The notes under the pieces: generated by a model
Told to the model about the DNA's origin: nothing
The model's database searches: none
Seen by the model: the letters and a program-made list of their open reading frames with translations, nothing else
Part shown: piece after piece, positions 1 through 64,000 of the stretch
How the letters are laid out: every line of letters begins with the position of its first letter
Position numbering within the stretch: the first letter of the stretch is position 1
Assembly: GCA_021816585.1 (NCBI GenBank)
Contig: JAKAXL010000001.1
Coordinates: 186,001 to 250,000, forward strand
Source of the DNA: Pseudomonadota bacterium
Lineage (GTDB): Bacteria; Pseudomonadota; Gammaproteobacteria; Burkholderiales; Burkholderiaceae_C
Direction of reading: 5' to 3'
DNA length: 64,000 nucleotides
Program-made: the position numbers and the translations under genes

Positions 1-1437
1 GTTGGCGCCCACTCCGCTCTGGCTGCGGTAGATCGCGGGCAGTCCGAGCTCGGCCAGCCAGCCGCCCCAGGTCGAGTTGGCCAGGATCATCATCTCGGCC
101 ACGATCAGGTCCAGCGGCGCACCGCGGCGCCGCGGCACGATGTCCACGCGCGCCGCGCCCTCGCCGAGGTCGAGGCCGTGCACGCGGAACGTGTAGTCCA
201 CCCCGGCGTTGCGCTCGGGGCGTCCGCGCACCTGCTCGCGCCCGGCCTTGAGCTGCTGCGCGACGCGCCACAGCTGCGCCAGCTCGGCCGCGCAAGGGTA
301 GTCCCGGCTGGCCGGGTCGGCGCCCAGCGCTTCCTCGGTGACGGACTCGTCGAGCAGGTCGTGGCGCAGGTTGGCGCAGATCGGCACGCGTTCGACGCGG
401 GTCTCGAAGCCGAGCATGCGGCATTGCGCGTCGAAGTCCACGTACAGGCTCACCGCGGGCACGCTGGCGCCCTCGGCGAGGGTGAAGGCCTGCACCAGCT
501 CATCGGGGAGCATGGTGATCTTGTCGCCGGGCATGTAGACGGTGGACATGCGCTGGCGCGCCGCCAGGTCCCAGGCGCTGTCGCGCTCCAGCGCCAGCGC
601 CGGCGCGGCGATGTGGATGCCCACGCGCAGCGAGCCGTCGTCGCCGGCGCGCACCGACAGCGCGTCGTCGATCTCGGTGGTGGCCGAATCGTCGATGCTG
701 AAGGCGCGCACGTCGGCCAGCGGCAGCTCGTCCGGCGCCAGGCGCGGCAGCGCGGCGTCGGCGAAACCGGTTCCGCGCGGAAAGTACTCCAGCAGGAAGC
801 GCTGCATGTGGAAGCGCCACGGCGACGCGATCGCGCCGGCCTCGCGCAGCAGCTGCAGCGCGCCCTTGCCGCTGCGCCGCATGGCCAGCGCCAGCGCCTT
901 GTACTCGGGACCGTTCTTGTCGGGCTTGAACAGCAGCGTGTACAGGCGCTCGGCGATTGCCGGCGGGCAGCGCCCCTGCTCGAGCTCCTGCGCATCGGCG
1001 TCGATGCGCCGCTCCAGTTCCTGGCGCCGCGCGATGCCGGCCAGCGCGGCCTGCAGCACGTCCGGCGCGGCCTTGCGAAAGCGCCCCTTGCCGCGACGCG
1101 AGAAATAGTGCGGGGCTGCGTGCAGGCGCAGCAGCACCGCGGCCTGCTGGCGCGCGTCGGCGGCGGCGCCGTAGTACTCGGCGGCCAGTTGCTCGAAGCC
1201 GAACTCGTCCTCCGGAGCGAACTCCCACAGCAGGTCCAGCTCGATGTCCTCCTGCTGCGCCTGCGCCCACTGCATCAGCGCATCGGGATCCGGGGATTCG
1301 AAGCGCAGCAGCGCCTGCTGCGACTTGATCTTCTGGCGCTTGCCGCTGGGCAGTTCCAGCTGCATCGATGCATCGGCCTGGCTCATCACGCGCGCAGTCG
1401 CGAGCTTGCCGGCCTCCTCGAATACGACGTAACTCAC
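1..1437 (-). CDS. RNB-domain exoribonuclease (RNase II/R family), C-terminus runs off the window
   Basis: Minus-strand open frame from a GTG at 1437 reads SYVVFEEAGKLATARVMSQADASMQLELPSGKRQKIKSQ...FSIDDSATTEIDDALSV...; the DDA/EIDDA metal-binding RNB signature is present. Absent from the ORF list because it is truncated at the window edge. Confidence 0.88.
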   Translation of the reverse strand, partial: MSYVVFEEAGKLATARVMSQADASMQLELPSGKRQKIKSQQALLRFESPDPDALMQWAQAQQEDIELDLLWEFAPEDEFGFEQLAAEYYGAAADARQQAAVLLRLHAAPHYFSRRGKGRFRKAAPDVLQAALAGIARRQELERRIDADAQELEQGRCPPAIAERLYTLLFKPDKNGPEYKALALAMRRSGKGALQLLREAGAIASPWRFHMQRFLLEYFPRGTGFADAALPRLAPDELPLADVRAFSIDDSATTEIDDALSVRAGDDGSLRVGIHIAAPALALERDSAWDLAARQRMSTVYMPGDKITMLPDELVQAFTLAEGASVPAVSLYVDFDAQCRMLGFETRVERVPICANLRHDLLDESVTEEALGADPASRDYPCAAELAQLWRVAQQLKAGREQVRGRPERNAGVDYTFRVHGLDLGEGAARVDIVPRRRGAPLDLIVAEMMILANSTWGGWLAELGLPAIYRSQSGVGAN

Positions 1438-1449
1438 GAAGGATTCCAA

Positions 1450-2088
1450 TCAGTCGGCGCGTACGCCGAGAAAGGCCAGCACCGCGTCGCAGTGCCTGGC
1501 CGCGTAGTCTTCCAGCGCATGCCCCCCGCTGTCGGCGATGCGCAGGGTCGCGCCGGCGTAGCGCGCCAGCATTTCCCGCGCATCCAGGACCTCGTCGTCG
1601 CGTGCCACGACGACCAGGTAGCGCTCGGGGTGCGCGACCGGGGCCCGCAGCGGCCCGAGTTCGTAGTCGCGCAGTTGCCGTACATGCTCGGTCGTGAACT
1701 CGAAGCGCAGCGCCGGATCGTGCCAGCTGCCGAGCTCGCCGATGCTGGCGCGCAGGTCGCGCGCGGGGTCGACCGCCGGGTTGAGCAGCGCGGCGCGGCA
1801 GTCCAGCCGCTCGGCCAGCCAGGTGGCGTAGAAGCCGCCCAGCGAACTGCCCACCAGCACCAGGCGCTGCGGCGCGGCCTCGCGCACCAGGCGCAGCGCC
1901 AGCTCGATGGCGTCGCGCGGCGACGGCGGCAGCTGCGGGCACATCCATTGCACCGGAGCCTCGCCGGCACGCTGCAGCTGCTGCAGGCGCTGCAGGGTCT
2001 GGCGCGCCTTCGCCGAGGCCGGCGACGAGCGGAATCCGTGCAGGTACAACAGATGCGTCGGGCGTGGTGGCTGGCTGTGGGAAGGCAT
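1450..2088 (-). CDS. YqiA/YcfP-like alpha/beta-fold esterase
   Basis: Protein from MPSHSQPPRPTHLLYLHGFRSSPASAKA with GSSLGG nucleophile elbow; start trimmed from the longer ORF 1450..2178. Confidence 0.85.
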   Translation of the reverse strand: MPSHSQPPRPTHLLYLHGFRSSPASAKARQTLQRLQQLQRAGEAPVQWMCPQLPPSPRDAIELALRLVREAAPQRLVLVGSSLGGFYATWLAERLDCRAALLNPAVDPARDLRASIGELGSWHDPALRFEFTTEHVRQLRDYELGPLRAPVAHPERYLVVVARDDEVLDAREMLARYAGATLRIADSGGHALEDYAARHCDAVLAFLGVRAD

Positions 2089-2209
2089 GCTCGCGGACGG
2101 GGCAGGAGACGCGACCGAGCGGCGGCGCGGTTCGTCGGCAGGCCCAATCCTAGCGGCGCGGCAGCTGCGCCGGGGCATGTCCCCTCACGCGGGCACGCCC
2201 GCGCCGCGT

Positions 2210-2662
2210 TCAGGCCGCGCCGGGCTGCGTCGCTTCCGGCGGCCAGTCGCGGATGTAGGCCTTGAGCATGCGGTTCTCGAAGTCCTGCTCCTGCACCACG
2301 GCGCGAGCGACGTCGCGAAACGAGATCACGCCCAGCAGCGTGGTGCCGTCCATCACCGGGATGTAGCGCGTGCCGCTGTCGAGCAGCAGGCGACGCAGCT
2401 CGTCCAGGCTGGTGTCGGGCGAGCAGTGCACCGGACCGCGCTGCATCACCTCGCCGGCCAGCGCCTGCGCCGGACGCTCGGCGCTCATCGCCTGCAGCAC
2501 CTCGCGGAAGGTCAGCATGCCCGCCAGGCGGCCGCCGTCCATCACCACCAGCGAGCCCACGTCGTGCAGTGCCATGGTCCGCGCCGCCTCGTGCAGCGCC
2601 GTGTCGGGCGACACGGTGAACAGCGCAGTTCCCTTGATGCGCAGAATGTCCCGTACTTGCAT
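2210..2662 (-). CDS. tandem CBS-domain protein
   Basis: MQVRDILRIKGTALFTVSPDTALHEAARTMALHDVGSLVVMDGGRLAGMLTFREV... two CBS repeats. Confidence 0.88.
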   Translation of the reverse strand: MQVRDILRIKGTALFTVSPDTALHEAARTMALHDVGSLVVMDGGRLAGMLTFREVLQAMSAERPAQALAGEVMQRGPVHCSPDTSLDELRRLLLDSGTRYIPVMDGTTLLGVISFRDVARAVVQEQDFENRMLKAYIRDWPPEATQPGAA

Positions 2663-2848
2663 CGCGGTCTCCGGTGGTCCTTGTGAGAATGGACCCAATA
2701 TAGTGCAGCCGAGGGCAGGATTCCACGTCGCCCGCCGTCGCGACGCGGTTTTCGCGCCGTCTTCGTGCAGGCGCCTTCGTGCGGGCGGGGTGCGCGCCGA
2801 CGGCGCCGCCGCCTGCGTCGCATCCGCTGATTTCCCGGGAGAGACCCC

Positions 2849-3640
2849 ATGCAGTGTCTAGTCGATTCGCGCGAGGTGTACGTTCACCGTGCCGGCGAGC
2901 CGGGGCGCGGCGCCGCGGTACTGCTGCTGCACGGCGCCGGCCAGGACCACCGCGCCTGGCTGCCGCTGCTGCCGGGGCTGGCGCGCGCCGGGCATGCGGC
3001 CTACGCCCCGGACCTGCCCGGGCACTCGGCCAGCGCGGGGCCGCCGTACTCCGGGGTGCCCGAACTGGCGGGCTGGCTGCTCGAACTGCTGGACGCGCTC
3101 GGCCTGGCGCGCTGCGCGCTGGTCGGCCACAGCATGGGCTCGCTGGTGGCGCTGCACGCGGCGGCGCTGGCGCCGAGCCGGATCAGCCATGTCGCGCTGG
3201 TCGCAACCGCGATCCCGATGGCGGTGTCGCCGGTCCTGCTCGAGCGCGCGCGCACGGACGTGCAGGCGGCGATGCGCGACATCGCCCAGTGGTCGCACAA
3301 GGGCTCGCGCGAACAGCCGCCGGACCCGGCGCTGGTCGACGCCAGCCTGCGCCTGATGCAATCGGTGCAGGCGCGCTGGCCGGCCGGCGACCTGCTGGCC
3401 ACCGACCTGGGCGCCTGCAACGACTACCGCGACGGGCTGCAGATGGCCGCGCGCCTGCGCGTTCCCGTGCAGCTCGTGCTGGGGCGTGCCGACCGCATGA
3501 CGCCGGTGCGCGCCACCGAGGCGCTGCGCGAGGCCGCGCCGCAGGCGCGGCTGAGCCTGCTCGACAGCGGGCACGCGCTGATGCAGGAGCAGCCGGAGGA
3601 ACTGCTGGGCGCCCTGCTGGAGCTGCTGGCGCGAGACTGA
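2849..3640 (+). CDS. alpha/beta hydrolase
   Basis: LLLHGAGQDHRAW, GHSMGS nucleophile elbow, C-terminal Asp/His region. Confidence 0.9.
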   Translation: MQCLVDSREVYVHRAGEPGRGAAVLLLHGAGQDHRAWLPLLPGLARAGHAAYAPDLPGHSASAGPPYSGVPELAGWLLELLDALGLARCALVGHSMGSLVALHAAALAPSRISHVALVATAIPMAVSPVLLERARTDVQAAMRDIAQWSHKGSREQPPDPALVDASLRLMQSVQARWPAGDLLATDLGACNDYRDGLQMAARLRVPVQLVLGRADRMTPVRATEALREAAPQARLSLLDSGHALMQEQPEELLGALLELLARD

Positions 3641-3666
3641 GGACCCGCGCCGCGCACGGGACGCAC

Positions 3667-3698
3667 AAAAAAAGAGGCCGATCGTTGCCGATCGGCCT
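3667..3698 (-). terminator. Rho-independent terminator downstream of the phasin gene
   Basis: On the minus strand AGGCCGATCG-GCAA-CGATCGGCCT (10-bp perfect stem) followed by CTTTTTTT. Confidence 0.85.
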
Positions 3699-3806
3699 GC
3701 AAGGGTACTTTCGCAAGTACCGAGGAGACAAGGGTCGCGGCCGTCTGCGCGGCCTCGCCTGCGCGCCGGCCCTGCCGGGCCGGCGTCGCGGTGTTGCGGT
3801 GCGGAC

Positions 3807-4367
3807 TCAGGCGGCGGCGCGCTTGGCGCGGCCGTTGCCGCTTTGCGCCGCCTTGATGGCGGAGCTGGTCACGGTGTTGATGTTCGCTTCGACGACCTCG
3901 GCGGCCTGCTTGCTCGCCTTGTGCAGCGAGTCGTAGGCGTTGTTGGCGGCGCTCATCGCGCTCTTCAGCATCGCCACGGCGGTCTCGGTGCCGGCGGGAG
4001 CGTTGCGGGTGGCGGTCTCGACCAGCGACTGCACCTTGCGGTTCATTTCGTTGGCGTTGGCTTCCACCGCCTTGGCGATCTCGGACTGCGTGCCGGAGGT
4101 GATCTCGTACAGGTGCTGGCTGTACGACAGCAGCTTCTCGGTCAGCGGCTGCGCCAGGTTGGGCTGCAGCGCGGCCAGTTCCTGCAGGTCCTTCACCGAC
4201 AGCGCGGCCAGCGCGGCCTCCGAGCTTTCGTGCATCGCCGTCTTCAGGGTCTGCAGGTTCAGTTCGACGATGCGCTCGAAACCGTCCACGGCCTTGCCCG
4301 ACAGGGCGAACAGGGCTTCGAGTTGGGACTTCTGCGCGGCGATCAGTTGTTCGGGGGTCAGCATCAT
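3807..4367 (-). CDS. phaP: phasin family protein
   Basis: MMLTPEQLIAAQKSQLEALFALSGKAVDGFERIVELNLQTLK... typical phasin_2 N-terminus, low-complexity Ala/Lys C-terminus. Confidence 0.92.
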   Translation of the reverse strand: MMLTPEQLIAAQKSQLEALFALSGKAVDGFERIVELNLQTLKTAMHESSEAALAALSVKDLQELAALQPNLAQPLTEKLLSYSQHLYEITSGTQSEIAKAVEANANEMNRKVQSLVETATRNAPAGTETAVAMLKSAMSAANNAYDSLHKASKQAAEVVEANINTVTSSAIKAAQSGNGRAKRAAA

Positions 4368-4511
4368 CGGCTCCAGGGTGGGTTGCGCTTGCTTGGTCTA
4401 TCCAGGTGGCCGGAGTTGAGCCCAGCCTGCTCGATTGTGTCGCTCCCGGAAGTCGGTTTCGTGACGGCGTAGGCCCCGGATCCGGCTTCTTTGGTGCGAT
4501 GCACAAGACGA

Positions 4512-4539
4512 ATTCTAGACCTCGGTGCGACCTTGTCAA
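4512..4539 (-). promoter_or_regulatory. sigma70-type promoter for the phasin gene
   Basis: Minus strand TTGACA-N16-TAGAAT, about 145 nt upstream of the phasin ATG. Confidence 0.6.
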
Positions 4540-4784
4540 GAAGTTTTTTGCTGCGACGCAACAAATTCCCTTCCCGCCGAGAAAATGCCTGTTGCAACAA
4601 GAACTTGCATGACCGTGTCGATGGTATTCCGGACTCGTTGGAACCCTTCGTTCCATTTTCATGGCACCCTCGGTCGAGTTCCTGGCCGGGCGCCCGATGC
4701 TGTGTCGCAACACGGCGCCGCCGGCGCGCGGACGCAGCGCAGCGGCCCGGCGGTGCGCGCGGCGTCGCCCTACACTGCGGGGCC

Positions 4785-5489
4785 ATGTCCGAGCTCCCCC
4801 CTTCCCGCAGTGCCGCGGTCGACGAAGCGATCACGTCGCGCCGCTCGGTGCGCCGTTTCCTGCCGCGGCCGGTGCCGCGCGAGATGATCGAGCAGATCCT
4901 GCGCGTGGCCGCGCGTGCGCCGTCGGGCAGCAACACCCAGCCCTGGCAGGTGCACGTGCTGACCGGCGCTGCCCGCGAGCGCCTGAGCCGGCGCGTCGCC
5001 GAGGCCTACGACGCGCCGCAGCGCGACGCCGAGCATGTCGAGGAATACGCCTATTACCCGCGGCACTGGCAAAGCCCCTATCTGGAGCGCCGGCGCAAGG
5101 TGGGGTGGGAGCTGTACGGGCTGCTGGGAATCGCCAAGGGCGACAAGCAGCGCATGCACGAGCAGCACCGGCGCAATTTCCTGTTTTTCGACGCCCCCGT
5201 CGGACTGATGTTCAGCATCGACCGCGTGATGGAGCAGGGCAGCTGGCTCGACTACGGCATGTTCCTGCAGAGCCTGATGGTCGCCGCGCGCGCGCGCGGG
5301 CTCGACACCTGCCCGCAGGCCGCGTTCACCCAGTTCCACCGCATCATCGCCGACGAGCTGGGCCTGGGGCCGCAGCAGCAGCTCGTGTGCGGCATGTCGC
5401 TGGGCTGGGCCGACCCGGACGCGCCGGAGAACGCGTTGCACACCGAGCGCGCCGAGCCCGCCGAATTCACCACCTTCCACGACCGATGA
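4785..5489 (+). CDS. nitroreductase family protein
   Basis: [58 protein letters not shown]; classic nitroreductase motif. Confidence 0.9.
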
Positions 5490-6682
5490 TCATCGAGTCG
5501 CTGCTCGACACCGACCTGTACAAGTTCACCATGATGCAGGTGGTGCTGCACCACTTCCCGGGCGCGGAAGTGGAGTATCGCTTCCGCTGCCGCACCCCGG
5601 GCATCGAGCTGGCGCCGCTGCTGCCGCGCATCGACGCCGAGCTCGACGCGCTGTGCAGCCTGCGCTTCGCGCCGCAGGAGCTCGACTACCTGCGGGGCCT
5701 GCGGTTCATGAAGAGCGACTTCGTCGACTTCCTGGAACTGTTCCGGCTCAACCGCTCGCGCATCCGCGCGACTCCGGCGCAGGACGCGCAGGCGCGCGCG
5801 CGCGGCGAGATCGACATCCACATCCGCGGCCCCTGGCTGCACACCATCCTGTTCGAGGTCCCGGTGCTGGCCATCGTCGGCGAGGTGTGGGCCTCGCACG
5901 CGCATGCCGACGCCGACCAGGAAGCGGCGATGGCGAGCCTGGACGACAAGATCGGCAAGCTGCGCGAGCCCGGCCTGGAGGGCTGCCGCATCGCCGACTA
6001 CGGCACGCGCAGGCGCTATTCGCGCGCCTGGCAGCGCCGCGTGCTGCAGCGCCTGCGCAGCGGCCTGGGCGAGCAGCTGGCCGGCACCAGCAATGTCGCG
6101 CTGGCGCGCGAGATGGGGCTGGTGCCGCTGGGCACGATGGCCCACGAGTACCTGCAGGCCTGCCAGGCGCTGGGCCCGCGGCTGCGCGACACCCAGGTCT
6201 TCGGCTTCGAGACCTGGGCCCGCGAGTACCGCGGCGACCTGGGGATCGCGCTGGCCGACGTGTACGGGCTGCAGGCCTTCCTGCGCGACTTCGACCTGTA
6301 TTTCTGCAAGCTGTTCGACGGCGCCCGCCACGACTCGGGCGACCCCTTCGCGTGGGGCGAACAGATGATCGAGCACTACCGCAGGCACCGCGTCGAACCG
6401 CGCGGCAAGACCCTGGTGTTCAGCGACGCGCTGACCGTCGACAAGGTGGTCGCGCTGTACCGGCGCTTCCATCGGCGCGTCGGGCTGGCCTTCGGCATCG
6501 GCACCAACCTGATGCACGACCTCGGGCACGACGCGCCGCAGATGGTGATCAAGATGGTCCGCTGCAACGGCCAGCCGGTGGCCAAGCTGACCGACGAGCC
6601 GGGCAAGAACATGTGCGACGATCCTGCCTACATCGCCTACCTGCGCGAGGTGTTCCAGATTCCCGCTCCGCCGCAGCCCTGA
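5486..6682 (+). CDS. pncB: nicotinate phosphoribosyltransferase
   Basis: [36 protein letters not shown]; ...[23 protein letters not shown]...; 4-bp ATGA overlap with the upstream CDS. Confidence 0.95.
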
Positions 6683-6710
6683 GCCGCGGCGCGAACCCGA
6701 CGTTCCCACC

Positions 6711-7709
6711 ATGAACCCAGCCATGCCGCAACGACCCCGCGTGCTGGTGGCGCGCAAGCTGTTCGACGACGTGCTCGAACCGCTGGCCGCCGCCTGCGAG
6801 CTGCAGACCAACCCCGACGACCGCACCGCGTCGCCGCAGGAACTGCGCGACTGGATGCGCGACAAGCAGGGCGCGCTGATCACCGGCAGCGAGCGCATCG
6901 ACTCCGCGCTGCTCGACGCCTGCCCGCAACTGCGCGTGGTCAGCACGATGACCGTGGGCTACGACCACATCGACGTCGCGGCCTGCGCGCAGCGCGGCGT
7001 GGTGGTCACGCACGCCCCCGACGTGCTCGACGAGACCACCGCCGACTTCGGCATGGCGCTGCTGCTCGGCGCGGCCCGCCAGCTCGGCGAGGCCGAACGC
7101 TACCTGCGCGCCGGGAGCTGGAAGAACTGGAGCGCTTCGCTGTTCGCCGGCAGCGACGTGCACGGCAGCACGCTGGGCATCGTCGGCATGGGGCGCATCG
7201 GGCGCGCCGTGGCGCGCCGCGCCGCGCTGGGCTTCGGCATGCGCATCCTCTACCACAACCGCCGCCGCCTGGAAGAAAGCCTGGAGCGCGAGAGCGGCGC
7301 CAGCTACCGCGACCTCGACGAACTGCTGCAGCAAAGCGACCACGTGCTGCTGGCGCTGCCCTACAGCGCCGAGGCGCGGCACCTGATCGGCGCCGGGCAG
7401 CTGGCGCGCATGCGCCGCGGCGCCACGCTGGTCAACATCGGGCGCGGCGGGCTGGTCGACGAAGCGGCGCTGGCCGCCGCGCTGCACGCGGGGCACCTGG
7501 GCGCGGCCGGGCTCGACGTGTTCGAGAACGAGCCGACCCCCAACCCGGTGCTGCTGGACGCGCCGCGCCTGCTGATCACCCCGCACATCGCCAGTGCCTC
7601 GCTGCCGACGCGGCGCGCGATGGTGCGCCTGGCCGTCGACAACCTGCTGGCGGTGCTCGGCGGTGGCGCGCCGCTGACCCCGGTGGCGCCCCCGCGAGCC
7701 GGCGCGTGA
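6711..7709 (+). CDS. D-2-hydroxyacid dehydrogenase (glyoxylate/hydroxypyruvate reductase-like)
   Basis: TLGIVGMGRIGRAVARRA NAD-binding motif; NIGRGGLVDEAAL; DVFENEPTPNPVLL. Confidence 0.92.
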   Translation: MNPAMPQRPRVLVARKLFDDVLEPLAAACELQTNPDDRTASPQELRDWMRDKQGALITGSERIDSALLDACPQLRVVSTMTVGYDHIDVAACAQRGVVVTHAPDVLDETTADFGMALLLGAARQLGEAERYLRAGSWKNWSASLFAGSDVHGSTLGIVGMGRIGRAVARRAALGFGMRILYHNRRRLEESLERESGASYRDLDELLQQSDHVLLALPYSAEARHLIGAGQLARMRRGATLVNIGRGGLVDEAALAAALHAGHLGAAGLDVFENEPTPNPVLLDAPRLLITPHIASASLPTRRAMVRLAVDNLLAVLGGGAPLTPVAPPRAGA

Positions 7710-9136
7710 AGCTCGACGCCGCGGCCGCGTGGCTGGCCGTCGCGCTGCTCGCGGCGCTGCTGGTCGTGGGGGTGCAGCTGCTGGCGCGCCTGCGCCAGCT
7801 GGACTGGCGCCAGCGCAGCCAGGCCGACGCGCAGGGCCCGGCGCTGGAGCGCCTGGAGCGTGAGTTGCGCGCCGCGGTGCAATCCAGCGTGCAGGGCCTG
7901 CGCACCGAGCAGGCGGCGCAGCTGGCGCAGTTGCAGCAGTTGCTGCTGACCCAGCAGGCCGAGGCCGCGCGTACCGCCAACACCCAGCTGGGCGCGCTGG
8001 TGCAGCAGTTGCAGCAATTGCAGAAGGGCGTGGCCGACACCCTGGTGCAGCAGGTCGGCGCGCTGAGCCAGAGCAGCACGCAGACCCTGCAGTCGCTGCA
8101 GCAGCAACTGGGCGAGCGCTTCGAGGCGCTGCGCGCGAGCACCGACCAGCGGCACGCCGAGATGCGCGCCACCGTCGAGCAGCGCCTGCGCGAACTGCAG
8201 AGCGACAACGAGAAGAAGCTCGAGCAGATGCGCCTGACCGTCGACGAGAAACTGCACGCCACGCTCGAGCAGCGCCTGGGCGAGAGCTTCCGCCAGGTCG
8301 CCGAGCGCCTGGAGCAGGTGCACACCGGCCTCGGCGAGATGCGCAGCCTGGCGCAGGGCGTGGGCGACCTCAAGCGCGTGTTCTCCAACGTCAAGTCGCG
8401 CGGCCTGTTCGGCGAGATCCAGCTGGCCGGGCTGCTCGAGCAGGTGTTCACCCCCGAGCAGTACGGCGTGAACGTGGAGACGGTGCCCGGCAGCGGCGCG
8501 CGCGTCGAGTACGCGGTGCGTCTGCCCGGCGACGGCGACGGCCCGTTGTGGCTGCCCATCGACGCCAAGTTCCCGCGCGAGGACTACGAGCGCCTGCTGG
8601 AGGCGCAGGACAGCGCCGACAAGCCGGCCGCCGAGGCCGCCGCGAAGGCGCTGGAGCTGCGCCTGCGCGACGAGGCCAGGACCATCCGCGACAAGTACGT
8701 CGCGGCTCCGCACACCACCGATTTCGCGATCCTGTTCCTGCCCACCGAAGGCCTCTACGCGGAAGCGCTGCGGCGCCCCGGGCTGGTGGAGGCGCTGCAG
8801 CGCGAGCAGCGCGTGATGCTGGCCGGGCCCACCACGCTGCTGGCGCTGCTCAACAGCCTGCAGATGGGATTTCGCACGCTGGCGCTGCAGCAGCGCTCGA
8901 CCGAAGTGTGGAAAGTGCTGGGCGCTGTCAAGACCGAATTCGGCAAGTTCGGCGAGGTGCTGGCGCGGGTCCGCAGGAAGCTCGACGAGGCCGGCAGCAC
9001 GCTGGGCGCGGCCGAGGTGCGCACGCGCGTCATGGGTCGCCAGCTCAAATCCGTCGAGGCGCTGCCGTCCGGGGAGTCGCAGACCGTGCTCGGTTTGCCC
9101 CCGATCAACCCCGGGGACGGCGAAGCCGAGCTATAA
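7706..9136 (+). CDS. rmuC: DNA recombination protein RmuC
   Basis: N-terminal TM, long coiled-coil, then RGLFGEIQLAGLLEQVFTPEQYGVNVETVPGSGARVEYAVRLPG...IDAKFPREDYERL. Confidence 0.94.
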   Translation: MKLDAAAAWLAVALLAALLVVGVQLLARLRQLDWRQRSQADAQGPALERLERELRAAVQSSVQGLRTEQAAQLAQLQQLLLTQQAEAARTANTQLGALVQQLQQLQKGVADTLVQQVGALSQSSTQTLQSLQQQLGERFEALRASTDQRHAEMRATVEQRLRELQSDNEKKLEQMRLTVDEKLHATLEQRLGESFRQVAERLEQVHTGLGEMRSLAQGVGDLKRVFSNVKSRGLFGEIQLAGLLEQVFTPEQYGVNVETVPGSGARVEYAVRLPGDGDGPLWLPIDAKFPREDYERLLEAQDSADKPAAEAAAKALELRLRDEARTIRDKYVAAPHTTDFAILFLPTEGLYAEALRRPGLVEALQREQRVMLAGPTTLLALLNSLQMGFRTLALQQRSTEVWKVLGAVKTEFGKFGEVLARVRRKLDEAGSTLGAAEVRTRVMGRQLKSVEALPSGESQTVLGLPPINPGDGEAEL

Positions 9137-9210
9137 ATCCAGGCTATGGTTCCTGAACGGCGCGACCCGCGCCGGGGAACCGCTCGCCCATGAATCGCAG
9201 GAGCCCCCGC

Positions 9211-11640
9211 ATGCAGGCACAAGACATCAGCCTGGACGTCCTGGCGGAGAAATACGCCAAGAATGGTGAACGCAACGCCGAAGACATCCAGCAGCGTGTC
9301 GCGCGTGCGCTGGCCGCCAACGAGTCCGACGCCGCGACCTGGCAATCGAGATTCCTCGAGGCCATGCAACGCGGCTTCGTGCCCGCCGGGCGCATCATGT
9401 CGGCCGCCGGCGCCGGCATCCAGGCCACGCTGATCAACTGCTTCGTGCAGCCGGTCGGCGACTCGGTGTCCGAGGATTCCGACGGCAAGCCCGGCATCTA
9501 CCGCGCGCTGGCCGAGGCCGCCGAGACCATGCGCCGCGGCGGCGGCGTCGGCTACGACTTCAGCCGCATCCGTCCGTCCGGCGCGCGGGTCGGCGCCACG
9601 CAAAGCCGCGCCAGCGGCCCGCTGTCGTTCATGCGCGTGTTCGACGCGTCGTGCCAGACGGTCGAGTCCGCCGGCTCGCGCCGCGGCGCGCAGATGGGGG
9701 TGCTGCGCATCGACCACCCCGACATCGAGGCCTTCATCCACGCCAAGGACGGCGGGGGATTCCGCAACTTCAACCTGTCGGTGGGGGTCAGCGACGCCTT
9801 CATGCAGGCGGTGCGCGACGACGCCGAGGTCGACCTGGTGCACAAGGCGCGCCCGGGCGACGAGCAGGTCGAGCAGGGCGCGCGCCAGCGCGACGACGGG
9901 CAGTGGGTGTACCGCCGCGTGCGCGCGCGTTCGCTGTGGGAGCAGATCATGCACTGCACCTACGACCACGCCGAACCGGGCATCCTGTTCCTCGACGCCG
10001 CCAACCGCGACAACAACCTGGGGTACTGCGAGGTGTTCGAGGCCACGAACCCCTGCGCGGAGGAGTTCCTGCCCGACTACGGCTGCTGCTGCCTGGGCTC
10101 GCTGGACCTGACCCGCTTCGTGCTCGACCCCTTCGAGCCGGGCGCGCGCTTCGACATGGACGGGCTGCGCGAGGTCGCGCGCACCGCCGTGCGCATGCTC
10201 GACAACGTGCTCGACATCACCTACTGGCCGCTGTCGCAGCAGGCCTCCGAGGCGCGCAACAAGCGCCGCGTGGGGCTGGGCTTCCTGGGGTTGGGCGATG
10301 CCTGCATCGAGCTCGGGCTGCGCTACGACAGCGCGCAGGCGCGCGCCTTCGCCGCCGAGATGGCGCGCAACCTGCGCGACGCCGCCTACGAGGCCTCGAT
10401 CGAGCTCGCGCGGGAGAAGGGCGCCTTCCCGCTGTTCGACGCCGAGCGCTACCTCGCCGGGGGTTTCGCCAGCCGGCTGCCGCAGCAGCTGCGCGAGCGC
10501 ATCCGCCGCGAAGGCCTGCGCAATTCGCACCTGCTGGCGGTGGCACCCACCGGCACCATCAGCCTGGCCTTCGCCGACAACGCCAGCAACGGCATCGAGC
10601 CGGCGTTCTCCTGGGTGTACACGCGCAAGAAGCGCATGCCCGACGACAGCACCCGCGAATACGAGGTGGCCGACCACGCCTGGCGCCTGTGGCGCCAGCG
10701 CGGCGGCGACACCGCGAAACTGCCGCCGGCCTTCGTCACCGCGCTGGAAATGCCCGCGCACGAGCACATGCAGATGCTGAGCGCGGTGCAGCCCTTCATC
10801 GACACCGGCATCTCGAAGACCGTCAACGTCGCCGAGGACTACCCCTTCGAGGATTTCCAGGACCTGTACTTCGAGGCCTGGCAGGCGGGGCTCAAGGGCC
10901 TGGCGACCTACCGCCCGAACACCGTGCTGGGCGCGGTGCTGCAGGCCGCCGCCGCGCCGGCCGCGGCCGAGCCGGCGCCCAGCCTGCCCGACGTCGACCC
11001 GCTGACCCGGCGCATCGAGGGGCGCCCCGGAGGCGACCTGCAGGCCGTCACCAGCAAGGTCAGCTACATGACCTCGGATGGCGGCAAGACCGTCTACCTG
11101 TCGATCTCCTTCGCCGAGGTCGAGGGCATCGTCGACGGCAAGCCGGCGCGCATCGAGCGCCCGATCGAGTTCTTCATGCCGGCCGGGCAGCGCGACGAGG
11201 GGCAGCAGTGGATCGCCTCCAACATGCGCCTGCTGTCGCTGGTGGCGCGCTCGGGAGGCTCGATCGCCAAGTCGCTGCAGAACATGCGCGAGGTGGTCTG
11301 GGACAAGGGCCCCGTGCGCTGCGGCGAACTGATCAAGTCCGACGGCAGCCGCGCGCCGCGCTTCCACCAGTCGGAGGTCGCCGCGATCGCCTTCGCGCTG
11401 CAGGAAATGCTCAAGCGCCGCGGCTTCTTGCGCGAGGACGGCCGCGAGCAGCCGCTGGCCGTTCTGGCGCAGCGCCAGTCGCAGCCGCAGGCCCTGCACA
11501 TCGACCTCGACAAGGTCGACGCGCTGCCGCAACTGCTGGCCGGCGCGCGCATCTGCCCGGAATGCGGCGGCCCCTACCTGCGCAAGGTCGACGGCTGCGA
11601 CCGTTGCGACAACTGCGGGTACATCGGCAGCTGCGGCTGA
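9211..11640 (+). CDS. nrdJ: adenosylcobalamin-dependent ribonucleoside-diphosphate reductase
   Basis: MQAQDISLDVLAEKYAKNGE...; NPCAEEFLPDYGCCCLGSLDL; C-terminal zinc-ribbon CPECGGPYLRKVDGCDRCDNCGYIGSCG. Start chosen at 9211 because of the AGGAG upstream; an alternative in-frame start is 9190. Confidence 0.93.
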   Translation: MQAQDISLDVLAEKYAKNGERNAEDIQQRVARALAANESDAATWQSRFLEAMQRGFVPAGRIMSAAGAGIQATLINCFVQPVGDSVSEDSDGKPGIYRALAEAAETMRRGGGVGYDFSRIRPSGARVGATQSRASGPLSFMRVFDASCQTVESAGSRRGAQMGVLRIDHPDIEAFIHAKDGGGFRNFNLSVGVSDAFMQAVRDDAEVDLVHKARPGDEQVEQGARQRDDGQWVYRRVRARSLWEQIMHCTYDHAEPGILFLDAANRDNNLGYCEVFEATNPCAEEFLPDYGCCCLGSLDLTRFVLDPFEPGARFDMDGLREVARTAVRMLDNVLDITYWPLSQQASEARNKRRVGLGFLGLGDACIELGLRYDSAQARAFAAEMARNLRDAAYEASIELAREKGAFPLFDAERYLAGGFASRLPQQLRERIRREGLRNSHLLAVAPTGTISLAFADNASNGIEPAFSWVYTRKKRMPDDSTREYEVADHAWRLWRQRGGDTAKLPPAFVTALEMPAHEHMQMLSAVQPFIDTGISKTVNVAEDYPFEDFQDLYFEAWQAGLKGLATYRPNTVLGAVLQAAAAPAAAEPAPSLPDVDPLTRRIEGRPGGDLQAVTSKVSYMTSDGGKTVYLSISFAEVEGIVDGKPARIERPIEFFMPAGQRDEGQQWIASNMRLLSLVARSGGSIAKSLQNMREVVWDKGPVRCGELIKSDGSRAPRFHQSEVAAIAFALQEMLKRRGFLREDGREQPLAVLAQRQSQPQALHIDLDKVDALPQLLAGARICPECGGPYLRKVDGCDRCDNCGYIGSCG

Positions 11641-11772
11641 GCGGCTTCGTCCAAGGCTGGCCGGATGCCGGTGGCGACCCGGAGCGGATCCTCGCAGTGC
11701 TGGATTGGATGCGCGGAACCCGACAACCGACCGCACGTGGCTGGGTCACGGTGGCGATCACCCATCGCCTGT

Positions 11773-12177
11773 TCAGGCTTTGGCCAGAAGCCGAGCGCCG
11801 CTGACCTTGGCGGCACCTTTGTCGAAGGTCCACAACGGCTGCTCGCCCGCCTGCGTCGCCAGTGCGATGTGCAGGCAGTCGGCAAAGTCCGCCGTGCCTT
11901 CACGAAACAGCTGGAGTGCGACCTCGAGAGCACGTTCCGATTCCAAGGTCAGCTCGGATGCCGAAAACAAGCCCGAAAGCGCCCGCAAGACCTCGCCCTT
12001 GGCGAATCCGAAGTTGGACCGCAACACCCACTCAAGCTCCAGAACGACCGTCACGGGGACGAACAGCGACAAGCCTTCGTCCAGGCAGCGACCGATGAGT
12101 CGCTTCGCCGCAGCGAATTGCGCTGGGTCGTCCTGGACGAGGTAGCGGACCAGAACATTGGTGTCGAGCGCGGGCAT
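11773..12177 (-). CDS. PIN-domain ribonuclease toxin (VapC-like)
   Basis: MPALDTNVLVRYLVQDDPAQ...LELEWVLR...ADFADCLHIALA...TFDKGA: the four acidic PIN residues are present. Confidence 0.9.
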   Translation of the reverse strand: MPALDTNVLVRYLVQDDPAQFAAAKRLIGRCLDEGLSLFVPVTVVLELEWVLRSNFGFAKGEVLRALSGLFSASELTLESERALEVALQLFREGTADFADCLHIALATQAGEQPLWTFDKGAAKVSGARLLAKA

Positions 12178-12398
12178 CAGCGCCAGGGGTTCATATCGTC
12201 GATGGTGATGCGCTTGCCCTTGGGTGCCTTGAGCATGCCGGCCATGTCACGGATGGATTGGGTCTTGGCGCGCACGATGACGGTTCCGTCGGGCATGGCC
12301 GACCACACCAATCGCGTCCCCGGCCTGGCATGCATCACTGCCCGGATGTCTGCCGGTACGGTGGTCTGCCCTTTGGCCGTTATCGTGGATTCTGCCAT
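12177..12398 (-). CDS. AbrB/MazE-type antitoxin
   Basis: MAESTITAKGQTTVPADIRAVMHARPGTRLVW: SpoVT/AbrB fold; immediately upstream of, and overlapping, the PIN toxin start. Confidence 0.9.
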   Translation of the reverse strand: MAESTITAKGQTTVPADIRAVMHARPGTRLVWSAMPDGTVIVRAKTQSIRDMAGMLKAPKGKRITIDDMNPWR

Positions 12399-12405
12399 GA
12401 TGCTT

Positions 12406-12430
12406 CCTTACAAATAAGCTTACTGTAAGG
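12406..12430. promoter_or_regulatory. inverted repeat upstream of the antitoxin (probable autoregulatory operator)
   Basis: CCTTACA-N11-TGTAAGG perfect 7-bp arms with an inner TAAGCTTA palindrome, 8 nt upstream of the antitoxin ATG. Confidence 0.55.
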
Positions 12431-12644
12431 CGTCCAGCGCGGCGTGTCCACAGGGCTCGGAGGAAACCCGAGCGGCAATGTTGTCATCGCATCCGACGCG
12501 CGGTTCGAGTCGGCCATCACGGACAGCCGATGGTCGCAACCGGCACTTGGCCCGCGGTGGACGAAGCCGCTAACAGCCTGCCAAGACCTCAGCGACCGTT
12601 GGATGCACCATGGCTTTCATCGCCACAGCCGGCGCCGGTGGGAC

Positions 12645-13415
12645 TCACAGCCCCTGTCCGCCGCTGGCCTCGATGCGCTGGGCATTGACCCAGCGCGCGG
12701 CATCGGAGCAGAGGAAGGCGACGACCGGCCCGATGTCGTCGGGCTCCGCGATGCGACCCAGCGCCGTCACGGCGATCAGCTGCTCGCGGATCTGCGGGCG
12801 CGACTCCCACACGGCCCTGCTGAAGTCCGTGGGGACGGCGCCCGGCGCCACGGCGTTCACACGGATTCGACGCGGCCCGAGCTCCTTCGCCCACACCGGC
12901 ACCAGCATCTCGACCGCCGCCTTCACCGCGGAGTAGGGGCCGCCGGCCGGCATCGCGGAGCGGGTCATGGCCGTCGACAGGCAGACGATGCCGCCGCCGT
13001 CGGCGATTCTCGGCAGCAGTTGCTGGGTCAGGAAGTACATGCCGCGCAGATGAATGGCCACCAGGGCGTCGAAGCCCTCGAGCGTGGTCTCCCCCAGCTT
13101 CATGTGGCCGCTGGTTCCGGCATTGTTGACCAGGTAGTCGAAGGACGATCGCCGCCATTGCTGCCGAAGCAGCGCGTCCAGGCGTTCACCGAAGCCGGGG
13201 AAGGACTCGACCTCGGCCGCGTCCAGCTGGAGCACGGCGGCGCGCCGCCCGAGCGACTCGATCTCGCGCCGCGCGGTCTCGGCCTCGTCGGCGCGTTCGC
13301 GATAGGTGATGACGAGGTCATGCCCGCTGCGTGCCAGGTGCAGCGCGGCGCTGCGTCCCAGGCCGCGGCTGGCGCCGGTCACGAGGGCAATGGGTGCGTT
13401 CGATTCGGTATTCAC
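12645..13415 (-). CDS. SDR family oxidoreductase
   Basis: ALVTGASRGLGRSAA; NNAG; PYSAVKAA; NAVAPGAVPT. Confidence 0.93.
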   Translation of the reverse strand: MNTESNAPIALVTGASRGLGRSAALHLARSGHDLVITYRERADEAETARREIESLGRRAAVLQLDAAEVESFPGFGERLDALLRQQWRRSSFDYLVNNAGTSGHMKLGETTLEGFDALVAIHLRGMYFLTQQLLPRIADGGGIVCLSTAMTRSAMPAGGPYSAVKAAVEMLVPVWAKELGPRRIRVNAVAPGAVPTDFSRAVWESRPQIREQLIAVTALGRIAEPDDIGPVVAFLCSDAARWVNAQRIEASGGQGL

Positions 13416-13488
13416 GAGGGGGTCCTTTCAAGGCGCAGATCCATCCCCGGATGTTCGCGCGGCCCCTCGTTTCGATAAATCCCCGCCA

Positions 13489-13507
13489 ATGGATTACATT
13501 GTTCCAT
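13489..13507. promoter_or_regulatory. candidate LysR-type binding site in the divergent SDR/LysR intergenic region
   Basis: ATGGA-N9-TCCAT inverted repeat 23 nt upstream of the LysR ATG. Confidence 0.4.
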
Positions 13508-13529
13508 CCGATCCGACAATGCCCCTGCC

Positions 13530-14483
13530 ATGGACCGCCTCGACACCATGCGCCTGTACACCCGCATCGTCGACCTCGGCAGCTTCACCGCTGCCGCGGA
13601 GGAGAGCGGCATCCCGCGCGCCACGGCCACCTATGCGGTCCAGCAGATGGAGAAGCGCCTGGGTGTGCGTCTGCTCGTGCGCTCCACCCGCCACGTCGCG
13701 ACGACGCCCGAAGGGCAGGTGTGGAATCTGCGCTGCCGACAGGTCCTCGCGGACATCGACGAGGCGCAATCGCAGCTGGGTGTCGCCTCCACCCGGGCGC
13801 AGGGCCGGCTGCGCGTCGACCTGCAGCCGAGCCTGGCGTCGGAGTTCGTGTTTCCGCGCCTGGCGGAGTTCTGCGCGCGCCATCCGGGGATCGAACTCGT
13901 GGTGGGCACCGGCGACCGGCTTGTCGACATGGTTCGCGAAGGTGTCGACTGCGTGCTGCGGGGAGGCGAGCCGCGCGAGCCGGGGCTGGTGGGCCGGCGC
14001 GTCGCGGCGCTGCCGATGGTCACCGTGGCGAGTCGCGAATACCTCGATCGCCATGGCGTGCCGCGCACGCTGGAGCAGTTCGCGCGGCATCGAGCGGTGA
14101 ACTATGTCTCGTCGGCCACCGGCAGGCCGATGCCCTTCCAGTTCGTCGTGGGCGGCAAGCCGCGCAGCGTGACCCTCGAGGGGGCGGTCAGCGTGACCAG
14201 CGCGGAGGCCTACAACGCGTGCGCGCTGCACGGCCTGGGCTTCATCCAGACGGCGCGCCTGCGACTCGAGGAACCGCTGCGCGACGGCAGCTTGGTGGAG
14301 GTGTTCCCGCAGTGGGCGCCACCGCCCGGCCCGGTCTGGGTGATGTACCCGCGCCAGCGCCACCTTGCGTTGCGTGTGCGGGTGTTCGTCGACTGGCTCG
14401 TGGAGCAGCTCGCGCCCTATGCTCCCGATCGGCTCGCGCAGGCCCGCGCGGCCCCGCGCGGCCGGGGGAGAACCGTGCTTTGA
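13530..14483 (+). CDS. LysR-family transcriptional regulator
   Basis: MDRLDTMRLYTRIVDLGSFTAAAEESGIPRATATYAVQQMEKRLGVRLL wHTH; substrate-binding domain. Confidence 0.93.
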   Translation: MDRLDTMRLYTRIVDLGSFTAAAEESGIPRATATYAVQQMEKRLGVRLLVRSTRHVATTPEGQVWNLRCRQVLADIDEAQSQLGVASTRAQGRLRVDLQPSLASEFVFPRLAEFCARHPGIELVVGTGDRLVDMVREGVDCVLRGGEPREPGLVGRRVAALPMVTVASREYLDRHGVPRTLEQFARHRAVNYVSSATGRPMPFQFVVGGKPRSVTLEGAVSVTSAEAYNACALHGLGFIQTARLRLEEPLRDGSLVEVFPQWAPPPGPVWVMYPRQRHLALRVRVFVDWLVEQLAPYAPDRLAQARAAPRGRGRTVL

Positions 14484-14573
14484 CGGCCGCGCCGTTCCTT
14501 GGGGGCTGGGATTGTGCGGTGCAGCGCCCTTGCGAAGCGCCGGCGAGGCCGCCGGGAGCGGATGGCGCGGGGC

Positions 14574-15743
14574 TCACGCGGCCGCGCGGCAACTCGCGAA
14601 TTCGGCCAGGCGCGCCGCCAGGCGGCTGCGCTCGCGCACCGCATCGCCCTGCAGCACCACACCGGTCAGCCGGCCGTCGGGCGCCTCGCGGTGCTCGAGC
14701 TGCAGCGAGTCCGGGGCGTCATGCAGCACCGACCAGTCGCCGCGCTCGCGCGCGGGAGGGAAGATCACGGTGGGACAGGCCGGTGTCTTGACCACGATCT
14801 GCACCGGCGGGTAGTCCACCGGCGTGGTGGTTCCGGTCAGGGTCCTGGCGAGGGCTCGCGCTCCCTGCAGGATCGGCATCACATAGGGCAGCAGCCTGCC
14901 GTGGACTTCGGCGCAATCGCCGAGCGCGAACACCCCGGGGTGCGAGGTCGCCAGGGCAGCATCGGTGCGGATCCCCGCGCCGGTGAGCAGGCCGGCCTCG
15001 CGTGCGAGGCGCAGCTCCGGTTGCAGGCCGGTCGCCGACAGCACGAGGTCGTAGCGCCCGCCTGCGCCACCCTCGGCGACGAGTTCCAGGGTGTGCGCCG
15101 TACCGCGCTCGATGCCCAGGATGGCCGAGCCCAGGTGCATTCCCACGCCGATGTCCTCGAGGCCGCGGCGCATGCGCTGCGAAGCCATGGCGGGAAGCAG
15201 CCGCGCCAGCGGCGCCGGGGCGACGTCGTACAGCTCGACGCCGAAGCCGCCGAGGCGCAGGTCGTTGGCGAATTCGCAGCCGATCAGGCCGGCGCCGACG
15301 ATGGCCACGCGTGACGCGGCCGCCAGGCGCCGGCGCATCGCCGCGTAGTCGTCGAGGTCGTTGATCGACATCACCTGGTCGGCCCCGTTGCCCGCGAGAT
15401 CCGGTCGCCGCTGCCGCGCGCCGACGGCCAGCACCAGCTGGTCGAAGCCGATCGCTCCGTCGCTGGTGTCGAGGCGGCGCGCTTCGAGGTCGAGGCTGCG
15501 GACCGTCACGCGCGGGTGGATCGCGATGCGCAGATCGGCGGCGAGTCGGGCGGCGTCCGCCAGGCGCAGTTGCTCGACGCCGCGCCCGGCGGCCAGCGCG
15601 TTGGACAACGCCGGCTTGGCGTAATGCTCGCCCGCCGACGCGGTGACGATGGCCACGTCGATTTCGCGGTCGATTCTGCGGATCTCGCGAGCCAGGGTCA
15701 CGCCGGCCAGGCCGCTGCCGATGATCACGATGGCGTGGTGCAT
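14574..15743 (-). CDS. NAD(P)H:rubredoxin reductase-like FAD oxidoreductase
   Basis: MHHAIVIIGSGLAGVTLAREIRR; VAIVGAGLIGCEFANDL; FALGDCAEV; C-terminal VDYPPVQIVVKTPACPTVIFPP typical of rubredoxin reductases. Confidence 0.85.
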   Translation of the reverse strand: MHHAIVIIGSGLAGVTLAREIRRIDREIDVAIVTASAGEHYAKPALSNALAAGRGVEQLRLADAARLAADLRIAIHPRVTVRSLDLEARRLDTSDGAIGFDQLVLAVGARQRRPDLAGNGADQVMSINDLDDYAAMRRRLAAASRVAIVGAGLIGCEFANDLRLGGFGVELYDVAPAPLARLLPAMASQRMRRGLEDIGVGMHLGSAILGIERGTAHTLELVAEGGAGGRYDLVLSATGLQPELRLAREAGLLTGAGIRTDAALATSHPGVFALGDCAEVHGRLLPYVMPILQGARALARTLTGTTTPVDYPPVQIVVKTPACPTVIFPPARERGDWSVLHDAPDSLQLEHREAPDGRLTGVVLQGDAVRERSRLAARLAEFASCRAAA

Positions 15744-15777
15744 GGTCGGCGCGCGTCGCAACGAGTCCGGGAGCGGC

Positions 15778-16332
15778 TCAGTCGGCCTCGATGGTGCCGA
15801 TCGAGAAGGCGATGGGGTTGCGCATCGTGTTGGCCACCGGCGAGTAGTAGTTGGCGGTCTTGACGATTTCGTCGAGTTCCTCGCGCGAGGCGTCGCCCTC
15901 GACGAGGACCTTCACGCGAATGCTCTGGAAGCCCATCTGCGCCGGCTCGCGCCGGGCACCGCCGGCTCCCCACGCGGCGGTGTTGCCGATGTCGGCCTCG
16001 AGGAAGATCTCCAGGCGCGACAGCTTGATCTGGCGCTCGGTGGCCACCGCGGTGATGCCCACTCCGAGGCAGCCGCCGAGGGCGGACAGCACGATCTCCC
16101 CGGGGGCCGGCGCGGTGTTCTCGCCGAACAGGTGCAGCGGTTCGTCGACCACCACGGGGTTGTGGATGCCGACGAAGCTCCAGGACCGGAACTGGCCCTG
16201 CATCACGGTATGGACCTTGTTGGTCCCGCGGCGCTCCGGGTTCTCCCGGCCGGCGCGGGCGAAGTCGAGCAGGCCGTCGCGGTCGATGGGACGCAGATGA
16301 CGGGTGGTGGTACTTGCGGTAGCTGTGGTCAT
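15778..16332 (-). CDS. OsmC family protein
   Basis: ...ENTAPAPGEIVLSALGGCLGVGITAVATERQIKLSRLEI: OsmC active-site Cys region. Confidence 0.88.
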   Translation of the reverse strand: MTTATASTTTRHLRPIDRDGLLDFARAGRENPERRGTNKVHTVMQGQFRSWSFVGIHNPVVVDEPLHLFGENTAPAPGEIVLSALGGCLGVGITAVATERQIKLSRLEIFLEADIGNTAAWGAGGARREPAQMGFQSIRVKVLVEGDASREELDEIVKTANYYSPVANTMRNPIAFSIGTIEAD

Positions 16333-16384
16333 GGTGTGCTCCAGGGGGCTGTGCGGGGCAGGGCCCGGGCCGGGCCCGACGGGG

Positions 16385-16828
16385 TCAATAGGTCTTGTAG
16401 GGCAGGAACTTGCCCGAGAGCAGGATCTGCACGCGGTCGCCGGCGTCGTTGGGCTCGCGCTGCAGGTCCATGCGGAAGTCGATGGCCGACATGATCCCGT
16501 CGCCGAATTCCTCGTGGATCAGTTCCTTGAGCGTGGTGCCGTAGACCGCGATCAGCTCCTGGAAGCGGTAGATCAGCGGGTCGGTGGCGATCGCGGTGGG
16601 CAGCGAGCCCTTGTACGGGACGACCTGCAGCAGCGCGACCGCCTCGGCGGGGAGATCGAAGATCTCGCCCAGGGTCGCCGCCTGCTCGGCGCTGAAGGTC
16701 ATCTGCCCCAGGCATCCGGCCGTGACCCATTCCTTGGACAGGCCCAGGCGCGCGGCCACGTCGGCCCAGCGCAGGCCCTTGCTGATCTTCGTGGCGACGA
16801 TCCGTTCGGTGACGTCGTGGCGATTCAT
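16385..16828 (-). CDS. cynS: cyanate hydratase (cyanase)
   Basis: MNRHDVTERIVATKISKGLRWADVAARLGLSKEWVTAGCLGQMTFS...DPLIYRFQELIAVYGTTLKELIHEEFGDGIMSAIDF; Arg/Glu/Ser active-site residues are in the expected context. Confidence 0.96.
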   Translation of the reverse strand: MNRHDVTERIVATKISKGLRWADVAARLGLSKEWVTAGCLGQMTFSAEQAATLGEIFDLPAEAVALLQVVPYKGSLPTAIATDPLIYRFQELIAVYGTTLKELIHEEFGDGIMSAIDFRMDLQREPNDAGDRVQILLSGKFLPYKTY

Positions 16829-16853
16829 GGTGCTTCTCCTGAAGGGTGGTGGA

Positions 16854-17777
16854 TCAATGGTTGACGACCTGGCGCAGCGCGCGTGGACGAGGCGCGTCGC
16901 CGGGAGACTCGGGCTCGACCAGACCGGGGCGCACCACCGGGGGGTGCACCGGGTCGTGCAGCGGCACCGCCGGTGCCGCGGCCGCGTAGTGCACCGAGCG
17001 GTTGACCAGGAAGTCGAGCAGGTGGTTGCGGATGCGGTAGTACTGCGGGTCGTGGTGCATGTCGGCCCGGGTGCGCTCGCGCGGCATCGTGATCTCGACG
17101 ATCTCGGCGATGCGCGCCAGCGGGCCGTTGCTCATCAGCAGGATGCGGTCGGCCAGCAAGATCGCCTCGTCGACATCGTGGGTGATCATGAACACCGTCT
17201 GCCGCGTGGCGCGCACGATGCGCAGCAACTCGTCCTGGATGCTGCCGCGGGTCAGCGCGTCGAGCGCGCCGAAGGGTTCGTCGAGCAGCAGCATCCTGGG
17301 CGCGATGGAGAAGGCGCGCGCGATGCCCACGCGCTGCTTCATGCCCCCGGAAAGCTGGTGGGGCTTCTTGTCGGCGGCCGCCGACATGCCGACCATCTCC
17401 AGATGCTGCAGGCTGTGCCTTCGCACCTGTTCGCGGCTCCACCCGGGCCAGCGCGACTTCACCGCGAAGGCCACGTTGCCCAGCACGCTGCGCCAGGGCA
17501 TCAGCGCATGGCCCTGGAACACCACGCCGCGGTCCAGCGACGGGCCGGCGAGTTCCTTGCCGTCCATGAACACGGCGCCGGCGCTGGGCGCCTCGAGTCC
17601 GGCCAGGATGTTGAGGATGGTGGTCTTGCCGCAGCCGGAGTGGCCGATCAGCGCGACCACCTCTCCGCGCTGCAGCTCGAAGTGGAGGTTCTCGAACACG
17701 GGGGGCGCGACGCGGCCGCGCGTGTCCGCGTAGGCCTTGGCCAGGGCTTCGACCTTCACGATGACGGATTCGGGCAT
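16854..17777 (-). CDS. nitrate/cyanate-type ABC transporter ATP-binding protein
   Basis: Walker A GHSGCGKTT, signature LSGGMKQRVGIARA, Walker B MLLLDEPFGALD. Confidence 0.9.
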   Translation of the reverse strand: MPESVIVKVEALAKAYADTRGRVAPPVFENLHFELQRGEVVALIGHSGCGKTTILNILAGLEAPSAGAVFMDGKELAGPSLDRGVVFQGHALMPWRSVLGNVAFAVKSRWPGWSREQVRRHSLQHLEMVGMSAAADKKPHQLSGGMKQRVGIARAFSIAPRMLLLDEPFGALDALTRGSIQDELLRIVRATRQTVFMITHDVDEAILLADRILLMSNGPLARIAEIVEITMPRERTRADMHHDPQYYRIRNHLLDFLVNRSVHYAAAAPAVPLHDPVHPPVVRPGLVEPESPGDAPRPRALRQVVNH

Positions 17778-17781
17778 GGTC

Positions 17782-18642
17782 TCACTCCGCGTAGGTCATG
17801 GCGCGCTGCAGGCGTGCGAACATCAGGTCCAGGGCCATGCCGACCAGGCCGATGAGCGCGATGGCGAACAGCATGGCGGGCAGCGCGAGGTTGTTCCACT
17901 CGTTCCAGACGAAGTAGCCGATGCCGGTGCCGCCGACGAGCATCTCGGCGGCGACGATGACCAGCCAGGCGATTCCCATCGAGATGCGCATGCCGGTGAG
18001 GATGGTCGGCGCGGCGGCCGGCAGGATCACCAGCACGGCCTTGCGCATCGGCGCCACCTGCAGGGTTCGCGCCACCTGCACCCATTCGCGGCGCACCCCG
18101 GCCACCCCGAACGCGGTGTTGATCAGCATGGGCCAGACCGAGCAGATGAAGATCACGAACACCGCGCTGACGTTGGCGTCCTTCAGCGTGTACAGCGCGA
18201 TGGGCATCCAGGCCAGCGGGGAGATCGGCTTGAGCACCTGGATGAACGGGTCCAGCGCGGCGCGCAACACGGGGAACAGTCCGATCAGGAAGCCCAGCGG
18301 CAGGGCCACCAGCACGGCCAGGCCGAAGCCCATGGCGACCCGCGCCAGCGAATAGCCCAGCTGCAGTCCGATGCCCTTGTCGTTGGGGCCGTGGTCGTAG
18401 AACGGATCGCGCAATTGCCGCGCGAAACTGCGGGCGACCTGCGCCGGGGTGGGGAACCCCGTCTGCGCCGGGGAGTCGGCGCCCTTCATGCCCATCAGTT
18501 CGGCGTACTGCGCGCTCACTCCGGGGGGCAGGCTGCGCGCCTTGGGCAGCGTGGCGAGCTGCCACACGGCGAGCACGATGGCGGCGAGGATCACGCTCAG
18601 CGCGGCGGAGCGCAGGCGGGGGGAAAGCGTGCGGGTTTTCAT
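17782..18642 (-). CDS. nitrate/cyanate-type ABC transporter permease
   Basis: MKTRTLSPRLRSAALSVILAAIVLAVWQLATLPKA...; EMLVGGTGIGYFVWNEWN permease (NrtB family) motif; start trimmed from ORF 17782..19779. Confidence 0.9.
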   Translation of the reverse strand: MKTRTLSPRLRSAALSVILAAIVLAVWQLATLPKARSLPPGVSAQYAELMGMKGADSPAQTGFPTPAQVARSFARQLRDPFYDHGPNDKGIGLQLGYSLARVAMGFGLAVLVALPLGFLIGLFPVLRAALDPFIQVLKPISPLAWMPIALYTLKDANVSAVFVIFICSVWPMLINTAFGVAGVRREWVQVARTLQVAPMRKAVLVILPAAAPTILTGMRISMGIAWLVIVAAEMLVGGTGIGYFVWNEWNNLALPAMLFAIALIGLVGMALDLMFARLQRAMTYAE

Positions 18643-18653
18643 GGCGCGGCTCC

Positions 18654-20015
18654 TCAGGGCCTGGCGCCGAGCGCCTTGACGTAGGCCTCGGGATGGTCGG
18701 GGTCGAAATGCCGGCCGAGGATCTCGTAGGACTGCATGTCCCGTGCGGGCGCGGGCATTCCCAGGCGGCGCATCGCGTTGCGCGCGTCGGTGGCGCGGAA
18801 CACCCGCTCGGCGATGCTGCGGTAGCCGGAGTCGCGGTGCAGATAGCCCCAGCGCCGCATCTCGACCAGGATCCACATCGCCATCGACGGCCACGGGAAG
18901 GGCTGGAAGCCGATGCGATCGGGCACGGTGCGCACATGGCCCAGCCCGTCGGCGAAGGTGCCGGTGAGCACCTGCTTGACGACGATCTTCGGCTGGTTGA
19001 GGTACTTGGGCTGCGCCAGCGTGTCGACGATGGCGTCGCGGTTGGCCGGCACGTTGAGGTACTGCGCCGAGCGCAGCATGGCGCGCAGCAGCGCGGCGTA
19101 GGTGTTCGGATTCTCGTGCGCGAAAGACTCCGGCATGGCGAAGGTGCAGCAGGGGTGGCCCTTCCAGAGGTCGACGCTCAGGGTCTGGATGAAGCCGATG
19201 CCTTCGTAGACCGCGCGCTGGTTGAAGGGCTCGGCGACGATGAATCCGTCGAGGTTGTCGCCCGCCAGGTTGGCCAGCATGTCGGGTGGCGCCATCACGC
19301 GAAGCTGCACGTCGCGGTCGGGGTCCAGCCCATGCGCGGCCAGGTACTCGCGCAGCAGGAAGTTGTGGATCGAATAGTCGAAGGGAATGGCCAGCCGGAA
19401 GCCCTTCCACTGCGAGGGATCGCGGCGTTCCTTGTGGCGCATGGCCAGCGTGATGGCGCTGCCGCCGACGTTGTCCATCAGCGCGGCCATCGTCGGCGAG
19501 GCCGTCGAGCCGGCGCCCAGACTGATGGCCAGGGGCATCGGCGCGAGCATCTGCGCGGCGTCGAAGTCGCGGTTCACCGTCTTGTCGCGCACCAGCGCCC
19601 AGCCCGGCGTCTTCAGCACTTCGACGTTCAGCCCGGATTGCTCGAAGTAGCCGTTCTCCTGGGCGATCAGGATCGGGCTGGCGCAGGTGATCGGCAGGTA
19701 GCCGATTTTCAGGCGGGTCTTCTCGAGTGCCCCGGCGGGCTCGGCGGCCAGCGCCTCGAGCATGCCGAAGGGGATGCACTCGGCCACGGCGCCCATCGCC
19801 GCGCTGCGGCCGACCGCGCGCAGGAAGGCGCGGCGCTGGCTGTCACGGGGGAACATCGCGCGCATCACCGCGGTCTGCAGCATGCGGCGGGTGTCGTCGG
19901 CGGGCTCCCCGGCCTGCCGCGTGCAGGCGACGTGCTCGGCCTGGTCGGCGTGGCGTCCGCAACTGCAGGTGCCGAGGCGGACCTCGGGATCGAAGGGGTC
20001 GACAGGCTGGCTCAT
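18654..20015 (-). CDS. CmpA/NrtA-family ABC transporter substrate-binding protein with Cys-rich N-terminal extension and Tat-like signal
   Basis: MSQPVDPFDPEVRLGTCSCGRHADQAEHVACTR...SQRRAFLRAVGRSAAMGAV...LKIGYLPITCASPILIAQENGYFEQSGLNVEVLKTPGWALVRDK; start trimmed from ORF 18654..21605. Confidence 0.9.
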   Translation of the reverse strand: MSQPVDPFDPEVRLGTCSCGRHADQAEHVACTRQAGEPADDTRRMLQTAVMRAMFPRDSQRRAFLRAVGRSAAMGAVAECIPFGMLEALAAEPAGALEKTRLKIGYLPITCASPILIAQENGYFEQSGLNVEVLKTPGWALVRDKTVNRDFDAAQMLAPMPLAISLGAGSTASPTMAALMDNVGGSAITLAMRHKERRDPSQWKGFRLAIPFDYSIHNFLLREYLAAHGLDPDRDVQLRVMAPPDMLANLAGDNLDGFIVAEPFNQRAVYEGIGFIQTLSVDLWKGHPCCTFAMPESFAHENPNTYAALLRAMLRSAQYLNVPANRDAIVDTLAQPKYLNQPKIVVKQVLTGTFADGLGHVRTVPDRIGFQPFPWPSMAMWILVEMRRWGYLHRDSGYRSIAERVFRATDARNAMRRLGMPAPARDMQSYEILGRHFDPDHPEAYVKALGARP

Positions 20016-20053
20016 GGCGGGCTCCGGTAGGGCGGGCGGTGGTAGCGGGGGAT

Positions 20054-20245
20054 TCAGAACACCAGGGGTTCGAAGTCGGCCTTGGTCACGCCGCATTCGG
20101 GGCAGTACCAGTCGTCGGGGATGTCGGCGAACGCGGTGCCCGGGGCGATCCCGTGCTCGGGCGCGCCGGTCTCGACGTCGTAGATCCAGTTGCACACGGT
20201 GCAGATCCACTGTGTCTGCAGGACTTCGGGGCTTGCGGCTTGCAT
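20054..20245 (-). CDS. rubredoxin
   Basis: WICTVCNWIYDVETGAPEHGIAPGTAFADIPDDWYCPECGVTKADFEPL: two CxxC knuckles. Confidence 0.96.
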   Translation of the reverse strand: MQAASPEVLQTQWICTVCNWIYDVETGAPEHGIAPGTAFADIPDDWYCPECGVTKADFEPLVF

Positions 20246-20263
20246 GGCGGTCTCCGGGGCGGT

Positions 20264-21451
20264 TCAGGTGCGGGCCGGCGCTTCCAGGCGCGCGATCTCC
20301 CAGCGCAGGTGCTTGGTCGCGGGGGTGACGATGGCGATGAACCAGGCCTCGCGCAGGCGGCGCTGCGCGGCGTTGCGCACGAGGTAGCCCTTGGCTCCCT
20401 GGTGCAGCATGGCCGCGCCGGCCGCGCGCAGACCGAGCTCGCCGCCGGCCAGGCGCAGCCGCAGCACGTCCAGGATGGGTGCAGGGCGCCCCGGATCGTC
20501 CAGCGCGTCGGCCAGCGCGTAGCTGGCGTCGCGGGCCTCGCGCAAGGCCGTCGCGATGTCGTCGACCTGGTCGTCGAGCAGCCGGTTGACATGCGAATGC
20601 GTGCGGTTGGCCTGCGCCATCAGGTCGGTGCAGGCCTCGATCAGGCCCAGGCCCATGCCCATCTGGGCGTGGATCATGCCGGGCTTGATGCGGGCCAGGT
20701 AATCGGCCGACTGGCTGACATGGGCCAGCACCATGGCGTCGGGCACGAAGTAGTCCTTGAAGTGGCAGGCCAGGGTGCGCGTGCCGTCGAGTCCGATGAA
20801 GTGCGCGCAGTCGACCAGCTTGATGCCCTCGTGGGCGCAGTCGATCAGGAAAAAGCCCAGCCCCAGGCTTTGCCCCTGCTCGTCGCGGACCGGGCATCCG
20901 GTGGTGAACACGTGGTCGGCGCCGAGGTTGGAGACCCAGGGCAGCACGCCCTGGATGCGATAGCCGCCGTCGACGCGGCGCGCCGACAGGCGGTACTCCT
21001 CGATGGTGTCGCAGGACTTCATGGTGTTGGACAGCCCGCTGCCGGCCAGCAGCTCGCCGCGCACGATGCGCGGCAGGTAGCTGCGCTTGAGGCCCTCGTT
21101 CGCGCTGAGTTCGAGGTAGCGGGCGCAGGCCGTCTGGCACCAGACCAAGAACCCCGTCGACACGCAGTGCCGCGAGACCTCCTCCATGACCCGGATCACA
21201 TGGTGCAGGCCACGGCCGTTGCCGCCGTGCGCGGGCGAGGCCGCGCCGCGGAAGCCGCCCCGGGCGCCGAGTTCGCGCAGGAAGGCTTCGGGGTATTCGG
21301 CCTTCAGGTCGACGTCGAGGACCTTCGGGGCCAGCACCTTGGCGACCAGCTCGCGCACGGTGTCGAGCGCATCGTCGTGTTCGCCGGCATCGGCCCCGGG
21401 GTCGCGCAGCGTCGAGGCGGATGCGGTCGCGACCAGCGCGGAAGGGATCAT
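20264..21451 (-). CDS. acyl-CoA dehydrogenase-fold flavoprotein (substrate unknown)
   Basis: MIPSALVATASASTLRDPG...; GGNGRGLHHVIRVMEEVSRHCVSTGFLVWCQT; acyl-CoA DH middle domain GYRIQGVLPWVSNLGADH. Canonical C-terminal catalytic-Glu motif (YEGT) not evident. Confidence 0.82.
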   Translation of the reverse strand: MIPSALVATASASTLRDPGADAGEHDDALDTVRELVAKVLAPKVLDVDLKAEYPEAFLRELGARGGFRGAASPAHGGNGRGLHHVIRVMEEVSRHCVSTGFLVWCQTACARYLELSANEGLKRSYLPRIVRGELLAGSGLSNTMKSCDTIEEYRLSARRVDGGYRIQGVLPWVSNLGADHVFTTGCPVRDEQGQSLGLGFFLIDCAHEGIKLVDCAHFIGLDGTRTLACHFKDYFVPDAMVLAHVSQSADYLARIKPGMIHAQMGMGLGLIEACTDLMAQANRTHSHVNRLLDDQVDDIATALREARDASYALADALDDPGRPAPILDVLRLRLAGGELGLRAAGAAMLHQGAKGYLVRNAAQRRLREAWFIAIVTPATKHLRWEIARLEAPART

Positions 21452-21504
21452 GGAAGGCTCCTGAGGGATGAAGACTCGGCGTCGCCGCCGTCGCCCCTCG
21501 ACCT

Positions 21505-21519
21505 GCAATCGCCGTGCCA
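21505..21519 (-). promoter_or_regulatory. sigma54 (-24/-12) promoter driving the 21451->14574 operon
   Basis: Minus strand TGGCAC-GGCGA-TTGC(A): exact GG-N10-GC spacing and consensus, 53 nt upstream of the ATG at 21451, directly downstream of a sigma54 activator gene. Confidence 0.8.
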
Positions 21520-21608
21520 GCTGCGTGCGTTCGCCGTGGTGTCAGGCGTACTGCCGGCGCGCCGCACCCCGCACGGGCACGCGGCACGACCGATGGTTCC
21601 CACAATGT

Positions 21609-23234
<1,626 letters not shown>

Positions 23235-23473
23235 GGCTCGGGTCCTGTGCAGCGGGGCACTGCGTGCCAATCAGGCCAGCAAGTTCGGTGCCCGGGCTCC
23301 CGGAGGTGGATGGGGCTTGCGACGCTGCCCGAGCACGCACCAGGGCTGGGCGTCGGCCGCGGCGCCCGCACTGCAATGGAGCCCGCGCCGCGGCGCCGAC
23401 CTAGGGAAACATCGTATTTGCACGATGCTTTGGACAATCTAGGATTTGATCAAAAATCAATTCCGAAGCCGCC

Positions 23474-24190
23474 ATGACCTCGACGCCCCAATCGCTGCGT
23501 GACGCCATCCCGAGCGCCGACCCGGCCTTGTCGCCGCTTCAGCGCGTCGAGGACTACGTGTTCGACCGCCTGTTGACCATGATCGCCAGGGGCGAACTGC
23601 TGCCCGGGGCGCGTCTGGTCGTGGCCGACCTCACGGCAGGCTTCGGGGTCAGCGCCACGCCGGTGCGCATGGCCATCTCGCGGCTGCACCAGGTCGGCCT
23701 GGTCGAGACCATCCCGCACCGCGGCGCACGCGTGGCGCGCATTTCGGTGGGGGAGATCCACGAGCTCTACGAAGTGCGTCGCATCCTCGAAGGGGCGGCC
23801 GCGCGCATCGCCGCCTGCAACATCGACGCCGACGGCATTGCCCGCCTCGAGGCCATCTGGCAGGTGTTCCGGCAGGCCGTGGATGCCGACGACGTGCATG
23901 GCGCCTACCAGGCCGACGTGGACTTTTTCGCGGTGTTCCATTCCTTCGCGAACAACAAGACCCTGCTGGCGACGATCCACGACATCCATCGACGCCTGCG
24001 TCTGTACAAGATGCTCTGGCTGTCCGCCGCGATCCATCGCAAGGACGAGCTGCAAAAGCTCAAGCCGGCGCTGCTCGATGCCTGCAGGGCCCGCTCTGCA
24101 GGCGCCGCGGAGTCCGCGACGCGTGCCTTCCTGACGCGCGCGGAACGTCAACTCGTGGAACTGGTGCAGGCGACGATGCAGTCGCCGTAG
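23474..24190 (+). CDS. GntR family (FCD-type) transcriptional regulator
   Basis: VEDYVFDRLLTMIARGELLPGARLVVADLTAGFGVSATPVRMAISRLHQVGLV wHTH + helical FCD-like effector domain. Confidence 0.9.
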   Translation: MTSTPQSLRDAIPSADPALSPLQRVEDYVFDRLLTMIARGELLPGARLVVADLTAGFGVSATPVRMAISRLHQVGLVETIPHRGARVARISVGEIHELYEVRRILEGAAARIAACNIDADGIARLEAIWQVFRQAVDADDVHGAYQADVDFFAVFHSFANNKTLLATIHDIHRRLRLYKMLWLSAAIHRKDELQKLKPALLDACRARSAGAAESATRAFLTRAERQLVELVQATMQSP

Positions 24191-24204
24191 GTTCCCGACC
24201 AACC

Positions 24205-25095
24205 ATGGAGTTCGTGATGAAGACGGAGGAGTTCATGAAAACATGCGTCGGCTGCGTCGCCGCCCTGATGCTCGCCGCGGCGGCGGTCTCGGTTCCGGCC
24301 GACGCCGCGACATCGTCGCCCCAGGCACTGCAGCTCGTGCACCCGGGCTACCTGACCTTCGCGGTGTCCTATGCCGATCCGCCGCAGGATTTCCTGAAGT
24401 CCGGCAAGCCCTCGGGCTTCGACGTCGACCTCGCCAAGGCCCTGGCCGCCAGGCTCGACCTGAAGCCGCGCTTCGTCAACTTCGCCTTCGCCGGAATCTT
24501 CCCGGCGCTGCTCGCGCACAAGGTCGACGCGGCGATCTCCGGAATCGGCGTGACCCCGGAGCGCGAGAAGGTCTATGACTACGTGCCCTACATCATCGGC
24601 GGCCAGCGCATGATGGCGGCCAACTCCTTCCCGACCACCTTCAAGACCGACCTGGGGCTGTGCGGCTATCACGTGGCCACCGTCGAGGGCTCGGTCGAGT
24701 ATGGCGACCTGACGCACTGGAGCGCCAAGTGCCCGGACGGCAAGAAGATCCGCATCTCCGTCTACCCGAGCTTCGCCGAGGACCTGGAGCAGCTCGCGAA
24801 GGGTTCGGTGCAGGTGATCGACATCGACTGGCCGGTCTCCGCCTACTTCCTGCAGAAGTTCCCGGGGCGCTTCAAGGCCGTCAGCACCATCGTCTCGGGC
24901 CTGGGCCCCGACACCCCGCCGAACCGCGAGGGCATCCTGCTGCGCAAGGACGAGGTCCCGCTGCAGACGGCGCTGAGCCATGCCCTGGGAGACCTGCAGA
25001 AGTCGGGTGAATACACGAAGCTTCTGCACAAGTGGAACCTGAAGTCGGGTGACATCCGCACCTACGACAAGTATCTGTCGAACAAGGCCGGGTGA
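24205..25095 (+). CDS. polar amino-acid ABC transporter substrate-binding protein
   Basis: Signal peptide; LTFAVSYADPPQDFLKSGKPSGFDVDLAKALAARLDLKPRFVNFAFAGIFPALLAHKVDAAISGIGVTPER. Confidence 0.92.
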   Translation: MEFVMKTEEFMKTCVGCVAALMLAAAAVSVPADAATSSPQALQLVHPGYLTFAVSYADPPQDFLKSGKPSGFDVDLAKALAARLDLKPRFVNFAFAGIFPALLAHKVDAAISGIGVTPEREKVYDYVPYIIGGQRMMAANSFPTTFKTDLGLCGYHVATVEGSVEYGDLTHWSAKCPDGKKIRISVYPSFAEDLEQLAKGSVQVIDIDWPVSAYFLQKFPGRFKAVSTIVSGLGPDTPPNREGILLRKDEVPLQTALSHALGDLQKSGEYTKLLHKWNLKSGDIRTYDKYLSNKAG

Positions 25096-25107
25096 TCGGA
25101 GCGCGAC

Positions 25108-25810
25108 ATGGAATCCTTCGACTGGCGCGTCTTCTACCACCTGCTGTGGTCCACCGACTTTCTGCGCCCGTTGGGGATCACCTTGTTCGCGACGGTGGCC
25201 TCGATGGTGCTGGGCAGCCTGTTCGGGCTGCTCGGCGCCCTCGGGTCGCTCAGCCCGGTGTCCTCGCTGCGAGGCGCGACCCGCATCTACACCTGGATCT
25301 TCCGGGGCATTCCGACGCTGGTGCAGATCGTGTTCTGGTACGACGCGCTGCCGGAACTGACCCACGGCCTGATCAACCTGTCGCCGTTGTGGGCCGGCGT
25401 GCTGGCGCTGGGGGTCAACGAGGGCGCCTACATGACCGAGATCATCCGCGCCGGCTTCCTGTCGGTGGACGAGGGGCAGCACGAGGCCGCGAAGGCGGTG
25501 GGCATGCCGGCGCGCATGCGCCTGTTCACGATCACCCTGCCGCAGGCGATGCGCCTGATCATCCCCCCGACCGGCAACCAGGTCATCAACATGCTGAAGA
25601 ACACCTCGCTGCTGTTCGCGATCGCGGTGCCCGAGATCTTCGCCACCGGCATGAACATCTACAGCGAGAACTTCCGCTACTTCGAGGTCATCGCGACCAT
25701 GAGCATCCTGTACCTGCTGCTGTCCAGCGTCGTCACCCTCGTCGTGAAGGCCGTGGAGAACCGTTACTCGATCGACCACGCGATCCGGCGCTCGGCAAGG
25801 AGAGCCCTCC

Positions 25811-25821
<11 letters not shown>
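25108..25821 (+). CDS. amino-acid ABC transporter permease
   Basis: HisM-type: RGIPTLVQIVFWYDALPEL; EGAYMTEIIRAGFLSVDEGQHEAAKAVGM. Confidence 0.93.
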
Positions 25822-26614
<793 letters not shown>

Positions 26615-26652
26615 GGTGCGCGCAGCACGAGAGCAAGGAGCCTGAACAGAAC

Positions 26653-28110
26653 ATGAGTCGCGGTGACCAACTGGCGAGCGCCACACCGGCGTCGGAGAAG
26701 TGGCCGAGGGGAAAGGTTCCCTTCTGGGTCGGCGAGGCCTTCGCGCAGGATCCGCGGTGGACCCCGCAGGCCCCGCTGAGCGGGCAGCAGCAGGCCGACG
26801 TGGCCATCGTCGGCGGCGGATTCACGGGGCTGTGGGCCGCGCTGGCGCTGCGCCAGAGGCGGCCGCAGGCGCGCATCGTCGTGCTCGAGGCGCAGTTCTG
26901 CGCAGCGGGAGCCAGCGGCATGAACGGCGGCTTCTCGCACGGCTACTGGGACGCGCTTCCGCGCCTGCTGCAGGACTTCGGCGAGGCCGACGCGCTGGCG
27001 ATCGCCGAGGCGGGCTCCGAGGCGCAGCGGCAGATCGAGCGCTTCTGCTCCGAGCATGCGCCGCAGGCCCGGTTCAGCGCCGGAGGCCGCGTCAAGCTCG
27101 CGAGCAGCGCGCGCCAGCTCGAGCGTTTCGACGAGTATTTCCGCATCGCGCGCGTCTACGGGCTCGGCGACCGGATCCGCGCCGCCGATCCGCGCGAGAT
27201 CGCCGGCTACTGCAGGCTGCCGTCCGTCGTCGGCGGGATTCATTTCGCCGAGACCGCCACCGTGCAGCCGGCGCAGCTGGTGCTCGCCTTGCGCCGCGAG
27301 GCGCTGCGGCGCGGAGTGCGCATCCACGAGGCCAGCCCGGTGCGGGGCGTGCAGGAGGCCCGGGACGGCTACGTGGTGCAAACGACGGCCGGCAGCGTGC
27401 TGGCCGGCGACGTCGTGCTGGCGTCGAACGCCAGCCTGGCCACGCATCCGCTGCTCAGGCGCAAGTTGACAAACTTCTCCAGCTACGTGCTGGCGACGCG
27501 GCCGATTCCCGACAAGCTGCGGCAGATGGGCTGGAACTCGGACATCGGCTTCTCGACCGCCAAGATGTTCCTCAACTGGTTTCGCAAGACCCCGGACCAG
27601 CGCATCGTGTTCGGCACCGGCGGCGGTCCCATCGGCTTCAACGGAGCGTCGAGCGGCGCGCTGCTGCAGCACCCGGGCACCTATCGCAAACTGCTCGGGG
27701 ACTTCCTGCAGATGTTCCCGCAATGCACGGCCTCGGACATCGCGTGCGACTGGGCGGGGGCGGTCGAGCTGTCCACCGACCGGCTGCCGTTCTTCGGCAC
27801 GCTGCCGGGAACCCGCATCCACTATGGCTGCGGCTATTCGGGCCATGGCGTGAACGCGACCTGGATCGGCGGGCGCATCCTTGCCGAGCTCGTCACCGGC
27901 GACGCGGCCGAGTGGAGCCGGCTGCCCTTTCACACGCGCGCCGTAGCCGACTGGCCCCGCGAGCCGTTTCGCTATCTCGGCGGCCGCCTGTTCCGTTCGG
28001 GGCTGATGGCCTACGAGGACGCGCTGGAGGCGGGCAGGGCGCCCTCGCTGTACGCGTCGCTGGTGCAGCGGCTGTCGAGCATCGGGCCCGTGCGCCTGGG
28101 TGCGCGCTGA
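26653..28110 (+). CDS. DAO-family FAD-dependent oxidoreductase (gamma-glutamylputrescine oxidase-like)
   Basis: DVAIVGGGFTGLWAALALRQRRPQARIVVLEAQFCAAGASGMNGGF; C-terminal YGCGYSGHGVN. Confidence 0.88.
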   Translation: MSRGDQLASATPASEKWPRGKVPFWVGEAFAQDPRWTPQAPLSGQQQADVAIVGGGFTGLWAALALRQRRPQARIVVLEAQFCAAGASGMNGGFSHGYWDALPRLLQDFGEADALAIAEAGSEAQRQIERFCSEHAPQARFSAGGRVKLASSARQLERFDEYFRIARVYGLGDRIRAADPREIAGYCRLPSVVGGIHFAETATVQPAQLVLALRREALRRGVRIHEASPVRGVQEARDGYVVQTTAGSVLAGDVVLASNASLATHPLLRRKLTNFSSYVLATRPIPDKLRQMGWNSDIGFSTAKMFLNWFRKTPDQRIVFGTGGGPIGFNGASSGALLQHPGTYRKLLGDFLQMFPQCTASDIACDWAGAVELSTDRLPFFGTLPGTRIHYGCGYSGHGVNATWIGGRILAELVTGDAAEWSRLPFHTRAVADWPREPFRYLGGRLFRSGLMAYEDALEAGRAPSLYASLVQRLSSIGPVRLGAR

Positions 28111-28126
28111 TCCGGCGCTGCGCGAT

Positions 28127-29374
28127 ATGTCCGGCAAGCATGTGGTGGTCCTGGGCGCCGGCGTCGCCGGCCTGAGTACGGCGCTGTACCTGCGCCGCGA
28201 AGGCCTCTCGGTGACGGTGCTGGATCCGCTGCCGGCAGGCAGCGGCGCCTCGTTCGGCAACGCCGGGATGATCAGTCCGGACAGCGTCGTGCCGATCGCC
28301 CTGCCGGGCATGCTGCGCAAGGTTCCGCACTGGCTGCTCGACCCGATGGGGCCGCTGCGTGTGAACACGCGCCACCTGCCGCGGGCGCTGCCATGGCTGC
28401 TGCGCTGGATCCGCTGCGGCACCATGCCGCGCGCCACCCGGACTTCCGACGCGCTGGCCGCACTGCATCGGCATAGCTTCGCATGCTGGGCGGAGTTGCT
28501 GGGTCCGTCGGGCATGGACGAGTTCATTCGCCGGCAGGGCCAGATCCATGTCTGGGAGAGCCATCGCGTGTCGGCGGCGGAGCAGGCCGAGCGCCGGCTT
28601 CGCGAACGCCACGGCGTGCGCAGCCAGGTGCTGGACGCGCAGCAGCTGCGCCGCATGTTTCCCGGGATCGCGAACTCCGTGGTGCGCGGCCTGCTGCTGC
28701 CTGACAACGGGCATACGATCGACTCGAGTCGCCTCGTGCAGCGCCTGGGCGAGCTGTTGCGGGCCGCGGGCGGGCGCATCGTCGCCGAGCGCGCGCTGAA
28801 GCTGGTTCCCACGGAGTCCGGGCGCTGGACGGTGCTGAGCCACGTCGACAACCACGCGGCGGACAGCGTCGTCGTCGCCACCGGCGCCGCCGCGCCGGAC
28901 CTGCTGCGCCCGCTGCGCCTGCGCCTGCCGCTGGCGGCGGAGCGCGGCTACCACATCGCACTGTGCGACGCGCGGCTGCAGCTCGAGCGCCCCATCGTGT
29001 TCAAGAGCCGCGGCGTGGCGATGAGCCCGAACGGCGGGGGCCTGCGGGTCAGCGGCACGGTCGAGATCGACGCCCACGACGCGCCGCCCGACGAGCGCCG
29101 CGCGCGCTACCTGGAGAACCATCTGCGGCAGGCCTTTCCGGACGCCGGCGGAGCGGTCTCGCGCCTGTGGATGGGCAGCCGCCCCAGCACGCCCGACAGC
29201 CTGCCGCTGCTCGGCGCGGTCGCCGCCCATCCCGGGCTGTTCCTGTGCGTGGGGCACGGCCACTTCGGCATGACCGGAGGCCCGCCGAGCGCGCGTCTGG
29301 TGGCCGCCGCGGTCACTGGAAAGCCCCCGATCATCGACCCGACCCCGTATTCGATCGCGCGCCCGGGGCGCTGA
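28127..29374 (+). CDS. DadA-like D-amino-acid dehydrogenase
   Basis: MSGKHVVVLGAGVAGLSTALYLRREGLSVTVLDPLPAGSGASFGNAGMISPDSVVPIALPGML; LFLCVGHGHFGMTGGPPSARLVA. Confidence 0.9.
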   Translation: MSGKHVVVLGAGVAGLSTALYLRREGLSVTVLDPLPAGSGASFGNAGMISPDSVVPIALPGMLRKVPHWLLDPMGPLRVNTRHLPRALPWLLRWIRCGTMPRATRTSDALAALHRHSFACWAELLGPSGMDEFIRRQGQIHVWESHRVSAAEQAERRLRERHGVRSQVLDAQQLRRMFPGIANSVVRGLLLPDNGHTIDSSRLVQRLGELLRAAGGRIVAERALKLVPTESGRWTVLSHVDNHAADSVVVATGAAAPDLLRPLRLRLPLAAERGYHIALCDARLQLERPIVFKSRGVAMSPNGGGLRVSGTVEIDAHDAPPDERRARYLENHLRQAFPDAGGAVSRLWMGSRPSTPDSLPLLGAVAAHPGLFLCVGHGHFGMTGGPPSARLVAAAVTGKPPIIDPTPYSIARPGR

Positions 29375-29537
29375 GTTTTCTCCCGTCCGATCCATAGATG
29401 CCATCGATGGAAATGACCTGCTCTGTCTATTTGATTGACATAGCAGGCATGGGCTACATTGGCCTCAAAACCCGCTGCAACGGGCCGCGAAGGGCGACGC
29501 AGCGAGGCATCGAACAAGATCATGAGGAGACGACGCG

Positions 29538-30656
29538 ATGGCACAAGTCGCGCAAACGGGAAGCGCCGGAACGCGTATCCCGGTGCATCTGTTCAGCGGT
29601 TTCCTGGGCAGCGGAAAGTCGACGCTGATCAACGGGCTGCTGGCGCATCCGCGCCTGCGGCGCGCCGCGGTGATCGTCGCCGAGGCCGGCGATGTGCGGG
29701 TCGACCGCGCCTTGATCGCGGCGCGTCCGGACATGTTGCGGGTCATCGACCACGGCTGCCTGTGCGGCGAGGTGCATGACGAGATCGCCAGTTCGATGCT
29801 CGAACTGCTGCGCAGCCAGGGTTCGCAGGGCGAGATCCCGGCGCTGTTCATCGAGCCCTCCGGGCTGTCCGACCCGGTCCCCATCATCCAGACCCTGCTG
29901 ACGGACCGCAAGGTGTCGCAGTTCTTCGAGCTGCAGACGGTGGTCACCGTGGTCGACGGCGTGCGCGGGCTCGAGTCCCTGCACACGCAGACGGTGGCGA
30001 CCAAGCAGCTGGCGGTGGCCGACACCATCGTCATCAGCAAGGCCGACCGCATCGCCGACGACACCGCCATGCAGGCGCTGCAGGACACGCTGGCCGCGAG
30101 CAATCCCCAGGCCCTGCGGCATGTCGTCGTCCACGGAGAGATCGATCCCGCACGCCTGCTGCGCGCCAGTTCCTACGCCGGCGAGCGCGACGACGCGTCG
30201 CGTGGGCGCCTGCATGCGGCGGCCCAGGCAGCGAACGCGCGCCGCGGCGACGCCGAGGTTCCGGTGCGCTCGTTCAGTGTCGTGCACCGGGGCGACATCG
30301 ACATGCACGGATTCGTGCTGTGGCTGAACCTGGTCGCGGGCCAGTTCGGCGGCGGACTGCTGCGCATGAAGGGTGTCGCCTGCATCGAAGGGCGCGGCTA
30401 CGCGGTGCATGCGGTGCAGTCGGTGATCAGCGAGCCGGTCGAACTCGACGCGGGGCGCTACACGCCCGGCGAATCGGTCTTCACCTTCATCGTGCGCGGC
30501 CTCGATGAGCGGCAACTGCGCGCGAGCCTGGACGTGCTGCGCTTTCGCGGCGAGCCGGCGGCAGCCGCCGGCTCCCGGCTCGACCCCGCGCGCTACGCGT
30601 TGTTCAAGGACGTGCTGAGCCGCTTTCGCTCGCTGCAGCTGCCGGCCGGCGCCTGA
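29538..30656 (+). CDS. CobW/COG0523-family G3E GTPase (metallochaperone-like)
   Basis: LFSGFLGSGKSTLINGLL P-loop; IEPSGLSDP; SKAD; CobW C-terminal domain. CxCC motif altered to CLCG. Confidence 0.88.
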   Translation: MAQVAQTGSAGTRIPVHLFSGFLGSGKSTLINGLLAHPRLRRAAVIVAEAGDVRVDRALIAARPDMLRVIDHGCLCGEVHDEIASSMLELLRSQGSQGEIPALFIEPSGLSDPVPIIQTLLTDRKVSQFFELQTVVTVVDGVRGLESLHTQTVATKQLAVADTIVISKADRIADDTAMQALQDTLAASNPQALRHVVVHGEIDPARLLRASSYAGERDDASRGRLHAAAQAANARRGDAEVPVRSFSVVHRGDIDMHGFVLWLNLVAGQFGGGLLRMKGVACIEGRGYAVHAVQSVISEPVELDAGRYTPGESVFTFIVRGLDERQLRASLDVLRFRGEPAAAAGSRLDPARYALFKDVLSRFRSLQLPAGA

Positions 30657-30735
30657 GCGTCGGAGCGACTTCGCGCCGCCGCGCCGCCGCGGCTGGCGGC
30701 GCATCCCCTCATTTTCCTCACAGACTGGACTAGCG

Positions 30736-32088
30736 ATGCAATCCCTGCAGGCCAACCCGGGACACAAAGGCGACGTGCACTACATCGTCGGCAAGCGAAT
30801 GATCGACTGCGTCGGCGATGCCGCGGTCGAGGACCGCGTGATCGAGGTCAGCGACGGCATCATCACCCGAATCGGATCCAGGTCGGAGCTCGCGATCCCT
30901 CCGGGAGCCTCGGTGATCGACTGCGGCGATGCGACGCTGATCCCGGGGATGCTGGACATCCACATCCACACGCTGATGTTCAACTGCCTGACCTTTCACA
31001 ACTTCCGCGTCGCGCAGTGGGAGATCACCCCCGAGCTGCAGCAGATGTACGGATTGTTCCATGCCCAGTTGTGCTTCGACATGGGTTTCACCACGCTGCG
31101 CGACATGGGGCTGGCGTCGAGCCGCGGGCTGATGGTGGCCGAGGCCTGCGCGCTTCGGGACGCCATCGACATGGGAATCGTCGAGGGCCCGCGAATGCTC
31201 GTGGCTGCCTTCACCACGATCACCGGCTCCCACCTCGATCTCATCCATCCGCGTGCCGCGCTGCGCACCGGATTCCAGAACGCGGACGGCCCCTGGGAAC
31301 TGCGCAAGCTGGCGCGCACCAACCTGCGCCAGGGCTGCGACATCATCAAGACCTGCGCGTCGGGCGGCGGCGGCACCGACAAGGAGGAGCCGGACATCCG
31401 CAACATGACCCAGGAGGAGCTCGACGCGCTGGTCGACGAGGCGCACGCCTTCCACAAGCAGTGCGCGGTCCACTGCTTCACGCCGCAGTCGCACCGCATG
31501 GCCCTCGCGGCGGGCGCGGACACCATCGAGCACATGGTGTTCTCCGACGACGAGGTCATCGGCATGATCAAGGAGGCTGGAACCTACGTCACGCCGACGC
31601 TGTCGCATCGCACCGATCACGCGATCGACCTGCGCCGCGAGCAGGGAACCTCCCAGTTCGTGCTGCGCAAGATGAAGAGCCTGCAGCCGATCTGCTTCGA
31701 CACTTTCCAGAAGATGTACAAGGCGGGGGTCAATATCGCCATGGGCACGGACATGGGCTTCGACCCCGAGATGGGGACCAACGCGCGTGAGCTCGAGATC
31801 TACGTCGAGCTGGGCATGAAGCCGATCGACGCGCTGCGGACCGCGACGATCAACGCGGCGCGCGCGGTCAAGCTCGGCGACAAGCTGGGCACGCTGGAAG
31901 TGGGCAAGACCGCCGACATCGTCGCGGTCAACGGAAACCCTCTGCAGGACATCCGCTGCCTGCAGCAGAAGAAGGACATCCTGCTGGTCATGAAGGAAGG
32001 CAAGGTGTACGCCGACCGCCGACCCGGGCACTCGAAGAGCGTCGTCAACGCCGAGCCCGGAAGCTGGAAGATCGTCGACTACCTGTGA
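30736..32088 (+). CDS. metal-dependent amidohydrolase (prolidase-type/Xaa-Pro dipeptidase-like)
   Basis: LIPGMLDIHIHTLM; GCDIIKTCASGGG (carboxylated Lys); VHCFTPQSH; IEHMVF; NIAMGTDMGF. Confidence 0.88.
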   Translation: MQSLQANPGHKGDVHYIVGKRMIDCVGDAAVEDRVIEVSDGIITRIGSRSELAIPPGASVIDCGDATLIPGMLDIHIHTLMFNCLTFHNFRVAQWEITPELQQMYGLFHAQLCFDMGFTTLRDMGLASSRGLMVAEACALRDAIDMGIVEGPRMLVAAFTTITGSHLDLIHPRAALRTGFQNADGPWELRKLARTNLRQGCDIIKTCASGGGGTDKEEPDIRNMTQEELDALVDEAHAFHKQCAVHCFTPQSHRMALAAGADTIEHMVFSDDEVIGMIKEAGTYVTPTLSHRTDHAIDLRREQGTSQFVLRKMKSLQPICFDTFQKMYKAGVNIAMGTDMGFDPEMGTNARELEIYVELGMKPIDALRTATINAARAVKLGDKLGTLEVGKTADIVAVNGNPLQDIRCLQQKKDILLVMKEGKVYADRRPGHSKSVVNAEPGSWKIVDYL

Positions 32089-32102
32089 CCGGAGCGCGCC
32101 CG

Positions 32103-32825
32103 ATGGAGTATGCGGTGGTCACCGGCGCCAGTGCCGGAATCGGCGAAGCCGTCGCGCGGCGCCTGCTGGAACGCGGATTGAACGTGATCGCGCTGCAGCG
32201 CGGCGAGCCGAGGCTTCGGCACCCCGGGCTGATCCACCGCAGCGTCGACCTGTCGGATCCGCAGGCCACGCGCGAGGTGGCGAAGTCGATCGCGGCCGAG
32301 TTCTCCGTCGGCTACCTGGTCAACAACGCCGGGGCGAATTGTCCCGCGCTGTTCGAGGACGCCACCATCGAGGAGCTGCGCTACGTCACCGACATCACGC
32401 TGGGCGCCGCGCTGGTGCTGGGCCAGGCCTTCGTGCCGGCGATGCGCCGTGCGCGCTTCGGGCGCATCGTCAACATCTCGTCGCGCGCGGTGCTCGGCAA
32501 GAAGGGGCGCACCGTGTACTCCAGCGTGAAGGCCGGACTGATCGGAATGACCCGCACGCTGGCGATCGAGGTGGGGCGTGACGGCATCACGGTCAACGCG
32601 GTGGTTCCGGGGCCCGTCGCCACCGAGCACTTCAACCGCGGGCACCCGCACGGCAGCGAGCAGCGAAAGAGGGTGATCCAGGACATTCTGGTCGGACGCA
32701 TCGGCGAGCCCGACGATGTCGCGAACGCCGTCGACTTCCTGCTTGCCCCCGCCAGCGGCTACATCACGGGGCAGTCGCTGTTCGTGTGCGGCGGCACGAG
32801 CCTGACCGGGACGGGAGGGGAATAG
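32103..32825 (+). CDS. SDR family oxidoreductase
   Basis: YAVVTGASAGIGEAVARRLL; NNAGAN; VYSSVKAGLIGMTRTLAIEVG. Confidence 0.92.
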   Translation: MEYAVVTGASAGIGEAVARRLLERGLNVIALQRGEPRLRHPGLIHRSVDLSDPQATREVAKSIAAEFSVGYLVNNAGANCPALFEDATIEELRYVTDITLGAALVLGQAFVPAMRRARFGRIVNISSRAVLGKKGRTVYSSVKAGLIGMTRTLAIEVGRDGITVNAVVPGPVATEHFNRGHPHGSEQRKRVIQDILVGRIGEPDDVANAVDFLLAPASGYITGQSLFVCGGTSLTGTGGE

Positions 32826-32828
32826 GCG

Positions 32829-33929
32829 ATGGCCGATCGGGTGCGTGCAGCCATGCTGGGCGCCGGACAATGGGCCGGCGTGCTCGCCGCGGCGTCGTCG
32901 GGATGCGGGGCGCTGGAACTGCGCTGGTGCTGGGCACGCGATCCGGACAAGCTGCAAGGCTTCGCCGCGCGGCATAGACTGCAGGCGCGCGGGGACCTGG
33001 AGTCGCTGCTCGCCGACCCGGCGCTGGACGCCGTGGTCATCGCGCTGCCGAACAGCGAGCACGGGCGATTCGCCGAACTCGCGGCGCGCCGCGGCAAGCA
33101 TGTGTTCATCGAGAAGCCGATCGCCGGGACCCTCGCCGAGGGCCTGGGCGTGGCCGCGATCGAGCGGCGCCACGGCGTGCATGTCGCCGTCGGCCACTGC
33201 GCGCGCTTCCTGGGAGGAAACCGCGCGATCCGGCGCATGATCGATGCCGGCGAGCTGGGCCAGCTGACGCAGATCGAGGCGGTGTTCGGCAATTCCCGCG
33301 GACTGCGCCTGCAGCCCACCGACTGGCGCTGGTACCAGGCGGGGGCGCCCGGCGGTCCGCTGAGCCAGATCGGGATCCACCAGTTCGACGTGCTGGAAGC
33401 GCTGGGCGGTCCGATCCGCGCGGTCAGCGCGCGCTGTGCCCACCATTCGCCGCTGCCGTCCGAGGTCGATGACCAATGGATGGTGATCGTCGAATTCGTC
33501 GACGGCAAGCTCGGCTCGCTGGCCGTCAACTGGACCAGCCCCGGCCGCTATTCGGTGCGCGCCACCGGCATGCTCGGCAGCGTCGTCCATGAGATCGACC
33601 AGACCCTGTGGTCGGACGCGTCGCGCCTGCACGAGAATGCCAGCCTGCGCCTCGAGCGCGCGGGAGCCGGATCCGCCGGATGCACCGAGCATGCGGTCGA
33701 GCCCGGCAACATGTTCACCGAGGAACTCGATCACTTCGCCGGGGTCGTTCTCGGCAGACACGCCAATGCGATCACCGCCGACGCCGCATGTCGCGCGCTG
33801 GCCGCGGTCGAGGCCTCGATCGAATCGGCGCGCCGCCGTGGCGCGGCGATCGAGCTCGACGCCGTGATCCGCTCGGCACGCCTGGCCGCCGAGGCGCGCC
33901 CCGAATCTCCATCCGGGTTGACTCCATGA
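32829..33929 (+). CDS. Gfo/Idh/MocA family oxidoreductase
   Basis: VRAAMLGAGQWAG Rossmann; HVFIEKPIAGTLAEG (EKP motif); SQIGIHQFDVLEALGGPI. Confidence 0.92.
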   Translation: MADRVRAAMLGAGQWAGVLAAASSGCGALELRWCWARDPDKLQGFAARHRLQARGDLESLLADPALDAVVIALPNSEHGRFAELAARRGKHVFIEKPIAGTLAEGLGVAAIERRHGVHVAVGHCARFLGGNRAIRRMIDAGELGQLTQIEAVFGNSRGLRLQPTDWRWYQAGAPGGPLSQIGIHQFDVLEALGGPIRAVSARCAHHSPLPSEVDDQWMVIVEFVDGKLGSLAVNWTSPGRYSVRATGMLGSVVHEIDQTLWSDASRLHENASLRLERAGAGSAGCTEHAVEPGNMFTEELDHFAGVVLGRHANAITADAACRALAAVEASIESARRRGAAIELDAVIRSARLAAEARPESPSGLTP

Positions 33930-34675
33930 CCAAGCCAATTTCCCTGCGCGGCGTTTCCTATGCCTACCCGACCCACCGGGGGCAGATGTTCGCGCTGCAG
34001 GACGTCGACCTGCTGATCCCGGCCTCGCAGTTCTGCTGCGTGCTCGGGCCCAGCGGCTGCGGCAAGACGACGATGATGAATCTGGTCGCCGGATTCCTGC
34101 AGCCGACTTCGGGTTCGGTCGACATCGACGGCAAGCCGATCCGCGAGGGCGCCGGCGACCGCGGCGTCGTGTTCCAGGACTTCAGCCAGCTGTTTCCGTG
34201 GCGCACCATCCGGGGCAACGTCGAGTTCGGGCTCGAGATCCGCGGCATGGACGCGGCGCGCCGGCGCGAGCGGGCCGAGGAGATCCTCGACCTCGTCGGC
34301 CTGAGCAAGTTCGCGCAATCGCATCCCCACCAGCTCTCCGGGGGCATGCAGCAGCGCGCGGCCATCGCGAGGGCGCTGGCCTACGACCCGCCGGTGCTGC
34401 TGATGGACGAGCCCTTCGCCGCGCTCGACGCCATGACCCGCGACGTCATGCAGAACCTGCTGGCCGAGATCTGGCAGAAGACCCGCAAGACGGTGCTGTA
34501 CATCACCCACAACGCCACCGAGGCGGCATTCCTGGGCCAGCGGGTGATCGTGCTCAGCGCGCACCCGGGGCGTATCAAGAGGGATTTCGCGGTCGATTTG
34601 CCCAGGCCGCGCGACCCGTTGTCGGATGCATTCGTGCACAAGGCCCGCGAGATCGTCGCGGCACTTGGCGAATAG
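33926..34675 (+). CDS. nitrate/sulfonate/taurine-type ABC transporter ATP-binding protein
   Basis: GPSGCGKTTMMNLVAGF; LSGGMQQRAAIARALAYDPPVLLMDEPFAALD. Confidence 0.93.
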   Translation: MTKPISLRGVSYAYPTHRGQMFALQDVDLLIPASQFCCVLGPSGCGKTTMMNLVAGFLQPTSGSVDIDGKPIREGAGDRGVVFQDFSQLFPWRTIRGNVEFGLEIRGMDAARRRERAEEILDLVGLSKFAQSHPHQLSGGMQQRAAIARALAYDPPVLLMDEPFAALDAMTRDVMQNLLAEIWQKTRKTVLYITHNATEAAFLGQRVIVLSAHPGRIKRDFAVDLPRPRDPLSDAFVHKAREIVAALGE

Positions 34676-34729
34676 CCGGCACGCGGCAGGCAGGGTTCGG
34701 GCAAACAACGATACGAACAGGAGACAGAC

Positions 34730-35722
34730 ATGAACCACAGCAACGCCAGGCGACGTTTCGTCGGCACCATGGGCAGGCTGGCGGTGGCCGGCGCCGCCGC
34801 GCCGACATGGGCCACGCGGGCTTTCGCCGCCAGCCCGCTGAACGTCGGCTACCAGGACACCTCGTGGGGCGCGGTGATGATGATCGGGCTGCAGGAGAAG
34901 CTGTTCGCGAAGGCGGGCTGCTCGCTGCAGCCGCACCTGTTCGACAGCGGCAACTCGACGCGCAACGCGATGATCTCCGGCGCCGTCGATGTCGGCGTGC
35001 TCGGGGTCACCCCGTTCATCCTCGGGGTGGAGAAGGCGCAGATGCACTCGCTGGCGGTGGCCATGTACGCCGGAGCGACGAACGCGGTGGTGGCGCGCAA
35101 TGGAAGCGGCATCAAGAGCATCGCCGACCTGAAGGGCAAGGTGGTCGCGTCGCAGGTCGGGTCGGCGACCGATTACGTGTTCCAGAACGTGATCCTTCCG
35201 CACTACGGCGTGAAGAAGTCGGAAGTGCGCATCATCAACGTGACCTTCCAGAACCAGGTCGCCGCGCTGCTCAGCAAGTCGGCCGACGCCTTCGCCGGCG
35301 TCGAGCCCTATCCGTCGGTGGCAATCGTCGACGGCATCGGCCACGAGCTGGTCGACTACGAGCAGTTCGACATGCAGCCGGTGTTCGTCGGCGTGGATCC
35401 GAAGCCCTATGCGAGCGACAAGCCCGAACTCGTCAAGTTCATGCGCGGCTGGCTCGAGGCCTCGGCCATGATCCGGCACGATCCGCAGCAGGCCTCGCGC
35501 ATCATCTGGGACCGCTTCAAGGCCCAGGGCTACTCCTTCAAGCAGGCGATCATCCAGCGCATGCTGTCGAAGCTGGACCTCGATCCCGCCTACCGCCCGA
35601 CGCTGGACGCCTACCTGAACAAGCAGGCCGGGATCCTGGTGCACGAAGGCAAGATCAGCCACGTTCCGGACTGGAAGTCGGCGCTGGACACGTCGATCCT
35701 GGCGCAGGCACGCAAGGCCTGA
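34730..35722 (+). CDS. NMT1/SsuA-like ABC transporter substrate-binding protein
   Basis: Tat-like leader NARRRFVGTMGRLAVAG; LNVGYQDTSWGAVMMIGLQEKLFAKAGCSLQPHLFDSGNSTRNAMISGAVDVGVLGVTPFI. Confidence 0.9.
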   Translation: MNHSNARRRFVGTMGRLAVAGAAAPTWATRAFAASPLNVGYQDTSWGAVMMIGLQEKLFAKAGCSLQPHLFDSGNSTRNAMISGAVDVGVLGVTPFILGVEKAQMHSLAVAMYAGATNAVVARNGSGIKSIADLKGKVVASQVGSATDYVFQNVILPHYGVKKSEVRIINVTFQNQVAALLSKSADAFAGVEPYPSVAIVDGIGHELVDYEQFDMQPVFVGVDPKPYASDKPELVKFMRGWLEASAMIRHDPQQASRIIWDRFKAQGYSFKQAIIQRMLSKLDLDPAYRPTLDAYLNKQAGILVHEGKISHVPDWKSALDTSILAQARKA

Positions 35723-35728
35723 TCCGCG

Positions 35729-36535
35729 ATGGCCGGCCCTTCCTCGGCGGCTGCGCGCAGCCGCGACCTGCTGGTGGACGCGCTGCTCGGCGCGAGCGTG
35801 TTCGTGGTCCTGGGCATCGCCTGGGACCTCGCGGCGCATGCCGGATGGTTCCCGGCGCGCCTGTTCCCGACCCTGGGCAGCATCGGCGATGCCTTCCTGC
35901 ACCTCGTCCATGACGGGGTGCTGCTGAAGGCCACCAAGGCGACCCTCGGGCGGCTGGTCGCGGGCTTCCTGCTCGGTGCGACTCCGGGGCTGGCGCTCGG
36001 CCTGCTGATGGGCCGCTTCGCGTGGCTCGAGGATTTCCTGATGCCGGTGGTCGACTTCTTCTATTCGATCCCCGGGATCGCCTACGCCCCGCTGTTCGTG
36101 CTGTGGTTCGGAGTCGGAGACCGCGCGGCCATCGTCATCGTCGCGTTCACCTCCAGCCTTCCGGTGCTGCTCAATACCTGGCGCGGCGTGCATTCGGTGC
36201 GCGAGATCTGGCTGCGCGCGGCGCGCGTGATGGGTGCGAGCGACGCCACCACGATCCTGCGGGTCATGTTCCCGGCCAGTCTGCCCTACATCCTCGCCGG
36301 CCTGCGCATCGGGCTGGGCAACGGCTGGCGCGTGCTGATCGCCGTCGAGATGCTCACCTCGGTGAGCGCGGGACTCGGCTGGGTGATCTTCAATTCGCAG
36401 CAGTTCCTCGATTCGGCGACCATGCTGGCGGCGATCCTGGTGATCGGGGTCATCGGCGTGGCGATCGAACTGGCCGTGTTCGGATCGATCGAGCGGCGCA
36501 CCATCGCCCGCTGGGGCATGGCGGTGAGCAAATGA
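35729..36535 (+). CDS. SsuC/TauC-type ABC transporter permease (first of two)
   Basis: IPGIAYAPLFVLWFGVGDRAAIVIVAFTSSLPVLLNTWRGV...ARVMGAS permease motif. Confidence 0.92.
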   Translation: MAGPSSAAARSRDLLVDALLGASVFVVLGIAWDLAAHAGWFPARLFPTLGSIGDAFLHLVHDGVLLKATKATLGRLVAGFLLGATPGLALGLLMGRFAWLEDFLMPVVDFFYSIPGIAYAPLFVLWFGVGDRAAIVIVAFTSSLPVLLNTWRGVHSVREIWLRAARVMGASDATTILRVMFPASLPYILAGLRIGLGNGWRVLIAVEMLTSVSAGLGWVIFNSQQFLDSATMLAAILVIGVIGVAIELAVFGSIERRTIARWGMAVSK

Positions 36536-37317
36536 GCACCAAGACCAACAAGTGGGGCCCGCTGCGCGGGCTGCTGGGTCTGCTCGCGCTGGCCGTGGCG
36601 TGGCAGTGGTTCGCCACGAGCGGCCTGTACTCGCAAGGGGTCACTCCCGGGCTCGGCACCATCGGCGCGTCGCTGTGGCACAAGCTGCGCGACGGCGCGC
36701 TGGAACTCGACGTGCTGGCGACCTTCGGCCGCGTGCTGTTCGGCCTCGCCGCGTCGGCGGTGATCTCGATTCCGCTGGCGGTGATGATGGGTCGGTACCG
36801 CGTCGCCAATCGCATGTGCGGACCGCTGATCAGCTTCCTGATGCCGATCCCGTCGCTGGCGATCGCGCCGCTGCTGGTGACGTGGTTCGGGATCGGCAAC
36901 GCCGCGGTGCTCATCGTCGTGACCTATGCGTCGGCGTTTCCGTGGATCTACAGCGTCAAGGCGGGGGTGGATTCGATCAACCAGGTGTGGATCAAGTCCG
37001 CCCAGGCGATGGGTGCGGACCGGCGCACCATCCTGCGCAAGGTGGTGCTGCCCGGCGTCGCTCCCTACATGCTCGCGGGTCTGCGCCTGGCCTTCGGCCG
37101 CGCCTGGGTTGCGGTGATCGGCGGCGAACTGCTGGCCAATCCGACGCACGGACTGGGAATCCGCATCTACGACGCCAACGAGTTCCTCGACACCAAGGTG
37201 ATGATCGGAGCCATCATCACCATCGGCCTGTTCGGAGTGATCGTCAATCGCTACCTGATCCGGCTGGTCGAGCGGCGCACCATCGTCAAGTGGGGCATGG
37301 CGCTGTCGCGCCGCTGA
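36532..37317 (+). CDS. SsuC/TauC-type ABC transporter permease (second, paralogous)
   Basis: IPSLAIAPLLVTWFGIGNAAVLIVVTYASAFPWIYSVKAGV...AQAMGAD; shares C-terminal ERRTI-x-x-WGMA motif with the preceding permease. Confidence 0.92.
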   Translation: MSTKTNKWGPLRGLLGLLALAVAWQWFATSGLYSQGVTPGLGTIGASLWHKLRDGALELDVLATFGRVLFGLAASAVISIPLAVMMGRYRVANRMCGPLISFLMPIPSLAIAPLLVTWFGIGNAAVLIVVTYASAFPWIYSVKAGVDSINQVWIKSAQAMGADRRTILRKVVLPGVAPYMLAGLRLAFGRAWVAVIGGELLANPTHGLGIRIYDANEFLDTKVMIGAIITIGLFGVIVNRYLIRLVERRTIVKWGMALSRR

Positions 37318-37343
37318 TGCGCCCCCATCCATCCGGAGAGAAC

Positions 37344-38741
37344 ATGACCCGCAGTGATCTGCTCGGTGCACTGGGCGCGATCGTCGGATCCGCGGCGGTG
37401 GTCACCGACGCGCACTCCCTCGAGCCGCACCTCGTCGACTGGCGCCGCGAGTACCACGGCAGCGCGCTGGCGATGGTCTGTCCGGCCAGCACGGCCGAGG
37501 TCTCGGCGGTGCTGGCGGCATGCACGCAGGCGGGGGTCTGCGTCACCCCGCAGGGCGGGAACACCGGCCTGTGCGCGGGTGCCATCCCCCGCGACGGAGT
37601 GCTGCTGAACCTGCGTCGCATGAACCGTATCGTCCAGGTCGACGCCGAGGGCCATGCCATGACCGTGGAGGCCGGTGCGGTGCTGGCCGACATCCAGCGG
37701 GCGGCTCGCGACCACGGCAGATTGTTCCCGCTGAGCCTGGGCGCCGAGGGTAGCTGCCAGATCGGCGGCAACATCGCGACCAACGCCGGCGGCATGAACG
37801 TCCTGCGCTACGGCAATACGCGCGAGCTGGTGCTCGGACTGAAGGTGGTGCTTCCCGACGGCGAGGTCTGGGATGGGCTTCGCAGCCTGCGCAAGGACAA
37901 TCGCGGCTACGACCTCAAGCAGTTGTTCATCGGGTCCGAGGGAACGCTGGGTGTGATCACCGAGGCGGTGTTGAGGCTGTTTCCGCAGACCCCGCAAAGC
38001 GCGGTGGCGGTGGTCGCCGTGCCCAGTTGCGCGGCGGCGCTCGAACTGCTTGCCAGGCTGCAGCGACGCAGCGGCAACGGGGTCAGCGCCTATGAACTGA
38101 TCGACCGCGCCTGCGTCGATGCCGTGGCGCGGCACGACGCGCAGTACCGTTCGCTGCTCGAGCAGGCAACGCCGTGGTACGTGTTGCTCGAACTGGCCGG
38201 GGCCGGCCCGGACGGTGCATTGCAGGATCTGCTGGAGCAGCAGCTCGGCGAGGCCCTGGAGCAGGAGCTGGTGGTCGACGCGGTGATCGCGCAGTCGCTT
38301 TCCGACGCCGGGCGCCTGTGGGCGATGCGCCACCTGATTCCCGAGGCGGTTCGCGGTTTCGCCTCCGTGCTGCGTTCGGACATCGCACTGCCGGCCGCGC
38401 GTGTCGCCGATTTCGTGGAGCAGGCGCAAGGCGCGGTCGGGCGGATGCGCCCGACGGGGACCGTGCTGTGCTTCGGGCACCTGGGCGACGGCAACCTGCA
38501 CTTCAACGTGGTCGATGCGGACGAGGACAGGTCGTGGGTGCATCCGCTGTCGCAGGCCCTCTACGATCTGGTGGCCGAGCATGGCGGAAGCTTCAGCGCC
38601 GAGCACGGGGTCGGACAGGCCAAGGTCGCGGAGCTGGCGCAGTACAAGAGCGCCGTCGAGATGGCGTTGATGCGCCGGCTCAAGGCCGCACTGGACCCTG
38701 ACAACCGGATGAACCCCGGCAAGGTGCTTGCCGCCGGCTGA
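37344..38741 (+). CDS. FAD-binding oxidase (GlcD/D-2-hydroxyglutarate dehydrogenase-like)
   Basis: VCVTPQGGNTGLCAGAIP; LGAEGSCQIGGNIATNAGGMNVLRYGNTRELVLG; GHLGDGNLHFNV; SAEHGVGQAKV. Confidence 0.93.
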   Translation: MTRSDLLGALGAIVGSAAVVTDAHSLEPHLVDWRREYHGSALAMVCPASTAEVSAVLAACTQAGVCVTPQGGNTGLCAGAIPRDGVLLNLRRMNRIVQVDAEGHAMTVEAGAVLADIQRAARDHGRLFPLSLGAEGSCQIGGNIATNAGGMNVLRYGNTRELVLGLKVVLPDGEVWDGLRSLRKDNRGYDLKQLFIGSEGTLGVITEAVLRLFPQTPQSAVAVVAVPSCAAALELLARLQRRSGNGVSAYELIDRACVDAVARHDAQYRSLLEQATPWYVLLELAGAGPDGALQDLLEQQLGEALEQELVVDAVIAQSLSDAGRLWAMRHLIPEAVRGFASVLRSDIALPAARVADFVEQAQGAVGRMRPTGTVLCFGHLGDGNLHFNVVDADEDRSWVHPLSQALYDLVAEHGGSFSAEHGVGQAKVAELAQYKSAVEMALMRRLKAALDPDNRMNPGKVLAAG

Positions 38742-38790
38742 GCCCGGCGCCGGGCGCAGCGCCTTCGAACCCACCGCGAGGAAACCGTCG

Positions 38791-39576
38791 ATGAATCCAT
38801 TCCTGCACAGGCTCCGGGAGGGGCGCGCGAAGCCAGCTCTGGGCACCTTCGTCATGTCGGGCAGCCCGCTGGTGGCCGAGGCGCTCGGCTGCCAGGGCTT
38901 CGAGTGGTGCGTGCTCGACATGGAGCACGGCACGCTCGATCTGGGCGGGGTGCTGGCGATGCTGCAGGCGCTCTCGTCGACCCCGATGCTGCCGATGGTA
39001 CGAATCCCGGCGCTGGACGCGGTGACCGTCAAGCGCGTGCTGGACGTCGGCGCGACCACCTTGCTGGTGCCCTACGTGGAGGATGCGAAGCAGGCCCGCG
39101 AGGTGGTCGCGGCGCTGCGCTATCCACCGCACGGGATCCGCGGCGTGGCCGGGAACACCCGCGCAACCCGCTTCGGCGCGCTGCCCGACGCGCTTCGCAC
39201 GGCCGATTCGCGCTGCGCCGCCTTCGTGCAGATCGAATCCCTGCGCGGAGTCGACAACCTCGACGAGATCCTTGCGGTGGAGGGAATCGCCGGCGTGTTC
39301 GTCGGCCCGGCCGACCTGTCCGCTTCCATGGGGCTGCTCGGCCAGCTCCAGCATCCGCAGGTGCTGGCGCTGGTCGATTCGATCGCGCAGCGTAGCCGCG
39401 CCGCCGGGCGCATGGTCGGGACCCTGGTGGGAAGTCATGCCGACCTCGCGCGCTACCCCGCTGCGAGCTTCGACTTCGTCGCCATCGGCAGCGACCTCGG
39501 CCTGCTGCAGCGCGCGGCCCGTGCCGAACTGCAGCAGGCGGGCGCCGCGCCGGCGGCGTCCGGCGGCGGCTACTGA
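38791..39576 (+). CDS. HpcH/HpaI aldolase/citrate lyase family protein
   Basis: LGTFVMSGSPLVAEALGCQGFEWCVLDMEHGTLDL; IPALDAVTVKRVLDVGATTLLVPYVEDA; FVGPADLSASMG. Confidence 0.93.
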   Translation: MNPFLHRLREGRAKPALGTFVMSGSPLVAEALGCQGFEWCVLDMEHGTLDLGGVLAMLQALSSTPMLPMVRIPALDAVTVKRVLDVGATTLLVPYVEDAKQAREVVAALRYPPHGIRGVAGNTRATRFGALPDALRTADSRCAAFVQIESLRGVDNLDEILAVEGIAGVFVGPADLSASMGLLGQLQHPQVLALVDSIAQRSRAAGRMVGTLVGSHADLARYPAASFDFVAIGSDLGLLQRAARAELQQAGAAPAASGGGY

Positions 39577-39602
39577 GCGCGGCGAAGGCTTCGGGGCAGG
39601 CG

Positions 39603-40490
39603 ATGGAACTGCGACACATCCGCTATTTCACGGTGCTGGCCCGGCTGAAGAGCTTCTCGCGTGCGGCGGAGAGCCTGCGCATCACCCAGCCGACGCTTTC
39701 CCACCAGATCAAGCAGTTCGAAGGCGAACTCGGGGTGGCCCTGTTCGATCGCTTCCCGCGGCGGATCGAGTTGACGATGAGCGGGCACATGCTGCTGCCG
39801 TACTGCGAGCGCATGCTGCAGGAGGAAAGCGCGGCGGTGCAGGCCCTGTCGCAGCTGCGGGGCCTGCTCAGCGGCGACCTGCGCATGGGAATCTTCCATT
39901 CGCTCCCGCGTTCGCTGATTTCCAGCGTGATCTCCGATTTCGTCACCCGCTTCGACAACGTGCGGGTGGTCGCGAGACTGCTGCCGAAGTCGCAGATGGA
40001 ATGCGACCTGGTCGAGGGGCGCCTCGACCTGGCCGTGGCCTATACGCCGTCGGATACCGAGCACATCGTGGCCGAGCACCTCTACCGCGAGGAGCTGGTG
40101 CTGGTGGTGTCGCGCGAGCACCCGCTGGCGGGCCGGCGCAGCCTGCCGATGGATGCGCTGCCGCAGCACCGCCTGGTGTTGCTGACCACCGACTTCGCAT
40201 CGCGCCAGTACATCGACTGCCACTTCCGCCGCGTCGGATTGCCGTTGGACATTGCGCTGGAGATGAACGAAATCGACCAGATCTTCGCGGTGATCCGCAA
40301 GATTCCACTGGCCACGGTGCTGCCCGCGGGGTCGATCAGCAAGTCGTCGGGGCTTTCGATCGTGCACCTGAAGGACCCGACTCCCGAGCGCTGGGTCGCG
40401 CTGCTCTGGCGACGCCAGACCCAGCTGAGCGCACCGGCCGCGAAGATGGCCGAGATGATCCGCAGCGCCTACCAGCTCGACCGCGACTGA
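39603..40490 (+). CDS. LysR-family transcriptional regulator
   Basis: MELRHIRYFTVLARLKSFSRAAESLRITQPTLSHQIKQFEGELGVALFDR. Confidence 0.95.
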   Translation: MELRHIRYFTVLARLKSFSRAAESLRITQPTLSHQIKQFEGELGVALFDRFPRRIELTMSGHMLLPYCERMLQEESAAVQALSQLRGLLSGDLRMGIFHSLPRSLISSVISDFVTRFDNVRVVARLLPKSQMECDLVEGRLDLAVAYTPSDTEHIVAEHLYREELVLVVSREHPLAGRRSLPMDALPQHRLVLLTTDFASRQYIDCHFRRVGLPLDIALEMNEIDQIFAVIRKIPLATVLPAGSISKSSGLSIVHLKDPTPERWVALLWRRQTQLSAPAAKMAEMIRSAYQLDRD

Positions 40491-40499
40491 GCCGCTGCA

Positions 40500-40931
40500 T
40501 CAGCCGGCGCACAGCCCGACGGCCTGGATCGCTGCGAGGCACACCGCCTCGTCTTCGTCGCCGGATGCACCGCTGGCGCCGATCGCGCCCAGCACCGAGC
40601 CGGCCGCATCGCGCACCAGCACGCCGCCGGTCTGCGGGACGAAGCGCAGCCCCGGCAGCGCGGCGATCGCGGCGAAGAAGGGCGGATTCGCCGCGGCCCG
40701 CTGCACCAGGGCGCGCGTATTCGTGCCCATTCCGACGGCGGCGGCGGCCTTGCCCCAGGCGATGTCGAGTCGCAGCGCCGGGGCCAGTTCCTCGCGCGCC
40801 AGCAGCAGCGGTTGCGCCGCCGCGTCGAGCACCGCGATGGCCATCGGTCGCAGCCCGTCCCGACGAGACTGCGCGAAGGCCTCGGCCAGCAGGTCACGGG
40901 CCTGCGGCAGCGTGAGCATCGGGTTGTTCAT
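40500..40931 (-). CDS. GlcG/HbpS family heme-binding-like protein
   Basis: MNNPMLTLPQARDLLAEAFAQSRRDGLRPMAIAVLDAAAQPLLL...GGVLVRDAAGSVLGAIGASGASGDEDEAVCLAAIQAVGL. Confidence 0.88.
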   Translation of the reverse strand: MNNPMLTLPQARDLLAEAFAQSRRDGLRPMAIAVLDAAAQPLLLAREELAPALRLDIAWGKAAAAVGMGTNTRALVQRAAANPPFFAAIAALPGLRFVPQTGGVLVRDAAGSVLGAIGASGASGDEDEAVCLAAIQAVGLCAG

Positions 40932-41493
40932 CGACAGCTCCTGTACGGTTTTTGAAATATGCGGCCGCGAATCATGGTATTGGATGGCGTTCCGGGTGCG
41001 GCGCCGGGTAATGATGCCGGAGAAGCAGAGCCGCCGCCAGTCATCATCTTCGGCCGGCAGGATTCGTGAGGAATAGATGTCGTCTATGCCTGGTATTGAT
41101 GAACCGTGGAAATGGTTACAAGAATATGCAGACGATGCCGCCGCGGCCTCTTTCGCGCTGCGATGATAGTCGGCAAGGTGTTGAAAAGAAAGGAACAAGT
41201 GGATGCGCAAAGGCGTGCATGATCAGTTTGTAGGGGTTTTCATGGGTGAATTCGAGGGCCCCGCGCAAGCGCATCGCCCGTGCGCCGCGCGTTCGATCCC
41301 CGCAACGTGAATCCCGATTATTGAGTCAGGCGCATGCAAATCATTGCGCGCGCTCCCGGCATTTGATTCAATCAGAAGAGGCCAGGGAAACAGGACCTCG
41401 GAATCCGCGCAAGCCGTGGGGACTTTGTCGGACGACGCGCCTTGGCCGGCGAGCGCTGCGCCTGTGCGCAAATCCAAGAGGAGACGATTTCCC

Positions 41494-42684
41494 ATGAAGA
41501 AGAAACTACTCGCCGCGGCCATCCTCGGCAGCTTTTCGGTGGCAGCTTTCGCCGGGGGGGCCCATGTCAAGTTGTACGGGCTGATCGACCTCGGCGTGAC
41601 CCACTTCACCGGCCTGGCGAGCGGCTCATCGGCCGCCGGGAGCCCGACAGTCAGCTCGACCGGGCTGAGTTCGGGAGCGCAATCGGGCTCGCGGATCGGC
41701 ATCAAGGGGAGCGAGGATCTCGGTGGCGGCATGAAGGTCGTGTTCGCAGCCGAGACCGGATTCTGTGCCGCGGGCCTGAGTCAGGACCAGAAGGCCGGCG
41801 TCGGCGGCAACCCCGGCGGCGGCTACTGCAGTGGCGGCGGCTTCATGCAGCGCCAGGCCTTCGTGGGCGTGCGCGGACACTTCGGGGTGTTGACCGCCGG
41901 TCGCATGTACACGCCGATCTTCAAGAACGAGGCGGCGATGGATCCCTTCGGCTACGGCCTGACGGGCGACATCAACAATCTGTCGATCGTCGGCAAGCAG
42001 TCGAACGGCCTGCTGATCCGCGCGAACCAGGCGATCAACTACACGACGCCGAAGCTTTCCGGATTCACCGGCACCCTCAATTACAGCTTCGCTCCGCTGG
42101 CCGAGGGTACGGTGCCGACGGCGTCCGGCAAGGGCTCGAACGTGATGCGCTCGTGGAGCGCCGAGGCGAAGTACGCCAGCGGACCCGTGACGGTGGGCGG
42201 GACCTATCTGGAACTGACGAACAGCATGCTGGGTCTTGCGGCCGGCGGAGTCAACAGCGGCAGCATCAAGGTGTGGCAGGCCTTCGGCGCCTATGACTTC
42301 GGGGTGGCGAAACTGCGCGGCCTGTACGAGAAGGCCAGTGGGGACTACGCGTATGGCACGACCAGCGGGCTGGCCGGAGGCGGGCAGAGATTCTGGATGC
42401 TCGGCGTGACCGTGCCGGTCGGGCGCGGCACCATCATGGCTTCGTACGACGAGGCGAAGATCGACCCGAACGGAGTGTTCACGGAGCAGGTCGGGACCGC
42501 GAAGCAGTATGCGCTGGGCTACACCTATGCCCTGTCGAGGACGACCAACCTGTACGCGTCGTACGGCCATGTCAGCAACGACGCAGGGACATCCTTCGCG
42601 AACCAGTCGAACACCGACAGCTTCTCCGGCGTCGACGGCCAGAGCTCGACGGGCGTGGCGGTGGGCATCCGCAAGTTGTTCTGA
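41494..42684 (+). CDS. Gram-negative (betaproteobacterial) porin
   Basis: MKKKLLAAAILGSFSVAAFAGGAHVKLYGLIDLGVTHFTG...; C-terminal beta-strand ending VAVGIRKLF (terminal Phe). Confidence 0.94.
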   Translation: MKKKLLAAAILGSFSVAAFAGGAHVKLYGLIDLGVTHFTGLASGSSAAGSPTVSSTGLSSGAQSGSRIGIKGSEDLGGGMKVVFAAETGFCAAGLSQDQKAGVGGNPGGGYCSGGGFMQRQAFVGVRGHFGVLTAGRMYTPIFKNEAAMDPFGYGLTGDINNLSIVGKQSNGLLIRANQAINYTTPKLSGFTGTLNYSFAPLAEGTVPTASGKGSNVMRSWSAEAKYASGPVTVGGTYLELTNSMLGLAAGGVNSGSIKVWQAFGAYDFGVAKLRGLYEKASGDYAYGTTSGLAGGGQRFWMLGVTVPVGRGTIMASYDEAKIDPNGVFTEQVGTAKQYALGYTYALSRTTNLYASYGHVSNDAGTSFANQSNTDSFSGVDGQSSTGVAVGIRKLF

Positions 42685-42825
42685 TCCCCGCGAGGGCGTC
42701 GCGGCCGCTGCGGCCGCGGCGCCTGCGGGCCACCGCGGTCGTCGCAGGGTCGGGCCCGTGCCCTCCACGGGCATGTTCGTCGCGAGTCTTCCCGGGCGAG
42801 CCGCCGCGAGCTGCTTCGTGCCGCC

Positions 42826-42864
42826 TTGACACGCCCGTAAAGGTCTTCTATTGTATGCATACAA
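42826..42864 (+). promoter_or_regulatory. consensus sigma70 promoter with overlapping TTGTATGCATACAA palindrome upstream of aconitase X
   Basis: TTGACA (42826-42831)-N17-TATTGT (42849-42854); perfect 14-bp palindrome 42851-42864. Confidence 0.7.
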
Positions 42865-42956
42865 AGAAGATCATTGGACGGAAAGGCCCGCTGCGACCGA
42901 AGGCTCGACGCGGCAAGCGCGGCGCCGCCATCCCGATTTCGTAGCCAGGAGACCCG

Positions 42957-44201
42957 TTGATGCAGCTGAGCCCGGAAGAACAGCGCATGCTCGCCGGAGA
43001 GCATGGGGAGGCGGTGCGCGAGGCCATCGCCTACCAGATCGAAGTCGGCAAGTTCTGGGGCGCCGAGCGCTTCGTTCCCATCACGAACGCCCACATGATG
43101 GGCGACATCGAGGTCATGGGGGATGCCGGGCTGCGCTACATGGAGCACGCCTGCGCCAACCATACCCGGTGTTCGGTGCCGATCACGACGAATGCGCGCT
43201 GCATGGATTTCGCGCATGTCGAGCGCCTCGGCCAGCATGCCGAGGAGGCGGTGAAGGAGCGCAGGATCATCGCTGCGCTGAAGCAGATGGATGTATGCAC
43301 CGCCGATACCTGCATCAATTACCAGACGATCTATCAGCCGCATCTGGGCGAGCACGTCGCGTGGGGCGACACCGGCACGGTGATCTATGCCAACTCGGTG
43401 TTCGGCGCGCGCAGCAATTTCGAGGGCGGTCCCTCGGCGCTGGCGGCCGCCGTGACCGGGCGCACGCCCGAATACGGCTTCCACCTGGAGCGCCACCGCC
43501 GGGGCACGCTGCATGTGCGCCTCGACTGCGATCTAGAGGACCTCGCCGACTGGGGCGCCATCGGCAAGATCGTCGGCGAGCGCCATCAGAACTATTACGC
43601 GGTCCCCGTGTTCGACGGGCTGCGCAGGACCCCCAATGCCGACCAGCTCAAGCATCTGGGTTGCGCGCTGGCCAGTTACGGCTCGATGGCCATGTTCCAC
43701 ATGGTCGGCGTCACCCCCGAGGCACCGAACCTGCAGGCGGCCTTCGGCACGCAGCAACTGCCGCCCGCCTGGAGCATCACCAACGAGGATCTGCGCCGCG
43801 TCTATCAGGGTTACGGCCTGGGCGACGCAAGCGCCAACCTCGTGGTCTTCTCGGGGCCGCAACTCTCGCTGTTCGAGATCAAGGACCTGGCTGCGCGCTT
43901 CGCCGGGCGCAAGGTGCACGAGGGAACGCAGGTGTTCGTCACGACCGCGACCTCGGTGAAGGCCTCGGCCAGCAACCTCGGCTACCTGCAGACCCTGGAG
44001 CAGGCCGGGGTCACGGTGCTCGAGGGGGTGTGCTTCTACATTCTCGAGAACCTGTCGGAGATGCGGCGGCGCAACGGCTGGACCAACATGGTTTCCAACT
44101 CGGCGAAGATCGTCAACATCATCGGGGCGCATCGCTTCAACACCATCCTGCGCACCACCCAGCAGTGCGTGGACATCGCCTGCAGCGGGCAGCTGGCCTG
44201 A
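42957..44201 (+). CDS. aconitase X large/catalytic subunit (DUF521)
   Basis: MMQLSPEEQRMLAGEHGEAVREAIAYQIEVGKFWGAERFVPITNAHMMGD...CTADTCINYQTIYQPHLGEHVAWGDTGTVIYANSVFGARSNFEGG. Confidence 0.93.
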   Translation: MMQLSPEEQRMLAGEHGEAVREAIAYQIEVGKFWGAERFVPITNAHMMGDIEVMGDAGLRYMEHACANHTRCSVPITTNARCMDFAHVERLGQHAEEAVKERRIIAALKQMDVCTADTCINYQTIYQPHLGEHVAWGDTGTVIYANSVFGARSNFEGGPSALAAAVTGRTPEYGFHLERHRRGTLHVRLDCDLEDLADWGAIGKIVGERHQNYYAVPVFDGLRRTPNADQLKHLGCALASYGSMAMFHMVGVTPEAPNLQAAFGTQQLPPAWSITNEDLRRVYQGYGLGDASANLVVFSGPQLSLFEIKDLAARFAGRKVHEGTQVFVTTATSVKASASNLGYLQTLEQAGVTVLEGVCFYILENLSEMRRRNGWTNMVSNSAKIVNIIGAHRFNTILRTTQQCVDIACSGQLA

Positions 44202-44215
44202 GCCACCGAGGAGAC

Positions 44216-44650
44216 ATGACGATGAGCGATTCCATGCCGACGATCCGCGTCGAGCGCGCCTTCGGACCCGTGGTGGAAGGCGAGGCGGTGGTGTCCCGGG
44301 AAGGTTTCTCGCCGCGCTACGACCTCGACCGCTGGAGCGGCGAGATCACCAAGCCCGGGCACAAGCTGGAGGGCGTCAACATCCGCGACAAGATCTGCTT
44401 CTTCCCGACGGCCAAGGGGGGCATCGCGGCGGGATGGGCCTTCTATGACATTCGCCACAAGCAGATCGCTCCGAAGGCCTTCGTGTTCGGAGTCACCAAC
44501 CCGGTCATGGTGCAGGGGGCCGTGTTCGCCGGAATCACCATCACCGAAGGCTGGTCCCGCGACCCCGCCGAGGTGGTGCGCAGCGGCGACTGGGTGCGCG
44601 TCGACCCGCAGCGCAAGACCATCGAAGTGCTCCGGCGCGCGGCCGGCTGA
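44216..44650 (+). CDS. aconitase X small (swivel) subunit (DUF126)
   Basis: GPVVEGEAVVSREGFSPRYDLDRWSGEITKPGHKLEGVNIRDKICFFPTAKGGIAAGWAFYD. Confidence 0.93.
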   Translation: MTMSDSMPTIRVERAFGPVVEGEAVVSREGFSPRYDLDRWSGEITKPGHKLEGVNIRDKICFFPTAKGGIAAGWAFYDIRHKQIAPKAFVFGVTNPVMVQGAVFAGITITEGWSRDPAEVVRSGDWVRVDPQRKTIEVLRRAAG

Positions 44651-44740
44651 GTCCGGGGCGCTGCCGTGCTGCCGCTGGCCCACCCGATCGGCCGCGCGCG
44701 CGTTGGGGCGGCGCGGCACGGTTCCCGGGGCGTTTCGAGC

Positions 44741-45631
44741 TCAGCGTGCGCGAGGCGCGCGAGCCGTGGGCCTGGTGCCGCCGGCCGGGGCGGCCGCCTG
44801 GATGCCGAAGTTCAGGCTGTAGACCTCGGGCAGCAGGTGATGCCGGGTGTTCTCGACCGGGCGCCCGCTGGCGTCGAAGCTGGTGCGATCGAGGATCAGC
44901 AGCGGAGTGCTGGGGGAGATTCTCAGGGCGCGCGCGAGCGCGACGTCCGGCAGTTCGCTGATGACTTCGAATTCGGCCCGTGCCGGGACGATTCCCAGCA
45001 CCTCGTGCAACACCTGGTAGACCCCCATGGCCTCGGCATGGCGCGGGGTCACGGCCTCGCCGAGTTCGCCGGGCAGGGTGATTCGATTGAGCGCGTGCGC
45101 GAATCCGTCGGTGGAATACAGGCGGTCGTAGACCAGCGCCTTGGCCTTGCTGGTGCCGAAGGCGGGCGGAAGCTCTCCGGCAAGCTCCCAGCGGAAATCC
45201 AGCAGCGTGACCTCGACCTCCACGCCGGAGGCGCGGAAGGCGTCGAGAAAGGGGCCGAAGCGGTCGATGCGGTGCGCCACCCGTGGGCGGTGGCTGGCGA
45301 GGAAGGTGCCCTTGCCCTGTCTGCGCACCAGCAGGCCCTCGTCGACCAGGGTCTGCAGCGCGCGCCGCACCGTGACCCGGCTCAATCGATGGGCGCGCAT
45401 GATGTCCCCTTCGGTGGGGATGCGGTCGCCGGGACGGTAGACGCTGGCGAGTTCCGCCCGCAGCCGGTCCGTGAGTTGTTCATGCAGCGCGCGCGGGCTC
45501 TGTCGCAACAGGTCCGGCTCGCGTTCCCCGGCGCCCATGCGGTCGCCCCCGACCGTGCGCGCAGCGCTCCCCCCGACTTCATCGGCCATGTCCGGAATCT
45601 GATCCTGCTCAGGGTTAGTTAGGTATTGCAT
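44741..45631 (-). CDS. GntR family regulator with UTRA (HutC-type) domain
   Basis: LHEQLTDRLRAELASVYRPGDRIPTEGDIMRAHRLSRVTVRRALQTLVDEGLLVRRQGKGTFL; C-terminal UTRA. Start uncertain (45649, 45631 or internal MADEVGG). Confidence 0.9.
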   Translation of the reverse strand: MQYLTNPEQDQIPDMADEVGGSAARTVGGDRMGAGEREPDLLRQSPRALHEQLTDRLRAELASVYRPGDRIPTEGDIMRAHRLSRVTVRRALQTLVDEGLLVRRQGKGTFLASHRPRVAHRIDRFGPFLDAFRASGVEVEVTLLDFRWELAGELPPAFGTSKAKALVYDRLYSTDGFAHALNRITLPGELGEAVTPRHAEAMGVYQVLHEVLGIVPARAEFEVISELPDVALARALRISPSTPLLILDRTSFDASGRPVENTRHHLLPEVYSLNFGIQAAAPAGGTRPTARAPRAR

Positions 45632-45654
45632 GATACTAACTTGTATCATAACAT
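45626..45654 (+). promoter_or_regulatory. candidate promoter for the TRAP operon with operator in the spacer
   Basis: TTGCAT-N17-TAACAT on +; ATGATAC-N6-GTATCAT inverted repeat (45630-45649) lies across the spacer, at the start of the divergent GntR gene. Confidence 0.5.
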
Positions 45655-45720
45655 CTTCTCAAACCAGAAGAATCGCCGCGGGGTGTCTGCGTCGCGGCAA
45701 CCGCCGCCAAGGAGACAAGC

Positions 45721-46800
45721 ATGAGTGGCAAGCACAGTGCAATCAAGGGCGCGGCGTGGACGGCTGGTGAATCGTCCACGCGCATTGTCGCGGATCGTCG
45801 CAGGTTGCTGGAGGGGGCGGTCGGGGCAGCCGCGTTGCTGGGGGCGCCTCGCTTGGCCGCCGCGGCCGCGCGCTACACCCTGCGCCTAGCGACCTGGGGC
45901 TCGCCGAGCGCGCCGCAGGTGGCGGATTTCGTCGACGAGTTCCAGAAGCTCGTCCGCCAGGAGTCGCACGGCAGCGTCCAGGTGCAGAGCTTTCCGGCCG
46001 GGTCTCTGGTCGACGAGCGCGCGGTGCCCTCGGCGATCCAGTCGCGGGTGGTCGACATCGCGCTGACCACCATGGGCAGTTGGGCGTCGATCGTGCCGAC
46101 CGCCGGGGCCCTGAACACGGTGTTCTTCTCTCCCACGGGGGAGCGCTTCGACAAGGTCATCGGCCCCGGCACGCCCTTGTTCCGGGCCTTCGACGCGGAC
46201 ATGGCCAACCACGGCGTACGCCTGCTGGCCGCGCTGTACAACGGCCCGGTGGTGGTGGTGTCGAATTTCCCGATGGGAATGCCGGCGGCGTTCCGGGGCA
46301 AGACGGTCCGCGTGTTCGACCGCCTGACCGCGCAGATCGTGCAGACCCTGGGCGGCGCGCCGTCGACCATCGGCGTGGCCGATGTCTACCCGGCGTTGCA
46401 GCGCGGCACGGTGAAGGCCGCCATCGGGGGACTCGAGGGCGCGATCGGCCTGAAGGAATACGAGGTCGGCAAGGACCTGCTGGCGACCAACGGCCTGTTC
46501 GGCATCCTCATGACAGGCTACGTGATGAACAAGGCCTCGCTCGACGCCTTGCCGCAGGGGTTGCAGAAGGTCGTGCTCGACGCCGCCTACCGGGCCGGGC
46601 GCAAGGCCTCGCAAGCCATGGTCGTCGCCTACGGCGAGGAACTGCGGCAGATGCACCAGCATGGCATGACCGTCACGCAATTGCAGCCGGGGACTGCGCC
46701 CTACGAGGCCTTCAAGACGGCTCTGGCGCCGCTTGCGCGCAAGCAGGAATCCAAGTTCCCGGCCGCGCTGGTCAAGCAGATCCTCGATGCCCAGCGCTGA
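45721..46800 (+). CDS. TRAP transporter substrate-binding protein (DctP family)
   Basis: YTLRLATWGSPSAPQVADFVDEFQKLVRQESHGSVQVQSFPAGSLVDERAVPSAIQSRVVDIALTTMGSWASIVP. Confidence 0.9.
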   Translation: MSGKHSAIKGAAWTAGESSTRIVADRRRLLEGAVGAAALLGAPRLAAAAARYTLRLATWGSPSAPQVADFVDEFQKLVRQESHGSVQVQSFPAGSLVDERAVPSAIQSRVVDIALTTMGSWASIVPTAGALNTVFFSPTGERFDKVIGPGTPLFRAFDADMANHGVRLLAALYNGPVVVVSNFPMGMPAAFRGKTVRVFDRLTAQIVQTLGGAPSTIGVADVYPALQRGTVKAAIGGLEGAIGLKEYEVGKDLLATNGLFGILMTGYVMNKASLDALPQGLQKVVLDAAYRAGRKASQAMVVAYGEELRQMHQHGMTVTQLQPGTAPYEAFKTALAPLARKQESKFPAALVKQILDAQR

Positions 46801-47338
46801 GGCGCCGTCGGCGCATCCTGGGACCGGGCTGCGGGTCAGGACGGCCGCCTGGTTGACCCGGCTGACCCGACTGTCGTGTCTGGCGTCCGGGCTGCTGGCG
46901 CTGATCCTGCCGTTGCCGGTGCTCTACGAGGTGGTCATGGACCAGCTCGGCAACCCTCCGGTATGGGTGTTCGAGATGACGGGATATGCGATCTTGATGA
47001 TCGCCTTCACCGCCTCGGGCTACGGGCTGAACACCGGACATCACTTCCGGGTCGCCCTGTTGTCGCAGAAGTTCCCTCGCCTGGCTCTTCCGCTGGCACT
47101 GCTGTCCGGATTGCTGGAGGCGGCCTTCGGCCTGATGCTGGCGATCGCCGGCTGGAACATGGCCCATACCTCCTGGGTACAAGGCCTGCGTTCGGACACC
47201 CTGCTGGCGGTGCCGCAGTTCTGGCCGCAGTTGGCGCTGCCCATCGGGGGCGTGGTGATACTGCTCCAGGGCCTGTCCCATCTGCTGATGCCGCCGCATT
47301 GGGACGAGGCATCCAACCGGTTCCTCGATCACGCCTGA
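46787..47338 (+). CDS. TRAP transporter small permease (DctQ)
   Basis: Four hydrophobic segments; position between DctP and DctM; VFEMTGYAILMIAFTASGYGLNTGHHFRV. Confidence 0.88.
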   Translation: MPSAEAPSAHPGTGLRVRTAAWLTRLTRLSCLASGLLALILPLPVLYEVVMDQLGNPPVWVFEMTGYAILMIAFTASGYGLNTGHHFRVALLSQKFPRLALPLALLSGLLEAAFGLMLAIAGWNMAHTSWVQGLRSDTLLAVPQFWPQLALPIGGVVILLQGLSHLLMPPHWDEASNRFLDHA

Positions 47339-47341
47339 TCC

Positions 47342-48634
47342 ATGCTCTCCGACACCACGATGCTGCTGGTCGCGCTGGGCATGTTCGGCCTGATGGCGCT
47401 GGGAATCCCGATCTTCGTGTCCATCGGACTGGCCGCCTTCACCGGGTTGGCATTGATCTTCGGCCCCACGCAGGGGATGGCCGATTTCACCTCCTTCCTG
47501 TGGCAGAGCCTGAACACCTTCGAGCTGGTGACCATTCCGCTGTTCGTGCTGGCGGCCATGCTCATCCAGGAAGCGAAGGTCGGCGACGAGTTGTTCGACT
47601 TCGCCAAGGCCTGCATCGGCGGTCTCCCGAACGGGCTCGGAGTAGCGGTGATCCTGACCTGCGCGATCTTCGCCGGCATCACGGGGTCGAGTCCGGTCAC
47701 CGCGGTCACTGTGGGATTGATCGCCCTTCCGGTACTCGCCCGCGAAGGCTACAGCGACCGCCTGCGAGGCGTGCTGGTGGCGGCGGGCGGCACGCTGGGA
47801 ATCCTGCTTCCGCCAAGCCTGCCGCTGATCATCTACGGGGTGCTCACGCAGACCTCCATCGGCAGCCTGTTCATGGCCACCGTGATCCCGGGGCTGCTGC
47901 TGGCGGCGATGTTCTCGATCTACGTGGTCGTCGTGGCACGCCCGAAGGTGCGCGCCCCGCATTACACGCGAGAGGAGCGCATGCAGGTGCTGCGCCGTGG
48001 ATTGCCGGTGGCGGTGCTGCCGGTCTTCATCATCGGCTCCATCTATTTCGGCCTGGTCACGCCGACTGAGACGGGGGCCGTGGCCTGCGCCTACGTGCTG
48101 GCGCTGGGGCTGCTGCGCCAGCGCCTCGACCTGCCCAAAATCCTGCGTGCAGGGCGCGGCGCGGCATTGACTTCATCGATGCTGCTGCTGATCTTCGGGA
48201 CCGGATCGGTGTTCGCGCGCTTCAGCGCAATCCTGCAACTGCCGCAGCACATCGCGGCCGCGGTGGCGGGCATGCCCGGCGGGCCGCTGGCGGTGTTCAC
48301 TGCGATGGTGTTCGCCGATCTGCTGCTCGGAACGGTGCTGGAATCGGGCGCGATGACCATCCTGACGATCCCGATCTTCTTCCCCATCGCGCGTGCCATC
48401 GGCATCGACCCGGTGCAGTTCGGGGTGATGATCGCGGTGAACATGGAAATCGCTCAGATCCACCCGCCTGCGGGGCTGAACCTGGTGACGGTGTCGTCGG
48501 TCTCGGGAATCCCCATCACCCGGATGATGTCGGGCATCCTGCCTTTCATCGCCATCGAGCTGGTAATGGTCTACCTGCTGTATTTCTTCCCGTCGCTGAC
48601 CCTGTTCCTGCCGTCGCACATGCTGGCGCACTAG
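47342..48634 (+). CDS. TRAP transporter large permease (DctM)
   Basis: GMFGLMALGIPIFVSIGLA; FAGITGSSPVTAVTVGLIALPVLAREGY; LGILLPPSLPLIIYGVLT. Confidence 0.95.
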   Translation: MLSDTTMLLVALGMFGLMALGIPIFVSIGLAAFTGLALIFGPTQGMADFTSFLWQSLNTFELVTIPLFVLAAMLIQEAKVGDELFDFAKACIGGLPNGLGVAVILTCAIFAGITGSSPVTAVTVGLIALPVLAREGYSDRLRGVLVAAGGTLGILLPPSLPLIIYGVLTQTSIGSLFMATVIPGLLLAAMFSIYVVVVARPKVRAPHYTREERMQVLRRGLPVAVLPVFIIGSIYFGLVTPTETGAVACAYVLALGLLRQRLDLPKILRAGRGAALTSSMLLLIFGTGSVFARFSAILQLPQHIAAAVAGMPGGPLAVFTAMVFADLLLGTVLESGAMTILTIPIFFPIARAIGIDPVQFGVMIAVNMEIAQIHPPAGLNLVTVSSVSGIPITRMMSGILPFIAIELVMVYLLYFFPSLTLFLPSHMLAH

Positions 48635-49218
48635 CGCTCGCGCGACAGCCCGCCGAGCCGCCACAGCAAGTCCTGCGCGATCGCATCGAAGCCGCGGCGC
48701 TCGCGACGCGCCACCCACTGCTCGAAGGCCACGCGAAACACCATGGTCCCCGCTTCCGCGACGAGCAGCGCGTCGGTGGGGTCGATGCCGCGCTCGCGCA
48801 GCCCTTGCTCGAGGGCTCGCGCCAGCGCGGCCAGCTTGCTCAGTTCGCGTTCGCGCAGCACGGCGTTGGCGGCGATGACGTCGCGCCGCCGGCGTGCGAA
48901 CTCGCGGATGTCCCCGAAGTACGCGGCCGCCGCCCGCAGCGCCTCGGCCATCGCCTGCATCGCACCGGCGCCGGCAGGCGCCGCCAGCAGCGCGTCGACC
49001 ATCGCCTGCTGCAGACCGTCCGAACCCTGGAACAGGACCTCCTTCTTGTCCGGGAAATGGCGGAAGAAGGTGCGCGCGGTCAGCCCGGCGCGCTCGGCGA
49101 TGTCCGCCACCGTCGTCTGTTCATAGCCGTGCTCCGCGAACAGTTCGAGCGCCGCGGCGCGCAGGCGACCCACCGCGTCGGGTTCCCAGCGTCCCATCGT
49201 TTCCTTCCGGGTTGGCAT
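48631..49218 (-). CDS. TetR family transcriptional regulator
   Basis: LRAAALELFAEHGYEQTTVADIAERAGLTARTFFRHFPDKKEVLF HTH; start trimmed to MPTRKET. Confidence 0.93.
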   Translation of the reverse strand: MPTRKETMGRWEPDAVGRLRAAALELFAEHGYEQTTVADIAERAGLTARTFFRHFPDKKEVLFQGSDGLQQAMVDALLAAPAGAGAMQAMAEALRAAAAYFGDIREFARRRRDVIAANAVLRERELSKLAALARALEQGLRERGIDPTDALLVAEAGTMVFRVAFEQWVARRERRGFDAIAQDLLWRLGGLSRER

Positions 49219-49236
49219 TCGAGTGTTGACACAGCG

Positions 49237-49263
49237 TGACATCATAGGTCTAGAATGATGTCA
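49237..49263. promoter_or_regulatory. TetR-type operator between divergent TetR and epimerase genes
   Basis: TGACATCAT-N9-ATGATGTCA, perfect 9-bp arms; overlaps a + strand TTGACA (49226-49231) promoter region. Confidence 0.75.
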
Positions 49264-49294
49264 TTCAATGTCATCACTTGCCGAAAGGATTGCC

Positions 49295-50188
49295 ATGCGA
49301 ATTCTGCTCACGGGCGCTTCGGGCTGGATCGGCTCGGCCAGCGCCATGGAACTGCTGGCCGCCGGCCATCGCGTGCTGGGTCTGGCCCGCACCGACGCCG
49401 CCGCGTCGAAGATCGCCGCACTGGGGGCCGAGGTCGTGCGCGGGAGCCTCGAGGATCTGCCGGGCCTGCGCGCCGCGGCAAGCCGCGCGGAGGGTGTCGT
49501 CCACCTCGGCTACATCCACGACTTCTCCCGCATGGAGGCCGCGGCGCGGACCGATCGCGCGGCCATCGAGACCTTCGCCGAGGTGCTCGCCGGCAGCGGC
49601 GGCCCGCTGCTGATCGCGTCGGGGACGCTGGGGCTGGCGCCGGGGCGCGTGGGCACCGAGCACGACAGGGCCGATCCCGCAGTCCATCCCCGCGTGGCCA
49701 ACGCCGCGTACACGCAGGGCCTCGCGCAGCGTGGAGTGCGCGGCATCGTCGTGCGCTTCGCCCCGACGGTGCACGGCGCCGGCGGGGACCACGGTTTCGT
49801 CGCGGTGCTGTCGCGCATCGCGCGCCAGAGCGGGTTCAGCGGCTACGTCGGCGACGGCTCGAATCGCTGGCCCGCCGTGCATCGGCTGGATGCGGCGCGC
49901 CTGGTGCGGCTCGCGGTGGAGCGCGCGGAGCCCGGCGCGGTGCTGCACGCGGTGGCCGAGGAGGGCATCGCCACGCGCGACATCGCGCAGGCCCTCGGAC
50001 GCTTCCACGGCCTTCCGGTGCGAAGCATCGCGCCCGATCGCGCGGCCGGGCACTTCGACTGGCTCGCCGGCTTCTACGGCGCCGATGCCCCGGCCTCCAG
50101 CGCCATCACGCGCGGCCTGCTGGACTGGAAACCGGAGCATCCGACGCTGCTGCAGGACATCGAGGCCGGGCACTATCCCGGGACCTGA
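49295..50188 (+). CDS. NAD-dependent epimerase/dehydratase (extended SDR)
   Basis: MRILLTGASGWIGSASAMELLAAGHRVLGLAR. Confidence 0.92.
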   Translation: MRILLTGASGWIGSASAMELLAAGHRVLGLARTDAAASKIAALGAEVVRGSLEDLPGLRAAASRAEGVVHLGYIHDFSRMEAAARTDRAAIETFAEVLAGSGGPLLIASGTLGLAPGRVGTEHDRADPAVHPRVANAAYTQGLAQRGVRGIVVRFAPTVHGAGGDHGFVAVLSRIARQSGFSGYVGDGSNRWPAVHRLDAARLVRLAVERAEPGAVLHAVAEEGIATRDIAQALGRFHGLPVRSIAPDRAAGHFDWLAGFYGADAPASSAITRGLLDWKPEHPTLLQDIEAGHYPGT

Positions 50189-50304
50189 ACCCCGCGGCAG
50201 CGGGGCCGGGTTTGTGCCGAACATACTGGTGCCAGCTTTTTCCTATAGTGGTGCAAGCCGTGGCTGCCTGAGCGCGGGCCTGAGACACTTACAAGGAGAA
50301 ACGG

Positions 50305-51549
50305 ATGGCAAACGGGCATCATCAGGTTGTGCTGATCGGCGGCGGTGCGGCCGGGATCACGGTGGCGGCGATCCTGCGCCGCCGCGCCCCGCAGATCGAG
50401 GTGGCGATCGTCGAGCCGGCCGAGCAGCATTACTACCAGCCGGCCTTCACGCTGGTCGGCGCCGGGGTCTATCCGCTGGCGAAGACCCACCGCCCGCAGC
50501 AAAGCCTCATTCCGCCGGGAGTGACCTGGATCCGCGACGCGGCCCGCAGCTTCGAGCCCGAGAGCAACCGCGTGACCCTGCAAAGCGGGCAGACGCTGAG
50601 CTACGACTATCTGGTGGTCTGCACCGGGGTCAAGCTGGACTGGGACAAGATCGAGGGCCTGACCGAGACCCTGGGCCGCAACGGCGTGTGCAGCAACTAC
50701 TCGCCGAACAGCGTCGGCTATACCTGGGAGTGCGTGCAGGGGCTCAAGGAGGGGGACAAGATCGTCTGCACCCAGCCGCCGATGCCCTTCAAGTGCCCCG
50801 GCGCGCCGCAGAAGATCGCCTACCTGATCGCCGACCAGCTGCGCAGCCGCGGCATCCTCGACAAGTCCCAGGTGGACTTCTACACCCACGCGCCGGCGAT
50901 CTTCGGGGTGCCGTATTTCGCGCGCGCGCTGGACAAGGTGGCGGCCGGCTACGGCATCGGCGTGCACAAGCAGCAGCAACTGGTGGCGGTGGACGGCGCG
51001 TCGCGCACCGCCACCTTCGAGTTCGTCGGCGAGGCGCGCAAGGGCGAGCGCGAGACGGTGCACTTCGACGTGCTGCACGTGTCGCCGCCGCAAAGCCCGC
51101 CCGAGGTCATCAGGACGTCGCCGCTGGCGAATGCCGCCGGCTGGGTGGAGGTGCACCAGAACACCCTGCAGCACGTGCGGTTCCCCAACGTCTATTCGCT
51201 CGGCGACGTCGCGTCCACGCCCAACAGCAAGACCGCGGCCGCGGTGCGCAAGCAGGCGCCGGTGGTGGCCGGCGCGATCATCAGCGCGGTGGCCGGGCAA
51301 CTCGTGCCGGGGCATTACGACGGCTATGCCTCGTGCCCGTTGACCACCTCGATGGGCAAGACCATCCTGGCCGAGTTCGTCTACGGCGGCAAGGTCACGC
51401 CCACGCTGCCGCTGACCCCGTCGAAGGAACGCTGGATCAACTGGTGGATCAAGTGCACCGGCCTGCCGACCATGTACTGGTACTACATGCTCAAGGGCCA
51501 CGTCTGGTTCCCCCGGCACAACACCGAGTACCAGGAAGAAGCCGCCTGA
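50305..51549 (+). CDS. FAD/NAD(P) oxidoreductase, probable sulfide:quinone oxidoreductase (type II-like)
   Basis: HQVVLIGGGAAGITVAAILRRRAPQIEVAIVEPAEQHYYQPAFTLVGAG; PMPFKCPGAPQKIAYLIAD; SLGDVASTPNSKTAAAVRKQAPVVA; YDGYASCPLTTS. Confidence 0.88.
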   Translation: MANGHHQVVLIGGGAAGITVAAILRRRAPQIEVAIVEPAEQHYYQPAFTLVGAGVYPLAKTHRPQQSLIPPGVTWIRDAARSFEPESNRVTLQSGQTLSYDYLVVCTGVKLDWDKIEGLTETLGRNGVCSNYSPNSVGYTWECVQGLKEGDKIVCTQPPMPFKCPGAPQKIAYLIADQLRSRGILDKSQVDFYTHAPAIFGVPYFARALDKVAAGYGIGVHKQQQLVAVDGASRTATFEFVGEARKGERETVHFDVLHVSPPQSPPEVIRTSPLANAAGWVEVHQNTLQHVRFPNVYSLGDVASTPNSKTAAAVRKQAPVVAGAIISAVAGQLVPGHYDGYASCPLTTSMGKTILAEFVYGGKVTPTLPLTPSKERWINWWIKCTGLPTMYWYYMLKGHVWFPRHNTEYQEEAA

Positions 51550-51565
51550 GCGCCGGGCCCGGGCC

Positions 51566-52273
51566 TCAGGCGCGCAGCCAGTCCCGCAGCGCGTCCGAGA
51601 CGGCCTCGGGCTGCTCCAGTGTGCTCATGTGGCCGCAGTCCTCGAAGGCCACGAGCCGGGATCCCGGCAGCAGGGCCTGCATCTGCTCGTGGCGCGCCAG
51701 CGGGCTCCATGCGTCCTGCCGGCCGCAGCCCAGCAGCACCGGGCAGCGCAGCCGCATGAACGTCTCGCGGGCGTCGGGGCGCGCCAGCAGCGCACCGATC
51801 TGTGCCTCGAAGATCCGCGGGGTCTTGCGCTCGATCATGTCGAGCATGGTCTCGAACAGCGGCGTGTCCAGTCGCGACGGGTGCACCATGCCGCGGGCCC
51901 ATCGACGCCCCATCGCGCGCATGCCGTGCTCGCGCGCCAGTTGCAGCAGGGCCATGCGCCCGGCGCGTTCGCGCGCGCCCGCGTCGCCGTCGGGCAAGGG
52001 CTCGATTCCGGTGTCCAGCAAGGCCAGGCGTACCACCCGCTCGGGTGCCTGGCGCGCCATCTCCAGCGCGACCCGGCCTCCCATCGAATGCCCGACGACG
52101 GCCAGACGCGGCTCGGGCGTCGAGTCCAGCACGCCGCGCGCCATGGACTCGATCGAATCCAGTGCGCCGTAGTCCGCGACCTGGCAGCAGAACCCGCGCA
52201 GCTGGGCGAGCTGCGGGGTCCACACGGTCTCGTCGCACAGCAGGCCGGGCAGCAGCAGGCAGTGGGGGGTCAT
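51566..52273 (-). CDS. alpha/beta hydrolase
   Basis: LLLPGLLCDETVWTPQLAQL; VVGHSMGGRVALEMA. Confidence 0.9.
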   Translation of the reverse strand: MTPHCLLLPGLLCDETVWTPQLAQLRGFCCQVADYGALDSIESMARGVLDSTPEPRLAVVGHSMGGRVALEMARQAPERVVRLALLDTGIEPLPDGDAGARERAGRMALLQLAREHGMRAMGRRWARGMVHPSRLDTPLFETMLDMIERKTPRIFEAQIGALLARPDARETFMRLRCPVLLGCGRQDAWSPLARHEQMQALLPGSRLVAFEDCGHMSTLEQPEAVSDALRDWLRA

Positions 52274-52468
52274 GGAGCGATCGCAGAGTCCGCAATGTCG
52301 ATGGCCCGCCAATGTATCCGATGCCGGCCGCGAGCCGCGGCAGCCATGCGCGCTGGCGCGACGCGGGCCGCGCGTCTAGCATTCGTCCGGATCCATGCAA
52401 CTGCGTATGAAATTCGGGGTGGCTGCGCCTGGCGGCCGGCGCGATGTCTCGGTCGAGGAGGGCCGCCC

Positions 52469-54238
52469 ATGAGCCATTCGGTGTGGAGCTACGACGCTCC
52501 GCTTCGCGAAATGCGTTTCGTGCTCGAGCATGTGCTCGACGCTGCCGCGGCGTGGGCCGAGTGCCCGCAGCACGCGGATCTGGATCTCGACACGGCCTGC
52601 GCGGTGCTGGAACAGGGCGCGCGCTTCGCCTCGGAGCGTCTGCTGGTGCTCAATGCCCCCGGCGACCTCGAGGGTTGCCACCTCGACGCGGACGGCCGGG
52701 TGCGGACCCCCGCGGGTTTCCGGGAGGCCTACCGGGACTTCGTGGCCGCCGGCTGGCCCGCACTGGCGGCCGAGCCTCGATGGGGCGGGCAGGGCCTGCC
52801 GCTGCTGCTCGACGCCTTGCTGCGCGAGATGCTAGACGCCTGCAACCATGCGTGGAACATGTACCCGGACCTGCTGCACGGCGCGGTGCAGACCCTGTCC
52901 GCCCATGGCGGCGACGAGCTCAAGGCGCGCTACCTGCCCAGGCTGGTCAGCGGCGAGTGGCTGGCGGCGATGGCGCTGACCGAACCGCAGGCCGGCAGCG
53001 ACCTGGGCCTGCTGCGCACGCGCGCCGAGCCGCAGCCCGACGGCAGCCTGCGGGTCCGCGGAGACAAGATCTTCATTTCCGGAGGCGAGCACGACCTCGC
53101 CGACAACATCGTGCACCTGGTGCTGTGCCGCCTGCCCGGCGCGCCCGACGGTTCGCGCGGTCTGTCGCTGGCGCTGGTGCCCAGCGTGCTGCCCGACGGC
53201 GGCCGCAACGCGATGCGCTGCATCGGCCTGGAGCACAAGATGGGCATCCACGGCAGCGCCACCTGCGCGATGCGCTACGAGGGCGCCACCGGCTGGCTGG
53301 TCGGCGAGCCCGGCCGCGGCCTGGCGGCGATGTTCGTGATGATGAACTCAGCCCGCCTGCACGTCGCGCTGCAGGGGCTGGGCCATGCCGAGATGGCGGC
53401 GCAGAACGCGCTTCGCTACGCCAACGAACGGCGCCAGTCGCGCGCGCCGCGGCAGGCGCGCCAGCCCGGCGAGCAGGCCGACCCGATCGCGATGCACCCG
53501 GCGATCCGGCATGCCCTGCTGGGGCTGCAGGCACGCGTCGAGGCCGGCCGCGTGATCGCCGCGCGCGCCGCGCTGGCGCTGGACCTCGCGCAGCATCACC
53601 CGCTTCAGGCCACGCGCGACGCGCAGCAGGCGCTCGCGGCGTTGCTGACGCCGCTGCTGAAATCCCGGCTCAGCGCGCTGGGTTTCGACGGCGCCAGCGC
53701 CGCGCTGCAGGTGTTCGGCGGCTTCGGCTACACGCGCGACTGCGGCATCGAGCAGAGCCTGCGCGACGCCCGCGTGGCGATGATCTACGAGGGCAGCAAC
53801 GAGATCCAGGCGATCGACCTCGTGCAGCGCAAGCTGCCCGCCGAAGACGCCGCCTGGCACGCCTTGCTGGACGAGTTGCGCGCCGAGGCGCGGGCCTGCG
53901 CGGCGCAACCGGAGCTGCGGGACTTCGCGGAGGCACTGGGCGCGCATTGCGATGCCGCGCAGGCGGGGGTGGGCGCGCTGCTGGCGCGGCAGGACGCGGA
54001 GCAGCGGCTGGCGCTTGCGCAGCACGCGATGGACGGCTTGTGGGGGCTGCTCGAGGCCTGGGCCTTCGCGGCCTCGGCGCGCGCTGCCACGCGCGTGCGC
54101 GACGCCGACCCGGCATGGGCCGACGCCCGGTTGCTGCGCATGCGCTACGGCCTGCAATGGCTGCTGCCGGGCGTGCTTTCGCATTGGGAGCGGCTGCGCG
54201 GCGCGGACCTCGCGCTGCCGCAGCTGCAGCCCGGCTGA
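52469..54238 (+). CDS. long-form acyl-CoA dehydrogenase
   Basis: MAALTEPQAGSDL-like motif (AAMALTEPQAGSDLGLLRTRA); QVFGGFGYTRDCGIEQSLRDARVAMIYEGSNEIQAIDL with catalytic Glu. Confidence 0.94.
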   Translation: MSHSVWSYDAPLREMRFVLEHVLDAAAAWAECPQHADLDLDTACAVLEQGARFASERLLVLNAPGDLEGCHLDADGRVRTPAGFREAYRDFVAAGWPALAAEPRWGGQGLPLLLDALLREMLDACNHAWNMYPDLLHGAVQTLSAHGGDELKARYLPRLVSGEWLAAMALTEPQAGSDLGLLRTRAEPQPDGSLRVRGDKIFISGGEHDLADNIVHLVLCRLPGAPDGSRGLSLALVPSVLPDGGRNAMRCIGLEHKMGIHGSATCAMRYEGATGWLVGEPGRGLAAMFVMMNSARLHVALQGLGHAEMAAQNALRYANERRQSRAPRQARQPGEQADPIAMHPAIRHALLGLQARVEAGRVIAARAALALDLAQHHPLQATRDAQQALAALLTPLLKSRLSALGFDGASAALQVFGGFGYTRDCGIEQSLRDARVAMIYEGSNEIQAIDLVQRKLPAEDAAWHALLDELRAEARACAAQPELRDFAEALGAHCDAAQAGVGALLARQDAEQRLALAQHAMDGLWGLLEAWAFAASARAATRVRDADPAWADARLLRMRYGLQWLLPGVLSHWERLRGADLALPQLQPG

Positions 54239-54288
54239 GCAGGCCGCGGGCATCGGGGAGGGCCGGGCGCGGCCCGGCCTCCTGCCCT

Positions 54289-54945
54289 TCAGAACTGCAT
54301 CTCGGGCACGTTGTCCGGCACCACGAGGCGGCCGGCGGTCTTCGCCACGATCTCCTCCACCGGCACGCCGGGAGCGCGTTCCTTCAGCACGAAGGCGCCG
54401 TTGTCGATCTCCAGGTAGGCCAGGTCGGTCAGCACGCGGCGGATGCAGCCGGCGCCGGTCAGCGGCAGCGAGCAGCGCGGCAGCAGCTTGGATTCGCCGT
54501 TCTTCGACGCGTGGGTCATGACGACGATGATGTTGGCGGCACCGGCCACCAGGTCCATCGCGCCGCCCATGCCCTTGACCAGCTTGCCGGGGATCATCCA
54601 CGACGCGATGTTGCCTTCGACGTCGACCTCGAAGGCGCCCAGCACGGTCAGGTCGACATGCCCGCCGCGGATCATCGCGAAGGAATCGGCCGAGTCGAAG
54701 ATCGCCGCGCCGCGCCGCGCCGTGACGGTCTGCTTGCCGGCGTTGATCATGTCGGCGTCGACCTCGTCGTCGGTCGGGAACGGGCCCATGCCGAGCAGTC
54801 CGTTCTCGGACTGCAGCATGACGTCGATGCCCGGCGGGACGTAGTTGGCCACCAGCGTCGGAATGCCGATGCCCAGGTTGACGTAGTAGCCGTCGCGCAG
54901 CTCGCGTGCGACGCGTTGCGCCATTTGTTCACGTGTCAGGCTCAT
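54289..54945 (-). CDS. scoB: 3-oxoacid CoA-transferase subunit B
   Basis: DGYYVNLGIGIPTLVANYVPPGIDVMLQSENGLLGMGPFP: SENG catalytic Glu motif. Confidence 0.94.
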   Translation of the reverse strand: MSLTREQMAQRVARELRDGYYVNLGIGIPTLVANYVPPGIDVMLQSENGLLGMGPFPTDDEVDADMINAGKQTVTARRGAAIFDSADSFAMIRGGHVDLTVLGAFEVDVEGNIASWMIPGKLVKGMGGAMDLVAGAANIIVVMTHASKNGESKLLPRCSLPLTGAGCIRRVLTDLAYLEIDNGAFVLKERAPGVPVEEIVAKTAGRLVVPDNVPEMQF

Positions 54946-54958
54946 CGCGGGGTCCCCT

Positions 54959-55663
54959 TCAGGCGGCGGCGCGCACCGTGCGCTGCTCGATGCGTTTTTC
55001 GAAGCTCCCCTGGATCACGCGGTCCACGTAGATGCCGGGGGTGTGGATCTGGGCGGGGTCGAGCTCGCCGGGCTCGACGATCTCCTCGACCTCGACCACG
55101 GTGATGCGCCCCGCGGACGCCGCCAGCGGGTTGAAGTTGCGCGCGGTGTGGCGATAGACGACGTTGCCGAAGTGGTCCGCCTTCCAGCCCTTGACGATGG
55201 CGAAGTCGCCGGTGATCGAGTTCTCGAGGATGTAGTTGCGGTCCCCGAAGCGGCGCACTTCCTTGCCCTCGGCCACCGGGGTGCCGTAGCCGGTGGCGGT
55301 GAAGAAGGCCGGGATGCCGGCGCCGCCGGCGCGCAGCTTCTCCGCCAGCGTGCCCTGCGGGGTCAGCTCGACCTCGATGTCGCCGGCCAGCAGCTGCTTC
55401 TCGAACAGCGCGTTCTCGCCCACGTAGGAAGCGATGACCTTGCGGATCTGGCGTTGCTCGAGCAGCACGCCGAGCCCGAAGCCGTCGACTCCGCAGTTGT
55501 TCGACACCACGGTCAGGCCGTGCGTGCCTCGGCGCCGGATCTCGGCGATCAGGTTCTCCGGGATGCCGCACAGCCCGAAGCCGCCGGCGATGACGGTCAT
55601 GCCGTCGCTGAGGCCCTCCAGGGCCTGCGCGTAGCTCTGTACGCGCTTGTCGAGTCCGCTCAT
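54959..55663 (-). CDS. scoA: 3-oxoacid CoA-transferase subunit A
   Basis: [45 protein letters not shown]. Confidence 0.94.
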
Positions 55664-55766
55664 TGTGTCTCCTGTGGGAAGCAGCCAAGCATGACGATGG
55701 TCGCCGGGAATGGCGAATTTGTTAAATTGAATTTTTATTATAATTGATTTACTTTCTAAATACACG

Positions 55767-56684
55767 ATGACCATCAAGCAGTTACGAGCGTTTCTCGCCG
55801 TCGCGCAGACCCTGAGCTTCGTGCAGGCCTGCGAGCGCCTGCACCTGTCGCAGCCCGCGCTGAGCCTGGCCATCAAGGCGCTGGAGGGCTCGCTGGGCGG
55901 CGCGCTGTTCGTGCGCAGCAGCCGCAGCGTGCAACTGACCCCGGAGGGCGAGGCGCTGCTGGCGATGGCCCCGCAACTGCTGGCCGACTGGGACAACGCG
56001 CGCGACTCGATGCGCCAGCATTTCGCGCTGGACATCGGCCGCGTGACCATCGCGGCGATCCCGTCCTTCGCCGGCAACCTGCTGCCGCGCGCGCTGGCGC
56101 GCTTCGTCGAGCGCCATCCGCGCATCGACGTGGCCATCCACGACGTCATCAACGAACACGTGCTGGACATGGTGCGGGGCGGGCGGGTCGAGCTCGGAAT
56201 CGCCTTCGAACCCTACCACCTGGAACGCCTGCGTTTCAGTCCTTTCTACACCGACCGCTTCGTCGCCGCGGTGCCGCCGGACAGCCGCCTGGCCGCGCGG
56301 GCGAGGATCGACTGGCAACAGCTGCTCGGCGAACGCTTCATCACGCTGCAGCGCCCGTCGGCGGTGCGCGTGCTGCTGGAGGACGCGCTGGCGGGCATGC
56401 GGCTCGAACTGCCGGTGGCCTTCGAGTGCCACCAGCTCGCAACCGTCGGGCGCATGGTCGCGCAGGGGCTCGGAGCCAGCGCGGTGCCGGGATTCTGCGT
56501 GCCGCAGATGACCGAGCTCGGCGCCTGCTGCAGGCCGCTGGCGCAACCCGTGATCGAGCGGCGCATCGGCCTGCTGATGCGCGAGGACCGCCGCCTGTCC
56601 ACCGCGGCGCAGGCGCTGTGCGAGGTGCTGCTGGGGATCGCCGACTGGGACTCGCTGGCCGGCTCCAGGGGGGCTGGCAGCTAG
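55767..56684 (+). CDS. LysR-family transcriptional regulator
   Basis: [50 protein letters not shown]; divergent from scoAB. Confidence 0.94.
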
Positions 56685-56831
56685 CTGCCCACCGAGCGTG
56701 TCGACGAGTTCGCGGCGCCACGCCCGCGAAGCCGGCGGCTCCGGCGCGCCGTGCGAGACCCCGACCCCCGCATGGCCGCGCAACGCGTGGCCATGCCCAG
56801 CGGGGCGATGCCTGCGACAATGAACCGCGAC

Positions 56832-56891
56832 AGCTTGTGGACCAAGCGCTTGTGGTCCAACCGCTTGTGGTCCAACCGCTTGTGGTCCAAC
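56832..56891. repeat. 4 x 15-bp tandem repeat upstream of the MarC gene
   Basis: Degenerate copy AGCTTGTGGACCAAG then three exact CGCTTGTGGTCCAAC copies (56847-56891). Confidence 0.9.
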
Positions 56892-56944
56892 CGCACGGGC
56901 TGCGCGATGCCGCGTGCGCCCCTGCGACACGACAGGAGGTAGCG

Positions 56945-57583
56945 ATGTTCGATGCGGCATTTGCATTGAAGGTGTTCGCGGCGCTGTTCGCGATCATGAA
57001 TCCGATCGCCAACATCCCGGTGTTCCTGTCGCTGACGGAGGGCAGCAGCGACTCCGCCAAGCGGCGCACCGCGGCGGTCGCGCTGTTCGGCGTGAGCATC
57101 GGCTGCGTGATCGCGCTGGTCGCGGGGGCGGCGATCCTGCGCATGTTCGGAATCACCATCAACGACTTCCGGCTCGCCGGCGGCTTGCTGGTGCTGCTGA
57201 TCGCGCTGGACATGCTGCACGGCTCGACCAGCGCGCAGCACCATCCCGGGCAGACCGAACTCGCCGATCCGGACCCGGCGGCGGATGTGGCGGTGTATCC
57301 GCTGACCATTCCGTTGCTGGTCGGGCCGGGCACCATCGCCACGCTGATCGTGTTCGGGCAGACCGCGGCCGCGCAGGGGAGGATCCCCAGCCTGGTGGTC
57401 GGCGTGGCCGGATTTCTCGTGCTGCTCGGCTCGAGCCTGTTCGCCGCTCCCGCGATCGGCCACCATCTGTCGGCGAAGGTGACCGCGATCACCAAGCGGC
57501 TGATGGGCATGGTGCTGGCCGCGATCGCGATGGAAATGATGCTCGCCAGCCTGCAGGTGTTCCTGAAGGGCGTGCTGCACTGA
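56945..57583 (+). CDS. MarC family integral membrane protein
   Basis: MFDAAFALKVFAALFAIMNPIANIPVFLSLTEG; YPLTIPLLVGPGTIATLI. Confidence 0.92.
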   Translation: MFDAAFALKVFAALFAIMNPIANIPVFLSLTEGSSDSAKRRTAAVALFGVSIGCVIALVAGAAILRMFGITINDFRLAGGLLVLLIALDMLHGSTSAQHHPGQTELADPDPAADVAVYPLTIPLLVGPGTIATLIVFGQTAAAQGRIPSLVVGVAGFLVLLGSSLFAAPAIGHHLSAKVTAITKRLMGMVLAAIAMEMMLASLQVFLKGVLH

Positions 57584-57634
57584 GCCCTGACGTGGCCGCT
57601 GCCGTGGCGGGCAGCCGCGGGCGGCGGCTGCGCG

Positions 57635-57874
57635 CTACGAGGTCGCGGTGCGCCGCTCCAGGTGGCGGAACACGATGCGCCCCTTGCTGAGGTCGTAGGG
57701 CGACAGTTCCAGCGACACGTTGTCGCCCGCCAGGATGCGGATGTGGTGCTTGCGCATCTTGCCCGCGCTGTAGGCGACGAGTTCGTGCCCGTTCTCCAGC
57801 GTCACGCGGTAACGCGAGTCGGGCAGGACCTCGTTGACGACTCCGCGCATTTCGATCAGTTCCTCTTTCGGCAT
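57635..57874 (-). CDS. infA: translation initiation factor IF-1 (likely second copy)
   Basis: [71 protein letters not shown]. Confidence 0.95.
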
Positions 57875-57991
57875 GGGGCTCCTTGGGTTCGAGCGGCGCT
57901 GCGTGCGGCTGCCATGACGGCGCTGGCGCACCGGGGAAACCCTGAAATTCTAGCTCCGGCCCGCACCCCCGTCGCAAGGCCCGCTGGTAAT

Positions 57992-58029
57992 CCTCCATAG
58001 GGAATCCACGCCTCCATAGGGAATCCACG
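57992..58029. repeat. perfect 2 x 19-bp tandem repeat upstream of sorA
   Basis: CCTCCATAGGGAATCCACG repeated head-to-tail. Confidence 0.95.
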
Positions 58030-58062
58030 CGTTACATCGACCCCCGGCAACGATACGTTACG

Positions 58063-58085
58063 CCCCGATACCAACCGTATCGGGG
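58063..58085. promoter_or_regulatory. strong inverted repeat/hairpin upstream of sorA
   Basis: CCCCGATAC-CAACC-GTATCGGGG, 9-bp perfect stem, no U-tract. Confidence 0.6.
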
Positions 58086-58151
58086 TTCGCGAGGCTCGCC
58101 GCGTCCGTGCACCCCCCGCATTTCGCGGCAGTGCCAAGGAGGGGACTTGTC

Positions 58152-59429
58152 ATGCACGATTCGATGCACCGAAGAAGAGTGCTGGGGATGATCGGAGCCG
58201 GTGCCGCGGCGTGGACCGCGAGCCCGGCTCTGGCCGTCGTGTCGACCCAGGCCGGGACGGCCCAGGACGCCTTCACCGGTCCGGGGCCCAACCCGTACTG
58301 GAACGGGGTCGGGCCCTACGTCAGCTATCCGCAGAAGCTGCCGCTGCAGCGGCTCACCGACCGCTCGATCCAGCTCGAGACGCCGCGCCAGTATTTCCGC
58401 GAGGCGTTCACGCCGAATGCCGCCTTTTTCGTGCGCTACCACCTGTCGTCGACTCCGAACGCGATCGATCTGGCGACCTGGCGACTGCGCCTGGAGGGGG
58501 CCTTCAAGCGTCCGGTGGAGTTCTCGCTGCAGCAGCTGGTGCGCGAGTTCAAGCCGGTGAACGTCGCCGCCGTGAACCAGTGCTCGGGCAATTCGCGCAG
58601 CCGGTTCCAGCCGCGCGTGCCCGGCGGACAGTGGGGCAACGGCGCGATGGGCAACGCGATGTGGACCGGCGTGCGCCTGCGTGACCTGCTGGAGCGCGCA
58701 GGGATCGGGCGCGACGTGAGCTGGATCCAGTTCGAAGGACTGGACCATGGCGTGGGGCCGGCGGACAAGCCCTCCGGGCGCTTCATGAAGTCGCTGCCGG
58801 CGCACGACCCGGCACTGGACCGCGCGGTGATCGCCTTCCTGATGAACGGAGAGCCGCTGCCGATGCTCAACGGCTTCCCGGTGCGCATGGTGGTGCCGGG
58901 CAAGTTCGCCACCTACTGGACCAAGCACCTGAGCTTCATCCGCGCGCTGACCCACGAGGACGAAAACTTCTGGATGAAGCCGGCCTACCGCATCCCCGAC
59001 ACTCCCAACGGAGACACGACCCCGCAGGACATCGCGTCGGGCAAGGTCAAGAGCGTTCCCATCGGCACCGTGGACATGCCGGTGCGCTCGTTCATCGTCG
59101 ACCCGGACGGCAGCGCTCCGCTGGTGCAGGGCATGCCGTCGCTGATCCGCGGCGTGGCCTTCAGCGGTCACGGTGCGGTGGTGAAGGTCGAGGTGTCGAC
59201 CGACGCGGGCAAGACCTGGAGTCGCGCCAGGCTCGGCGCGAACCACGGCCCGTACTCGTTCCGTACCTACGAGCACGCGTGGACCCCGCAGGCCGCCGGA
59301 CGCTACACGCTGGCGGTGCGCGCCACCGACAAGGCCGGCAACGTGCAGACCGACCACGGGGTGTGGAACCCCGGGGGCTATCTGTGGAATCGCATCGAAC
59401 GCCAGGACGTCACCGTCCTGCGCGCCTGA
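58152..59429 (+). CDS. sorA: sulfite dehydrogenase molybdopterin subunit
   Basis: Tat-like leader HRRRVLGMIGAG; Moco Cys motif VAAVNQCSGNSRSRF; KFATYWTKHLSFI; followed by a cytochrome c subunit. Confidence 0.9.
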   Translation: MHDSMHRRRVLGMIGAGAAAWTASPALAVVSTQAGTAQDAFTGPGPNPYWNGVGPYVSYPQKLPLQRLTDRSIQLETPRQYFREAFTPNAAFFVRYHLSSTPNAIDLATWRLRLEGAFKRPVEFSLQQLVREFKPVNVAAVNQCSGNSRSRFQPRVPGGQWGNGAMGNAMWTGVRLRDLLERAGIGRDVSWIQFEGLDHGVGPADKPSGRFMKSLPAHDPALDRAVIAFLMNGEPLPMLNGFPVRMVVPGKFATYWTKHLSFIRALTHEDENFWMKPAYRIPDTPNGDTTPQDIASGKVKSVPIGTVDMPVRSFIVDPDGSAPLVQGMPSLIRGVAFSGHGAVVKVEVSTDAGKTWSRARLGANHGPYSFRTYEHAWTPQAAGRYTLAVRATDKAGNVQTDHGVWNPGGYLWNRIERQDVTVLRA

Positions 59430-59444
59430 ACGAAAGGAGCCGCG

Positions 59445-59873
59445 ATGAACATCCGACGCAAGGCCCTGAGCGCCTCCGCGCTGCTTGCCGCGCTGCTTTG
59501 CTGTGCCGCGGCGACGGCGCAGGAACGCCCCGGACTGCTGTCCGCGGGCGACTACGCCGAAGGCACGCTGGGCATGGCGCAGCAACCGGCGCGCGTGGCG
59601 CCGCAACCCGGCAGCGTGTACCAGGTGGGCAAATGGCCCACCTACACCGCCGATCTGGCGCCCGGCAAGGGGCGCGACACGGTGGTGGGCAACTGCAGCA
59701 TGTGCCACAGCGTGACCTACATCACGATGCAGCCGCCGTTGCCCGCCGCGACGTGGAAGGCCGAGGTGCACAAGATGATCGCCGTCATGGGGGCGCCGAT
59801 CCAGCCGGCCGCGGAGCAGGAGATCGTCGAGTACCTGCAGCAGCACTACACGCCGGAGACACGCAAACCTTGA
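59445..59873 (+). CDS. sorB: sulfite dehydrogenase cytochrome c subunit
   Basis: Signal peptide; single CxxCH heme motif NCSMCHSVTYI; adjacent to sorA. Confidence 0.88.
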   Translation: MNIRRKALSASALLAALLCCAAATAQERPGLLSAGDYAEGTLGMAQQPARVAPQPGSVYQVGKWPTYTADLAPGKGRDTVVGNCSMCHSVTYITMQPPLPAATWKAEVHKMIAVMGAPIQPAAEQEIVEYLQQHYTPETRKP

Positions 59874-59952
59874 TGATGGAGCGGGCCGCGCGCACTGCGT
59901 GCGCGGCTGCCGCCCCGCTCCCCGGAGGGGGCGGGGCGGTTATGCTTGGCGC

Positions 59953-60273
59953 ATGCGCCGCGTCGACTCCGCCCCGAACCTGGCCCTGGCCACGCTGTGG
60001 GCCGATGCGTTGAGTGCGGTGGGCATCGAGGCGCGCGTGTTCTCGCGCTACCTGTCGAGCATTGCCGGGGAGATTCCTCCCAGCGAGGCGCAGCCGACGA
60101 TCTGGGTGCTCGACGACGACGACCTCGACCGCGCCCGCGCGCTGCTGCTGGAACTGCGCCGTCCGCCGCGCGGACCGGGGTGGGCCTGCGCCGACTGCGG
60201 CGAGCGCCACGGCCCGCAGTTCGCGCAATGCTGGAACTGCGGGGCCGCGCGCCGCGACCCGGATCGCGGGTAG
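59953..60273 (+). CDS. DUF2007-like small protein with C-terminal CxxC zinc ribbon
   Basis: LATLWADALSAVGIEARVFSRYLSSIAGEIPPSEAQPTIWVLDDDDLDRARALL...CADCGERHGPQFAQCWNCG. Confidence 0.8.
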   Translation: MRRVDSAPNLALATLWADALSAVGIEARVFSRYLSSIAGEIPPSEAQPTIWVLDDDDLDRARALLLELRRPPRGPGWACADCGERHGPQFAQCWNCGAARRDPDRG

Positions 60274-60301
60274 ACGCCGCGCGCCGGCGCCGGCTGCCGG
60301 C

Positions 60302-61381
60302 TCAGCCGGCGCCCTGGATCACGCCGCGGCGGATCTGGTCGCGCTCCATCGACTCGAACAGCGCCTTGAAGTTGCCCTCGCCGAAGCCTTCGTCGGCCTT
60401 GCGCTGGATGAACTCGAAGAACACCGGGCCGAGCAGGGTGCGCGAGAAGATCTGCAGCAGCAGGCGCTTGTCGCCGCCGCGGGTCGAGCCGTCGAGTAGG
60501 ATGCCGCGCGCGCGCAGGCGGTCCACCGGCTCGCCGTGCCCGGGCAGGCGTTCCTCGAGCATCTCGTAGTAGATGTCGTTGGGCGCGGTCATCAGTTCGA
60601 TGCCGGCCGCGCGCAGCGCATCGACGGTGGCCATCAGGTCGTCGCTCAGCAGCGCGACGTGCTGGATCCCCTCGCCGTTGAACTGCATCAGGAATTCCTC
60701 GATCTGGCCGCTGCCGCCGGCGGCTTCCTCGTTCAGCGGAATGCGGATGAGTCCGTCGGGGGCCGACATCGCGCGACTGGTCAGGCCGGTGTATTCGCCC
60801 TTGATGTCGAAGTAGCGGATCTCGCGGAAGTTGAAGATCTTCTCGTAGAAGCCCGCCCAGAACCCGATGCGCCCGCGATACACGTTGTGGGTCAGGTGGT
60901 CGATGTACTTCAGGCCGTGGCCGCGCGGGTGGCGCTCGACGCCCTCGACCCATTCGAAGTCGATGTCGTAGATGCTCCTGCCGTCGTCGAAGCGGTCGAT
61001 CAGGTACAGCGGGGCGCCGCCGATGCCCTTGATCGCCGGCAGGCGCAGCTCCATCGGCCCGGTCGGGATGTCGATCGGCTGCGCGCCCAGCTCCAGCGCG
61101 CGCGCGTAGGCGGCGTGCGCGTCGTGCACGCGAAACGCCAGCCCGCAGGCGCTGGGTCCGTGCTCGGCGGCGAAGTACGCCGCCAGGCTGCGCGGCTCGC
61201 GGTTGACGATGAAATTGATGTCCCCCTGGCGCCACAGCTGCACGTCCTTGCTGCGGTGCCGGGCGACCAGCGTGAAGCCCATTTTCTCGAACAGGGGTTC
61301 GAGGACGTCGGGGATCGGGGAGGCGAATTCGACGAATTCGAATCCGCACAATCCCATCGGATTGTCGTAGAGGTCAGGCAT
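60302..61381 (-). CDS. hppD: 4-hydroxyphenylpyruvate dioxygenase
   Basis: [52 protein letters not shown]...; C-terminal [28 protein letters not shown]. Confidence 0.96.
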
Positions 61382-61541
61382 GTCGGGTTCCTGCGTGAAT
61401 CGGTGGGTTCATCGGACGCCGGCGCGGCCGCGCCGGCGCAAGGCCGGGCGCGGCGCCGGCGGCGCGCCGGGGCGCCCGCGCACGCTGCGCGCCAGATGAA
61501 TGCCGATGATCAGGACCTGGATGCTCATGTCGGCGTACAGG

Positions 61542-63107
61542 CTACCACTGCCCGAAAAACACTCCCGCCCGCTTGTGCGCCGCGGTTCCGCGCTCGACCA
61601 TGTCCTCGTCGATGGTGGTGCGGCGCTTGCGCCGCGCCAGCCAGTCCAGCAGGCGCTCGCGCATGCGCTGGCGCACGGCCTCGGTCGAGGGCTCGCGCCC
61701 GAGGTCGCACATTTCCTGCGGGTCGGCCTGCAGGTCGTAGAGCTGCTCGGGCTCGTCGAGCCAGTACACGTAGCGCCAGCGCGCGTCGCGGCAGGAATAG
61801 GCCCGCGCATTCTGCGTGGACTTGCCCAGCCTGCGCCGCGCGTCCTTGAAACTGTAGTCCAGCTCGGAAAACACCGTGTCGCGCCAGTCCTGCGGCGCCT
61901 GCGCGGATCCGTGCAGCAGCGGCAGCAGGCTGCGCCCCTCGACGCGGTGGGCCGGCGCCGCCAGCCCCAGCGACTCCAGGATGGTCGGCACGATGTCGAC
62001 GCTTTCCACCATGCGCTGCTCGACCCCACCGCGGCTGGAGTCGGCCGCTGCCGACGGGTCGGCGACGATCAGCGGCACGCGCTGGATCATGTCGTAGAAC
62101 AGTTCCTTCTCCCCCAGCCAGTGGTCGCCGAGGAAGTCCCCATGGTCCGAGCACAGGATCACCAGCGTGTCGCGCAGCACGCCGAGCCGGTCCATGTGCT
62201 CGAACAGCCGCCCCAGGTGGGTGTCGAGCTGCTCGATCAGCCCCTGGTAGGCCGGGCGCACCACGCGCACGCATTCGTCCATCGAGAAGCTGCGGCTTTC
62301 CTCGCTGGCGCGGTAGGCCTGCAGCACCGGGTGCGCGTCGCGCAGTTCCTCGCGGCTGCGCAGCACCGGCAGGCATTGGTCCGCCGTGTAGGCGGCGTGG
62401 TACGGGGCCGGCGCCATGTACGGCCAGTGCGGCTTGACGTAGCTCAGGTGCAGCACCCACGGGCGCTCGGCCATGTCGCCGATGAAGCGCATGGCCTGGT
62501 CGGTCATGTAGGCGGTTTCCGAGTGCTCCTCGCGAACCCGCGCCGGCAGGTGCACGTTGCGCATGTGCCAGCCCGACTGCACGCGGCCCTGCGCGTCGAC
62601 CCCGGAGATCACGTAGTCGGTCCACGGGTCGGCGCTGTCGTAGCCGTGCGTGCGCAGGAAGGCGGGGTAGCCGGACTCGTCGCCCGGAGCATGGTGGCCG
62701 TCGTAGCGGTCGAGTTCGCGAAAGCCGCCGCCGGCCAGCAGCCGGCCGAGTTCGCTGCCGCCGTCCAGGTGCAGCCGGCGCAGCCCGTCGTGGTCGGGCA
62801 TGACGTGGGTCTTGCCGGCCAGCGCCAGCTCCAGCCCGGCGTCGCGCAGGTATTCGCCCAGCGTGACCTCGCCGATCGACAGCGGCACCCGGTTCCAGGT
62901 CGCGCCGTGGCTGGCCGCGTAGCGCCCGGTGTAGTAGCTCATGCGGGACGGGCCGCATACGCCGGAGTTCACGTAGGCCTGCTCGAAGCGCACGCCGCGG
63001 CGCGCCAGCGCGTCGATGTTGGGCGTGCGCAGGTAGGGATGTCCGTAGCAGGCCAGGTGGTCCCGGCGCAGCTGGTCGGCCATGATGAAAAGCACGTTGC
63101 GAACCAA
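61542..63107 (-). CDS. sulfatase-family hydrolase
   Basis: VRNVLFIMADQLRRDHLACYGHPYLRTPNIDALARRGVRFEQAYVNSGVCGPSRMSYYTGRY: C-x-P-S-R formylglycine signature. Start (TTG 63107) uncertain. Confidence 0.88.
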   Translation of the reverse strand: MVRNVLFIMADQLRRDHLACYGHPYLRTPNIDALARRGVRFEQAYVNSGVCGPSRMSYYTGRYAASHGATWNRVPLSIGEVTLGEYLRDAGLELALAGKTHVMPDHDGLRRLHLDGGSELGRLLAGGGFRELDRYDGHHAPGDESGYPAFLRTHGYDSADPWTDYVISGVDAQGRVQSGWHMRNVHLPARVREEHSETAYMTDQAMRFIGDMAERPWVLHLSYVKPHWPYMAPAPYHAAYTADQCLPVLRSREELRDAHPVLQAYRASEESRSFSMDECVRVVRPAYQGLIEQLDTHLGRLFEHMDRLGVLRDTLVILCSDHGDFLGDHWLGEKELFYDMIQRVPLIVADPSAAADSSRGGVEQRMVESVDIVPTILESLGLAAPAHRVEGRSLLPLLHGSAQAPQDWRDTVFSELDYSFKDARRRLGKSTQNARAYSCRDARWRYVYWLDEPEQLYDLQADPQEMCDLGREPSTEAVRQRMRERLLDWLARRKRRTTIDEDMVERGTAAHKRAGVFFGQW

Positions 63108-63151
63108 GATGCGGGCTCCGACGGTGAATCCGGACGAAAGGGGAGGCAGGC

Positions 63152-63964
63152 TCAGCGGCCCTGCGTGCCCAGCACGCGGGCCAGGAAGCTGCGCGTGCGC
63201 TCGTGCGCCGGGCGCACGAGGATGTCGTGCGGGCAGCCCTGCTCGACGACCACGCCGCCGTCCATGAACACGACGCGCTGGCCGACGTCGCGCGCGAAAT
63301 GGATCTCGTGGGTGACGACGACCATGGTCATGCCGTCGGCCGCGAGGTCGCGCATGACCCGCAGCACCTCGTCGACCAGTTCCGGGTCGAGCGCCGAGGT
63401 CGGCTCGTCGAACAGCATCACCTTGGGCTGCATGGCCAGCGCGCGGGCGATCGCGATGCGCTGCTGCTGCCCCCCCGACAGCTGCCCGGGATAGGCGTCG
63501 GCCTTCGACGACAGGCCCACGCGTTCGAGCAACTGCAGCGCGCGTTCGCGGGCCTGCGCGGGCGACTGCCCGCGCACGCGGACGGGCGCCTCGACGATGT
63601 TCTGCAGCGCCGTCATGTGCGGGAACAGGTTGAAGCGCTGGAACACCATGCCGATGTCGGCGCGCTGGCGGCACACCTCGTGCTCGGGCATCTCGTGCAG
63701 CCGGCCGTCGCGGGCGCGCAGACCGATCAGCTCGCCGTCGACGCGGATCATGCCGCCCTGGATGGTCTCGAGCCGGTTGATGCAGCGCAGCAGCGTGCTC
63801 TTGCCGGAGCCCGACGGTCCGATCAGGCACACCACCTCGCCGCGCGCCACCTCGAGGTCGATGCCCTTGAGCACCGGCAGCCGGCCGAAGGCCTTGCGCA
63901 CGCCCAGCGCCTGCACCATCGGAGGCACCACCGGAGGCACCACCGGAGGCACCGTCGGGGGCAC
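63152..63964 (-). CDS. polar amino-acid ABC transporter ATP-binding protein (GlnQ-type), N-terminus may extend beyond the window
   Basis: [58 protein letters not shown]; frame remains open to 64000. Confidence 0.93.
63921..63956. repeat. 12-bp tandem repeat encoding a Pro/Val N-terminal tract
   Basis: GGAGGCACCACC x2 then GGAGGCACCGTC; encodes [11 protein letters not shown] on the minus strand. Confidence 0.85.
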
Positions 63965-64000
63965 CGGGGGCGGCGCGGCGGCGGCCGGCTGTGCCGCGGA

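Follow-up and report, generated by a model that had tools for sequence, protein, structure and literature searches.

The window analysed here is a 64-kb stretch of DNA from a Thiomonas (Burkholderiales) genome. On its minus strand, a gene for a sigma54 enhancer-binding protein (EBP) is followed, after a gap of 158 nt, by eight further genes. An initial annotation had placed a perfect sigma54 -24/-12 promoter in this gap and tied the whole operon to the EBP. The locus therefore raises three questions: whether the site is a promoter at all, which activator would open it, and what the genes behind it do.

An exact sigma54 consensus ahead of an eight-gene operon

At the site, the minus strand reads CTGGCACGGCGATTGCAGG, and the core TGGCACGGCGATTGC spans 21519-21505. 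This core follows TGGCAC-N5-TTGC with GG-N10-GC spacing, and the 64-kb window contains no other exact match. One-mismatch matches are at chance level (5 observed, 5.7 expected), so that the informative part is limited to the exact match at this position. Within the 158-nt gap (70% GC), its score was equalled by none of 1,000 dinucleotide shuffles, using sigma54 weights that we set ourselves and that are approximate. The whole genome (3.4 Mb, 131 contigs, 94% complete) contains 16 exact matches, compared with 4 for a reversed control pattern; by our arithmetic, about 3e-4 matches are expected per such gap on one strand. The same genome encodes RpoN (209 bits). The letters of the annotated site were thus confirmed, as was its placement, 53 nt from the ATG at 21451 and 89 nt past the EBP stop at 21609, and the predicted TSS near 21493 is consistent with this position. 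An Rfam search of the region returned no RNA element. The 16 genomic sites (L001-L016) also constitute a list of candidate sigma54 promoters, about half of which, judged by eye, lie shortly 5' of a likely start codon.

The eight genes are co-directional with the EBP gene and separated by intergenic gaps of 4-52 nt. The first encodes an ACAD-fold flavoprotein of 395 aa (20264..21451, assigned by Pfam, a structural model with pLDDT 90.7 and a PDB fold match), followed by a rubredoxin of 63 aa (20054..20245, Pfam). Three ABC transporter genes come next: a substrate-binding protein of the NMT1_2 family, NrtA/CynA-like (18654..20015, Pfam), an NrtB-type permease (17782..18642, above the TIGR01183 cut-off) and an NrtCD-type ATPase (16854..17777, above the TIGR01184 cut-off). 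The last three encode the cyanase CynS (16385..16828, above the TIGR00673 cut-off), an OsmC-family protein (15778..16332, Pfam) and a rubredoxin-NAD(P)H reductase with a rubredoxin-binding C-terminal domain (14574..15743, domain match). No minus-strand terminator was called within the operon, which is presumably read as one transcript. The cyanase and transporter point to cyanate, the uptake and breakdown of which is the most likely role of the operon. A second ABC transporter of the same broad family, comprising an ATPase, a binding protein and two permease-like matches, is encoded on the plus strand at 33938-37266.

Conservation of the site across relatives

The gene set recurs in Aromatoleum, Azonexus, Dechloromonas, Tepidiphilus, Sulfurisoma, Methyloversatilis, Aquabacterium and other genera. 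A GG-N10-GC site, perfect in many cases, was present in the matching gap of 24 out of 24 EBP-linked loci, those in which we were able to match an EBP gene with the operon; the relatives share ancestry, and their per-locus shuffle p-values are not independent. Among wider relatives, several of them with rearranged genes, 9 out of 10 loci have a sigma54 site 5' of the gene that opens the OsmC-ACAD operon. Such a site is usually retained even in loci where this operon does not immediately follow the EBP gene. In three loci examined, a separate cyn transporter operon is also preceded by a sigma54 site.

These results bear on the possibility that the match is accidental and that the operon is transcribed from a sigma70 promoter or by read-through of the EBP gene. 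The 158-nt gap would physically permit such read-through. However, the gap shuffles speak against a chance match, the site is found in every paired relative and is retained before the operon in rearranged loci, and no sigma70-like promoter was called across 14400-23500; we regard this explanation as very improbable. On the sequence evidence, 21505-21519 is a real, evolutionarily conserved sigma54-type promoter.

The adjacent activator

The EBP (541 aa, 21609..23234, minus strand) is intact and combines GAF, AAA+ and Fis-type HTH domains (Pfam), with the sigma54-activation AAA+ domain, the contact loop and the HTH all present. Its sigma54-contact loop (residues 286-291) reads GAYTGA, as do the other Thiomonas copies and the one at locus L076, and the remaining relatives in which the motif was found carry GAFTGA.

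The protein had been called NifA-like, which would allow the EBP to be NifA itself and the system to belong to nitrogen fixation. The best NCBIfam model is indeed nifA (TIGR01817), the best PDB sequence match is a NifA chain, and the GAF-AAA+-HTH layout is that of NifA-type activators. Yet the score of 476 bits lies below the 528.85 cut-off, the operator described below is a different one, the window contains no TGT-N10-ACA site, the neighbouring genes are cyanate genes and no nifH was found in the genome. NifA-like therefore holds only as a fold-level label, and the identity of the EBP with NifA is hardly credible and, within the limits of a genome that is 94% complete, already refuted.

A double operator and an IHF-like box upstream of the promoter

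We learnt an operator motif from the relatives' sequences upstream of the -24 element, with the window held out. The result was a double operator, CAAATTGTAAACAATTTGTGCACAAA, consisting of two TGTNNACA half-operators 11 bp apart and located 58-62 bp before the -24 element in about 20 of the 24 relatives. Counting TGTNNACA as an exact word revealed no signal in the window or in three Thiomonas relatives, whereas the learnt 26-bp motif did. The window copy, CAAATTGTGAACATTGTGGGAACCAT (21593..21618, minus strand), is a predicted EBP operator scoring 16.3 bits, and none of 5,000 shuffles was as good. The motif has no second occurrence in the genome, so the EBP looks dedicated to this locus. In more distant relatives the motif weakens, which suggests that the binding sites of these EBPs diverge.

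About 20 of the 24 relatives also carry an IHF-like box, YAANNNNTTGATW, that ends 17-18 bp 5' of the -24 element; the box has no or one mismatch in 23 of the 24. The spacer between the elements is near random (median pairwise identity 0.29), indicating that conservation of the elements does not merely reflect recent ancestry. A comparison across relatives, which the initial annotation had proposed as a check, thus yielded both the site and a mostly fixed geometry with respect to the operator and the IHF-like box.

The window departs from this layout. The first half of its operator is good and the second degenerate, and the element overlaps the EBP stop codon. It lies 73 bp 5' of the -24 element, a spacing 11-15 bp longer than in typical relatives, and the alignment shows about 10 extra bases in the window. 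Between operator and promoter, the best match to the IHF consensus has three mismatches and is misplaced. Its degenerate enhancer and lost IHF box make this copy one of the least typical family members, and it may be weaker than the others. The initial annotation had suspected an enhancer in TTGTGAACATTGTGG at 21614-21600; this stretch does belong to the motif learnt from relatives and is significant as sequence, although the window holds a degenerate copy of it.

A second sigma54-like site, GGGCACCGAACTTGC (23279..23293, minus strand; one mismatch, p=0.004 by shuffling), lies 44 nt 5' of the EBP start codon. At this position, Thiomonas relatives carry a perfect TGGCAC-N5-TTGC site, TGGCACCGAAATTGC; the operator found 45 bp upstream of it, in three Thiomonas relatives, suggests that the EBP gene is autoregulated in that group. 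Most Rhodocyclaceae loci have TGGCA-type sites 5' of the EBP gene, and an operator is absent there, as it is in the window. The site at 23279-23293 could reflect autoregulation or nitrogen control. Further upstream, at about 23443-23463, a TTTGATCAAA-type palindrome precedes a divergent GntR/FCD regulator gene at 23474, and it is possibly that regulator's own operator.

Which activator controls the promoter

The adjacent EBP might act elsewhere, with a real sigma54 promoter here answering to a different activator, for instance NtrC when nitrogen is limiting. Ammonium represses the Pseudomonas cynABDS genes, suggesting an overlap with Ntr control (PMC6627978), and the sigma54-like site 5' of the EBP gene would also fit. 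Against this stand the conserved operator beside the promoter, unique in the genome, and the co-occurrence of the two genes class-wide. In a sample of 369 genomes from the class, the ACAD family (E<=1e-80) was detected in 13 and a close EBP (E<=1e-100) in 38. All 13 ACAD genomes also encode a close EBP (Fisher p about 2e-13 when the genome of the window is left out), and no more than about 10 kb separates the two genes in the loci that we examined. We consider control by another activator improbable.

The reading in which 21505-21519 is the promoter of the eight-gene operon, activated by the adjacent GAF-domain EBP through upstream operators, is in our judgement highly probable. It best explains the exact consensus, the conservation in all 24 paired loci and in nine of the ten wider ones, the mostly fixed geometry, the unique operator, the presence of rpoN and the intact EBP. 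The link between operon and EBP made in the initial annotation is supported on these comparative grounds. Under this model, sigma54 RNA polymerase would sit on the -24/-12 box, held closed, until the EBP senses an inducer, for which cyanate or another small cyano compound is the probable candidate. The EBP would bind the half-operators about 60-75 bp upstream, IHF would probably bend the DNA between operator and promoter in most relatives, and ATP hydrolysis by the EBP would open the promoter. EBP binding, the inducer and IHF binding are the parts of this scheme that we infer.

Relation to known systems

The closest described logic is that of CynF and cynABDS in Pseudomonas pseudoalcaligenes CECT5344, where a Fis-family sigma54 activator is encoded beside an ABC cyanate transporter and a cyanase, with a putative sigma54 site upstream of cynA and a putative sigma70 promoter for cynF; CynF is required for expression, and a cynF mutant lost cyanase activity and growth on cyanate (PMC6627978). 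The locus studied here likewise sets an EBP beside a cyanate-type ABC transporter and a cyanase with a sigma54 site. CynF was compared through its published description, and EBP homologues of about 50% identity are found divergent from, or adjoining, CynA-like genes. The two systems differ in several respects. cynF is divergent from its target operon, while the EBP gene is co-directional and preceded by a sigma54-like site; the Pseudomonas operon consists of cynABDS only, while the present one adds the ACAD protein, rubredoxin, OsmC protein and rubredoxin reductase. The near-fixed operator-IHF-promoter layout is a further difference. NitA and the Nit1C cluster also pair a sigma54 Fis-family activator with genes for the use of a cyano nitrogen source, but the nitrilase NitC, with other genes, forms the basis of Nit1C, and the present operon lacks a nitrilase (PMC11049912). 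In the open-access literature, searches that combined cyanase with rubredoxin, OsmC, rhodanese or Thiomonas yielded no paper on this cluster. The switch is thus of a known kind, that of CynF/cynABDS, and the enzyme set that it would control appears to be undescribed.

A possible step before cyanate

The structural model of the ACAD protein has a confident ACAD fold, and the structure search retrieved general ACADs, with no clue to the substrate. The protein scores below every curated NCBIfam cut-off. Its family has invariant Cys96 and Cys105 (WCQ motif) and a C-terminal QRRxRE/IVTP motif, and by our reading of the alignments the usual C-terminal catalytic Glu appears to be replaced within the conserved IVTP. 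The best fold matches share 17-24% identity with it, and the conserved WCQ and QRRxRE motifs and the apparently absent Glu set it apart. The acyl-CoA dehydrogenase (ACAD) fold family includes the monooxygenases DszC and SfnB, which have the same fold and weak sequence similarity to this protein. We infer that the ACAD protein is an oxygenase or an oxidoreductase for a small cyano compound, with electrons supplied through rubredoxin; together, the ACAD protein and rubredoxin may form a cyanate-producing oxygenase.

The linkage of genes around this protein suggests an oxidative pathway, since ACAD, rubredoxin, reductase and OsmC genes recur with cyanase in varied gene orders, in some loci with a rhodanese. 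A two-domain rhodanese is encoded inside the T. delicata operon (L073:10235-11101) and adjoins the cluster in several other loci; none was found in the window. On a Marinobacter plasmid, genes for the transporter, EBP, OsmC protein, ACAD protein, an FAD oxidoreductase and cynS occur together. In four loci (L054, L063, L074 and L077), an EBP-ACAD-OsmC unit occurs with no cyanase found in the stretch covered, which is short for some of them. The EBP is more closely linked to the ACAD protein than it is to cyanase, and this points to an undescribed reaction preceding cyanate. An EBP homologue of 49% identity, carried by a Klebsiella pneumoniae plasmid (L135), has genes for nitrile hydratase, carbon-nitrogen hydrolase and an ABC transporter as its neighbours.

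In its fullest form, the proposal is that the promoter controls an undescribed pathway in which the ACAD protein, rubredoxin and the reductase would oxygenate cyanide, thiocyanate or a similar compound to cyanate, which cyanase would convert to ammonia and CO2. We offer this pathway as speculative and, as it stands, rather unlikely. A cyanide monooxygenase has long been postulated and never demonstrated (PMC11049912); if the proposal is true, the ACAD enzyme would be a candidate for it.

Biological significance

For Thiomonas and bacteria of the Rhodocyclaceae type, the locus offers a clear and testable circuit that would regulate the use of cyanate, and its operator-IHF-promoter geometry is nearly fixed across many genera. 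An oxygenase that turns cyanide into cyanate has long been proposed but not demonstrated, and the circuit points to the step before cyanate, where such an enzyme would act.
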